Source: Sabellastarte sp. h YS-2021
Taxonomy: Eukaryota; Annelida; Polychaeta; Sabellida; Sabellidae
NCBI GenBank assembly: GCA_964017235.1
Contig: OZ024928.1
Coordinates: 84,067,566-84,131,565, forward strand
Length of the DNA: 64,000 bases
Direction: 5' to 3'
Shown here: piece after piece, positions 1-64,000 of the stretch
Layout: each line of letters starts with the position of its first letter
Position numbering within the stretch: position 1 is the stretch's first letter
Made by a program: the position numbers and the translations under genes
Notes under the pieces: model-generated
Databases searched by the model: none
Told to the model about the DNA's origin: nothing
Seen by the model: only the letters and a program-made list of their open reading frames with translations

Positions 1-447
1 ACTTCACTGTGTCTGTAATTGTATGTAACATGACTACATCAATAAATACTGTCTTATTACTGGCTTTTTAATTTTTCAAAAATATGGGTGAGGCAATAGA
101 TTATTCAGATGCCAGATGATAGAACAATACTTAAACCTTTCTTGTTGCCTTCACAAGACTTTGTATCTATCATTATTCAGACACCAGTTCCAAGCTGATA
201 AAATAATACCAGTCTTAAACCTTTGTCTGGATTATGTATCTCTCCTTATCTTGGCTGGTGCAACAAGAATAACAGCTTTAATAAATAAAAGCAGAATTAT
301 TATATAAGGCCAGGTTTCTACTGTATTTGATTCTTTTCCTGTTTTATCTTACTCTCTAGTCTACCTAATTGCTTTCCCTACAAAAAAAAATCTTAATCTT
401 ATCAATGATAGAAAGCTCTGTACAAAGAGGTTATTTATCTGACTCAC

Positions 448-581
448 CCGTCTCCTTGGCCAATGCGGCTTCATGTATAGGTCGTTCACCCTTATTGTTT
501 GGCATCCACATGTCTGCATTGTGAGACTTCAGCAGCTTGATCACATTTTTAGAACCTTTAGCTGCAGCACAGTGAGCTGGT
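448..581 (-). CDS. Ankyrin gene exon 10 (residues 566-611), last exon in window
   Basis: A 134-nt exon, acceptor tttgttacag|AC, donor ACGG|gtgag, ending in phase 1. It encodes TPAHCAAAKGSKNVIKLLKS and GERPIHEAALAKET, one whole repeat and half of another. No further exon could be identified in bases 1-447, so the gene must continue to the left of the window. Confidence 0.9.
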
Positions 582-3500
582 CTGTAACAAACAATGCACA
601 AATTTGTAATTTAACTATACTACAAGTACCGGGTAATATTATTTACATTACGCTCACTTGTGCAAAAAAGTTGTAATTTAACTACATTACAAGTAATGTT
701 ATTTACATAAAGCTCACTTGTGATTCATGTGTTGAACCTAGCTTGAATACTCAGAAAAAATGATTTGCTATTGGGGGGGGTCACACCATTACACTAAGCA
801 ACGAGAAACAAGATGTACTGATATTCTTTAATAGATTAAACATGTGGCCTAGATTTGACGCAAAAGTCATAAAGTTTCAGAAGAACATAAAATAATATAT
901 TTGTTAACCATGCAATTTTCTCAGTACTATTGTATTAATTTTGACACTTCTTAATCTAGTACAGTATAAACTGAATTATGACCAACATGGTCAGAACATA
1001 GAGGTTCTGCAGCATGCTCATAATCAAGTAGTAACACGGCTACATCATTTATCAACTCTTTGAAAAACAGACATGGAATGAAAGTGTCAATATCAATCCT
1101 TGATCAATGAATATGAAATTTAGAAAGGTCAAACATAGTCACTGGGAGGAGGTCGGACTGATAATGTGGAAAGTCTGTCGTGGCAAGTATTTCTAATAAT
1201 GTAATTATACAAATTAATTTCTACCTTTCACACAGATGAGTGTCAAATTATGAATTGGATACTGTAAACTTTGGAAAAGAATAGAGTTTCACCAGACAGG
1301 CTATACTGACAAAAATTTATTTATATAAAAAATTGCTAGTGTGTAGAAGCACGGTCAATGTTCAAAAAATATACTCAAACAAATCTCCTAAAATGTTCTT
1401 CTGGAATAACATGACTGTATGATCAAATGTCATTTTTATAACACTTGCATAAATCCAGATTAAAAAATGCATTCTACCACCAAGATTCAATTTTGACTTT
1501 TTAGTCAATTTATTACAATAATTTAATAGCTCTACTACAATGGGTTTGATTGTATGTATAAAATTTGTACTTACGTCCTGCCCCTGTTATCTTTGTGACT
1601 TGGATTTGCATTTTTCTTCAGTAAAGTTTTGGCACAGTTTTCATGCCCCAGTGTAACTGAATAGAACAGAGGGGTGCAGCCATTCTTGTCTACAGAATCC
1701 ACATTAGCCCCATGTTTCATAAGTAGTTCTACACAGCCAGAATGACCTCTAGAGGCTGCACAGTGCATGGCTGAAAAGGGGAATATTGGAAGAAAATGTT
1801 ATAAATAATAATAAGTTATGATATGATCTACACAGCCAATTATATTAGATAAACATAAAACATATTATGAATAATTTTGCATATCCAAAATGAATTATAG
1901 AAGTTTCACTGTGTAGAGCTAACAATAATATATATTTAAAACCTCTGTTATTCAACCATGAAGGGAGAGTAAAATTTTGTTCTGATAATAGAAAGTTTAT
2001 AAAGGAGAAGAGCTATTTGTGTATAAACTTATATAAACTTAGAAACTTAGGAAAGGGAAAATGAATTAATTTTACACAGCTAGGAGTAGTAGTTTGCATG
2101 GACACATAAATTGCAAATTAATTTCTATGAATTTGGTTCAAAGGAAACAGTGTCCCAATGTAACCAACAGTTATTTCAACAAAGAAATTGCTTTGCCATA
2201 AGACAAAAAAACAACAACAACAACCTTTTGTTTTAACAAATCCATGGATTCTTTATTAGTAACAGTAAAGAGTATTAGGATGACAAAAATAATCAAGCAA
2301 AAAGTTGTTGTCTGTGAACAAAATGAGATCCAATTCATCTGAGCATGTTAACAACTGGAATGAGTATGGTACCTGTAAGTCCATCTTTGTCTGCAGATGA
2401 GGGATTGGCACCAACAGCAATGAGAGCCTCCATTGCATCTTTACTGCCTAAAAATCAATAACACAAATATGTAAACACCTTGTATAGACAGCAAAATAAA
2501 AAGCTCTTATTTCATATATTTTTACGTGAGTTAGCTGCCTGTATCATTAATACTTTACCACCCCATGTCCCTCTACTAAAAACTAAACTAGCTGCCATCT
2601 CTCTTGTCCTAATTCTAATTCTAATTGGACTTTTATAGCGCTTAATCTCCCCAAATAAGAGGACTCTAAGGCGCAACTAAGCAATAAGCAGACATCAAAA
2701 TTTCTGTATCCAGGGGCATAGCAGGGGTCAAGCACCACGGAGAACGCCAGGGGAATGATCCAGGCTAAGGTCCTAGTCTCTTGATTCACCTGTTACTTAA
2801 CTGGTTCTCTTGTATTTAAATGAGCTAATGGCTCATATAAGTATTATTTGAAATGCTCATATACCTGTACTAACCTGGGTTAGCTTCCCACATCACAGAT
2901 GTTTTAGAAGTGTTTACCAGAACCACCTTCCCCATATCCTGAACTAGCTGTCCATGACAACAGTGGTTTACCAGTCGACATGTCTGTATTAACCTGAACT
3001 AGCTGCCTATATCAGAGGGGTTTTCTTGCATTGGTTTGTGCACCCAAAATGTTATTCCTACACATTCCCACACATTTGCATACACCTACACTAACTGCCA
3101 ATACCTATGTTGTTTGACTTGTACATAGTCCTATATTTACCTGCACAATATGAATGGGACTCTTCTCTGTAATTACCTGAGCTAGCTGCCCATATCAGTG
3201 GGGTTCTCTTGTCCTGGTCTCTACAGTCCACATCCACATCTTTCTGTAGCAGTTTTGACAGGATTTTACGTCCCACTTTTGGGTCAGTATCATCCCCTGG
3301 CTTAGCACCACACATCTGTGCAGCATAATGCAGAGCAAAGGCATTGTGGGCATCTGGTCGATTCAGCTTGGCTCCCCGCTCTTGGAGATAGTCTATTAAA
3401 TCTACATGTCCACAAACTGAAAGAATAAAGAAAATTTTAAATGTTTTTTTTATTTTGAAACAGCGACAAAAATAAGCCAATGGCACATGCAACAAGGTTA

Positions 3501-6500
3501 AAATTTGCTTTTGTAACTGGTGCTGTAAACATAAACTATTAGATCAGCAACATGAATGTTAAAGAAACTTGATGGTCATCTGAGTTAATATCACAGCATT
3601 TGATGTCATAACCAGAAGTTTATGGCCAGCTTAACAATTTAGCTGAGAGTTCAAACTTTCAGATATAATGATATCTTCTGGAGATAAATTGATTTAGGTA
3701 GTGTTCACTTATCAAGCCAACTATGCAAAGAGATTCAAGGAGTTTGTCTTTTGTGTTTGAGATTGTTGCTGTCGATCATTCATTTCTCCCATTTAATTGA
3801 TTTGTGAATTACCGCAAGTATGTTGTAAACAGTACTAAATACTACACTCTTAACAAAGCAGTTTTATATAAAGGAGGTTTTTTTTTCATCTGGCATATTA
3901 TTATTTTTAATCATGTATGAAAACAAAAACTTTCAAATATTAAACCAAGTGCAAGTGTTTGTAATTATGGGTGCAGTAAATGATGAACTAGTTTATGTCT
4001 TTCTGATAGTGTCATGAAATGGTAGGTTAGGGTCAACAAATGGCTTTATGACATTATTTACTTTGACTAAATATTTAATCCTCTTACCCTTGTTGGACAT
4101 TAATAACATGTAAATATCAGGCACCATGTACTTTTTGCTTATGACTGTCAATATTTAACTTCAGTAAACAGACAAAAAGTGTCATAAGCCTCTGTTATAT
4201 AGAGATCACAAAAGATACATGTAATTAGTAAACATTGACAATATATAGAACAAACAATCCTGTTTAAAGAAATGCTACAGTTAGATGAGCATATTAAGCT
4301 TTGGATCATTGATTCTTCCAAAACAGATCCCATATACTAAATACAATGAACAATCTATTGGTGTATTGAAAGAGCTTAAGTCTGGATCATTTGACATCAA
4401 ATTTAACTAGAGAAGATCTATTTTTATTGATCTTTACTTCATTATGATATAATTTTATAACAACTAATGCACAATAACTACGGTTGTAAAGGAAATATTA
4501 TTGAGTATGTTAAAATCATTGTATTCAGGATATTGTTCATCATTATACTAGCTGTGAATGTTCAATTTTCAAATATCTATTTGAAATAAATTTTGTGAAT
4601 AAAATAGATAAGGTCACGTTCATCAACGCCATATGTGCAAATTAATGAAAATTTGTGTTGGTAAACATGTAGTTTCCATTTCTTTATAAGTAAATGCAGA
4701 AAACAAATTTACACAACATTTTGTTCCCTCCTTAATTATCAGGATTAGTGCACTCCAAAGCTTTATCACAGAACAGACTCTATATCATACATAAAGGATG
4801 ACATAACACCCACTAATGATTACCTGTGAATTGTTGTTGAAATGTATATTTATACTGAGTGCAATATCTCCCTTTATTACAGGACTCAAAGCTCTATTTG
4901 ACCCATCCGAGCTGCACAAGTACAGACTATGCTCTCGTGTGAGTGACTTTCCTCTAACTGAAAGACAGTCTCAAGGACGACCATTTATCAATGTCCCTAA
5001 GATTCTTTAGCCTGCCACAGGGTTAATTATATAATCCTATTTAACATTAAAACATGTGATATGATATCCATTTTGTTTTCACAACTAGGCCAAATTACTA
5101 TCAGGCTAACTTTCCTAGCCATATATCTTTTGTGCAAATTTGATTAACCAAGCTGCAATATTTCAAGTTTTAGAGCATCTTAATGATTTTGAAATAATTG
5201 GCTATGGTGGCCATTTTGTTTTTCAAAATGAGGCCAAAATTTTTCTCAGGCAAAACATTTGCAGGCCAGGACTTTTCATGGTCTGTGTTTACATTCTGAA
5301 GCCACAGCACCAATAACAAGGGAGGAATAAGGACATTTTAGTGTGATGACCCCATTTAACCTTGAAACAAAGGTCAAATTCAACACCAGGAAAAGATTCC
5401 CAAGCCATGACTTCCTACAAGTTGTTTTCACATTCTGAACCGCTAGGAGCAATATTAGGGGAGATATAAGGCCTTTTTAATAGGATAACCCCATTTGACA
5501 TTAAACATGTGATATGACAGCCATTTTAGTTTTTAGAACTAGGCCAAATTACTATCAGGCTAGCTTTTCTAGCCATATACGTTTTGTGCAAAAATTTGAT
5601 GAAGCTAGCTGGAATATTTCAAGATTTAGAGAACCTTTATGATTTTCAAACAATTGGTATAGTGGCCATTTTATTTTTCAAAATGAGGCCAAAATTTTGC
5701 ACAGACAGGTTTTTATAGCCATAAACATTTCCTGCAAATTTGGTGAAGATATCTGTATAAATGAATGAGATATTAAGGTTTATGTAAAAATGTGACGAAC
5801 GGACGGACTCATGTATGAAATGCGTTTTATAATCTCCCAACCACGGTCTTTGGCTGCTGGTGGGATATAATTATAATTTCTAAATACCACTCACCAGTAG
5901 CCCAGTGAATGGTGTTATGACCTTCATTGTCCAGAATACTAACATCAGCACCATTGTCTATTAGAGTATCAATCATTCTCTTGTTGTTTGCGATCACACT
6001 GAGGTGTAGTGGGGCATAACCTTCATTGTCCTTTTTGTCTAAAAGTGACGGGTCTTTACTGATAACCATCTCTGCTATAACTGGATTGTTGTTTTCAACA
6101 CAGTAATGTAATGCAGTCTTTCCAGAATAATCCTTCACTTTCAGAGCTCCCTGCAAAGTAATTAACATTAGAGAATTGGTCATAAGTGTATAATTTTAAT
6201 TCTTTTATTTAATATACTGACATGTAATACACAATATACAAACACAAGAACAAGAAAAATACAACATTGCCCAGTTTTGAAGGGCTTATAAGCCACTAAT
6301 TAATAAAACTATAGAAAAAGGCCTGCACGTCTTTAGACATCCTCCAGAGATACAGAAAAGTCAGTTTTCATTACAACAAGTCATATTTTTTAATATGGCA
6401 GCAAAACGTTCTATATGGGATAAAACATGTCGGACAAAACCAATGGGAACATTTTTGAGATGTTTGAAGCAAGCCTTGTGGTACTTAGCATCGTATCAGT

Positions 6501-9500
6501 AAAGTTGTATTTTAAAAAATCACCTCTGGCATCCATGTTTTTCTGTCAATTTTGCCCAAAATCAATAGGGTTCCACTAAAAAGTACTATCAATGACTGTA
6601 CAAAGTTTTGAAGACAATCGGTGAAAGCAGTCTGGACTGCACACACAAGCTTTAATATTGGGTGGCAGCCATCTTAAAAACAAGATGGTGGACACAAAAT
6701 TTTTTTTTTGAAACTTGTCCCGCTTGACCCTGAAAATAAATACAGGAAACCTGAACATGATATCTGTAATGGTTTTGCAGCAATGACGTGCTATAGAGTT
6801 GACGAGAGCTGAGTTGGCAAAAATGTCAAAATTTACTATAACAGTCATATTTTTTTACAATATGGCAAAAAATGTTATGTGTGGGATAAAATATGTCGGG
6901 AAAACACAATGGAAACAATTTTTATTAGACATTTGGAGGAAGCCTTGTGGTACTATTAGCATTGCATAGGTAAAGCTGCATTTTACAAAATCGACTCTGA
7001 CCATTTTTTATAATTAATTTTACCCAAAATCAATAGGGTTCCTTCCATGAGTAATATCAATGACAGTACCAAGTTGGAAGACAATCGGTCATAGCAATTT
7101 GGACTTAGAGTGCACACATGGTTTAAAAATGAGTGGTGGCCATCTTGGAAACAAGATGGTGGACGTAAATTTTTTTTCAAAAGTTGTCCCCTTGAAATGA
7201 ACACAGATAACCTGAAGATGATACCTTGAACTGTTTTGCTGTAATGAGGAAAAGTACAAAGTGAAGGGGAAAAATTCTGACGAAACCATAAGGACATCCC
7301 ATTTCATTGGATGTCCTAACAATAATTAACATAGCTAGTGTGAGACAGATTACAATATTACCAGCATTATGCATAAGAAGTCATTTGAATATAATATCTT
7401 AACAAATAGCAACAGTAATTACAATGACACAGTAGAAAATGAAATGTATTCAGTCCTTGAGGTTATAATATTTTTATATTAATCATTTGAGGCACATGTA
7501 CAGATCATACCATTGATTTGATAACATAACAGTACTGTGATTAATTTTACAGAATTGTTGAAATTAACTTTGAAATTTGGTTCAATATTGTATATATACT
7601 TAATGAGTGTGGGCAATATATGCAACCACCTCACCCTATGGCACCAGTTTTTGCTGTAACAGAAAAAAAGGTCATGGGACTACCATGATTGCCAAATACA
7701 GTGCAAAGATTGAAAATATGAATTCAAGAAACTCAATTGCAATGTCAAATTGTTCCATCAATGTTTCAACAGCAAATTACACAAAACTATTAATAAATCG
7801 ATTTCAGGGATTTTTTGTATTGGAGTGTATTGAATGGTAAATAAACATACCATGCATATACAACTCAGTTGACACAAAATAAAGAGAGAAAATTATGGCT
7901 GTAAGTGCAAAGACCCTCCTACTAACACTAAACCTGTAACACATACAGATGAATTAAATCTCCATTTGTTTATCTTGGGAACACTAAATGCATTGATTCA
8001 CAGTGTGTGTTAGTTACAGTGATGAACAGTGTATATTTATTACAACCATGTCTGTCAAGGCCTTTGGTTTGATTTACTTGAAGACCAACAGGAACTGTAT
8101 TTTCAGAGCTTCCTTGTTTCAATGTCACTAATGCTTTGTCAGTAAAGGACATTTCAAGTAAATGTGTAGATTTTTCTAGTATTGGTTTTTTTAGCTGTTA
8201 GCTGCTTTTTCTGATTCAACAATGTTTACACATTAAATATTTTTTCCATCCTATTTAACAATTTTCTGCAAAAGGTATTTTATATGAGTGTGAATGACGG
8301 AAAGTCCTCTTAAATATGTCATTCAATGAAATCAATCTCTTTATGATTATGTAAGCGTCTAATCATTATCCAAACCTTCTCTTTCAGCATTTAATCAATC
8401 ATTATTCTCAAATTTAATAGTTTACAAGCACATACTTAATGCACTTAATATATGTCTTCTAAGTTATGTTTTAAAAGTCATGTCAAAAGTCATGACTGTG
8501 TTCAATTACTTATACAGTGTAGATGTGTTTTGGGCATACATGAGACATAGATATCAGAATATATATTTCACATTCATAAACATGCACTTGTTACAAATTC
8601 TCTTCATGTTTATTTTCCTCAGATTCATATCTACATGTATCTAACTGAGGGACAAAAGGCATTCTTTTCCCCTACACCCATTTCTTCTAAGGCAATACTG
8701 TAAAATTTTGCACACAGTGTTAGAAAGCATCAATGGTATTTGGCCAAGATTAAAATTTCAATTACAAAATACATAAGATGTATATGTTACAGGCAATCTG
8801 TGTAACCAGGCATTACGCGTAATGACTGAACATTTGAGTCATTTCGTGAAATGCCTAAACAGTTTAGCCATTTTGCGGAATGCCTAGGCATTTCATGTAA
8901 TGACTGAAATATAATATAAGGTTAAGTGTTACACAGATTGCCTAAAAATGTATTTGAGATTTCAGGCAATCTGTGTAATCATCTTTTTAAAGTATCTTTT
9001 TTTGATAGAATATGATTATTTCTTGCTATAAACAATTCAAGATATAGTTTTAACTATATTACAATCAACGAAGCTATATTTTGACATACTTCATGCATGT
9101 TTGCATAAGTGAGCAAATAAACAGTTTTGCCACATAATTATTAATAATGACTTTTCATACTTATTCTCATTTTCACTTTTTAGTTCCTCTGATGTTATAT
9201 GGGTGGTGGCTTTTTAATTATATGACATACTTAAACTTTGGTTGGAGATTTCAAGCAGTCTGTGTGGTCCTTTTTAAAAAAAATTTATTGCTATGATGTG
9301 TTATTTCTTGCTGATAGAAACAATTCAAGTTGTAGTTTTAACTGTATGACTTTCAATTAAGGTACATATTGATACTTTTTTTACTTAACTGAATAAATGA
9401 ATGAGCAGTTTTGCAATGCAATAATATTCATATATTCCATATCTCTTTCATTTAGTTGTAAGAAAGGCATCTAATTGTTTTTTTTTTCAAAAGAGTGTGT

Positions 9501-12500
9501 TTTTGGTCTTGTTATGGAGGACTTCTTTAATTACATGAGACATATACTGAAAACTTAATGTTAATGATGAAACAAGCTTAAAATTGCAATTAGGGCCCCC
9601 CCCAAAAGGTATTTTGATATATGAGAATGACGCATTTTATGTCAAAACATTAAAAGAGCTGTATTTTATGTATTTTAGCTTTAAATAACTGATATAATTT
9701 CTTGACAAGGTAGATTACTAGTGCATTACTCAGTTAAACTTTTTAACTGAAATATTAAACTGAGCTATTCAAGAAATATGAAGCTCACAAGAAAGTTCTG
9801 ATACCAAAACACAGTATAAAACAATAATTCAAGGAGCTGAAATTAGTCTTGGTCAATCATGCCACTTTTTCAAAACATTGCTGTTAACATTATTTTGTAT
9901 TTGTATGTGTTATTATGTTTTCTGTATACTTTTTATGGATAGGGATAACAAAACAGTTTGAACAAAATTGAAAATATGTATTTTAATCATAATACCAGTT
10001 TTATTATCATTGTTCATGAATGGACATAAAATATATTCTATTGGTATACAACAAGCAAGGATAAAACTATATAATATCAAAATAATTCATGATAATCATC
10101 AAACATGATAAAAAAACTATGTTCTGGCATTACGTGTAATGCCTAGAGCTCATTTTCAGTCATTACATGAAATGCCTGAACTGTTTAGGCATTTTGCGTA
10201 ATGACTGAAATGACCAGTCATTATGCGTAATGCCTGGTTACACAGATTGCCTGTAACATATACAGTAAATCTGACAAAGTTTAATGAGAAAAGTCTCACC
10301 CCCTTTTCAAGCAAGGCTCTGACATGGTCCACCTCTTCTCTTTGACAGGCCAACATCAAAGCAGTGGCTCCTTCTTCATTCTGTACACACAGAAGATATA
10401 TGTGTAAAAGTTTAATGTGTAACTATTCTATTCTATTCTGTACTTTTATAGCGCTTAATCTCTGCTAAGCAGACTCTAAGGTGCAACACCAAAAATCAAA
10501 TTCAGAAAATCATCTTTCCATAGCCATTGCCAGGTCCAGTACCACGGAGACGCCAGATAGAGTGTATGCTAAGTTGAAAATGCCTTTTTGAAGAGATACG
10601 ATTTTAACCTTTTCCTGAAACAGGCAAGAGTTGGGGCAGAACGGACCTCATCAGGCTGATTCCAAACTGTGGGAGCATCAAAAGCAAAGCTGTGGCTAAC
10701 GTGATTTTTTTTATTTATGTACAGATGGACAGAATTGAGGAACCTCCAAGAACCTTTTATCAGGATGGTTATATCTTCCACTATATATTCCACAACAAGT
10801 AGACAAAAAGGACCAAAATAACTGGGATGACCATTGTGAAGAAACTTGTAAACTAGAGTTGCAGTTTTAAAGATACAGCGAAATTCAACTGGGAGCCAAT
10901 GGAGTCGTTTGAGAATAGGAGATACCCGTGTGTATTTGTTACAGTTTGTAACAATCCTAGCAAGCGTCTTTTGAATACACTGTAGTTTGTGCATGTTGAG
11001 ACTGGATAAACTCCTGAAGAGAGAGTTGCAATAATCAAGGCGACTGGTCACCAAGGCATTGGCTGCCAGGATAGCAGCCTCATCAGTCAAGTGTTTTCTA
11101 ACCTGCCTGAGATTATGAATTTGAATGAAGCATGTCTTAAAAATATTGCGAACAGGATCAGCAAAGGAGAAATTAGCATCAAACCAGACACCAAGGTTCT
11201 TTACAACAACTGCTGGTTGGATAAAATTACCAAATATCCTAACTGGGAGATCTAATTTCTTGAGTTGAGCATGGGATCCAAAGATGATAAACTCTGTTTT
11301 TTCAGGATCTAATTTGAGCATACTTGACGACATCCATTTCTGAACATCCAGAAGACATGAATTCAGTTTGTCAAAAGCCAGGGCTGCATTTTTGTGAGAC
11401 ATATGAATAAACAACTGCGTGTCATCTGCATAAAAGTTGAATTTGATGTCAGGATGCGTTACAATAACCTTACTCAAAGGAGTGGTGTATAAGGAGAACA
11501 GCAGAGGACCAATAACTGAGCCTTGTGGCACTCCAAACAGCAGCTCATGCAACTCAGAGAGGGTTGACCCAATTTTAATTGCTTGGAAACGGTGGCTAAG
11601 ATAGGATTTGAACCATGTCAAGGCTGTACCGCACACACCAAACCATGACTTAAGACAATTAAGAAGAGTAGTGTGGTCAATTGTGTCCAACACAGCCGAC
11701 AGATCCAGTAAGACCAATGCAGTAGGCTCGCCCTGTGATAGTGAGAGATGGATGTAACATTTTGAACATTAGTGACTCTTTTGTGACATAACATAATCAG
11801 CTAGATTTTGACAAGAATTGAAATAGATTGAACAGCAAAAATAGTGATAAAGCATACATACAACTAAAAAACTGTAAGTAAATCTCTAAGTATAATTTCC
11901 TTTTGGGTTCCTGTTGGTAACAGGCCTGGGAAGAAGTTACTGGACACATTGCAAATTCTGAAGGTTTGATCATAAAAGACTTTAATAGAGAGCATTGCAA
12001 TAGTCCAGACGGCTACTTCACAAAGTATTTGCTGCCATGATAGCAGTTTCCTAAGAGAGGTCCCTCAGGTGATGAAGATCCCTCATATGAATAAAAACTA
12101 TAGTCACTCTACAGTTCTAAAATATGTCTCTGTGAACCATGAGACCAGTTATTTTCCGATACCAGTGCCACATTATAATATGCAACACATTCTGCATTGA
12201 GTATTTGCTTAAACGGTGAGAAACTTTTAGTTTATAGTAAGTCAGCACTAGTAATTTGTAGATGACCAGGCACTCATTTAAAGCAGATGAGAGCGACATA
12301 TAAAGTTCAACATGTTCTGCACTGGATATGCTGTGCATTTCAAATAGACAATAACTTCATTGAGGCCAATGTTTGAGAACTTTATAAGGTGTCGCATTTT
12401 TTTCTATTGGACTGGGCATCCATTTGAACTAGATGTTAATCCAACACACAAAATAGTGCGACATACCATAATACATTGTAATGGGAAGCACACTCGTCTT

Positions 12501-15500
12501 CCATCTCAGTTGGGTCATGGATTTTATCTAAACTGGCCTGGCCTGACCTGAACTGGAAAAGCTTGTATTTGCTTGCCAGTCTCTAATGCTTTTCAGTGTA
12601 GAACAACAGTATGCACCGATTTCTTCGGCCCATTCAGTATTCATTATGGTATGACCCATACAATGACAGTGATGCTGAAGCATAAAATTATTGATCAATT
12701 TACCTGTACAGCCATCATTTCATCCCTCTCTGCAGCAGTCAATGATTCCTGTGATGTCTCTCCATCTTTCTTTCCCTTTTTCCCTTTTCCCTTCTTCTTG
12801 GCCGCGCCTTCTTGCACCATGTTGTTGAGGATAGCGTTGAGGTAAGATATGTCAGAAATACAGGCTGCCTTGTGGATTACACACTTCTTGTTGTTATCTG
12901 GTATGTCAGCAGAGGCTCCATATCTGATATACAGATTTCAAAAGAGACTGTTGTGTAATTTATACAGGAGGGATACATATATTATTGCTATATCATTGTG
13001 GTATAGACAAAGGTTTTTAAATATAATAAAAGACTTCTGGCAAGCAATTAGATGTGTTGATGAGATTGATTTTATCTGGTTAAGATGTGTCAAAATATTA
13101 ATGGTGATAGTTCTCCTGGAAACCTGCACCTGACTTGGAAAATTAGATCGTTTTTTGGATAATTTAATGTTTGTAAAATACCAGAGGTATGTTAGTACAA
13201 TACAGTAGGAAATAGTAAATTTGGGAGAGTGAACTTGTGTACTTCTGTTTATAAAACTGAATGTTCAGATAGTTGGAGTTTGGATAAGAGATGTTCTATT
13301 GTGTTATCGATATATATGATGTTATAAAGATATGATAACAAAAAACACGGTACATTTCAAATGAGATAGCAATGCATGTTATTTTGTATGTGTAACATAT
13401 TGTTAAGCCACTCTTACCCCAGTACATATTGTATCTTCTATAACCCATTTGTGTAGTTCGAAAGGCTGGTTAACCAGATAACACTGGAATTATCATTTTA
13501 CTTCTCAAAAAAAAATTAATAATAAAATAAAGACAATGTAAAAATTCAACCACTCAAATTTAACTCACAATGACATGGAAGGAATACTTTCATGAAATGA
13601 GATTTCCATTTTCCAAATCATCTTGGTGTAAAATATAACTACTAGTATTTCAAGGGGCTGTAAAAAAAGTCTATTTAAATTTTTAAAACGCATTTACTAG
13701 ACGGACAATTGTGCAGGTACACCATGAGTTTTTTTGTGCTTTTTGAACTAGACTCACAAACTCAGCCCTGACCTTTGACAAAACAGTTGGCAGTTACTAA
13801 TGTTGGAGTAAGGTAATCAACAGCACTAAATAGAACATTATTATTATGTTGATGTCAAGGGATGATTGGTTCAGGTTTTCCAAAATTTGTCAAAACTTCA
13901 AAGCCAGCAGGAATTCAGCATACATGTGTGCCAGATCCTTAAAAGTAGAAAATATCAGTCAAGCACTTAAAATTCACTCTAACACCATTAGCAAGACAGG
14001 TAAAAAGTAAATATACTAAATGAGCTGTCTTCCCATATCCTGTCCATGTCTGCCGATGGTTAAAAGAGACATTTCTAAATGTGGCACTTTGTCATGGAAT
14101 ATTCATTGAAAACAGAGCATGATTTTTTTTTGGTGTCTTTTGAGGTGCATTGGGCTGCACCCAATGAGAGAAAACTAAGTTACAAAGGAATTTCCAATAA
14201 TGCCATAGGATTGGTTTTACATAGAATTTCTCTTTCCATATTCTTCATCAGGAAGGCAATGTATGATTGATTAAAAGTGTAACAATTTTAGGTATTGTAA
14301 CTTAGAAACTGTAATTACCTCTGCCAAGGAGGTATTATTTTTATGGCCATTTGTTAGTTTGCTTGTTTGTAAACAAGATTACGCAAATACTACTGGTTAG
14401 ATCTTCTTCAACATAAAAACAGAAGATATGCCTTAGTCTAACTTAGATCCCATTAAATTTTGAGAGTGATCTGGGTCACTATCTGAATACAAATAAAAAT
14501 AATCTGGATTTTAATATTTACTAATTATTACATGCCTTGATAAAGATATGCACTCTCTTAGGACTCTTGCTGATAAATTAAGTTTTGAATAAAATGGCAG
14601 GAAAGCAGTAGTAATTATTATCCCCAATACAAGAATGTTATGTTATGTTCACGCAGTGTCTATCCATGTGTTACTTTCTTACTTCCAAAAGACTCTAGCT
14701 AATGGATATGTTGTACCTTGGAATCTGCAATTAACAGAGATTAACTGTCATAAAGGTTTAATCAGAATTAAAATAATGGAATTGATTTGCAGTACAACTC
14801 CTCATGACAGAGATGATACAGTTTTGGTGTCACATGGTAAAAACATGTACAAAAAGAATTTCTTTGAATACAGATCAAGAATTTTTTCAAGGATTCTTCA
14901 ACAATTGTTTGATCTTGTTGAAAATGTGTGTTCTTCTCTTGACTCTTGCCTTTGTGTTTATTGTGCTCAATGGCCCAACTATTTCCTACACTTAGCTATC
15001 AAGCTTTTTTAGCACAATGTTACATTAATTATGTAATTGTACAGTAGAACATCTGTTATCCAACCCTTTATTATCTAAATTTTCAATTATCCGACCCCAA
15101 ACTCACTCTCCTAACTACACTTAAACCTGTTACTTAAGGTTTTCCATTATCCAACCTAACTGTTACTCTCTCAAGAGGGTCATATAATAGAATTCTACTG
15201 TATGAGATTTTGATACAAAACTGTTAATATTGGAATTTTACCACAAAATTTAAGATTTTATGCTGAATGTTAAGAATACTTATAGATTATGTGTTGCACA
15301 ATGCCAAAAATGTGAACTATAAAGGACAGGAATATATTCTTTTTGTTACTTATGATACAATAAAGTACAGAATTTCTTCTCTTGGGTGGTGTAACGGATA
15401 ACACAATTACTTCCCACCTCTCAGGTCTTCAGGGTTTGAAGTTCAAGAATATATTCTTTTTGTTACTTATGTAACAATAAAATACACAATTTATTTACAC

Positions 15501-18500
15501 AGTTGGTGTATTGGATAACACACTTGCTTCCCACCACTAATATGCTCTGGTTTCCTCCATCACTTCAATTACCTATGTTGATATGACTTCTACATTTAAT
15601 GTTTTGAAGGCTGAGTTAAACACACAGCAATTATTCTAATTCTTTCCCCAATATCACTGTCTCTGAATTTAACACTGGAAAAACATTACTCGGAATATAT
15701 CTTGTGTCTCATGCACAGTCCCTATTTTTATTGATTAATACACGCATTACATAATAAATGTAACTTTAGTAAACTACAACACATGACATTATCCAACTAA
15801 AAATATTATGGAAAGAAGAATCAAGAATGTACTCTTTGAAGCATAAGTATAAAACATTTTCAAAATTGAACTAACAGATGGAGTTAACAAAAGAAATGTT
15901 TAATATATAACACATCTGTCAGTTGAATATTAATTAAATGAATTTGAATTGACAAGAATAAATTATAAACATACAACACACCTATCAACTAAACAATAAC
16001 CAATTTGTTTACAAATTATCAGATGCCATTTGAAAGTATCCAATATGCAACAGTCTTTTTTAATTAGCTTCTCTGCATAGTGTACACCAGTATATATTGA
16101 TAGAGTACAGGATACACCAAAAGGTCACTTAAAAAGGTTTAAAATACCACTGAAAATATATCAAAAGAAAGGGGCATACCCCCACAGACTTACTTTAATG
16201 TGTAAAGTTTAAATCCTTTTGTTTATATTTGAATAAATACAGTTATTTACACATGATATCCAAGTGTTTATTTTAAATCATCCAGTAACCAGGGAATTTG
16301 TTGTTGCACTGCCAGTGTGTATAATAAATACATTACATACATATATATATATCTTATATATACAAGATCAATGCAGACATTCATGAACACACATATAAAG
16401 CTGTCTCTTTGGCTTTATCAAGTCCACACTTTTAAGCTAGTTGTTTAATAATCCTAAACAGAATAAAGCATACTTATTACAGGCATTATCCCTGTCAATT
16501 CACACACTGTATTTATCTCCGGATTAAACCTGTATTGGCATACACTTTTTCTCTGTAGTCTGTGGCTCGCTTTATGCAGGTGGATTGATTGCCACTAAAT
16601 GGGTGGAATTAATACATACATTAAAGATCACTGTGGTAGGGCATATGGAGGCATATCCCTACCAGTGAATTACACACCAAAGAATATCCTAGCTGGGATG
16701 TCAATCACTGTATGTCGATCCAGACTAGGATTACAGGTTCAGTGGAAAAATATATACATATCAATGTGTAACGAACACTCATATTAATTAGCATATGTAA
16801 TATTAAGTGAATAAGTACAGAATGCACATCTAGCATGGATTTAATTTACATTTGTCAGATGCATTTTTGTGGTATTTTTTTGTGTTGTTACCATGCATAC
16901 ATGCATTATCTAGTCTCAGTACCAAATCATTTAAAAATAATGTGAAGGAATTGGTTAGACACTGGAGTTTAAATTGGCTTGAAAGTAAATTTGTCAAGTT
17001 GGAGATGTAAATAATCTTGGAATTTAATTTGGTCAGTTGAATTGTTATTTAACACACCATAGATATTAAACACTTAAACTTTTTGAGAAGCCATATTGCA
17101 GAATACAACACATATTAGCAGTAAAACTTGTATTATATAAACTCTCACTGTTTGTATAGTTTATATAAAACACATCCTTTTGATCATTTTCCAGTGTTAT
17201 CCAGTAACTGTCTCTGAGACTTTTATCAATGCGCTTGTGTCTACTCTCCCACCATGTTCAGATGACAGAGTTTCTTCTGTATGCATTATTTATTTAGTTA
17301 AATGAACCTACATCAAAGTCTTTCATCTAAATCATCCATCTTATGTAGAAGCACAAGCATTTTACACTTCCAGATTTTTTTTGTGTGTAATTTTAATAAG
17401 ACTGAAGGAATTGTACCCTAACAGAAACAGATAAATAATTTTGTAGTGGTTGTGTCATGGCCTCATCGTCTACTTCAAAAACCAGATAAATGGATCGAAA
17501 TCTTTTACCTGTTCCCATAATACAACCAGTATATTGATGGATCCAGATTAGTAAAGGCTTTACAGAAATACCAATAAGACTTAGTGAGTTAATTGACCTC
17601 TGCTACACATTTAAGTAAGTACCACTCTAGGGAATTCTTTGTGCCACGGTTTAAACAGTTTATTTAAATCAGGAATTCAGCTTTTAATGCAAAGCCTATG
17701 GGAGGTTAATTTATGGAAATTAATTTTAAGGAGCCAGTTATATTAATTATGTGTTTAACCCAGGATGAACTTCTTGGTATACTTGGTATCCATACACAAA
17801 ACAATTACACAGACACTTGCCTGATGTTTAAATAACTTCAGACTGTAAAAATAGCCAGCTTTGGCAGGCACTTCCAGTATAAGTTGAGAAAGATTTAACA
17901 TCACATGTCATTAATTATATTCTTTTGGTGCTAACAACAGGAAATTTGGAAGAATATCTAATATTTTTTTATGTTCCAGTTTAAAAGGCATACAGCACCC
18001 TAGAGAATGTCTTCATCAATTTGACGCTTTACAAATACTTGATATGTCTAAAAGTTTAACTTTGATGTAGAATATGATACTCATTCTCAAAGGGATTGTT
18101 TTTGGTTAGAGTAAGCACAATCTGTCTTCTATTGGTTTTTAAAATAATCTCCAGTTTGACATATTATTTACTGGTGTCACTGTTTATCTGTGTGCATAAC
18201 TCAAAATAACCAGCCTTGGTAGGTAGGAACCCCAGCAATAACATTGAGATTTGGGAAAATCCAAAGAACACCTTCAAATGTAAGAAGTAAACAGAACCCA
18301 CAAGATGCTGTCAGATGTAATAATTTTAATGTAGATGAAGAAGGAGGAAAACTTAGATTTTATTTGTTCATGATGTGAGAATTTCTTTCAATGACAGGAA
18401 GGCATCAGTGACTTTCGATGGAAACCACTTATGAAGAAACAGTTTCTGTAGCATTAATACAAAGATAAAAATACAACTAAAACTACATCACTTTAATAGT

Positions 18501-21500
18501 GACCCTATTTTTAATTACAAAGTTAAAGACCAAAAAATTCTAAAAAGCATTGCCATGGCAACAGCCATTTGCCACATACTCCCCAAAGCCCAATCAATTC
18601 TAGATCCTTTTGGGTCAAACATATCCTGAAAATGTGGTGAAAATTCATCCATAGGTTTAGGTTTGGAACACCCATAAACTTTATGCCTCCTGCTGTCATA
18701 TAGACACCTGGATAGTGCAGGGGGGATGGGGGAGGACAACTATAGTCCTGGCTTTATGAATCCACAATAAAATGGTTGATATATTTTTAAAAGTTCACTG
18801 TAAGGTTTCACAAAAATGCCATCGAACCATCATCCATTATCAGACCTTTTATTATTTAAATTCAAATTACACCTGAGAGTTTTTCTTTTGTTAAATCTGT
18901 CCAATATCTTTCATTATTGGCCACTTTTGTGATTTTGACCATATATAGAAGTCTTTTTAGCACATTTCCAAAGAAACCCTTTTACATTTATTTCTACTAA
19001 AATGATCATAAAAAACAAAATGCACACCAGAATGAATAGCAAGGATGTTAAACAATATTTTTTTTAATTAAAAATTAAGGGAGGGGTGTAATTTAAATAG
19101 GTTCGGGACCTCGTAAACAGTCCATTATTATCCAATAATGGACACTTACTTGGCCATTAATCTATATATATTTAGGAACTCACTTTCACTCTCCAACTTG
19201 GATTTTCTAATCTACTGCTTTTCAGGCACAATATCTTCCCATAAGAAAGGTTGTTGATGAATGGGCAATTTTGCTATTACTTTGAACTGAAATGCCTCTT
19301 CTATTATCAAAACAAAATAGTACTTTTCTAAAGAAGTTCCACCATGCCATATATGTACATATTAAGATAGAAATTCTGTATGACTGAAGGCATCTATTGT
19401 TTTGAAATATCCTTGGACTAGACATTTATTTAAAATTGCTTGACTACTGGCAACAAATTGACTATAGTCTGGCAGCAGAACCCTGACTTTTAAGAGGGGC
19501 CTGCAAAAATACCTCCCAAGCAGGTTTCTATTGGTTTTGGTAGAGAAAGGTCCACAGAATCAGAATCTGAATGACATTCAGCTGGCATCATTGGGGAATT
19601 TGAACTTGTCTGTTTCACTGTATGAATGGATGGGGAAGGTTGTTGATGAATGGGCAGCTTGACCGGAATATCTTTTAAGCAATAAGCTTTTCAGTGTAAG
19701 TTACTAAAACACTTAGTTCAATGTTAATCACTTGGCTCTCACATCTAAGTTTATGGGTTTGGATCCAGCATATGGCAATACGGGGGATTCACTGAGCCTG
19801 TCCTGTTTTGCTAATAGCTGATAGCTATAGTCTTCAGACTTGTCTTTGCAACCTTAGAGCGGCTAACTTGGCCTTATGTAGGACTAGCCTTTAATGAATC
19901 TTTATATATTTGGGATACTTACAATTTACTTTGAAAGGCTTCATTTTCATAAAATGCTTTGTACTTTTTCTAATAGACAATCCTCTAAGACCAAAGATGC
20001 AGGCAAAAACTAAGTAATGAAAATTCCTTTGGGAACACATTTTGTGGGTACCTCAGTAGAATATTAAACAGACTCATATAAAGATATATTGTCACAGACT
20101 TTTTCCCAAGCCATTTCATGCCATTGTGAAAAGTAAATTCATTTCATTTAATATCAGTATAAACTATTCTAATATGACACACTTATGTCAACAAGTTTTG
20201 ATTGGTTGAGAAGTAAAAATCTTTGGATTAAAAGTCCAAATAAAGTTTACCTAATTATTACCACATGAAAAATGTCTTTAAGAGAAAATTTAAACATAAT
20301 TGGATACCTATTCTATTAGAATAGTAATAATACACCATTGCTTGGACATTATGCAGAATCATAATCCAATTGTAGTTTAAAACCACTCTAACCACTGCCA
20401 AATGGATTATAATGCTGCATAATGTCTACCCAGTGATAGAGTGACACCATAGTAAGCACTCATAGAGCGCACACCTCCACCAGGGCACATTTCTGAAAAT
20501 TTGGGATTTTTTGTATCCAAAATATGATCCCAAGATGTAATCACTTCTCTATTTGGCCAGGCCTTATCCGCATAAAAAAAACTTATGAAGACCCACTCTT
20601 TACTTTTATAGTCATGTCAACCAAAAAGCCAAAGTCACTGAAAATACATTGAACATAGGAAAATTTGTGGTTTTTGTATTCAGAATATGATCTAATCTTT
20701 CCAAAAAAATGAATCACTTCTTCCTTGTGAGGCCCTAACCAGATAAAAAATTTCAGAAAAATCTGTTCATCACTTTTAGAGTCATGAATACAAAAAGACA
20801 AACACACCCAAAAACATAACCTCCCAGTGGAGGTAATTTTATAATGACTTAATTTTTCAACAGATCTGCCACACAATTTATCACACTGTAAAATGCAAAA
20901 GAGGGACAGGCTCTGTTTAATCAAAGGAAATAATATTGAGCCATGAAAAAAGGAAAACTAGAATCATAGTACATTGAATAGGGTTCAAAGACAATCAAAA
21001 CTTCTTGAGACTTGTTTAATTTGTAAATGATCCCTATAGAAAATACTCAAGAGTAGTAATGATTTTTATTTTTTTAACAGAGCCCGCAAAATCCTGCTAA
21101 TGTAGATCAGTACTCAGTGGAACTTTACAGACAGTGATTGTAGTCAGTATTATCAGCATGCAGAAAAGAAGGCAGACAGAAAAATGATTCCATGCCTGCT
21201 TTCTATGTGAGCTGAGGTATGGTGAAAAAAATTCCAGGAAAACAAAAGCTTCTTCTTCTTAAAAAAATTATATATTGAGTTGGGTAAATATGTGTGGTGT
21301 ATATTTTAATCCAAATATCCCTGTCACATGATTACACAGACCTATTTAAAACATGGAAAAGAACAAAGATCATTTGTTTATACAGAAAAACACTTTTTAT
21401 GTCAGCTGACTTGTCAGTCAGCTGACATTATGTCGTCACTCTGCGGCGTGGGCGTACGCGTCCGCGTCCGCGTGAACAACTTCTCCTCCAAAACTACAAG

Positions 21501-24500
21501 GCCTAGAGACGTGCTGTTTTTTTTAAAAGATACCTTATCTATCGAGGATGAAAAATTGTTCAAGGCATGCAAATCTGTCTGTTCGTCTGTTTGCTAGAGA
21601 CATTACAAGGGGGGTACCCCCACCAAAAGTGTGAAAATTTCAACACTTAATCACAATTTTCTCAGTGACTATTGCAGGGATTTCTCTCATATCTTGCATA
21701 TATGTACTAGGCCAGAGGTAGATTCTCTTGTGTGAGTATGAGACCTGGATCTGTCTTACTTTTTTTTTAATAAATTTTTTTAATAATTTTTAATGCATTA
21801 AAATTCATGAAATCATGCACAAAATCATTTATAACTTGAAAAGTGTTGCATTTAGAGCATTTTGTTAAAATATGTTATTTAGCTACTTTTTTCATAGCTA
21901 CAATATGGTGAGTAAGTTGGGTGCCTGTCTCAATAGCTAAGTGAGTAATAGCTACTTTTGGGCTTTTCAGTAACTTCCATCATGAGTAGAATCACTTGTA
22001 ACTTAAAAACTATTGCATTTAGAGAATTTCGTATAAATATGTTATTCAGCTACTTTTGGGTCAGCTATAACATAGTAAAATTTTAGACCTGTAGCTTATG
22101 GCATAGCTGAGTAATAGCTACTTTTAGGTTATCACTGTTGAGTAAATCGCTTATAACTTCAAAACTATTGCATTTAGAGAATTTCGTATAAATATGTTAT
22201 TCAGCTACTTTTGGGTCAGCTATAACATAGTAAAATTTCAGACCTGTAGCTCATGGCATAGCTGAGTAATAGCTACTTTGAGGTTATCACTGTTGAGTAA
22301 ATCGCTTATAACTTGGAAACTATTGCATTTAGCGTATTTTGTTTCAATATGTTATTCACCTATTTTGGGATCAGCTATAACATAGTGAAGTTTCAGATCT
22401 GTGGCTCATTGCATAGCTGAGTAATAGCTACTTTGAAGTTCTCACTATTGAGTAAATCAGTTGTAATTGGAAAACTACTGCATTTAGAGAATTTCGTATA
22501 AATATGTTATCCAGCTACTTTTGGGTCAGCTATAACATAGTAAAATTTCAGACCTGTAGCTCATGGCATAGCTGAGTAATAGCTACTTTTAGGTCATCAC
22601 TATTGAGTAAATCAGTTGTAACTTGAAAACTATTGCATTTACAGTATTTTGCTTAAATATGTTGTTCACCTACTTTTGGGTCAGCTATAACATAGTAAAA
22701 TTTCAGACCTGTAGCTCATTGCATAGCTGAGTAATAACTACTTTGAGGTTCTCACTATTGAGTAATTCAGTTGTAATTGCAAAACTATTGCATTTAGAGA
22801 ATTTAGTGTAAATATGTTATTCAGCTACTTTTGGGTCAGCTATAACATAGTAAAATTTCAGACCTGTAGCTCATGGCATAGCTGAGTAATAGCTACTTTT
22901 AGGTCATCACTATTGAGTAAATCAGTTGTAACTTGAAAACTATTGCATTTACAGTATTTTGCTTAAATATGTTGTTCACCTACTTTTGGGTCAGCTATAA
23001 CATAGTAAAATTTCAGACCTGTAGCTCATTGCATAGCTGAGTAATAACTACTTTGAGGTTCTCACTATTGAGTAAATCAGTTGTAATTGCAAAACAATTG
23101 CATTTAGAGAATTTAGTGTAAATATGTTATTCAGCTACTTTTGGGTCAGCTATAACATAGTAAAATTTCAGACCTGTAGCTCATGGCATAGCTGAGTAAT
23201 AGCTACTTTTAGGTCATCACTATTGAGTAAATCAGTTGTAACTTGAAAACTATTGCATTTACAGTATTTTGCTTAAATATGTTGTTCACCTACTTTTGGG
23301 TCAGCTATAACATAGTAAAATTTCAGACCTGTAGCTCATGGCATAGCTGAGTAATAGCTACTTTTAGGTTATCACTGTTGAGTAAATCGCTTATAACTTG
23401 GAAATTATTGCATTTAGAGTATTTTGTTTCAATATGTTATTCACCTATTTTGGGGTCAGCTATAACATAGTGAAGTTCCAGACCTGTGACTCATTGCATA
23501 GCTGAGTAATAGCTACTTTGAAGTTCTCAATGTTGAGTAAATCACTTGTAATTTGAAAACTATTGCATTTAGAGAATTTAGTATAAATATGTTATTCAGC
23601 TACTTTTGGGTCAGCTATAACATAGTAAAATTTCAGACCTGTACCTCATGCATAGCTGAGTAATAGCTACTTTTAGGTTATCACTGTTGAGTAAATCACT
23701 TATAACTTGGAAACTATTGCATTTAGAGTATTTTGTTGCATATGTTATTCACCTATTTTGGGGTCAGCTATAACATAGTGAAGTTCCAGACCTGTGGCTC
23801 ATTGCATAGCTGAGTAATAGCTACTTTGAAGTTCTCACTGTTGAGTAAATCAGTTGTAATTGGAAAACTATTGCCTTTACAGAAATTTGGGCAAATATGT
23901 TATTCAGCTACTTTTGGGTCAGCTATAACATAGTAAAATTACAGACCTGTAGCTCATGGCACAACTGAGCAATAGCTATTCTCAGGCACTGACTGTTGAG
24001 TAAATCAGCTATAACTTGAAAAATATTGCATTTGGAGTATTTTGTTAAAATATATTGTTCACCTACTTTTGGGTTAGCTATAACATAGTGAAATTACAGA
24101 CCTATAGCTCATGGCATAGCGGAGCAATAGCTATTTTCAGGTTCTCACTATTGAGTAAATCAGTTGTAACTTGAAAACTATTGCATTTACAGTATTTTGC
24201 TTAAATATGTTGTTCACCTACATTTAGGTCAGCTATAACAGAGCAAAAATTCAGACATGTAGCTCATTGCATAGCTGAGTAATAGTTACTTTGAGGTTCT
24301 CACTCTTGAGTAAATCAGTTGTAACTTGAAAACTATTACATTTAGAGTATTTTGTTAAATATGTTATTCACAGACGTTTTGGTCAGCTATAACATAGTGA
24401 AATTGCAGACCTCTATGTCACGGCATAGCTGAGCAATAGCTTCTTTCAGGTTCTCACTGTTGAGTAAATCATTGTATCCAACCTGTAGGAAATCATGGGC

Positions 24501-27500
24501 TGGGAATCTGTTAATATGGTCCGATTTGACCTTGGAACCCTCCTTCAAGGTCAAATGAGGATAGCCAAACATAAAAGTGCTTATAACTCGCTTATTATTG
24601 GTCCTAGAGGTTGGAATGAAAACCAACCTATAGAAAATCATGAGCTGGGAATTTTTTGGTGTGGTCGGATTTCACCTTGGACCCCCTCCTTCAAGGTCAA
24701 ATGAGGATAGCCAAACTTAAAAGTGCTTATAACTCGCTTATTATTGGTCCTAGAGGTTTCGAATGGAAAACCAACCTATAGAAAATCATGGGCTGGGAAT
24801 CTTTTGGTGTGGTCGGATTTGACCTTAGACCCCTCCTTCCAGGTCAAACGAAGATAGCCAAACTTAAAGTGCTTATAACTCGCGTATTATTGGTCTTGGA
24901 GGTTTGGGATGGTAAACCAACATATAGGAAATCATGGGCTGGGATTCTTTTGGTGTGGTCAGATTTGACCTGGGACCCCTCCTTCAAGGTCAATTGAGGA
25001 TAGCCAAACTTACAATTGCTTAGAACTCGCTTATTATTGGTCCTACAAGTTTGGGATGGTAAACAAGCTACAGGAAATCATGGGCTGGGAATTTTTTTGT
25101 GTGGTCGGATTTGACCTTGGACCCCTCCTTCAAGGTCAAACAAGGATAGCCAAACTTAAAAAGTGCCTATGACTCACTTATTATTGGTCTGAGAGGTTTG
25201 GGATGGTAAACCATCCTAAATTCTTTGGCTGGGAATCTTTTGGTATGGTCAGATTTGACCTTTGGACCCCTTCTTCATGGTCGAACGAGGATATTGTATT
25301 TATAGTATTTCTTTAAATATTTTTAACCTACTTTTTACACTTAAACAATTACCTTGTTACTTTATTTCATAATACCATTTGCAGGGCACAACTTTTTTGT
25401 CCTTTTCTTCTGTCAGCTTCGGAATATCTTTCGAACATGCTGTTCAGTTACCATTTACTGTATTTATGTACAGCCCTTTCCCTGATAATTATGCTTTCCT
25501 CTCATTATCACCATCACAAATCAAAAACATTCAGTCAGCTGACACAGTGCCCGTTCACGGGCACTCTCCTCTTGTTTTGAGATTGGGGTACTTTACAAAT
25601 TGCCAGGAAAGTTCTCAGATGACTGAAGCCATTTACTGGCAATAAATTCCAACTTGATAAATATTTTTTAATAAATTTCCAGGGTGATTTACAAGTCACT
25701 CAAATAATTTATGAATCAGAGTTTATTGGTGGTTTGTGATTCACTGGGACACTTTACAGGATGCCAAGATAATTCCATAATTAACCAATTGTAGCTACCT
25801 ACACGATTTAATTTTGTTTACAATAATTATACAAATTTAAATTTACACAACAGAGAAAAAATATACAGAAAAAAATCAAACTGAAAGAAATTTTACATTT
25901 TTAGCTATCCAATAAAATTCAACAGATATCATGCCAGACCATATGTAAAGAACTCCTATTCACATAACTGCACAAAGAAGTCTTTCAGAAGTAAACATTG
26001 TGGAAATATTTACTTTTCTATGGCAGATAAACTACTCAGCTTTTCGTTCACATACTGTGAATAAAGGATTATCTAAAATATTTACCTATGTGTCATAAAC
26101 ACCTGAAGTATCCTGAAAAGGTTTATAAAATGAGCATTCACAAACTATTCTGCCATGCTGGAGTGCTTGGTTCAACAATTCACTGACATTGTCAGGTTAT
26201 ATCTTTATGATTTCCCTGTCTTCGTTAACATCAATTACCACTTCATGTCCTGGGTATGTTTCAGAGATATTTTCCTCATATATAGTGGTGTATTTATGCT
26301 ACCAGATTATTTTGAAAATATACAAGACCTATAATGATATACAACAGCTGTCATTTTTAAATGCATTGCTCTGACTATCTCAAAAATTAGCCAATAGTAT
26401 GTTAAATATTCTGTGAATTCTATCTCCCTATTACTTTATACTAAAGTACTTATCTATTTTATGTATCTTATTATAGAAACCAAATCCTTAGCTCACATCA
26501 CATTCAGATGGGGGTTCTGCTTTTCTATCTTTTGCTTTCATACAAATTTGGGTTGTTTTTGTAGCAAAATGCTTATATATAGTCACATGTACAGTCAGAA
26601 CTACCCTTCATGTAAAACTCTGACAGAGTAAGCAATTTAGATAGGTACTCCATAAAGAATGCCCATTAGGAAGAATGCCCATCAGGTATTATGCCCATGG
26701 AAAATTGGTGATGGGAAAAGTTCCTGATGCGCACTGTTCTGATGGGCATAATACCTGATGGTGATTCTTCCTGATGGGCATTCTTGTGTACACCAACCAG
26801 ACTAAGTGAATTATGTGACATCTAATGTAGTCACGAAAATCAGAAAGGTAAATAATTTCCAACGAGTCAAGAATGCAGCACAGGTTTTCTTCACTGGCAA
26901 ATTTCACAGGCCTAATATAGTCAGGTTTGACAGTTTCTTGCTCATGCAGTTTCTATGCTTTTGGCTAATGCCCTGGTTTGTAGTCTGTTGGACATAACTG
27001 TAATTCAATTTTCAGGAGACTTTCCAATCAAACCTCAACAGGCTGTAATGTGTTCAAATAGTTCTGCCAGGATTCTTTGCAATACAATTAAATATATTCA
27101 AATCATTGCTGTTCTCCAGTAATAGCATTGGTTGCCTATTGAATATCCCTTAGTGTTTAAAACTGTCTGACTTATCTACCATTTTCTTCAACTGGTTACA
27201 AAAATATTCTGATGCATATGTCAATCTGTACAACACTAGGCATTATTAACATGAGGGTAGACTTCTTGTGGTTACACAGTTTTGTTCATCCATTCATAAA
27301 TCAATGAAACAATTGGCTCACAGATTTGCTTTATATACACCTACAGTGTGGAATGAGTTGATTCATGACATGGCTGTCTCTTCTTCTACTGCCCCCTTTC
27401 TAAACAAATTAAAGTTTTACCTCTTTCATAAAGCATCTCCACCATATCCTCTTTAAACCTATGTCTCTGTGTTGCTGACCTTTTTTCTTAGCCCTGAATT

Positions 27501-30500
27501 TTAAAATGGGAATTTGTACTTGTCCTTTGCAAGATTGTCTGCTGATGAGATTTTTTTTTCAGTGGAGATTAAGTGCTGTAAAAGTTGGGTTTGAATTAGA
27601 GTTAGTAACAATGTTCACAAATGTAAAATCAACTTAATATAAGTGAAGTAATACTGTGACAACTTTGGTATTTCTTTCTCTCAGTAAACTTGCCCTTCAA
27701 GCAGCAGTAAATATCAGAGCTGTAAAGTACATTCTCAAATGCAATTTACCATGTTTTCTGGAAATCTTTTTTTTTTTTTATTCCAATTTTTTTTTGTTTA
27801 CAAAATATTATATACAGGTCTAATAAACTGATACAAATTTACAAAAATCGAAACATCATACACAAATATCTGTTAAATTTGCACACTTATTTTTCCTTAT
27901 GAATTCTATACTTGCTCTTTCAATTTCTCTATAAACCATTCTGAAATATAATTCTATTACCCCTGTTTTTCTGGAATTGTTTTCTCTCTAAACCACTTAC
28001 ATGGACACTGTGAAAGATTGCCTACTTATTTTTTTTTAAAAATCTGGAAATCTTGGTCAAGTAGAAGTAATGCAATTCTACTTCACAAGTTTACTCTTAG
28101 GTGCAGAAACAAGAAATCTTCTACAAATTGTGTTTTATATAATTTACTTGTGTAGTTTTAATGATACCTTGCTTCATTCATAATCAACAAAATGATTGTG
28201 AATGGGATATGTAAAATATCAACTGGGGAGTGAAAGAAATAAACAAAAATTTTGTTCCCCACAACTGTACATAATTTTTTTATGTAAAACATACAGCAAA
28301 TCATTTGACACAGGTTCATTACATCCACATGTAATACACCAAAAATATGAGTGCATTATACCTTAGCCACTACAATTAACAGTTTCTACCTTACTTTTCA
28401 TAATAAAGATCCTGAAACAAAACCTTTGCCATTTGCCATATTCATACAATATATTTAAATGAACCACATAAAATGAGTAGCTGAACATAATGTAGCTTTA
28501 TAAGAATCAGAAAGATAATGTAATGATATTGCATTGAATTTAAAAGGTCAACAACAAAGCAGCATATCTTCTTGACAACTATGGTTCAAATAGGGGGTTT
28601 GGTATTCTGAAGATTTACTTGTTCATAGTACCTTACTTTTGCCACTAAAACTTATGTGTTATCATATAGCAATTTCTGACTGCCTTATGCTCATCTACTG
28701 TGAGAGTTAATTCACTAAACCACAGAATTATATATACTGTTTCTCAAATTAAAAATGTAGGTATGTTAACCTTCAACCCCATCTTTAGTTCCAACATTTG
28801 ATAGTTATGGGGGCACGGGGGAGGGGCACATGGGGTTACAGTGGGCAACACACTTGCCTCCCACCTCTCACATCCTGGGTTCCATTCTCTGCCAAATCTG
28901 AAGTGGGAAGGTTTGCAGTTGCTTGTCAGGACATGATCGTTATCAGTGCAGAATGTTGACAACACTCATATGTACTGATTTCCTCTCTCAGCTACGTTTT
29001 GTGAAATTACGTAGACTATGTGTTGAAAATGATGTTAAATGAAACCAATAATCAATAGATAATGATAACTTTTAGACATACCTTAACAACAATCTGAATA
29101 ATTCCAAATGTTCCCCATAGATGGCATGATGTAAAGGCGTTCTACGATAGTTCTTGGAATCAGGTTTATTTACATCTACACCTTTCTCCAACAAAAGCTT
29201 GCAAGCCTGAAACAGTGTTAATTAAATTAAAAGGAAGCACACATTCAACAGCTCAAAGATATGTCATATCATTCAGTATCATGAAATATTAATCCACAAA
29301 ACATGTCAAAAAGAATTTATATCTTCACTGCTATGTAGAACTTGTAATACAGAAAGTCAAGGTTTCTTGTTGATGACATAAACAGTCCACGAAACTGAAT
29401 GAGATGGATGACTCAAGTATTATTCCATTGCTAGGTATGAGGAAATTTGTTGTCATTACAAAAAACAAACATGTATTAATTCATGTCACTAAGATAAATT
29501 GTACTGATGAAGTAATATTGATTTATTACTTTGCAAAATTTTTGCAAAGTATGTTACTCAGTCTGTTTGCTTGTTTGTAAGTTTGTTTATTTAAAGCATA
29601 ACTCCAAAAGTACTGCACAGATGGTAATGAAATTTTAGGGAGCATCAGAACTGTTATAAGCAAGAACTGAGTTAACTTTGGGCATGGTCGGGTCAATATC
29701 CTTGATTTTGGAGCAACTTTTACAGAAATCATCGCATTAGCGCCCATGGGCCCTAATGCGAGCATGGGCGAAATGAGATAATTTAGTTAATGCCCTATAA
29801 GCAGATCAGTGGTTCTCAAACAGACGGAGTAATATACTTTGCAGTTACAAAGTATGCACTCGCCTCGCCTCCGAGTGCTCTTGTTTAGGGCTTACATTGT
29901 ATAGGTTTGTAGTACTGACAAGTAGCAGAGGAGGTGGAAGAAAGCACTGCACTTAAGTTCCAATGCAAAAATCAGAGAAATTATGTGCAAATTACAAAAA
30001 ACAAAATGAGCTTACGATCAACATAGATTAGAAACTTAAAACAAAGACTTACCTCTATTTGTCCAAGCTTCACAGCATAAACTAAAGGGTGGTTTCCATG
30101 TGAATTGTGTTCATTTAAAGCCTGAAAAAAGTCACCTAACAAATTCTTATTCTTATCAGCATTTTGCAAGATATGCTGTTGAGTTAAAAACTTTCTCCAA
30201 CAAGCTTATGTCTTTTAAAGAATAAAATTTTCATCTTCCTTTATATATGTAGCAATGTACATTGCCAAAACCAAACTTTTAAACCTTAACATAACTCTTA
30301 ACACATAGATCATACGATGATGGGTATTTTATGGGTTAGATAAAGGCAATGTGTACTGGTCAAAATTCTGCATTGCAAAGCAACAGTCAGTGTAACCATC
30401 TTTCAGCTTCCCTTCCAGTTATTATTATGATAAAATACTGATACTGTACTTCATCTAGGCAGCTCAAAGCATTTAAGAATGAGATTTGAACCTAGTGTAT

Positions 30501-33500
30501 GTTAACACTGTACCCCCTACCCCCTATAATAAAGTTCATTGCATTAAACATTTGTTGCAGATACCTTTTTTTGGGAGTTATAACCACAATATTGTTTGTT
30601 GTTCAGTATTCATGCACCAACCTATATAGAATAAGTTCATCAACAAAATAAATGACGTATCAGCTAATAAAACTGTGTAGCATTATGTGAGTCTATAAAT
30701 ATTTGCATTAAATTTTGCTGAGGTATTTGTTTTTAATTTTCTTCATATGGGTTGGTGGGGAGCTAAGCACCTGTCACCTCTGAATGAAAACTAAAGATGT
30801 GATGAAATAAAACTTTACACAGAATATTAACATCATTTTAATACAAGTAAAATTTTGCAGTGTCTTTTAAAAAGTGTTTATAGTTAACAATAATGATGAA
30901 ACAATCTTACATTTTTATTTCTGAGAAAATTTTTTTAATTAAAAATTACATTAAAATATTTTCTAATATAATCTGTGCAATTTATAATGCTGTGTAGGAA
31001 TGTTTTATCCTTGTGTATTTCATCTCTTAACATACAGTTTGTTATGCCACATTTTATTCTGTTACATCTGTCGCCTAATGTTTAAGATGTTTGACAGCCA
31101 AATGGAAGGACTAGGGTTTGATTTTTGGCTTGGAAATGGCAATTGTACCAGTTGGAAAGGTACTTTACACATCACAAGTGTCCCTTATTCAAACAAGATA
31201 ATACATGGGTGCCACTACTAGTCAGTGAGGTAAATCTGAAATCAAAGGACTAACATCATGATCTGGGCCCGTATTCACAAAGATTCTTATTCTTAGAATT
31301 AGTCTTATTCTTAGAATTTTTCTTAGAATTGTCATTTTTCTTAGAAAAATTTAAAGAAGAAGAATTTTCCTATTCACAAAGATTCTTATTCTTAGAATTA
31401 TACTTATTCTTAGAATTATTCTAAGAATGGTTTTTATTCTTAGAATTTTTCTACGAATAAGAATTTGCTATTCACAAAACTCTTATTCTTAGAATTTTCT
31501 AAGAATTTTGTTTAAATCTAAGAATGGCACATAGCATGCTTAACTTCAGAAAAATAGTTGTTTCGATGATTGTAGTGGAGCAACTGATTGCAAATCGACA
31601 TTCAGAACAGAGTGTGACATATTAGTTGTCAATGGTGTGTACTGTAACGAAATGCAGCCTCTTTATATTATTTTTAAAAATTCCAGTTTTTTGTTCACAT
31701 AGGCCAAGATCTGTATTCTTAGAATTTTTCTTAGAATTACACTTAGTCTAAGAAAAATTCTAAGAATTGCATACATTTCCTTTTACTTCTATTCTTAGAA
31801 TTATTCTTAGCTAAGAATTGTTTTGTGAATAGGATTTTATTCTAAGAATAAGAAAATTCTTAGCAAAGAATTTTTCTTAGACATAGTGTAATTCTAAGAA
31901 AAATTCTAAGAATCTTTCTGAATACAGACCCTGGACACTTTTGTAAAGTATGATTAACCCGTAATGAAGAGTTCAGTTACCTTTTATTATTAATTAATAA
32001 ATTATTTATTTATTTTATACATATTAATAACATTCGTAACGGTCTGTTTTACCCAGTTCTTGCAGAGTGAAGACATGGTTTTTAAGTGATCAAAAGGATA
32101 CCAGTTTTCTTGTAGTAATAAAAATGTAATACTGGATTATCTATAGCCATCACAATAAATAATATGTATAGAATAGATTAAAAGTTAAAAAGTTCAGGGA
32201 AAAACATAAGAAAGTGTATTAGTAAAGAGTCTTTCTGTGAGAAAAAAACAAATCAATATGTGTGCAATACAGTACACAAGAATATGGAAAATGCATATTG
32301 AAGCCTTTAATTGACAGTGATATTGGAAAGGGCTGGAAGTTTATTTAGACAGTGTGTATACCATATATGGGTGTTGTGGGTTTTGGACACTGATGTGAAA
32401 AGACTTTGTGATTTTTTAAAGATTTAAGGGGTGTGTTTAACAATCATCACATGGTGGCGAATTTGAATTAACACCAAACAAGGTGTCAAATGAATTTTGC
32501 AGCATTACATGTGTTAGGTGGATTTCTTCTATCTTACTCTATAGTGGGAAAAAACAAGGGTTTTGGTGCAAATTACAAAAAAGGTGTTATCAGGGAAAGT
32601 GAAAATGTCACAAGATATAAGGAAATCATTCAGTGATGGAAAAAATAAAATGAGCAAAGGAAGAGTGTCAGATGCAGACAATCAAGCTTCACTGGGATCT
32701 CTGGCAACCCCTGTGACTTCAGCACTGAAGAGATCTAAGTCTAATGCTGACTTATCACCCCCATCACCAGCAATGGATGCTAACATAATGAGTAAAATAA
32801 ATGTAATGATAGACAAAAAAATCCAGCAATGGGGAGATAAACTGGATATTTTGAAACAGGATATTGTGTCAAGTAACCAAGCAAAAATTGATAAACTGCA
32901 AAAAAACTTCAGTGAAACTATTGATGTGAAATTAGATGAGGTCAAGCAAGAAATAAACAAAAGCTGCTCTACTTTTCTTGCTGAAGTCAAGTCTGTAGTT
33001 GGTGAGTTTGACCAAGAAATAAAAGAGCAAAGGGTAGAAATAGTACACTTGAAATCTCAGTTAGAACAAGAAAAACAAAAAAGACTATCATTAGAGGCCT
33101 ATTCAAGGAGAAGTAATCTGAAAGTGATGCATATACCTGAGGATGTGAAACATTTGAGAGACTACATTTTAGACCTTTTCAATAGCGAATCGCCTGTTGT
33201 TTGTGACAGTGATGTGGATCAAGTGCATAGAATTGGCAAATTCAGACAACAGGCACGAACACCCAGACCTGTTATCGTCCGTTTCACGTCAATTAGAACC
33301 AGGATGGCAGTTTGGGAAAAGCGATTACACTACAGAGAGGTTTCTACAGGGAAAACACTTCTAAAAGAAGATATACCCCAAGAGTGGCAAAGTAATAGGC
33401 GCACACTCTGGCCTATTATGATGAAGGCTAGACAGCTTAAAAAGGCAGATGGTACTGGATATAGAGCCAACTTAGTGAGAAATCATCTGATGCTGGACAA

Positions 33501-36500
33501 CAAACCCTTCTCGATTGACGATGTGCCAGATCTTCCAGCAGCACTACAACCAGCAAGTATCTACACGCCCATGAGTGATAACGTTGTGCTGTTTTATACT
33601 CAATATTCACCATTTTCAAATCATCATAGGTGTTCCTTCACGGTAGACAATGTTAAATACAACAGCTCTGAACAGTTTATAATGCAACAAAAAAGCTTGC
33701 TCGCTGGAGACGATGATACAGCCCAGAAGATTATGAGGGAAGTGAGCCCTGTGAAGCAGAAACAGCTGGGAAAGACTATCAAGCACTTCGACAGGAAGCT
33801 ATGGGAGAAAGAAGCCAAATCCCGTGTCAAGGCAGGCATCCGCGCAAAAGTTGTGCAGAATGCTTACATCAAGGACCTGCTGATATCAACGGGAAAAAGA
33901 CGAATCGCAGAAGCCAATCCCTTTGACCGCCTTTTCGCTATTGGATACAGTCTGGAGGACGAACAATCATGGGACATCAAGAACTGGGATAGAGGACAGA
34001 ACATAATGGGAGCCCTCCTCGAGGAGATCAGAGATGAACTCATTGACTGATTGTAAGACAATCTACAGCACCATATCAAAACTGTAACCTGATCTAAAAC
34101 TGATAAAAATAGATATGGATCGACTCTTAGAGATTTTATAGTATTTTTTTATTCATTGTTAAAAGTGTGTCTAGACTTAGAACTACAGGTCAAACAGATG
34201 TTAACGCAAAATAGATTGCTATGTTGATAGTATATTGAATTTCTACCTAAAACTGCTATACAGTGTCTAATTAATAACACAAAGTACATATTGAAAATAT
34301 ATAAAAATAATTAATATGTACTTTACTATGTTTCATTGATTAACTATGTGTGGACATTTTTTAAATTCAGTTACAATTGCTTACAAATTGAATTACATGT
34401 ACTTGTAGTAATAAAACAAATACCGGAATAATGCGGTGCAATATGCCAAATAATATGCATGTCCTATCTACCTAGCTATTTTCATATCCTGATGCATATA
34501 TACTTGGCATAATCAATTTATCTTAAAAATGGTAATTTTGATTTCAAATAGAAACTTTTAGTCCTAAATTAAGAATACCAAGTTATAATAACACCATACA
34601 CATTTCACTCTTTGAATGATAACAAATAGATTACTATCATGTGAAATGGATGTTTTTACAAATAACATGTGTTAGTACATATAAACTAAAAATGCCTTTT
34701 CTGTGTTTTTGCAACAAGGACTAGCAATTTTAGTCAAGTCTTTTATAAAGCAACAGATTTAAAGACAAAATGCTTTTTACCCATCACGTGTTAATTTAAA
34801 ATGACTTATAGCTAATACCACAAGTGAGATATTAACTCACATATGCTGCTTGTTTCCTTTAAGTAAACTATACACGCCTTATGATAAAAAATTCAACTCT
34901 AATGTACCAACTGAAGGTGTAAAAATTAGACAAATTTACACTGTGTGCTCCCATCCGTTGAAAACCTTGGAGATGAGAGTAAATAGGCATCATATTTTCC
35001 CCCCTTTTTTTAAAAAAATATATTGTAAAGTTTAATATCTTCCCATAAGAACACATGTCCTGGGAGTTCTGGGAATTGGGTGTTTATCACCTTTTTGAAT
35101 TATAACTCCTTTTTAAATCACATATCTGCTATAAAAAAATTCTGCAAGAAAATTAAAATTTGATAAATAAAGATGAAAAATTAAATACTGCAAGAAACTG
35201 GAGGCATACCCTTCTTCTTTTTTCTTATGCACATAATGTATTATAGATATCTTGTTACACTGTTGTTTATTTTTGTTTTAATAGAAATTCCACTCCAGGT
35301 AATCAGAGAAAGTATATATTTAAGCTTATTCTGTTCAATATGTTGCGTCGTGCTGCCTGCCATACTTGTTGTTAAGAAAAATAATCGTAGAAGTGCATCC
35401 ATAGGTTCTTTCAGGGACCCACAGTTTATTCGTGTCTATACCAATGTGTAAAGGTAAAAATATTGTGGTGTTGTCGGTAAACTGCCAAGGCCTTCGTACT
35501 CTGTCAAAAAGAATAGATGTGTTAAATTATCTAAAGGATAAAAAACCAGACATATTGTGTCTACAAGACACACATTGGCTAAGTACTGATATTAAAGAAA
35601 TTAAGAAAATTTGGGAAGATAGAATGGCAATAGATCAAACTCGCGTGGTGTGGCAATCCTTTTGGGGAAAAATTTTGAATATAAAATGAGTGAAATAAAG
35701 AGTGACGAAGTAGGCAACATGATCTCAGTTAGTTTGAAAATGGAGCCATTCAGCTTGAAGTTAATAAATGTCTATGGTCCTAATAAAGATTCACCAGATT
35801 TTTACAATACCATTACTGATTGTATGGCATCATCTCAGGATACTTATACAATACTATGCGGAGATTTAAACTTAACCTTAGATCCCAAAAAGGACTGCCA
35901 TAACTATTCTACAATAAACAACCCTAAATCAAGAATGGTCGTTTTAAATACAATGGAAAACTTAAACCTTGCAGATATATATAGAGAGTTGCATCCAGAT
36001 ACCCTGAGATATTTTTGGAGGAGAAAAAACCCTCTGCAACAGGCGCGTCTGGATTATTTTCTAGCATCTTCTACATTAGTAGACATAATAGACAAATGTG
36101 AAATAATACCAGGGTACAGAACAGACCATTCTATAATAAAACTCGCAATAACAGTGTCACAATTTAAACAGGGAAAGGGTATCTGGAAATTTAACACAGC
36201 TCTTTTAAAAAACCAAGAGTATTTGTCCTTAATAAACAATGCTATCAGAGAAGAAATTTGCAAATATGCTTTCCCTATTTATAATCAAAAATTTTTAGAA
36301 ACTGATTACTTAGAAAATGTGGAAATCTCAATAAACGATAGTTTATTTTTGGAAACATTATTATTGAGACTAAGAGGTGAATCAATTAAATTTTCATCAC
36401 GGTTAAAAAAATCAAAACTTGAGAGAGAGCAACTCTTAATGGAAGAAATAGAAAATATAGAAAAAAGTGGAAACACTCAGTCCATGATGCATATTTTAAA

Positions 36501-39500
36501 TGATAAACAAGAAGAATTAGAATCAATAAGGGCTGAAAGAATAAGAGGCCATATGATAAGATGCCGTACCGAATGGTTACAAGAAGGGGAAAAACCCAGT
36601 AAATATTTCTGTTCGTTAGAGAATAGACAGTACACAGAAAAAACCATTAAGTCCATTAGACTTGATGATGGGTCAACGATAACCGATCAAAATAAAATTT
36701 TAAAAGAAGTAAAATCCTTTTATGAGACTCTTTTCAATAATTATGACCACAATCTAGAGATTGAAAATTTAGAAGAACTTTTAGAACCGTATGATTGCAA
36801 TAGATTATCTAAAGAGCAATCACTATGTCTAGAAGGGGAATTAACATTAAAAGAGTTAGGACATTCCCTAAAAATTATGAAGCATGGAAAAACGCCAGGA
36901 ATTGATGGCTTCCCAGCCGAATTTTTTAAAGTTTTCTGGCCATATCTAAAACATATTATAAAGAGAACCATCAACACTAGCTTTGAAAATGGAAAACTTC
37001 CTCTTAGCCTTAGACAATGCATTGTGTCATGCTTACCAAAAGGAAATAAAGACAGAAGTTCTTTAAAGAACTGGCACCCCATATCACTCCTGTCTGTCCC
37101 TTATAAGATAGCATCATCTGCTATAGCTTCAAGATTAAAGACTACATTAGATTACTTAGTGGACAAAACACAAACAGGTTTCATATCAGGCAGATACATT
37201 GGCCACTCAACACGCTTAGTGTACGATATTATGCATTGTACTGAAAAGAACAATATGGATGGCTTATTAATGCTCATAGATTTTGCCAAGGCATATGATT
37301 CCATTTCATGGACATTCCTCTACAATGTACTTAAATTTCTAGGTTTTGGGCAACAATTTATGAAGTGGATTCAATTGTTTAACACTAACATTAAAGCAAC
37401 AGTTCTACAATGTGGCTTTCTCTCAAGTTTTTTCGACATAAAACGAGGTTGTAGGCAGGGTGACCCGTGTGCACCTTTCTTATTTCTTCTCTGTGGCCAA
37501 ATTTTATCAATCCTCGTTACAAATAAAAAAGCTATTAAAGGTATTGTTCTTGGCTCAAAAGAATATAAGATTACTCAGTTCGCCGACGACACCACAATAA
37601 TAATGGATGGGTCCCGAGACTCCTTGGAAGCAGCTTTAAATACAATTGAAATGTTTGGTTCCATGTCTGGCTTGAAAATGAACACTTCAAAAACAAAAAT
37701 CATCTGGATTGGTAGGAAAAGATATAGTAAGGAAAAATTAAATGTTAATCCGAGACTAGAATGGGGCATCACTGACTTTAATATGTTGGGTATAGAATTC
37801 AATGTCGAATTAGACAAAATGCCAAAAATAAATTATGATATTGCAATCTTGCGGTCGAAACATTTACTCAATAGACGGGAAAATAGGTATCTAACACCAT
37901 TCGGCAAGATTACAATAATCAAAACATTTGTGATTTCTAAGTTTAACCATCTCTTTATATCACTGCCTAGTCCAGCCCCAACTACAATTAAGGAGATATC
38001 TAATATCCTATACAAATTTGTATGGGGTAGCAAGACAGATAAAATTGCGAGAAAGCAAATATGCAAAGAACACATAGAAGGAGGGCTTAAAATGATAGAT
38101 CTTCAAAATTTTATCTTGGCCATTAAATCAACTTGGATCAGGCGTCTACTAATTGATCAAAATGCACCATGGGTTCACCTTGCTGCATATATTTTGGGTC
38201 CTTTGAACTACATTACTAATTTTGGTCCCTGTTGGTACAACACATTACCACTAAAGGTGAAAAATCCTTTTTGGCTTGATGTTCTAACAGCTTGGAAAAA
38301 CATTACAGAAACAAAATTCGAGAAACATACCCTGGATATCCTTTACACTCCCCTCTGGTTTAATAACAAAATAGGACAACCGGCATTGTACTACCCAAAG
38401 TGGTACAAAAAAGGTATTCTTTTTGTTGGAGATCTTCTGGATACAAAAGGCAATTTTTGCACATTCAATGAACTTCAAAAAAATTTCAAGTTGGATTCTG
38501 TAAATATACTGGAGTATTATAAAATAAAAAAATTTGTACAGACATTTATAAACAAATGTGGCTGTTCCAATCTGGCCAAACCAATAGGTCCAGGCAGATC
38601 AGCCCATTTGAATATTCTATTGAAGAGCAAGAGCGGCGCTTCTGATATGTATAAAGTATTACACAAAACTGATTTCCAACCAAAGATGAAGCTTAAGTGG
38701 TCAATTGAATTAGGTCAGGATATTGAGGAGAGTAAATGGAGACAGATTTTTAAAGTCTGTTTCAAATTTAAAAGTGATGCCTCACTTACATGGTTTCAAT
38801 ATAGAATTCTTTTTAGGATTATAGGAGTGAGAAAGTATTTAAAATTAACAAAAATTGAAGAATTTAGCACATGCAGACTTTGCACAAACAATGAAGAAAC
38901 CATTTTACATCTTTTTTATAACTGTATCAAAACTAAAGACTTCTGGGAAAATATTTCCAACTGAATGAGAATTAAACTTAAACTGCCGTGGTTTTTTGAC
39001 GAGGAGCAAGTTATGTTTGGGTACCTGTCTAATGATAGAAACGGTGACCAAATAAATTTGTTAATTCTTTGTGCAAAGTGGTACATTTTCCAATGCGCAA
39101 AAAATAATAAAATCTTGAATATTTACAATTTTCAAAAAAAGTACAAGTCAGCCTTTGCTGAACAGATCACACTCTTGAAACTAAAACAAATTGAAAAAAA
39201 TGTGTCACTAAAAAACTGGTTTACATGGGAACCTTTATTTGAGGACATATAGTAAGGAAGTTGTTGGCAAGGCAGCATTCATACCAAATGACAATAACTT
39301 TTTATTATAATAAGAGTATATAATATGCTAATGTGAGTAAACGGAATAATATAAATGTTGGAATAATGCAATAACCTTTATATTGTATACTGATGTATGT
39401 ATATTTTTGGAGTGTAATAAAAATAAATAAATATAAAAAAAAAACATTCGTAACAATGGTCTTTCATCACCATGACACCTACTTTTACACTACATTTAAC

Positions 39501-42500
39501 TTTATTATGTTCATCAGCTATTATTTTTCTCTTTATCTTAAAGTATTTTATCACAAGTCAAATAAAGTAGGATTTATAAAATGAAGCATGGTTTGCCCAC
39601 TTTTCAAAGAATCAAAGTTTCTGTAGTGCATTTCAGAAATACATACTAACCTTATAGTAGCAGTTTACACAACACTTTTAACACTTTAATCCATCAAAAA
39701 CAACCTGCATCAGAATATTAATCAAACAAGACAGAAATATATTTTTCTTGTATGAACAGAATCCTGTACTTCTTAGCTATCCTCCATATTTACTTTGACA
39801 GTTACAAAACAATTTTTAGTCCAAATCTGTTGAATAATTGTCAATGCTGGATTTCAGTGCATCTAGATTGATTGATACCATAGCTACAGAGGCAATTGAT
39901 TACATGTCAGAGTCCCCTTGTTGCCTCAACAAACAACTCAATAATGTTAATTACCAGAATATTAACTGTCTGGTCACTGGAGTGTATTAACTTGAGGAAC
40001 ACACAACTGTGCTTTATGACAAATTACTGAAATTTCTGACCTGTAAAAGAAATATCTTCTTTGATAGAATTTGCAGAAATTAATATTGGAATTTTATGCA
40101 CTTTTTATCAACTCAATATGAACTATTTTAAATTGGAAAGTTAGATTTTTGAAAAGACATTATTTCCCTGTGATTATGATAATATAAAGGAATTTTGTAA
40201 CTGTGAACAAGTTAAATACTTCGAATTGGTTTCTCAGTTTATTGAGCATGAGAACTAATTTTGAGTTTTATTTTTATTGTTGTAATTCAATCATAATATG
40301 TTCCATGATCTTTTTGTTGGTAAAGCTTTTATCTTAGTAATTTGTAATTAATAAGTCTTGCAACAAATTTTTGACATTCTTTTCATTTTATCTATTTTCA
40401 CTCATAAAACTGACTAAACTAAAATTGACTCTATGCAAAATCAATGGAGTTTATCTGCATCAAATTAAAAAAATATATATATACATCATCAGTAAGTTAA
40501 TATTTGCCTAATTTGTTGAGTAAAAGAAATGGTCTGCAGATATTCAGCCTGCAAGGACAAACGACCGATGACTTTCAATATTTCTTTTTAATATTTCTAG
40601 TTCACTTTTATTACTCTATTATTATTATTTTATTCATGTATTATGGTGACATGTATATTACACTTTTAACTGAATAACATGAAGATACAACTAAAGGGAC
40701 AAGACTGAGATTTTGAAAAATCTAAGGAACAACTTCAAATATAAGAAGTATACAGAACCCCCAAGATGTTGTCAGATATGAGAACTTTCATGTAAAAAAC
40801 TTAAAAGAAGAGGGAATAAACTTTTTTTTCATGCTGTGACTATTTATTTTAATAACATAAAGGCATCTATCACTGTAGCTGCAAGCCTATTTTGAAGCTA
40901 TAGTTCACTAGCATCAATACACAAATAAAAATGCAACTCTAGTAACACAAATTTAATTGTGCTTTTTTATTTAAGAAGTTTAAGACTGAAAAGTCTTAAA
41001 AGCATTGCCATGGCAACAACCATTGCCAGAGACCACAGCCATTGGTTACTGAAAATTTGGTCAAAATCCTTGTGTGGCTTTAGGCTGTGGAACACCCTTA
41101 ATATATAAGACTCAAAACTTTTAAAAGCATTGCAATGACAACAGCAGTTGCCAGATACTCCCCCAAACCTTGTCAGCTATAGATCCTTTTGGGTTAAACA
41201 TATCCTGAAAATGTGGTGAAAATATATGCATGGGTCTAGTCTGTAGTACACCCACAATGTTTCAGACTGAAAAATCTTAAAAGCATTGCCTTGTAACAGC
41301 CATTGCCAAATACTCCAAAAAACTAATCACCCCTAAATCCTCTTGGATAAATATATTCTGAGAATTTGGTGAAACTTTATACCAGGGTTAAGGCTGCGGA
41401 CCCCCTCAAAGTATAAAACTAAAACATCTTAACAAGCAATCAGTGCCCGTGAATGGGCTCTGTGTCAGCTGACTGTGTGTTTTGAGTTTCAGAGTAGAAG
41501 TGAAAGAAGAAAAGGACATAGAAGATCTGCCCTGCAAATGGTATTCAGAAGTTAAATACCAAGTTAACTGTTAAGGTGTAAAAAGTAGGTGGAAAAAAAT
41601 TTAAACAAAATACTGTAAATGCAATAGTTTTCAAGTTACAACTCATTTACTCAACAGTGATCACTTCAAAGTATCTAATGCTCAGCTATGCTATGATCTA
41701 CATGTCTGCAATTTTACTATGTTATAGCTGACCCCAAAGTAGGTGAATAACATATGAAAACAAAATTCTTTAAATGCAATAGTTTTTGAGTTACAACTGA
41801 TTTACTCAACAGTAAGAACCTCAAAGTAGCTATTGCTCTGCTTTGCAATGAGCTACAGGTCTTCAATTTCACTATGTTTTTACTAACTGAAAAGTAGGTG
41901 AATAACTTATTTAGACAAAATACTTAGACAAAAATGCAATACTTTTCAAGTTACAACTGATTTACTCACCAGTGAGAACCTGAAAATAGCTATTGCTCAG
42001 TTATGCTATGAGCTACAGGTCTACAATTTCCCTATGTTATAGCTGACTCAAAAGTAGGTGAATAACATATTTAAAGAAATTCTCTAAATCCAACAGCTTC
42101 ACTAGCGGATCTGGGGGGGGGTTCAGGGGGTTCGAACCCCGGGAGGGGGGGGTTCAGGGGGTTCGAACCCCCCCCACCCCCCTTGAAAAATAATGTAAAG
42201 GGGTTCAACCCAAAGTACAAAATTATTTCTTGACAGTGGTGTTAAATTTACAGGAAATGCACTCTATTTTTACCAAAAATTAATTTTTTTCCAGGGGGGC
42301 ATGCCCCCCGACCCCCTTATAATATGTCTGATGTGAACCCCCACCTTACTCAATGTGAACCCCCACCTTACTCGATGTGAACCCCCACCTTACATAAAAG
42401 CTGGATCCGCCCCTGAGCTTTCAAGTTACAAGTGATTTACTCTACCGTGTTACCAAGTTACAACTGATTTACTCAACAGTGAGAACCTGAAAGTAGTCAT

Positions 42501-45500
42501 TGCTGAGCTATGCAATGAGCTACAGGTCTGCAATTTTACTATGTTATAGCTGACCCAAAAGTAGGTTAAAAACATATTTAAAAAACACTCTAAATGCAAT
42601 AGTTTTCAAGTTACGACTGATTTACTCAACAGTGAGAACCTGAAAGTAGCTATTGCTCAGCTCTGCAATTTCACTACTATAGCTGACTCAAAAGTAGGTG
42701 AATAACATATTTAAACAAACTTCTCTAATGCAAAAGTTTTCAAATTACAAGTGATTCTACTTAATATGGAAGGTACTGAAAAGTCAGAAAGTAGCTATTA
42801 CTCTATTAGCTATTGGGATAGACACCTAAGTTACCATGTTGTAGCTATGAAAAAGGTAGCTGAATAACAGATTTTAAAGAAAATGCTCTAAATGCAATAG
42901 TTTTCGAGTTACAAGTGATTTAGTGCATCATTTCATGAATTTCCATGCATTAAAAATTATTTTAAAAATTCTTAAAAAATAACTAGAGGAATGCTTTTGC
43001 TAACAAAAGCGAAGCGTCCCTTAAAGTTTAAAATGCTTTGTGGTTTTAATAAGCATGCTGTAAAGCTAAGAATGCACAAAGCTGCACCGTATGCTTTCCC
43101 AATACCTCTTAATACATTCTGAAGCTATAAAAGCAACAATAAAGGAGATATAAGACAAAAACTCCAAAGCAGCTATTTATGACCCCAGTTTGGCCCATAA
43201 GGGAGGGTCGGGGGGTAAAACTGATCGGCTATTTAGACTCTCCACATATGCTTTCCCAATACCTCTTAATACATTCTGAAGGTCTAAAAGCAACAATAAA
43301 GGAGATATAAGGCAAAACTCCAAAGCAACTATTTTATGACCCCAGTTTGACCCATAAAGGGGGGTCGGGGGATAAAACTGACCGGCTATTTAGATTCTCC
43401 ACATATGCTTTCCCAATACCTCTTAATACATTCTGAAGCTATAAAAGCAACGATAAAGGAGATATAAGGCAAAAACTCCAAAGCAGCTATTTATGACCCC
43501 AGTTTGGCCCATAAGGGGGGGTCGGGGGGTAAAACTGACCGGCTATTTAGACTCTCCACATATTCTTTCTCAATACCTCTTAATACATTCTGAAGCTATA
43601 AAAGCAACAATAAAGGAGATATAAGGCAAAAAAACTCAAAATCAGTTATTTTATGGCCCCAGTTTGACCCATAAGGGGGAGGCCGGGGGGTAAAACTGAC
43701 CGGCTATTTAGACTCTCCACATATGCTTTCCCAATACCTCTTAATATATTCTGAAGCTATAAAAGCAACAATAAAGGAGATAAAGGCAAAAACTCAAAAT
43801 CGGCTATTTTATGACCCCAGTTTGACCCATAAGGGGGGGTCGGGAGGTAAAACTGACCGGCTATTTAGACTCTCCATATATGCTTTCCCAATACCTCTTA
43901 ATACATTCTGAAGCTATAAAAGCAACAATAAAGGAGATATAAGGCAAAAACTCAAAATCAGCTACAGTAGAACCTCGATTATCCGACCTTCTATTATCCG
44001 AATCTCCGGATTAACCGAACCGAAATCATGTCTCCCTACACATGTACAATGCACCGTCTACCGTGAGCGATAATACAGGATTTTACACAGTCTCGGAAAC
44101 TATTAATTCTAGTGCTTTATAAAACGTACCATTCACAGAAACGCCTAACTTCTTTGATCTTTATCACCATTGTTACAATAGGGGAGGGATTAATTCAATT
44201 ACACGACCCTGCTACACAACTTCTTTGATAATACGCCAATCAATGAAAGCATGTTCGATTGCGTTTCGCAATTTATAATCTCCCGGAGTAGGTTCACAGA
44301 CTGACAGCGTGTATCAAAAGCAAAGATGTCCTCAATGCATTACCAACCAAACACACCTATCACTGAAGGCGTGTTCGCTTTGGGTTTTACAATAAATAAA
44401 TCTCCCGGAGTTTTCACAAATGACAAAATGCATAACGCTGTTTATCTAAAATTAAAACGTCCATATTCATGTACCAACCGAACGCAATCATTTCAAATCC
44501 GCGTAATATTTAAATAATAATACATGTAATATCCATAGGTATGGAGCAAATAAATGACAATTGAAGGGTCACTTTTATATATTATATGACACAAATATAT
44601 TAAATTATTTTATCGATGACCACCAACGTATATATTTATTGCATAAAAACGACATTTCTTCAATTATCGCCCACTCGGTAACCCATAGACCGTGAATTTC
44701 GGCTTCCTTCATCTATCCGAACCCCTAGATTATCCGGCTGGATTGTATGTCTCCCATAGGGTTCGGATAATCGAGGTTCTACTGTATTTTATGACCCCAG
44801 TTTGACCCATAAGGGGGGGTCGGGAGGTAAAACTGACCGGCTATTTAGACTCTCCACATATGGTTTCCTATTACCTCCCAGTACATTTTATGGCTCTAAA
44901 TGCAATACTTAAGAAGATAAGAGGGGGGTTGGCCTAAATTAAGGCTTTCAGATTGGAAGGTGTCAGAAAATCACTCATAAATGAGACATTTTTCAAGGGA
45001 TTGCTCCCAAAATCTAATCAGCTCTCATTTTCGATAGTATGAACAGGTGTGTCAAATTATAAGGCTCTGTAGCAAGTAGTTTTTCCTGAACTGTGATGAC
45101 GGGGGGGGGGGGGGGGGGGGGTGTACTTCAAAAAATAGTTTTTGATCATGTGACCTTCATAAAGGTCAAAGGTCAAATTTGAGCATGCAGAAAAATTTTC
45201 CCACGCCTAAGGTATATAACTGCCAAATATGGTTTGAAACCTTCTAATAATAAGGGAGATATTCAAGGGAGACCATAATGCGGCGGCGGCGGCGAGGAAA
45301 CTGAGGTGAAAACAAATAAGCGCCCTTTCAGGGACGCTTAATTAAGAACGATCCAGGACTGATACTCACACAAGGTAATCTACTAGTGGCCTAGAAAATA
45401 TATGCAAGATTAGAGAGAAATCCCTGCCATAGTCAATGAGAAAATAAGTGATTTAGTGTCTGATTTCATGAATTTAATGCATTAAAAATTATTTTAAAAA

Positions 45501-48500
45501 TTCATAAAAAAATAATTAAGACAGATCCAGGCCTGATACTCTCACAAGGGAATCTACTTGTGGCCTGGTACATAAATGCAAGATAAGAGAGAAATCCCTG
45601 CCATAGTCAATGAGAAAATTGTGATATAGTGTTGAAATTTTCACACTTTGAGTGGGGGTACCTCACTTGTAATGGCTCTGGGGAACAGCCGAACAAACAG
45701 ATCTGCATGCCTTGAACACTTTTTCATTCTCAATAGATAAGGTATCTTTTGAAAACCAGCATGTCTGTGGGCCTTACAGTTTTGGAGGAGAAGTTGTTCA
45801 CACGGACGCAGATGCGAACACCGCAGAATGATGCCATAATGTCAGCTGACATGAAAATGTTGCCATGGCAACAGTCATTGCCAGATACTCACAAAACCTA
45901 ATCAGCTATAGATCATTGTACGTTAAATATATTCTGAAAATTTGTTGAAAATCCATGCACATGGTGCCGGGGACAACTATAACCTGAGCCTTTATGGGGT
46001 GGTGTTAAAAACTATACATCACATCAATATAGTATTTTCATAGAAGCAGAACAAACTGTTACGGGGTAAAATACACATGGATACACTAACTACTTAATAT
46101 TACACTGTTAATAGTCATATTTTCTAACAGTGGCTCAGTCGTCCTTAAAGATGGTTTGGATTCGAGTCTGTATAGTGAATCCAAAATTGTTTTTGTGATT
46201 TCTCAGCACCTAACCTGTGTGCACAGGTTTATTGCTCTCAGTCACTGCTTGTTAGTTTTATAATTGAGAAGCTGCAATCTATGAACTTACATACTGCACT
46301 TGTACATATCATGTATGTTAAAAAAACACAAAAGAAAAAAAAATCTTTTAAAAGGGACACTTTTAAACTGATGTGTTATACTTTACTTGAAATATTAACA
46401 CAAGTCCTTTCCTACAAATAAGTCAGTGGCCAAAAGTAAATGTCTGTCAACCAAATGTCTCAGATAGGAAACCTGCTATGTCTTAACACAGTTCAGTGGT
46501 TTCGTTGGGGAAATTTCAATAAACAGCCACTTTTCCCATGCATTGCAATATTTGCCAAACTTGATAACTGTGACGAGACATTGCACCTTATTTGTAATGA
46601 TGTACAAATATATTTTATAATATTTAATAAAGAACTATGTTTTACAATTATCAGAAATAAGAACAGAGACCTTTTTGTGTCACAATGTTTTAGAATTTTG
46701 CATTAAAGGGTCGATGTGGTAACAGAATGCTTTTTTCAGAGGAAATTGAGCATTTCTTGCTTAAACATTAGAAGACACTGTTGAATAATATGTCAATGAC
46801 AGTATCAGATGCATTAAAAGGATTAATAGTGTTTATGACAGCCACACTTTTGTCAATTTGTACGAATTTCTTGCCTGAATTTATTGTTGGAGGTGACATA
46901 TGAAAGGCTGTATTGACACTTGCTGATTTATTATTGCATTCATTCCTTTAATAGTCACAGGAAACTAAATGAGACATGTTAAACGCTTGAATTGGAGAGT
47001 ACTATCTGTCATTTATCAAAGCATTAAGATAAGATACAAATCAATAATCAAGCCAGCATTTAATCTATTTCAAATCTATTTTAGTGAGTGTGATGCAAAA
47101 AAATTTAATACAAAAAGCAGGAGCATTCACAGTGCTTACCTCTGTCAAGGCCCAACACTCCAGTATTGCTTTGAGTGCAAAGATAAAAAATTCTTCAAAA
47201 AATTGCTGGATGCAGTGATTTGGATCACCACCAAAATCAAATCACTTGCTCCTTGTGCCATGTTGACATGTCAAATATTTCATCAAAATCAGTCCATAGC
47301 TTTTCGAGTTATTTAGCAGTCATACTACCAAAAATGTTACATCCTTGGTGGAGTTAATAACAGAAACTTCCATGTGTCTTTTTAAAATTACCTCAGAAAT
47401 GTCTACTTGGATTTCATATGGACATTTGAGCATGGTAGCTTAAACTTCTACTGGTATAGAAAAAAAATAGTGAATTTAAGGCTACAATACTTTCACATGG
47501 TTTCTAAACCATAACTCTATAATTAACACATGCACTTCATGTATTTTCTCTGGTGACCTTAAAATTGTAATCATAAGGAAAGAACAGACTGAACTCTTGA
47601 TATTTTGCATAGATTCTTAGCTTTACCTCCATAATAAAAACATAGACTGAAGTTGTTTTGTGAATGTTCTGACCTTAAAAGCCTTATGATTAGGAAATAA
47701 TGAGAACTTACAATAACTTTTTAGGTTACCACATTTTTTTACAGTTTACTGAGTCCATTTAAATGGTGACCATAAAAAAGTCCCATCAATCAGGAAATAG
47801 CAGTGACTGGGGTTTCAAAGTGTGTTGTCTTCAAATAAAAAAATTCATGTATATAATGTGAGGCGACATAAAGCTTCACATGATAAGGAATGTACAACCA
47901 CTTTATCAGAAAACACCTCAAAAACAAATATACAAAAAGACTAAAAAATATGGAAGCCAAGACCTACCAATTTTTTTATTATATCACATATTCCAGTTGA
48001 AAACTTGTCCATTTTAGTAACTTGTATATTCATGTTACTTAATTGTATAATCAAATTGGTAAAAGGTCTATTTAGGTTAGAAACTGGTGTATTCAAATTA
48101 GTTACTGGTATCTCTATTAGCTAACTTGAGCACAAATAAAAAGAAACAGTGTTATTATTGAAAAGTGGTTTGAAGGATCTACTGTAAATGTGTTCAGATG
48201 GTGAACTAATTTTATTTTATAATTAAGAAAGGAAAGCAATTTCTATGTCTTAAGTACCAGTAATTTGAAGTTTCCTACTATATATTTGGATTTTTTAAAA
48301 AGTAAAAGAAAATAGATTGGAAAAGAGTTAAGTTGGCACACACATAAACTTTAACTTGGGGCATAAACCTTGGGTTAAACAATAGGTTTGTAACATTGTT
48401 TACAGACCATTTTGCACTGAATGAGGCTTCTACTTTAACAGTAAAGGTATCCAGATATGCTAGAGGCTATGTTAGGAAAAACAGAGTAATGCATAAAATC

Positions 48501-49560
48501 AGACAAATAATAGCAAATGAGGTTGAGTTGCAAGCTTTCTTGTTATTAACAAGGCAGATTTATGAAAGAATGAAGTGTTTCAAAATATTGCCACACTTGT
48601 ATATGTTGTTTACATAATGTCAATCATTATAAATAGTACTGACATAGAGTGTAAGACAACACAACAGTTCTGAGTCAGTAATATGCAAAATATGTAATTT
48701 ATCCCAGCTGAGTGTCAGTTCCTCAGTATGCCAATTCTGTTTAATATTTGGTGAAAAATGCTTGAACACATGAATATCAGGTTTAACTGTGTTTCACAAA
48801 ACATCCAACTAATAACCATCTAAACTATATTACCTTAGTAAACTTTCGGCTTTACTTTTTACAAGCAAACTATAACCTAATAAGACTTAAGGAGACAGTT
48901 TCAATAAAAGTTCCCGTCTTTTTTAATTATTGTATAAAACTTTTCTTGTGTTTTGACAGGTTTATACTAAACTAATTTTGATACAATCTTCAGAGAACCT
49001 GTACCCTGAAGGAAGAATAATTCAGATACGGCGACAATCTGACAAAAATTATTGAAATAAGGTTTTCTTGTGAACTTTACCTGGCAATTACAAACCTGAT
49101 TTATTTTTACATGAAAAAAACCCACCTTTAAAGATTTGATGCCACGTAGAAGTGCATTTAGGCACTGCATAGCATTAAGCTGAATTGCTAAATGTACTGG
49201 TGTAAATCCAAGATTATCCTCTTTGTGACAGTGAGATTTCTCCTTTATCAGTTGGGTAACTACTGCATCTAAACCCAGGGCCACAGCCCAGTGAAGTGCC
49301 GTTCTGCCATCTATATCCTGAGCATCCACATCCACTCCTTGCTCACTCAGGAAGTGGATGCAGTCCAAGAAAGACTGAAGGGATTCTTCTGTGCTGTGGT
49401 CAGCTCCAGTGACACACTGGGTGATAGCATTATGTCCTGTCTGGGTGACATGCTGCAGGTCCAGGGCTTTCTTATCAGTGGATCTTACCAGGGTTTGAAG
49501 CTCCTGGATATGACCCAAAAAAGCCAACTCTAGGTATACATCATTGATATGAACATGCAT
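448..49560 (-). CDS. Ankyrin-repeat protein gene, ten joined coding exons, 3' end off window
   Basis: Coding exons in transcript order are 49560-49126, 30121-30053, 29206-29082, 12923-12704, 10380-10300, 6150-5895, 3416-3177, 2447-2373, 1770-1575 and 581-448. Every inner junction has AG before and GT after the exon, and the phases agree throughout, giving 610 codons without a stop. The product is almost all ankyrin repeats, about 16, with hallmarks such as GRTALHWAVALG, YRRTPLHHAI, GKTALHYCV, GLTAMHCAASRGH and GRTPAHCAAAKG. These repeats are protein-binding scaffolds; no catalytic domain is seen. A lysine-rich loop interrupts one repeat (exon 4). The ATG at 49560 follows an in-frame TGA at 49644-49642, so it is a plausible start, though an upstream coding exon joined inside that open stretch is not excluded. 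The protein continues past the left edge. I do not recognise the ortholog; an inversin-like or ANKRD-type scaffold is possible. Introns of 16 and 19 kb are packed with transposons. Confidence 0.9.
582..1574. other. Intron 9 of the ankyrin gene
   Basis: AT-rich intron. A short direct repeat (aatttaactacattacaagtaatg type) occurs at about 608-705. No gene or clear mobile element is seen. Confidence 0.6.
1575..1770 (-). CDS. Ankyrin gene exon 9 (residues 501-566)
   Basis: A 196-nt exon, acceptor cccttttcag|CC, donor GGAC|gtaagt, ending in phase 2. Repeats are visible as MHCAASRGHSGCVELLMKHG and GCTPLFYSVTLGHENCAKTL, followed by NRGR, which opens the repeat continued in exon 10. Confidence 0.92.
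2373..2447 (-). CDS. Ankyrin gene exon 8 (residues 476-501)
   Basis: A 75-nt exon, acceptor gatttttag|GC, donor ACAG|gtacc, phase 1 at both ends. It encodes SKDAMEALIAVGANPSSADK, the second half of one repeat, and DGLT, the start of the next. The frame is fixed by the flanking exons. Confidence 0.88.
2605..2790 (-). mobile_element. 3' tail of a CR1/L2-like LINE
   Basis: The sequence starting with a short attct/aattct tandem tail, then ttttatagcgcttaatctc and gactctaaggcgcaac, and ending with a ccacggagaacgcca motif matches the 3' non-coding tail of the longer copy at 10421-11780. The orientation (tail at the low coordinate) is the same. Only the last ~185 bp remain, as expected for a 5'-truncated retrotransposed copy. 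It lies in intron 7. Confidence 0.75.
3177..3416 (-). CDS. Ankyrin gene exon 7 (residues 396-476)
   Basis: A 240-nt exon, acceptor attctttcag|TT, donor CAG|gtaat, phase 1 at both ends. It finishes one repeat (VCGHVDLIDYLQERGAKL). It also holds a longer repeat, AFALHYAAQMCG, with an inserted acidic loop (GAKPGDDTDPKVG) before its second helix, and starts the next (KRTPLIWAASSG). Confidence 0.92.
3417..4740. other. Left part of intron 6, nothing recognised
   Basis: AT-rich intron sequence with no convincing coding region, terminal repeats or tandem array. Short open frames here lack any family resemblance. Confidence 0.5.
4745..5870 (+). repeat. Degenerate element with ~460 bp internal duplication and hairpin end
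   Basis: Two diverged copies, about 5035-5265 and 5490-5705, share a series of blocks such as aactaggccaaattactatcaggcta and tggccattttgtttttcaaaatgaggccaaaa. The right end has gacggacggactc-type sequence and an imperfect hairpin (ctcccaaccacgg / ggtgggatata) ending about 25 bases from the exon 6 donor at 5895. This resembles the hairpin-ended elements elsewhere in the window but is too decayed to classify. Confidence 0.45.
5895..6150 (-). CDS. Ankyrin gene exon 6 (residues 311-396)
   Basis: A 256-nt exon, acceptor tactttgcag|GG, donor CTG|gtgag, ending in phase 1. It has two and a half repeats, marked by SGKTALHYCVENNNPVIAEM, EGYAPLHLSVIANNKRMIDT and EGHNTIHWAT. The last repeat continues in exon 7. 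Confidence 0.92.
6380..7265. repeat. Two-copy tandem duplication, ~460 bp unit
   Basis: Unit 1 (about 6380-6845) and unit 2 (about 6846-7265) align along their length. Shared blocks include gggataaaacatgtcgg, caagccttgtggtact, cccaaaatcaatagggttcc, gaagacaatcggt and a palindromic block ccatcttggaaacaagatgg. The short open frames in it are on the wrong scale and differ between copies, so it is not coding. It lies in intron 5. Confidence 0.7.
8792..8944. mobile_element. Small inverted-repeat element (MITE), CAGGCAATCTGTGTAAC ends
   Basis: The ends are inverted repeats: caggcaatctgtgtaac at the left and gttacacagattgcct at the right, 153 bp apart. The interior alternates aatgactga and aatgcctaa motifs and can fold on itself. 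An inverted relative lies at 10125-10255. It is non-coding and in intron 5. Confidence 0.7.
8950..9535. repeat. Diverged tandem duplication, ~290 bp unit
   Basis: Two units starting with gagatttcaggcaatctgtgt (about 8955) and gagatttcaagcagtctgtgt (about 9247) align through tatttcttgct, aacaattcaag and the gagcagttttgc region. They are strongly diverged, so the duplication is old. The unit begins with the same caggcaatctgtgt motif as the adjacent MITE, suggesting a shared origin. Confidence 0.55.
10125..10255. mobile_element. MITE related to 8792-8944, one end preserved
   Basis: The right end ggttacacagattgcctgt is the reverse complement of the left end of the 8792 element, and the interior has the same cattacgtgtaatgcct / aatgactga alternation. 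The left terminal repeat is missing. It ends 45 bases from the donor of exon 5. Confidence 0.65.
10300..10380 (-). CDS. Ankyrin gene exon 5 (residues 284-310)
   Basis: An 81-nt exon, phase 0 at both ends, acceptor tgtgtacag|AA, donor GGG|gtgag. It encodes GATALMLACQREEVDHVRAL, the core of one repeat. It is squeezed between a CR1-like LINE tail starting 41 bases away at 10421 and a MITE ending 45 bases away at 10255. Confidence 0.88.
10421..11780 (-). mobile_element. 5'-truncated CR1/L2-like LINE, reverse transcriptase remnant
   Basis: A continuous frame on the minus strand (about 11717-10569) encodes the middle and end of a non-LTR reverse transcriptase. Visible motifs are VLLDLSAVLDTIDH (the first catalytic Asp region), GVPQGSVIGPLLFSLY, FYADDTQLF (catalytic YADD), LGVWFD, NSLFRSL, LHWLPVEFR and FAFDAPTVWN. 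The endonuclease and N-terminal RT are missing; coding similarity starts near 11760. The 3' end has a gcgcttaatctc stem and an attctattctattctg tail at 10421-10440, typical of CR1/L2 3' microsatellites. The long open frame suggests fairly recent insertion, but without its 5' half the copy is dead. It lies in intron 4. Confidence 0.9.
11985..12110 (-). mobile_element. Decayed CR1-like fragment
   Basis: This aligns with the RT region at about 11025-11130 of the neighbouring copy: gcaatagtccagacggctac...gcatttgctgccatgatagcag versus gcaataatcaaggcgactgg...gcattggctgccaggatagcag. It is short and full of changes, and adjoins the better copy in the same orientation, so it may be a remnant of an older insertion. 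Confidence 0.55.
12475..12665 (+). mobile_element. Diverged tRNA-derived SINE
   Basis: The head gggaagcacactcgtcttcc and body (gcttgtatttgcttgccag, cagtgtagaacaacagtatg, accgatttcttc) follow the order of the SINE at 28803-29072. The box B region is degenerate (gggtcatggatt). It ends about 40 bases from the exon 4 donor. Confidence 0.55.
12704..12923 (-). CDS. Ankyrin gene exon 4 with lysine-rich loop (residues 210-283)
   Basis: A 220-nt exon, acceptor tatatcag|AT, donor CAG|gtaaat. It completes LLLRYGASADIPDNNKK, contains one atypical repeat (CVIHKAACISDISYLNAIL), then a low-complexity lysine/glycine run (AAKKKGKGKKGKKDGE) and an acidic stretch (ESLTAAERDEMMAVQ). The basic run sits where the next repeat should begin and looks like an inserted loop; it could act as a nuclear or nucleic-acid-binding signal, which is inference. 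Confidence 0.88.
12924..15039. other. Intron 3, left part, little recognisable
   Basis: AT-rich intron sequence. A short hairpin, acctctgccaaggaggt, at about 14318-14335 resembles the ends of a repeat family common in marine invertebrates, and the ~200 bases after it may belong to such a copy. No gene is seen; open frames around 14635-15012 have no family resemblance. Confidence 0.4.
15042..15200. mobile_element. Short pogo-like TIR element with TA target duplication
   Basis: The ends are cagtagaacatctgttatcc and, inverted, cagtagaattctattat, with TA on both sides (15040-15041 and 15201-15202). The ttatccaacc/attatccgacc motifs inside match the larger pogo-like element at 43965-44784. At 159 bp it is non-autonomous. 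Confidence 0.75.
15335..15640 (+). mobile_element. Two tandem SINE heads
   Basis: Two tRNA-like segments, about 15385-15445 (ggtggtgtaacggataacac ... cagggtttgaagttc) and 15500-15630 (ttggtgtattggataacaca ...), share the acacttgcttcccacc block with the SINE at 28803. Each is preceded by a near-identical ~45 bp stretch (gaatatattctttttgttac), so the pair arose by duplication or by insertion with a long target repeat. Confidence 0.55.
15641..18206. other. Intron 3 stretch, nothing recognised
   Basis: AT-rich intron DNA with a short (at)n run near 16340-16353. No coding, terminal repeat or tandem structure could be supported. Confidence 0.5.
18208..18770 (+). mobile_element. CCAGCC-family hairpin-ended element, short copy (C1)
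   Basis: It begins aaccagccttgg after aaaat, as does the element at 61188, and shares caacattgagatttgggaaaatc, agaacccacaagatg, gcattgccatggcaacag, ctagatccttttggg and catatcctgaaaatgtggtg with it. Only one internal repeat unit is present. The terminal hairpin is decayed (tagtcctggctttatgaat). It is non-coding and in intron 3. Confidence 0.7.
18771..20340. other. Intron 3 stretch, possible weak SINE at 19715-19930
   Basis: Mostly unrecognised AT-rich DNA. Around 19715-19790 a gttaatcacttggctctcac segment followed by gggtttggatcc resembles tRNA A and B boxes, so a decayed SINE is possible but unproven. Confidence 0.3.
20345..20432. repeat. Small inverted repeat
   Basis: ggacattatgcagaatcata at the left pairs with ttataatgctgcataatgtc at the right across about 30 bases; possibly a very small MITE. 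Confidence 0.5.
20460..20870. repeat. Two-unit diverged tandem repeat
   Basis: Two ~190 bp units share the blocks gaaaatttgggattttttgtatcc / gaaaatttgtggtttttgtattc, aatatgatc, aatcacttct and aggccttatccgcataaaaa / aggccctaaccagataaaaa. The segment ends with cctcccagtggaggt, a short palindrome typical of the element family noted near 14320. Confidence 0.5.
21870..24470 (+). repeat. 155 bp satellite array, ~16-17 units
   Basis: The anchor tcagctataacatag recurs at 22061, 22216, 22371, 22526, 22681, 22836, 22991, 23146, 23301, 23456 and 23611, exactly 155 bases apart, then at 153-156 base steps to about 24383. Units begin near gagtaaatca and contain tattgcattt and atagctgagtaatagctact. Between 22570 and 23340, alternate units are more alike than neighbours, giving a 310 bp dimer. 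Edge units are more diverged. Confidence 0.92.
24490..25300 (+). repeat. ~146 bp satellite array, 5-6 units
   Basis: The anchor atcatgggctgggaat recurs near 24492, 24638, 24785, 24932 and 25078, with cggatttgaccttggacccc, ccttcaaggtcaaa and gcttataactcgcttattattggtcc-type blocks in each unit. This array is present in P1 but not in the inverted copy P2. Confidence 0.88.
25566..26655. other. Intron 3 stretch, nothing recognised
   Basis: AT-rich intron DNA between P1 and a small palindromic element. No gene or repeat could be supported. Confidence 0.5.
26656..26784. mobile_element. Palindromic element, atgcccat/atgggcat stem
   Basis: A near-perfect ~129 bp palindrome: agaatgcccattaggaagaa and ggtattatgcccat at the left pair with atgggcataatacc and ttcttcctgatgggcattct at the right. 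The atgcccatcagg motif is repeated within each arm. Probably a foldback MITE. Confidence 0.7.
27000..27615 (+). mobile_element. Decayed CR1/L2-like LINE 3' region
   Basis: Translated pieces match the C-terminal part of the reverse transcriptase copy at 10421-11780. WLPIEYP follows a ctccagtaatagcattggttgcc segment, and a frame at 27268-27456 reads LAHRFALYTPTVWNEL and LNKLKFYLFHKASPP, beside FAFDAPTVWN and FRKRLKSYLFKKAF in the better copy. The 3' end has gtggagattaagtgctgtaa and a short attagagttag tail. Frameshifts and stops upstream show it is an old copy. Confidence 0.75.
27616..28800. other. Intron 3 stretch, nothing recognised
   Basis: AT-rich intron DNA with poly-T runs near 27769-27795. 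No gene or defined repeat is seen. Confidence 0.5.
28803..29072 (+). mobile_element. tRNA-derived SINE next to exon 3
   Basis: The head gggttacagtgggcaacaca has a box A-like stretch and is followed by cttgcctcccacctctcac and a box B-like gggttccattct, as in tRNA-derived SINEs. The body (tttgcagttgcttgtcagg, atcagtgcagaatgttgac, tgtactgatttcctc) is shared with the diverged copy at 12475. The tail is gatgttaaatgaaaccaa. It is not a functional tRNA gene: no cloverleaf with acceptor stem is formed. Confidence 0.7.
29082..29206 (-). CDS. Ankyrin gene exon 3 (residues 169-210)
   Basis: A 125-nt exon, acceptor tgtttcag|GC, donor AG|gtatgt, ending in phase 2. It finishes one repeat (ACKLLLEKGVDVNKPD) and holds most of the next (YRRTPLHHAIYGEHLELFRL). 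The donor is only about 10 bases from the apparent 3' end of a SINE at 28803-29072. Confidence 0.9.
29525..29870 (+). mobile_element. Hairpin-ended repeat, tactttgcaaa family
   Basis: The left end has the hairpin tactttgcaaaatttttgcaaagta. The right end repeats the motif as tactttgcagttacaaagta followed by a GC-rich gcactcgcctcgcctccgag. The interior has a second palindrome around gcgcccatgggccctaatgcg. The layout resembles the other hairpin-ended elements in the window. It is non-coding, in intron 2. Confidence 0.5.
30053..30121 (-). CDS. Ankyrin gene exon 2 (residues 146-168)
   Basis: A 69-nt exon, acceptor ttttttcag|GC and donor GAG|gtaag, phase 0 at both ends. It encodes the first half of one repeat (GNHPLVYAVKLGQIE), completed by the next exon (ACKLLLEKGVDVN). 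It is supported by the splice sites and by the repeat motif running across both junctions. Confidence 0.88.
30122..31264. other. Intron 1, left part, nothing firm
   Basis: AT-rich intron DNA. A ctgtcgcctaatgtttaag ... gggtttgattttt segment at about 31060-31125 faintly resembles a tRNA-derived SINE head. Nothing else could be supported. Confidence 0.35.
31265..31931. mobile_element. Foldback element built of ttcttagaatt motifs
   Basis: The terminal inverted repeats are gggcccgtattcacaaagat and, inverted, gggtctgtattcagaaagat. Both arms are made of many ttcttagaatt / aattctaagaa copies with further internal tattcacaaag repeats, so most of the 667 bp can fold into a branched hairpin. It is non-coding. 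The gggcccgtattca ends suggest a DNA-transposon MITE; the superfamily is unassigned. Confidence 0.7.
32029..32040 (+). repeat. LINE target-site duplication, left copy
   Basis: aacattcgtaac, identical to 39443-39454. The element begins at once with ggtctgttttaccc. Confidence 0.88.
32041..32604 (+). promoter_or_regulatory. LINE 5' UTR, presumed internal promoter
   Basis: 564 bases between the left target duplication and the ORF1 ATG. Full-length LINEs carry an internal promoter here; no specific motif is recognised, so the role is inferred from position. A short in-frame extension upstream of the ATG (from 32563) lacks an ATG. Confidence 0.5.
32605..34050 (+). CDS. LINE ORF1: coiled coil, L1-type RNA-binding region and NADAR domain
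   Basis: 481 residues from the ATG at 32605 (A at -3). Residues ~1-60 are Ser/Lys-rich. About 64-166 is a long heptad-rich coiled coil for trimer/oligomer formation. About 163-311 resembles L1 ORF1 RNA-binding regions: SRRSNLKVMHIPE, RPVIVRF, LLKEDIPQEWQSNRRTLWP and a final GYRANLVRNHLML. Residues ~325-481 form a NADAR (YbiA-like) domain: FYTQYSPFSN, NSSEQFIMQQK (Glu356, Lys363), LGKTIKHFDRKLW, IAEANPFDRLFAIG (Glu436, Asp441) and RGQNIMGALLEEIR at the C-terminus. Relative to common family members the Trp and Gly of the WGIG-type motif are Phe and Ala here. The domain is complete and uninterrupted. Bacterial NADAR proteins hydrolyse N-glycosidic bonds of riboflavin intermediates or remove ADP-ribose from guanine; the activity here is untested. 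Confidence 0.88.
   Translation: MSQDIRKSFSDGKNKMSKGRVSDADNQASLGSLATPVTSALKRSKSNADLSPPSPAMDANIMSKINVMIDKKIQQWGDKLDILKQDIVSSNQAKIDKLQKNFSETIDVKLDEVKQEINKSCSTFLAEVKSVVGEFDQEIKEQRVEIVHLKSQLEQEKQKRLSLEAYSRRSNLKVMHIPEDVKHLRDYILDLFNSESPVVCDSDVDQVHRIGKFRQQARTPRPVIVRFTSIRTRMAVWEKRLHYREVSTGKTLLKEDIPQEWQSNRRTLWPIMMKARQLKKADGTGYRANLVRNHLMLDNKPFSIDDVPDLPAALQPASIYTPMSDNVVLFYTQYSPFSNHHRCSFTVDNVKYNSSEQFIMQQKSLLAGDDDTAQKIMREVSPVKQKQLGKTIKHFDRKLWEKEAKSRVKAGIRAKVVQNAYIKDLLISTGKRRIAEANPFDRLFAIGYSLEDEQSWDIKNWDRGQNIMGALLEEIRDELID
34051..35226 (+). other. LINE inter-ORF region
   Basis: About 1.2 kb of very AT-rich sequence between ORF1 and the small ORF, with stops in all frames. It is longer than the short spacer of typical L1-type elements. 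No structure was recognised. Confidence 0.6.
35227..35451 (+). CDS. Small hydrophobic ORF overlapping the ORF2 start
   Basis: 74 codons from ATG to TAA. It contains two strongly hydrophobic stretches, about residues 8-22 (YLVTLLFIFVLIEI) and 31-48 (LSLFCSICCVVLPAILVV), then a basic tail (KKNNRR). This pattern fits a two-pass membrane peptide or hairpin. The TAA lies in the eight bases ATGTGTAA that also contain the ATG of ORF2 (35444), an arrangement seen where translation terminates and reinitiates. No family is recognised, and an AT-rich open frame of this length could be chance. Confidence 0.45.
   Translation: MHIMYYRYLVTLLFIFVLIEIPLQVIRESIYLSLFCSICCVVLPAILVVKKNNRRSASIGSFRDPQFIRVYTNV
35444..39252 (+). 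pseudogene. LINE ORF2: endonuclease, reverse transcriptase, CCHC; frameshift and nonsense
   Basis: Starts MCKGKNIVVLSVNCQGLRT (endonuclease Asn), then LCLQDTHW, a frame change near 35610-35645, LINVYGPN, ILCGDLNLTLD, ARLDYFLAS and GYRTDHSII, completing an APE-type endonuclease. RT motifs follow: GIDGFPAEFFK, LPKGNKD, NWHPISLLS, GFISGRYIGHSTR, IDFAKAYDS (first Asp), RQGDPCAPFLFLL and QFADDTTII (catalytic FADD at 37579-37590). The C-terminus has a CCHC knuckle (CRLC, then HLFYNC). A TGA at 38962-38964, in frame with the last 95 codons (38965-39252), is a nonsense change, probably in a Trp codon. Two simple lesions in ~1,270 codons mean the copy is young but unlikely to supply its own ORF2 protein. 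Confidence 0.92.
39253..39442 (+). terminator. LINE 3' UTR and poly-A tail
   Basis: About 190 bases ending in overlapping aataaa motifs (aataaaaataaataaat, 39417-39432) and a run of about ten A just before the right target duplication. Confidence 0.75.
39443..39454 (+). repeat. LINE target-site duplication, right copy
   Basis: aacattcgtaac directly after the poly-A tail. The exact boundary is blurred by As shared with the tail. Confidence 0.88.
39455..40690. other. Intron 1 stretch, nothing recognised
   Basis: AT-rich intron DNA, no supported gene or repeat. Confidence 0.5.
41560..42940 (-). repeat. 155 bp satellite units of P2
   Basis: About seven units carry ctatgttatagctga, caagttacaactgatttactcaacagtgagaacc and gcaatagttttc blocks, the reverse complement of the P1 array. 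They are more diverged from one another than P1 units and interrupted at 42100-42415. Confidence 0.8.
42100..42415. mobile_element. Small TIR element inside P2, agctt target duplication
   Basis: The ends are cactagcggatctgg and, inverted, caggggcggatccag, flanked by agctt on both sides (42095-42099, 42416-42420). The flanks join to the expected satellite sequence (caacagctttcaag). The interior has G/C runs, gttcgaacccc repeats and three copies of tgtgaacccccaccttac. Non-autonomous; the superfamily is uncertain. Confidence 0.7.
43080..43964 (+). repeat. 157 bp satellite array in H1
   Basis: The anchor atgctttcccaatacctctt recurs at 43091, 43248, 43405, 43562, 43723 and 43880 (157-161 base steps). 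Each unit has gaagctataaaagcaacaat, aaggagatataaggc and a ccccagtttg-cccataaggg-gggtcgggg block. A last partial unit continues at 44787-44870. Confidence 0.92.
43965..44784. mobile_element. Pogo-like TIR element nested in H1, TA target duplication
   Basis: The ends are cagtagaacctcgattatcc and, inverted, the same sequence (gataatcgaggttctactg), with TA at 43963-43964 and 44785-44786. Such cagtagaacctcgattatccga ends are typical of pogo/Tigger-type elements of the Tc1/mariner superfamily. The 820 bp interior has no transposase. It does contain a diverged internal duplication (tctcccggagtaggttcaca / tctcccggagttttcaca). Confidence 0.85.
45100..45121 (+). repeat. Poly-G run in H1
   Basis: About 20 consecutive G. 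The length may be affected by sequencing or assembly. Confidence 0.8.
46016..48966. other. Intron 1, right part, little recognised
   Basis: AT-rich intron DNA. aacagtggctcagtcgtcc followed by ggtttggattcgagtct at 46130-46180 resembles a tRNA-derived SINE head (weak). About 47145-47360 resembles a decayed repeat ending near ccttggtggagtt, as at 20460-20870. No coding exon is seen. Confidence 0.4.
49126..49560 (-). CDS. Ankyrin gene exon 1 (residues 1-145)
   Basis: This is the first coding exon of the ankyrin-repeat gene. ATG lies at 49560 with no other in-frame ATG after the upstream TGA; the donor is AAG|gtggg at 49126/49125 and it ends in phase 0. It carries three repeats, seen as TGHNAITQCV, GRTALHWAVALG and GFTPVHLAIQLN, after a short N-terminus (MHVHINDVYLELAFLGHIQE) that itself resembles an ankyrin helix pair. 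Open reading extends 27 codons upstream of the ATG and includes a weak possible acceptor (ctgaaaag) near 49621, so an alternative 5' exon cannot be excluded. Confidence 0.85.
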
Positions 49561-50996
49561 CTCTCTAAAGCTATAACGTAGAATCCTCTTGAGGTAGTGG
49601 TCTTGATTATGCAGAATTCCCTTTTCAGCAAAAGTTAAATTTCAATTTGATACAGAAAGTTGCTTGTTCCATTGATTGTTACTGGCATTTATACCTAATT
49701 ATTTTTTTGTTGCTCGAATTTACATCAATAAGGTTCAACAACAGGATCACTTAAATTTTCCTCTCAGGCAATTTCCTGTGTGACATGATTCATGTTAACT
49801 TTACATAGGTTATATAAAACCTGCACTTCCTTGATTACACCAGTGGTTTAGTTCTTAAAGACTTAACAGATTTTTGTGTCAAGGTCAGAAGGACTCGTGT
49901 AACAGTATCTCATAAGTTTCTAAATATTATGTTCCCAGACAACCTTGCTTACTCAAGTTAACAACAGAATTATATTATTTGAAAAACAAATACATGTTAT
50001 TATCAATTATATGTTTGTTTTCAAGTTTGTCTTTTTCACATGAAATTCAGCCATCCTTCAAAACATCATGCATTATTTGATCATAATTCACTTCCAAGAA
50101 TGAAAGAAAGTTCAACTTCTTCAACTTATTTTATCTTGTATTTTACTTTTGCCATAGTCCAAATCTACATACTAAATATCTCCTGTATGGGCAACATTAT
50201 AATATTTCAATGCTAATTTCAACAAACTATAACTCCTCTTATTTCACAAGACTAACCGGTAATAACACCTTTGAAATGACAGTTTAACAAATCCACTTGT
50301 CTATTTCTGGTTGTAATATACTCCTACAACTTACTAATGTTATTCTGAGACAAATATCTCTCATGTGATTGTGCATAAGAATTTAGTCACACTCGTATAA
50401 AATGTCAAAGCTGAAAGGGCAAGTGTCCACAAACACAAATGCATGCAATATTTATAAACTTTGTTTGATTCACAACATAAGCTAAATGGCCTCATACTTC
50501 ACTAATCTCTACAGTAAATTAATGAAGTCACTGATGTGGAAATTCATATGTTTGTTGCTGTGAGGAGATATTTATCATTGGTGACAAGGGTTAAAGAAAG
50601 TTGTACTCAACCTTACTCCTTAGAATTTTCAAATTTTTGTTTCAAATATTTCTTACAAAAATAATTTTCAAACACGAAAACATTTATTTTAGTAAAAATA
50701 AAGACAATATCTATCAATCATTAAATGCAATTACACCAATATTTAAAAAATACCAACAAGCATGATTTAAGTTTTATATGAATTTTAAGAAGGCATTTAT
50801 AGATAAATTTCCAATATCATTATTCAACATAATAATCCCCTCCACCCCCTAAGGCTGTCAACAAAAATGTTAACAATTTCTTATGACATTTTTATGTTGA
50901 TATTTTCAATGAAACAATAACCATTTTATTGACACCATGGGGGAAGCACAGAATGGCATTTCCATTAAGGCCATCATTTCTATGATTTAATTATAA
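49561..50996. other. 5' flank of the ankyrin gene
   Basis: Upstream of the ankyrin start codon on the minus strand; it should hold the 5' UTR and possibly the promoter or an upstream exon. The first ~85 bases are open in the coding frame up to the TGA at 49644. No TATA box or CpG-rich stretch stands out. Confidence 0.45.
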
Positions 50997-51129
50997 ACTA
51001 GAGGATCGCTCGCAAAAAAAAAGATAATGTTTTTGCATAGCAAAAACAAAGCGTCCCGAAAAGGATATAAAGGTGAGTGCTAAAGTATTAAGAAAATGCT
51101 TCGTTTCTAGCCTTATACTGTTGTGGCAA

Positions 51130-51430
51130 CCAAAGTCAGCGCAGTCTGTTCTATCTAGCACGGTTTTCAAGATATAAGCATTTTTGTGTTTTGCAAAAAA
51201 TAAAAAAATTAAAAATGTCCGCTATATTTGGCGAGACAAAAATATTTTGAAAATTGGCATGGCTACTCTGCAGAGATACCCAGCAGGTCCAAAATTTTGT
51301 TGAGTTTACTCCATATAGCACGGTTTTCGAGATATAAGCATTTTTGTGTTTTGCAAAAACTTTGAAAATTCAAAATGGCCACCATTTTTGGGGAGACAAA
51401 AATTTTTGTCAAGACCACTGCCGTGGTGTG
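51130..51430 (+). repeat. ~169 bp satellite units of H2, left block
   Basis: Two diverged copies of the unit that fills 52976-54090 (cacggttttcaagatataag; aatggccaccatttttgggg). They show that the 133 bp array sits within an originally continuous ~169 bp array. Confidence 0.8.
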
Positions 51431-51499
51431 TATCTCCCGCCAAGCATTAAAGCAGAAGAAATAGCTTTTCCGAGATATTCACAATTTTTCATTTTCGTG

Positions 51500-52975
51500 T
51501 GTGAAAGGTCTTCCAAAAGTAGGTGAATGAGTTATTTGAGAAAAATTGGCTATCTGCAATACTATTAAGAGATAATTCACATTTACTCATTTTGAGTAGG
51601 TGAATAATTATCTATGGGTCTGAAACTTCACCAAGTGAAAGCTCTCCCACAAGTAGGTGAATGAGTTATTTGAGAAAAATTGGCTATCTGCAATACTTTT
51701 AGAGATAATTCGCATTTACTCATTTTGAGTAGGTGAGTAATTAGCTATGGGTCTGAAACTTCACCATGTGAAAGCTCTCCCACAAGTAGATGAATGAGTA
51801 TTTGATAAAAATTGGGTATCCGCAATACTTTTACAGATAATTAGCATTTACTCATTTTGAGTAGGTGAATAAATAGCTATGGGTCTGAAACTTCACAGAG
51901 TGAAAGCTCTCCCAAAAGTAGGTGAATGAGTTATTTGAGAAAAATTGGCTATCTGCAATACTTTTAGAGATAATTCACATTTACTCATTTTGAGTAGGTG
52001 AATAATTAGCTATGGGTCTGAAACTTCACCAAGTGAAAGCTCTGCCAAAAGTAGGTGAAGGATTTATTTGAGAAAAATTGGCTATCTGCAATACTTTTAG
52101 AGATAATTCGCATTTACTCATTTTGAGTAGGTGAGTAATTAGCTATGGGTCTGAAACTTCACCAAGTGAAAGCTCTCCCAAAAGTAGGTGAATGAGTTAT
52201 TTGAGAAAAATTGGCTATCTGCAATACTTTTAGAGATAATTCACATTTACTCATTTTGAGTAGGTGAGTAATTAGCTATGGGTCTGAAACTTCACAGAGT
52301 GAAAGCTCTGCCAAAAGTAGGTGAATGAGTTATTTGAGAAAAATTGGCTATCTGCAATACTTTTACAGATAATTCGCATTTACTCATTTTGAGTAGGTGA
52401 GTAATTAGCTATGGGTCTGAAACTTCACAGAGTGAAAGCTCTCCCAAAAGTAGGTGAATGAGTTATTTGAGAAAAATTGGCTATCTGCAATACTTTTAGA
52501 GATAATTCGCATTTACTCATTTTGAGTAGGTGAGTAATTAGCTATGGGTCTGAAACTTCACCAAGTGAAAGCTCTCCCAAAAGTAGGTGAATGAGTTATT
52601 TGAGAAAAATTGGCTATCTGCAATACTTTTAGAGATAATTCACATTTACTCATTTTGAGTAGGTGAGTAATTAGCTATGGGTCTGAAACTTCACAGAGTG
52701 AAAGCTCTGCCAAAAGTAGGTGAATGAGTTATTTGAGAAAAATTGGCTATCTGCAATACTTTTACAGATAATTCGCATTTACTCATTTTGAGTAGGTGAG
52801 TAATTAGCTATGGGTCTGAAACTTCACAGAGTGAAAGCTCTCCCAAAAGTAGGTGAATGAGTTATTTGAGAAAAATTGGCTATCTGCAATACTTTTAGAG
52901 ATAATTCGCATTTACTCATTTTGAGTAGGTGAGTAATTAGCTATGGGTCTGAAACTTCACCAAGTGAAAGCTCTT
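51500..52975 (+). repeat. 133 bp satellite array in H2
   Basis: The anchor gtgaaagctct recurs near 51635, 51768, 51900, 52033, 52166, 52299, 52432, 52564, 52697, 52830 and 52963, at 132-133 base steps. The unit includes gtaggtgaatgagttatttg, ggctatctgcaatactttta and atttactcattttgagtagg. From 52166, three unit variants repeat in order, giving a ~398 bp higher-order unit. Confidence 0.93.
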
Positions 52976-54090
52976 TGGGATAGCTGCTCTGCAGAGATAC
53001 CCTGAAGATAAAAAATTTTGTTGAAATCGCTCTATGTAGCACGGTTTTCGAAATATTAGCATTTTTGTGTTTTGCAATTTTTGCGCAAAAATTCGAAAAT
53101 TCAAAATGGCCGCCATTTTTGGCAAGACAAAATTTTTTTGAAAATTGGCATGGCTACTCTGCATAGATACCCTGCGGGTCAAAAATTTCGTCGAAATCGC
53201 TCTATCTAGCACGGTTTTCGAGATATAAGCATTTTTGTGTTTTGCAATTTTGCGAAAAATTCGAAAATTCAAAATGGCCGCCATTTTTTGCGAGAAATTT
53301 TTTGTTTGAAAATTGGCAGCTAATCTGCAGAGATACCCTGCGGGTCAAAAATTTCGTCGAAATCGCTCTATCTTGCACGGTTTTCGAGATATAAGCATTT
53401 TTATGTTTTGCAATTTTTGCGAAAAATTCGAAAATTCAAAATGGCCGCCATTTTTGGCGAGACAAAAATTTTTTCAAAATTGGGGTAACTACTCTGCAGA
53501 GATACCCTGTGGGTCAAAAATTTCGTCGAAATCGCTCTATCTAGCACGGTTTTCGAGATATAAGCATTTTTGTGTTTTGCAATTTTTGCGAAAATTTCGA
53601 AAATTCAAAATGGCCGCCATTTTTGGCGAGACAAAAATTTTTTGAAAATTGGGAAAAGTACTCCACAGAGATATCCTGCGGGTCAAAAATTTTGTCGAAA
53701 TTGCTCTATCTAGCACGGTTTTTGAGATATAAGCATTTTTGTGTTTTGCAATTTTTGCGAAAAATTCGAAAATTCAAAATGGCCGCCATTTTTGGCGAGA
53801 CAAAAATTTTTTCAAAATTGGGATAACTACTCTGCAGAGATACCCTGTGGCTCAAAAATTTCGTCGAAATCGCTCTATCTAGCACGGTTTTCGAGATATA
53901 AGCATTTTTGTGTTTTGCAATTTTTGCGAAAATTTCGAAAATTCAAAATGGCCGCCATTTTGGGCGAGACAAAAATTTTTTGAAAATTGGGAAAACTACT
54001 CCGCAGAGATACCCTGCGGGTCAAAAATTTCGTCGAAATCGCTCTATCTAGCACGGTTTTCGAGATATAAGCATTTTTGTGTTTTCCTTA
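52976..54090 (+). repeat. ~169 bp satellite array in H2 (right block)
   Basis: The anchor agcacggttttcgagatata recurs near 53038, 53208, 53377, 53546, 53716, 53881 and 54050. Each unit carries agcatttttgtgttttgca, a palindromic aaaatggccgccatttt and a ctctgcagagataccctgcg block. Two diverged left-hand units lie at about 51130-51430, beyond the 133 bp array. Confidence 0.92.
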
Positions 54091-54490
54091 TTTGGAAAAT
54101 TCGTAATAATTAATTAATCATTAATTACTCGGCCATTTCTTGACCAATCAATGCCAAAATCTAATGATTTCCAGATTTTAATAGAATGAATGTATTTGCC
54201 AAGTTTCAGGTGAATTGATAAAATTCCTTTCAAGTTATCATCCGGACAAGCTTCCCCATCGAAAAAAGACATTTTTGGTCATGTGACCTCTCTGATTGGT
54301 TGAAATGTCACTGCAGCATATTCAAAAAAATTCCCCAAGGCTACTGCCTAAACCTGCCAAATTTGAAAAGAATCCGCCTAACGGTTACAGAGTTATAAGG
54401 AAAACAAAATGCGGAGCCGGCGGAGCCGGCGGAGCCGGCGGAGCCAGAAGCTCTCCCATACACAAACAAGCGTCCCTTGCGGGACGCTTA

Positions 54491-56740
54491 AATATAGCTA
54501 AAATGTCTCACAAGTATATACGAGGCTTGATTTCTGAAATAATTTGCCATTTAATTTTTGTAAAATACCACGCACTCCTGACAGCACAATGAATAATAGT
54601 TTTATTCTATTCTACTGCCACAGTGGTTGATTTGAAGGTTTAACCAAGTAGGTCAAACAGTTTAAACAATTTGAACAAATTGGAACATTAAATAATTACA
54701 CACTGAGTTCTTTAGTTTGAACAAAAATTTCAATCAAAACTATGCCTACATGTCTGTTTTTGTGATTATTTGGATAAATGATTTATAAATCAGTACAGAT
54801 ATTGACATCATAAGGATTTCCTAGGACTTCTAGTATTTCCGAATGTGGATCTTTATAATGAATCATCACATAATATGTAAACAATATATACAGACTGATT
54901 AAATAAAGACAAGGAGAAAAGCCCTTGTTTGGAAGGTATTCAAGTCACTGACTTGAACCAAGTACAAGCTGTCATTGAATTATTACAATAACAATTCATC
55001 AACCAGCACATAGAATGAAATAAGACTGCAATGTTTATTCCAATGGGAAGATCTGAGTTGCCAAGTGATTAAGTGGCTTTTAATCAAATGTCACCCCCTT
55101 GGTCAAGGGGGTCATTCCAGCTCAAGGCAACATGTACCATTTACTGACAGCCTGCAATAATAAAACTAATTTACTGACATTTCTACATGTGCACAACTAC
55201 TGGCTTATCAGTAAGCATTGTTCTTGAAACTTTTACATTTTTATCTTTCGCCAATACTATCAATGTGTAGTCTGTACAGTCGCCAAGGAAAGGAATGGTA
55301 CTTAGTATTGTATGCCAAGTGAGTAAAGTGTAATATCAAGGATAATGGTATGATACACTATACGCTCTGATATTCATGTGTGTTAAAACAGCAAAACTTC
55401 TTAAAAAAATGCCCCTGTTGTAAATTTCCTAATTTGCATCTTGACTGTGTTATGTGGTCAGAGTTGTAATTTTGCAAGTCATGCAACCCATCTTTCATTG
55501 GTAAAGGTCTGAAGAATAACTTGCAATTGTATACATCCACCCTTTTCCAAAATATTTACGAAAATTTGCCTGCGACTGTTCCTGTCTCAACCACTGGCGT
55601 CTGATTATGTCCGTTGTATTTGCCTGATGATTCTTCACACATTTTTTGGTCACAAACCTATCTTGTCCACTCTTTTCATGATATGACTGGCTCCAACGGT
55701 TAAAACAGAGACAAGTGATCTTGTCTCACAACAGATGGGCCTTACGACCATTAATCACCATTATCTTCCCTGCTTTCTGAATGATCATGACTTGGTGTCG
55801 CAGGTTATCTATTGAAATCATGCCAGTCAGGAAAACATTATAACACTTTTGTTTTCAGTTGTACAATGTATTTTTACAACATAATGCAATAAGAGCTAAA
55901 TTGGTATCACATTTTCTCCAGATATTTTTTACAGGAGCAGCTGTAGCAGAGTCCAGACTTTAAAATGGGCTAGGTCTCATAATTATGTAATTTTGAACAG
56001 TAGCATAACATGTATATAATTGAAACATTTGTGAAGCACCGAACTGATGCAGCCATCCCCTAAGGTGCTGGTGTCCAAAAAGGCAGGTGCTCATTATCCA
56101 ACACAACAGAAGGTGCATAAAAGTGTGGAGGTAGTTCATCACAAAACAGTAAGAAAGTTTAATTCCATTAAGAGTGGGACTGAGTTCCAATATTTTGGAA
56201 ACAGTAACTCAGAAACTACACAAGGAATTTTTGTTATGAATTGTGTCAGGCATACTTGTTAGAGATATATAAATATCAATGTCTGAGTGCTTTGAATATG
56301 TGAGGAAAGTGTTATGGCCAATACCGTACAATATGTTCTTACATTTTAGATAATTAAAACATAATTTGCAAAATTTCAAGCAAAGAAAATAGCATCAGAG
56401 ATGCCAGTCCCCACAGCCTGGGAAAATACACATAGTTTTCAACACCATGAGATACAGAAGTAGTGAAACAGTACAAAGCTCAGCATACTTTCAGATCAGT
56501 GTCAGTTATATAAAGTTTCAAATAATGTTTAAGTAGAGAAAATGATGTCTAAGTGAAAAAACTGTAGGTAAAGTATTAACACAATATAATTCAATAACAA
56601 GATAACAGCATTAATGAGTTAACTAAAAGCTATAAGATTTATTAATTGAAGTATAGCTGTCAATGGAAATAGCACAATTATGTAAAAGTACATTTTATGA
56701 TCAGTTGCAGCAATCGATATATCTTTGTCATAAGAGAAAC
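54491..56740. other. Intergenic stretch, nothing firm
   Basis: AT-rich DNA. The segment 55045-55140 (ttgccaagtgattaagtgg ... cttggtcaagggggtcattcc) could be the head of a tRNA-derived SINE, but the B box is weak. No gene is seen. Confidence 0.35.
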
Positions 56741-56744
56741 ATGT

Positions 56745-57630
56745 CTCAAATATGGTGGGTGAACACACTTTGGCAGAGTCAAAGTTAAAGATCACACATT
56801 GATGATGCACACCTACAAACCCCAACCAATGTACCTACAAAGTATCAACTTCCTACACCTTACGGTTTCCAAGATATAGCTTTGATAAGATTTTATAGGT
56901 CAAGGTCACTATGGCAAGGTCAAATCAAGGTCACACCATGATGTTGCACACCTACACCCTCTAAGCAATAGACCGTTCCTTAGGCCATGCCCACTTCCTG
57001 GTTTACGGTATTTTAGTTGTCTCCATGTCAGGCCTTGTCTGACAAACAAATGGCGAAAATGGCAGGAAATGAAACATAAACATTGAGTATTTTAAGATAC
57101 AGGAAAAAACCATGCATTATAAATGATTGGATGGAGCATATAATAAGAAATTATATAATAAAGCATATTTGTTTTATTGTGACAAAAATTAGAAAATAAA
57201 TAAATAAACAATTTAATGACCAAAACAAATCTTCGTGCATTGCAGTAAAATGTAAACCATGGTAGCTTGGGGACATATATATACATTTCAGACATTTTAA
57301 AGTAGGTAGGATTGATGATATAATTTTTTTATCAAATTACACTTTGGTTTCATTTTGTTCCATTATAAGAAAACAATAATATTTACAAATATGTCCCTAA
57401 AAATGGCCACATTTTTGTAATTCAAAATGGCGCCGATAAAAATCGGAGGAAATGATTGGTTGTTGCTATGGTAGTAAACAGGATATTTGCTGATTTGCGG
57501 TATTTTGATTGACACCGTGGAACGGTCTATGTCCCTACCAGTATCAACGTCCTATACCTTACGGTTTCAGAGATACACCCCACACAAACTTTTCCTGCCA
57601 CCTACCTACCCGCCCACCCATCCAGACACC
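56745..57630 (+). repeat. Short tandem repeat of an old element, split by a TIR element
   Basis: Two ~125 bp units share gatgatgcacacctacaaa / gatgttgcacacctacacc and caacttcctacaccttacgg / caacgtcctataccttacgg, followed by a tttccaagatata / tttcagagataca block. The second unit is interrupted by the element at 56970-57528. The segment ends in a C-rich cctacctacccgcccaccca run. Confidence 0.65.
56970..57528. mobile_element. TIR element with AT target duplication
   Basis: The ends are agaccgttcc and, inverted, agaccgttcc, with AT at 56968-56969 and 57529-57530. Removing element plus one AT restores agcaatgtccctacc, matching accaatgtacctac in the preceding tandem unit, which confirms the boundaries. 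The 559 bp interior has gcggtattttgattg/ggtattttagttg subterminal repeats and an aaaatggcgcc motif; it is non-coding. The 2 bp AT duplication resembles ISL2EU-type elements; classification is inference. Confidence 0.78.
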
Positions 57631-58420
57631 ATGGGTGAAAATAATAATAAATAATTTAAATATAAATAATGGGGTAAAAAACTAATACCGCTTGCCAAGC
57701 CATTGCAAATATATAAGGTTTTACTTTAATATTTTTGAAAATATACTTGTGGAATGGGAACATTATAAAATGTTAACATACCGATGGGCATTAATGGTAT
57801 TACAGAACAGATCCATCATGGGTCAATAATAAGGAACAATAATAAAAACATCATGTCATCATGGGTCAATAATAAGGAACGATAATAAAAAAATCATGTC
57901 ATCATGGGTCAATAATAAGGACAAATACTGTAAACCCTGTACAAATTAGAATTTCCACTTACGCACTTACCATCATTAGTTTTTATACATTTTGAAGTCA
58001 AACCCATACTTCAGTTATTAAGTTAAACTGTATCTACATACACCAAATCAGCTGTATTCCAGTACTTTTAACAACACAAACTCATTTAATCATTTAAAAC
58101 TGTACTGGAAATGTATTGATTCCACACTGGATATATTTTATATTATAAGGATAGACCAGCTAAATGAAGGAAAGATTTATATGAAAATGTCTCACATTCA
58201 AAAGACAGGTTTGTCTGAGAGGACACAGGAAATGGTGTGCATTACTCCAACTTTCTTCCAAGGATATATAATTATAACAGTAAAACGTTAACAATATAAC
58301 ATGATCAATATTAAAATTTCTCACCAATGTGACAATTCAATTAGACAGTCACAATAAGATGGTTCATGAACAAAAGCTCAATGCAACCCTTAAATCATTA
58401 AAACAAAGATACTGGCTTTA
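57631..58420. other. Intergenic stretch downstream of MRPL14
   Basis: AT-rich. A short direct triplication catcatgggtcaataataagga occurs at about 57818-57920. Nothing else is recognised. Confidence 0.5.
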
Positions 58421-58423
58421 TCC

Positions 58424-58429
58424 TTTATT
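58424..58429 (-). terminator. Likely poly(A) signal of MRPL14
   Basis: AATAAA on the minus strand, about 260 bases after the stop codon. Other AT-rich candidates exist nearby, so the choice is tentative. Confidence 0.45.
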
Positions 58430-58687
58430 TTAACCTTTATAAATACAAAGCACAAACCTTACTGGGACAGGAAAGATAGAACACTGATTGACTTTCTAAT
58501 TGCACATGATTCATCCTGTGCTTTTATATTTAAGTATTGAAGGTACAATTAGCCCAAGACAAAGATGAATTCACAACCACACTCATAACAATAATACACT
58601 ATGAGTTCAGAGACCAAAACACATTTTCCAAAACAGATAAGTTCCACTCATTTTTCTTTTTTCGTTCACATAACTGCTGGTATCAGT

Positions 58688-59069
58688 TTATACAAATTTT
58701 GTAGCTATAGAAAGTATTTTTGTAAATTCTGCCCTTGGGTCTTTTTTCTTCCTCAGTATGGAAGGGATGGGAACACGTATTCTAGTACCTGTGGGCATAC
58801 CATTATCTTCTATCAGAACTATGTTATTAGTGTCAAATTTCGGCACAAATGCCTTCTGTTTTTTCACAACACCCACAATATAGCCTCGTTTTTTCTGACC
58901 TTGAATTGCAACAAGGACTTTATCCCCCAATGTTCCAACTCCAGTTTTGTTGTACACATGAATACATTTAGCGGCTCTCCCTGTGGTATTAGCAATATGA
59001 CCTATACGGCTGTTATCCACAACACGAAGTCTTGTCAGTTTTCTTATTTCAGAGAGAGGTGCGCTAGTG
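58688..59069 (-). CDS. MRPL14: MRPL14 exon 2 (L14 domain)
   Basis: 382 nt holding almost the whole mature protein and the TAA stop at 58690-58688. The split Ser codon (AG|C) joins exon 1 cleanly. Confidence 0.95.
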
Positions 59070-60120
59070 CTGTAAATACAGAGATAATGGTAAACAAGCA
59101 CAAGATAATACAAAGAATGGAGAAAAGTCAGTGTGGGTCACCAAATATCAATCACCACTTGGCATACATTTTGTTGCATCCGTAAGGTTCCATACTCAAA
59201 GACATGTGAAACATTAAAACAAATATTTACATGTTGACAGCAACTTTATTTACTATTGTGCGTAAAGACAATTTTGTTGTGAATGCATAGATGTTTCATG
59301 AAATATCAGGGGTGCTTCTGCATTATTTATCAAAATTAGTGCAATAACATTTGTACATACATGCTAGATAAATTGTTGAAAAATAGAAGTATGGAGATTG
59401 TGGTCGGAGCACTCTACAGAACAAAGACCTGAAAGGTTTTTCACTAATTTTTTTAGAATAGCTTTATCACAAGAGGAACTGCGGCTGATTAGGCTGATTT
59501 GGAACAACTGATACAATGGAAACACTGTGTTTGTCTTGGGACAATGAAATCCTTCAATATTAGCTGCATACCATTGCACAAAGTCTATAATAAAGACAGA
59601 AATTTTGCCCACACCTAAACCCAATCTGGTAACAGCACATCTCCACTATATTTCAACCCTGTTTTTGATTGGTTGTGCATCTCCGTCTTTATGGATACAA
59701 GGTCACGGCGATGAAATTGAGTTAGTTTGAGCTGTCGGTCTAGTGTAAGGGCCATATTTAACAAATGGTGACAAATTAATAGAGAAGAATCTGGTTTATT
59801 GTTTTTGCTGCTAACGGAACAGCACAGGCTTAATATTTAGCTTTTAATAGAATTTAATACAGCTGTGAAGTGAAACTGCTGTTGTGAAGTGACAGAAGTC
59901 ACCCAAAAGATAGCCAATATTTTGGTAAGTGAACCAATACTTCACTATTACATGTACATGTATTAAGTATTTTCATTCCCACTCAATCTGGAAAGTTTAT
60001 TTAAAAGCAAAAACATTGTATTTAATACAAATTTAAGGAAAGTAACTGGACACATATAACTTACCTGAAAGCTTTCACACCAATTTGAAAGCAAGACATT
60101 TTATTCAACAATCCCTGCAT
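58688..60120 (-). CDS. MRPL14: Mitochondrial large-subunit ribosomal protein uL14m, two exons
   Basis: Exon 1 is 60120-60065 (ATG at 60120, donor TTCAG|gtaag) and exon 2 is 59069-58688 (acceptor tatttacag|CA, stop TAA). The joined 438 nt encode 145 residues, the usual length of animal MRPL14. Residues 1-22 (MQGLLNKMSCFQIGVKAFST) are basic/hydrophobic without acids, a plausible mitochondrial targeting peptide. From ~25 on is the L14 beta-barrel: LTRLRVVDNSRIGHIAN, AAKCIHVYNKTGVGTLGDKV, LVAIQGQKKRGYIVGVVKK, NNIVLIEDNGMPTGTRIRVP and a C-terminal LRKKKDPRAEFTKI helix. In the mitoribosome uL14m contacts rRNA at the subunit interface and is the docking site of the assembly factor MALSU1. Intron 1 is 995 bases. 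An AG just before the ATG (tcttttgcag|GG) may mark a further 5' UTR intron. Confidence 0.96.
59070..60064 (-). other. MRPL14 intron
   Basis: 995-base intron. Around 59880-59930 the plus strand has a gtgaagtgacagaag ... attttg|gtaagtg stretch that resembles an exon followed by a donor site, but no coding frame supports it. Confidence 0.6.
60065..60120 (-). CDS. MRPL14: MRPL14 exon 1 (targeting peptide)
   Basis: 56 nt coding 18 residues and two bases of the next codon. Donor gtaagt on the minus strand at 60064. The ATG context is aaagATGc. Confidence 0.9.
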
Positions 60121-61187
60121 CTTTTAGTCCCTGCAAAAGATAACTGCTGTTTTAATGCGTTGACATTTGTTTAATTTCTGAATTCTGTTTTCCATATTAA
60201 AAGAGGTGAGCGGCAAATGTTATGTTTTTATCAACTACAGCAGACACTGTAAACAATAATATGTCTTGTGTTAACTGTTTATTATTTACTAAATATCGAA
60301 GAAAAATAACCACAAGTTATAAACACAATATTAATTTTGAACGACATTGATGTTAGAGAGTGAAAACAAATGCACTCATTGTTCTGCTTGTTTTAAACAA
60401 CAGGGATTAAGTGAAATTTTTTTTATTAAATATCCCTTCTTTTATATTATTAATTGTAATCTATTAGTGTCAATGTATTTCTCCGAAAATGCTGTAAATG
60501 CAAGAATATTCAAATTACAATTGATTTACTCAATGCTAATAAAATTGCAATAGAAGAAAAATACCAAAAACTGAAGTGCATAAAATTCATTAGATCAAAA
60601 GTCAAAGTTGCGGTTTTATGTCCCATTTAACAGCCAGCATCATATTGGGGCAGGTCTTCATCTTTGTCACTTGTGCGAGTCTGACCCACACAGAGGTGAC
60701 AGTTTGTGAATAGATGCAAAAATCTGCAAACCCAATCTCATCTTCAATAGATGACAACTAGCCTTAGATTGTGTAAAAATTCTGAATGACTGTCATTGAA
60801 ATGTCTTGACCGTCATCTTATTTTTCAATAAGAGGCAGAAATATTAATTCCCATACAAGCTTTGTATTAATGAACATCTCCTGTAAATTTGAGAAGTCTA
60901 ACTATAATAACTTTTGATTGAAAGAGGTAACAGGAAAATTTGTACATACACTGGGGCGGTGGCATAGCCATGCATAAACCAAAGTATCCACATGATGTTA
61001 TCTGGTGGATTCAATTCTATTGACAGGTATATACTGATTATTTGAATATGATTCAGAAAAACTGTGACTTTGGATAGCAAATATAATTCAAAATATGAAT
61101 GATATTGTAGACATTTACTGCTGGACTACATCTACTTTTCAACCCAATAAAAGTTAAAAAATTATTTTGAAATTTAAATAAAAAAAT
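60121..61187. other. 5' flank of MRPL14, nothing recognised
   Basis: AT-rich DNA presumed to contain the MRPL14 promoter and 5' UTR. No TATA box, GC-rich island or other gene is evident. Confidence 0.45.
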
Positions 61188-62716
61188 AACCAGCCTTGGC
61201 AAAGCAAGAAACCCAGCCCACAGGTACAGCTAAATGGCCAACAACATTGAGATTTGGGAAAATCTTAGGAACAACTTCTATTGAAAGAAGTATAGAGAAC
61301 CCACAAGATGTTCTACAAAAGATTCACAGGCCATGGTTTCTTACAAGTAGTTTTCATATTTTGAAGCCCAATAAACAATTATAAGGGAGATATAAGGCCT
61401 TTTTGATATGAAGACCCAAAAATGTTAAAAGTGTTGCTATGGCAATAGTTGCCACTGGATATCCCCAAACCTAATCAGCTGTAGCTCCTCTTGGAGTAAA
61501 CATATCCTGAAAATTTGGTGAAAATCCATGCATGGGTTTAGGCTGTGGAACAACCACAAAGTTTAAGACCTAAAAATCTTAAAAGAGGTGCCATGGCAAC
61601 AGTGGTAACTGGATACCGCTCAAAACCTAATCAGCTCTAGATCCACTTGGGGTAAACATATCCTGAAAATTTGGTGAAAATCAATGCAGGGTTTAGTCTG
61701 TGGAACACCCACAATGTTTAAGATCCGAAAATCTTTAAAATGTTGCCATAGCAACACTGGTACCCGCATACCCCCCAATCTTAAACAGCTCTAGATCCTC
61801 TTGGGGTAAACATATCCTGAAAATTTGGTGAAAATGTGTGGAGGGGTTTAGGCTATGGAACAACCACAAACTTTAAGACCCCAAAATCTAAAAGTGTTGC
61901 CATGGCAACAGTTGTTATCAGATACCCCCCAAAACCTAATTAGCACCAGATCCTATTTGGTTAAACATATGCTGAAAATTTGGTGAAAATCCGTGCAGGG
62001 GTTTAGTCTGTGGAACACCCACAAACTTTAAGACCCAAAAATCTTAAAAGTGTTGCCATGGCAATAGTTAATATCGGATACCTCCTTAAACCCAATCAGC
62101 TCTACATCCTCTTGGGGTAAACATATCCTGAAAATTTGGTAAAAATCCATGGATGGGTTTAGGCTGTGGATCACCCATAAAATTTAAGACCCCAAACTCT
62201 TAAAAGTGTTGCCATGGCAACAGTTGTTACCGGATACCCTCCCATACCTAATCAACTCTAGATCCTCTTGGGGTAAACATATCCTGAAAATTTGGTGAAA
62301 ATCCATGGATGGGTTTAGGCTGTGGATCACCCACAAACTTTAAGACCCAAAACTCTTAAGTGTTGCCATGGCAACAGTTGTTACCAGATACCCTCCCATA
62401 CCTAATCAACTCTAGATCCTCTTGGGGTAAACATATCCTGAAAATTTGGTGAAAATCCATGGATGGGTTTAGGCTGTGGATCACCCACAAACTTTAAGAC
62501 CCAAAACTCTTAAAAGTGTTGCCATGGCAACAGTTCTTACCAGATACCCTCCCATACCTAATCAACTCTAGATCCTCTTGGGTTAACATATCCTGAAAAT
62601 TTGGTGAAAATCCGTAGAGGGGTTTAGGCTGTGGAACACCCACAGACTTTATGCCCACCGCCGCCCGGACGGCGCAGGGGATGACTATAACCCCCAGCCT
62701 TTATGGGCTGGGGTTA
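61188..62716 (+). mobile_element. CCAGCC-family hairpin-ended element, long copy (C3)
   Basis: Begins aaccagccttggc after aaaaaat. The 5' flank (aacattgagatttgggaaaatc, agaacccacaagatgtt) is followed by eight tandem ~154 bp units, a GC-rich caccgccgcccggacggcg, and a terminal hairpin aacccccagcctttatgggctggggtt (62689-62715). Shorter or broken relatives are at 18208 and 40700. There is no coding capacity. It is similar in layout to H1/H2 and probably Helitron-like. Confidence 0.75.
61430..62640 (+). repeat. ~154 bp satellite array in C3
   Basis: The anchor catatcctgaaaatttggtg recurs at about 61501, 61657, 61811, 61966, 62119, 62278, 62432 and 62588. Each unit has gttgccatggcaacag, ctctagatcctcttgggg and gggtttaggctgtgga. 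The last three units are nearly identical, so expansion is at the 3' side. Confidence 0.9.
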
Positions 62717-62799
62717 AAAATGAAATCAGCTTAGCTTGGTGCATTCACATAAGTTCATGGGTAGCATGGTAATATTTTAAGCAACGTCAAATGAATCAT

Positions 62800-63118
62800 G
62801 GTCAGCTGGGACCCTTGTCAACTCGGCCTCCGCCAACTTGGCCGAATTTAGATGCAAACTCGGCCCCATATGAGGCTCACTGTCACACATGATGGCTACA
62901 TTATTAAAATTATTACTGTTATTGTGTAAACCTGATTCCAGATTTTGTATTACTATTATATCCACAATTAAAAACTGTAAACAATGATACCTAGATTATC
63001 AAAATCCATCCATAAATAAAGATTTTATGTCAATTTGAATCTGTAATTATATGGGGCTGAGTTTGCATAGACGAGTCCAAGTTGGTAAGGGCGGAGTTGA
63101 CAAATTTCCCAGTTGACC
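62800..63118. mobile_element. MITE with ~70 bp inverted repeats
   Basis: The left arm ggtcagctgggacccttgtc ... aactcggccccatat is mirrored by the right arm atatggggctgagtt ... gttgacaaatttcccagttgacc. The 319 bp interior is non-coding. No clear target duplication was seen. Confidence 0.7.
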
Positions 63119-63444
63119 AGTCTCCCTTCAAACAAACAATTACCAACGATTTTTATAAAACATTAGCAGCAACCCAGTTATTAACAATCAATTAACGTCT
63201 AGAAACCAGTTGGAGGTAATATATAGCCCGAGGTCAGAGTTGGAGTTTTAAATCCCTTTCAACAGCTACACAATTGAGATAACTGAAGGTTGAAATGTCA
63301 TGGGAAACATGCAAAATTTATTTAAATTGAATGGATGTTTCTTAATATTAAAATGATGCGATGTCTATTCAAATTCTGCATGGCAATTATTGATGCCAAA
63401 GTGGTTAGGGAAGTCATAGCAAGGAGTTATATAGTGACCTTATA

Positions 63445-63650
63445 TAGTGGTAGTGGACCAATTCACGCCCGGGTACCAATTCAGGCCCACCCTCAATTTT
63501 CTTGAAGATTTATAAGTTTTCATAGGGAAGATGTTTACCACATCATAGATAATCATGAAATTGATCATATACATTTGTAATTTATTGTTTAACTGTGATT
63601 GTTTTGGATAAATTTAGGGGTGGGCGTGAATAGGTCCACCACCACTACTG
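63445..63650. mobile_element. Short TIR element with TA duplication
   Basis: The left end tagtggtagtggaccaattc and right end, inverted, cagtagtggtggtggacc share further subterminal sequence (attcacgccc). TA flanks both sides (63443-63444, 63651-63652). At 206 bp it is a Tc1/mariner-type MITE candidate. Confidence 0.65.
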
Positions 63651-64000
63651 TATGGATACTATAGTAGTTGATCGTTATGTCGATATGCTCATTAAGTCGA
63701 TCGGTCAGCATTGACAGCTTTACCGCTCATAGGAAACTTCATTTGAATTTGCAAATAAACAAAACCCCTATTCTTAAATACATTCAACAAAAATACTCCT
63801 CCAATGTGTTCTAAGCAGACATAGTTTTAAATTTTCTGAAATAAACACTAAAATATTCCCTCAATACAGAAATAAACCATCTGGTTTATTATAATACAAC
63901 TAATATAAAGTCTGTGTACATATTTTTGTTCGATAGATTTAATTGATCATCTTGTAACAAATTTTTTATCTTCATGATCCCAATGAAAGTGATGGTACTG
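63651..64000. other. Right edge, nothing recognised
   Basis: AT-rich DNA without a supported gene. Contains a tcgttatgtcgatatgctcattaagtcgatcgg segment of unknown origin near 63670-63705. Confidence 0.4.

Follow-up and report, generated by a model that had tools for sequence, protein, structure and literature searches.

The window, by which we mean the whole 64-kb stretch of DNA that was analysed, contains a LINE element of 7.4 kb. The first protein of this element, ORF1, ends in a NADAR domain. The features are as follows.

32029 to 32040, no strand: left target-site duplication, 12 bp, AACATTCGTAAC
32041 to 39442, + strand: LINE element, 7.4 kb, with an A-rich tail at its 3′ end, bounded by the duplication
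32605 to 34050, + strand: ORF1, 481 aa, an open frame with disordered N-terminus, coiled coil, RRM, CTD and NADAR (Pfam, PDB and fold matches)
32776 to 33111, + strand: coiled coil, aa 58-169, a single predicted helix in the AlphaFold model
33112 to 33567, + strand: L1-type RRM and C-terminal domain (CTD), about aa 170-321
33577 to 34047, + strand: NADAR domain, aa 325-481
34051 to 35442, + strand: ORF1-ORF2 spacer, without an ORF of 100 aa
35443 to 38964, + strand: ORF2 with L1-like endonuclease, reverse transcriptase and zinc-binding domain, broken in the window copy
39443 to 39454, no strand: right target-site duplication, 12 bp, identical to the left one

The first-pass annotation had described an element flanked by a target-site duplication, with an ORF1 that runs unbroken from a coiled coil and L1-type RNA-binding region into NADAR. 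All of this was confirmed. The 12-bp duplication was an exact match between 32029-32040 and 39443-39454, with no third occurrence within the window; the duplication and the A-rich tail are hallmarks of an L1-group LINE. ORF1 was one open frame of 481 aa, and its domain order was recovered for the coiled coil in the AlphaFold model and for RRM, CTD and NADAR by Pfam, PDB and fold matches. The start of ORF2 was placed by eye against a sister element, L039. The open part of ORF2 (35650-38961) matched Pfam RVT_1 (2.5e-31) and zf-RVT (1.5e-06), and its match to Exo_endo_phos (0.00037) was below that profile's cut-off. Positions 277-7404 of the LINE were 99.0% identical to another copy, L032.

Two further features lie outside the element. 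Just 5′ of the LINE, 31272-31913 holds dense direct and inverted repeats rich in TTCTTAGAAT-like units. On the minus strand, 10569-11717 encodes a 382-aa reverse-transcriptase fragment that resembles another, CR1-like LINE.

In ORF1 the coiled coil is followed by a single RRM and a CTD, the layout of a Type II (L1-type) ORF1 protein. Human LINE-1 ORF1p stops soon after its CTD, whereas NADAR is added in the window ORF1. Up to that point, the two proteins have coiled coil, RRM and CTD in the same order (human structures 2yko, 2ykp and 2w7a). A profile search of ORF1 gave a PF08719 match of 122 bits against the curated cut-off of 35.1; the predicted fold of the domain was YbiA-like and matched, by alignment, an ADP-ribose-bound NADAR structure. 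These matches, with the retention of the domain in other copies described below, support the proposal made from the first look at the sequence that a LINE ORF1 has captured a NADAR domain.

A nested insertion private to the window copy was considered for the 1.4-kb spacer and rejected. The 1.5 kb 3′ of ORF1 was 99% identical in two other copies, L003 and L004, so the spacer is part of the family; a spacer of 1.6 kb in the sister family further ruled out such an origin.

We searched the assembly (1.786 Gb, 647 contigs) with ORF1; 89 of 2441 first candidates were scored, and 89 matches were listed. Among the matches listed, 81 extended at least to query residue 440. Of these, 78 also began at residue 250 or earlier, and 62 of the 78 had no internal stop by hand tally. 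Seventy loci were examined, eight of which (L032-L039) were re-fetches of the same places, leaving 62 distinct places. RRM/CTD and NADAR lay in one uninterrupted frame in 64 of the 70 loci, or 56 of the 62 distinct places, counts that are not frequencies because the query contained NADAR and the 62 places taken from the 89 were mostly intact ones. Some of the 56 places hold NADAR only partly (L012, L014 and L017). No uninterrupted frame covered both parts in the other six loci, several of which have internal stops or short matches and look decayed or truncated. The domain is therefore kept in other copies of the family and is not a one-copy read-through.

Some of these copies were informative about the element as a whole. 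L003, retrieved as the longer stretch L032, shares 99% of the window's ORF1 and lacks the element's first 276 bases, as would be expected of a 5′-truncated LINE insertion. The sister copies L033 and L039 differ in their flanks and shared 99.85% identity across 7.9 kb; both have an open ORF1 (483 aa between stops) and an open ORF2 (1304 aa between stops; 1302 aa for the L039 ORF2). The L039 ORF2 matched human L1 ORF2p with an E value of 2.4e-93 over aa 33-938, and matched the Pfam endonuclease (5.4e-11) and reverse transcriptase (7.6e-34) profiles. The AP-type endonuclease and L1-like reverse transcriptase that define the L1 group were thus found in this sister element; ORF2 is broken in the window.

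For dN/dS, 49 loci gave 11 pairs with usable dS, of which four disjoint pairs are quoted. When the window's family was compared with its sister, NADAR had a dS of 1.35-1.48, a dN of 0.090 and an omega of 0.06-0.07 (Fisher p 1e-27 and 2e-29), and RRM+CTD had an omega of 0.10-0.11; the two older pairs behind these values are not independent because both compare the same two families. In two young pairs the NADAR omega was 0.30 and 0.14, against 0.11 and 0.06 for RRM+CTD. NADAR had the lower omega in two of the four pairs, and it would thus be the most constrained part of ORF1 in the older comparison only. A comparison across copies had been suggested with the original annotation, and it showed NADAR to be under purifying selection. 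A chance read-through, or a passive and functionless passenger in one copy, was considered as another account of the fusion. We rejected it as highly improbable, given the other copies, the presence of the fusion in many divergent families of this genome and in other sources, and the purifying selection.

The aligned active-site residues of the window NADAR are E356, K363, W400, E436, D441 and F444, with F replacing W at the last position. The fold and the aligned E, K, W89, E and D are common to the window domain, the Phytophthora nicotianae NADAR (8bau) and E. coli YbiA (2b3w), whereas F replaces W133 in the window's family. Unlike the window NADAR, 8bau as described in PMC11543638 lies outside any retroelement ORF1. 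NADAR groups are distinguished by an Asp or a YbiA-type Glu (PMC11125620, PMC11543638). The DarT1-linked (BC4488-type) NADAR antitoxins have Asp for the catalytic Glu in the last strand; this was not the case in the window, where Glu436 aligns with E125, the YbiA-type Glu. The window element is an L1-group LINE, and its Type II ORF1 protein terminates in a YbiA-type NADAR domain that selection has maintained; the fusion is almost certainly genuine and selected.

The conservation of individual residues was examined with the numbering of the Phytophthora protein. Chain and paper numbering differ by two residues, and with this offset the right residue fell at each position used. For E43, K50 and E125, PMC11543638 describes mutants of the corresponding residues in E. 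coli C7; it gives K75, R79, Y84, D86, W89, R93, D130 and W133 as ligand contacts or their neighbours. In the 53 loci of this genome with a full NADAR (43 distinct sequences), E43, K50, D130 and W89 were conserved in all 53, E125 in 52 and K75 in 51. Other positions varied: R79 was mostly K (42 loci), with R in 8 loci and S in 3; R93 was R in only 3, and W133 was F in 31 and W in 22. Among 107 'other' NADARs, W133 was W in all 107, E43 was E in 106 and R79 was R in 102; R93 was highly variable there. The K50 equivalent was absent in two of the seven full fusions from the protein search described below (T in P0008, C in P0009). In a mapping made here, the W133 position (F444 in the window) matches W346 of SNA-3 by spacing, and W346 was one of the SNA-3 residues chosen for mutation because their YbiA homologues are critical for activity (PMC9303266).

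The retained catalytic residues and the low dN/dS would favour an enzyme, and as judged from sequence the ORF1 NADAR is somewhat more likely than not to be a catalytically active hydrolase. The F in place of W133 would speak against simple catalysis. It would fit a domain that serves as a binding or scaffold module, recognising ADP-ribosylated or other partners or stabilising the RNP with little or no catalysis. The change to F in 31 of 53 loci and the loss of the K50 equivalent in two of seven full fusions agree with such a role, as does SNA-3, another RNP-linked protein in which NADAR domains work and whose biochemical activity is unknown (PMC9303266). Against it, the E43, E125 and D130 equivalents are nearly invariant. 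Mutation of catalytic-residue homologues also impairs SNA-3, for which the authors allow a folding effect (PMC9303266). We regard a pure binding role as rather unlikely.

The fusion was also found in other sources. ORF1, searched against 5.8 billion proteins, gave nine clusters, including the window's own; with a profile there were fifteen. RRM/CTD and NADAR were joined in P0002, P0004, P0005, P0007, P0008 and P0009, at 77 to 30% identity. NADAR was lost part-way in P0003 and P0006, and P0012-P0015 were ORF1-like proteins without NADAR. An ORF1-type CTD tail preceded NADAR in P0010, P0011, P0016, P0017, P0055, P0058 and P0081 by profile, and in P0057, P0105 and P0114 by eye. Among the seven full fusions, RRM+CTD identity correlated with NADAR identity (Mantel r 0.77, a value reached by 10 of 5040 permutations; Spearman 0.56), which would fit joint inheritance of the two parts. 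In closer pairs NADAR was more alike than RRM+CTD (for example, 58% vs 34% for P0001/P0005), and in some distant pairs it was less alike (32% vs 41% for P0007/P0009).

NADAR was very abundant genome-wide, with at least 150 places above the Pfam cut-off (150 of 150 scored, from 2705 first candidates). A stand-alone NADAR gene of about 160 aa was seen in a different repeat, at 3854-4333 (+) in L074 and 4037-4516 (-) in L075, two loci that were 98-99% identical across the whole 8.5 kb compared. Neither of the adjoining ORFs (490 and 135 aa) reached the cut-off of any Pfam profile. Among the 150 NADAR places, the 38 best had open frames of like size (167-179 aa); L074 and L075 were the ones inspected.

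We made two NADAR trees. The first had 128 rows, with P0006 left out as too short. The ORF1 label needed seven changes on it, four of them forced by starred branches. Seven 'other' rows fell within the fusion cluster, and six of these were fragments or fusions: four begin inside NADAR, and two have CTD tails by eye. The seventh was P0134. The second tree had 88 rows (53 from this genome, 33 of the earlier 128, 8bau and L074) and needed two changes, one of them forced by starred branches. It placed 17 of 20 stand-alone rows in one group, and 8bau, P0066 and P0134 without resolution among ORF1 rows. A single origin of the ORF1-NADAR fusion is possible on these trees. No donor was found among the stand-alone NADARs in the trees of 128 and 88 rows. 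A viral source was also considered: no ORF1 relative turned up in two scans of viral contigs, which yielded one NADAR locus, L001, that is outside the trees.

Two families, those of L038 and L076, had the same ORF1 layout with NADAR and an ORF2 that was not L1-like. The first is arranged as follows.

L038, 785 to 2119: ORF1-NADAR; 3231 to 6242: Jockey/CR1-type ORF2

The label Jockey/CR1-type comes from reverse-transcriptase similarity and motif reading, not from a tree with named clades. The L038 ORF2 matched L1 ORF2p with an E value of 3.2e-25, against 2.4e-93 for L039, and its main match to the L039 ORF2 was a stretch of 216 residues at 25%. The L076 ORF2, which is split over two frames, was 51% and 46% identical to that of L038 over two stretches. 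The CR1-like fragment in the window (10569-11717) was closer to L038, at 118 bits against 67. L038 and a second copy, L072, were 99.5% identical over 5.6 kb spanning ORF1-NADAR and ORF2, so the combination moved as a unit; a third copy, L073, matched over 2.6 kb only. The NADAR tree put both families (rows L042 and L050) together in a starred group with 15 rows; the loci that had been checked for an L1-like ORF2 fell in a starred group of 28. The two kinds of ORF2 and these tree groups imply that ORF1 was swapped between LINE superfamilies or that NADAR was captured twice. Exchange between LINE superfamilies has been argued for other ORF1s (PMC4120745).

In three other divergent families, an extra ORF lay between ORF1-NADAR and an L1-like ORF2.

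L034, with L015, L028 and L029: middle ORF at L034 3445 to 4053, - strand, 202 aa, Pfam E 5.6e-13
L035, with L020, L022, L023 and L027: middle ORF at L035 3716 to 4342, + strand, 208 aa, Pfam E 6.6e-15
L036, with L030, L031 and L037: middle ORF at L036 2996 to 3688, + strand, 230 aa, Pfam E 2e-9

Pfam called the middle ORF of L034, L035 and L036 a GDSL-like lipase/acylhydrolase (GDSL/SGNH-type), above cut-off in each, and its homologues in the other family members were identified by tblastn. ORF2 was present in L034, L035 and L036, 2-3 kb beyond the middle ORF, a long gap. L037 (minus strand) gave no ORF2 match; tblastn showed parts of its GDSL ORF again at 5463-6013 and 7563-8101 (reversed strand), 3′ of the first copy, perhaps through rearrangement. 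The spacers of the window copy, L032, L033 and L039 gave no tblastn trace of the GDSL ORF. An added GDSL/SGNH hydrolase is also known from the Type IV (esterase) ORF1 of CR1/L2 LINEs (PMC3905857, PMC4120745) and, as a GDSL ORF3, from LTR and Athena elements of bdelloid rotifers; PMC5408684 describes these separate rotifer ORFs as well as GDSL domains in the ORF1 of CR1, L2 and RTEX. In the three families here, unlike Type IV ORF1, GDSL has an ORF of its own, which follows a Type II ORF1 with NADAR and precedes an L1-like ORF2.

A LINE-NADAR fusion is of a kind already noted. According to PMC12477816, which reports NADAR in Pol of Ectocarpus Gypsy LTR elements, the algal Gypsy NADAR gives divergent hits to ORF1 of several Crassostrea gigas Tx1 families in Repbase (the label Tx1 is that paper's for the oyster, and is also used in the first-pass annotation), and these oyster ORF1 proteins appear to hold NADAR, for which RNA processing is suggested. 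The oyster elements, likened to ours by description only, have NADAR in an animal LINE ORF1 as in the window, and the Ectocarpus elements are likewise retroelements that took up a YbiA-family NADAR. The passage on oyster Tx1 tests neither residues nor selection, analyses no copies, and mentions neither a Jockey/CR1-type association nor a GDSL ORF. The main text of a bivalve LINE survey (PMC10294476) does not contain the word NADAR. We found no other report of a LINE-NADAR fusion in the literature searched, which was mostly outside subscription journals. Nor was a Jockey/CR1-type association or a GDSL middle ORF beside a NADAR ORF1 found there, in literature not searched for exactly that combination.

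L1 ORF1p multimerises and coats RNA. The window ORF1p may multimerise through its coiled coil and coat the element's RNA in the same way, and since ORF1 proteins of such layout do so, each RNP would be studded with NADAR modules. These modules may bind ADP-ribose on guanine in the element's RNA, cDNA or nicked target, and may cut the N-glycosidic bond and free the ADP-ribose, so that template and product would remain copyable. NADARs hydrolyse N2-guanine ADP-ribose (PMC11543638). The best explanation as a whole, to which we give slightly less than an even chance, is that NADAR in ORF1p erases guanine-ADP-ribose from the element's nucleic acid; that the substrate is guanine-ADP-ribose in the element's own nucleic acid is a tentative part of it.

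The domain might instead be an N-glycosidase whose substrates are small molecules or RNA ends, namely ADP-ribose phosphates, NAD-derived caps, riboflavin intermediates or RNA-repair by-products; it would then process the RNA intermediate or act in signalling, and erase no base marks. According to a proposal in PMC9503650, many viral NADARs, chiefly phage ones, may act on soluble ADP-ribose derivatives or by-products of RNA processing, and processing of transposition RNA is what PMC12477816 suggests. The W133 and R79 changes would also fit a shifted substrate. However, the covalent joining of NADAR to a protein that coats nucleic acid would be needless for small-molecule chemistry, and in vitro hydrolysis of guanine-ADP-ribose is reported for NADARs from several subfamilies (PMC11125620). 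We consider this alternative improbable on balance.

The most speculative step in the mark-erasing explanation is that the marks would come from host ADP-ribosyltransferases as a defence. PMC11209040 reports a guanine-N2 DNA ADP-ribosylation activity, which makes the linkage that NADARs cut, in six species of edible clam, one of them the source of purified CARP-1. Such an activity would be the obvious candidate writer, and the pairing of that writer with this eraser is the core of the hypothesis. The clam work makes both ideas of the first-pass annotation, removal of ADP-ribose from guanine and the countering of a host ADP-ribosylation defence, more concrete. Erasure of CARP-1 marks by NADAR is assumed in PMC11543638 and not confirmed by experiment. 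Counter-defence against host ADP-ribosylation is, in our judgement, doubtful. A wider scenario would be an arms race between LINEs and host over nucleic-acid ADP-ribosylation, in which the host marks guanines in foreign or reverse-transcribed nucleic acid, something that clam CARP-1-like enzymes can do, the LINE ORF1p carries the eraser, ORF1 has passed between L1-like and Jockey/CR1-like LINEs, and the GDSL ORF cooperates in some families; we think this scenario unlikely as a whole.

Joined to the protein that packages the RNA of LINEs active in the recent past, an enzyme domain of the ADP-ribose system would give a handle on the role of animal NADARs and on whether nucleic-acid ADP-ribosylation restrains transposable elements. 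The occurrence of one ORF1 type ahead of two different kinds of ORF2 would also add to the reticulate evolution described for the ORF1s of LINEs (PMC4120745).
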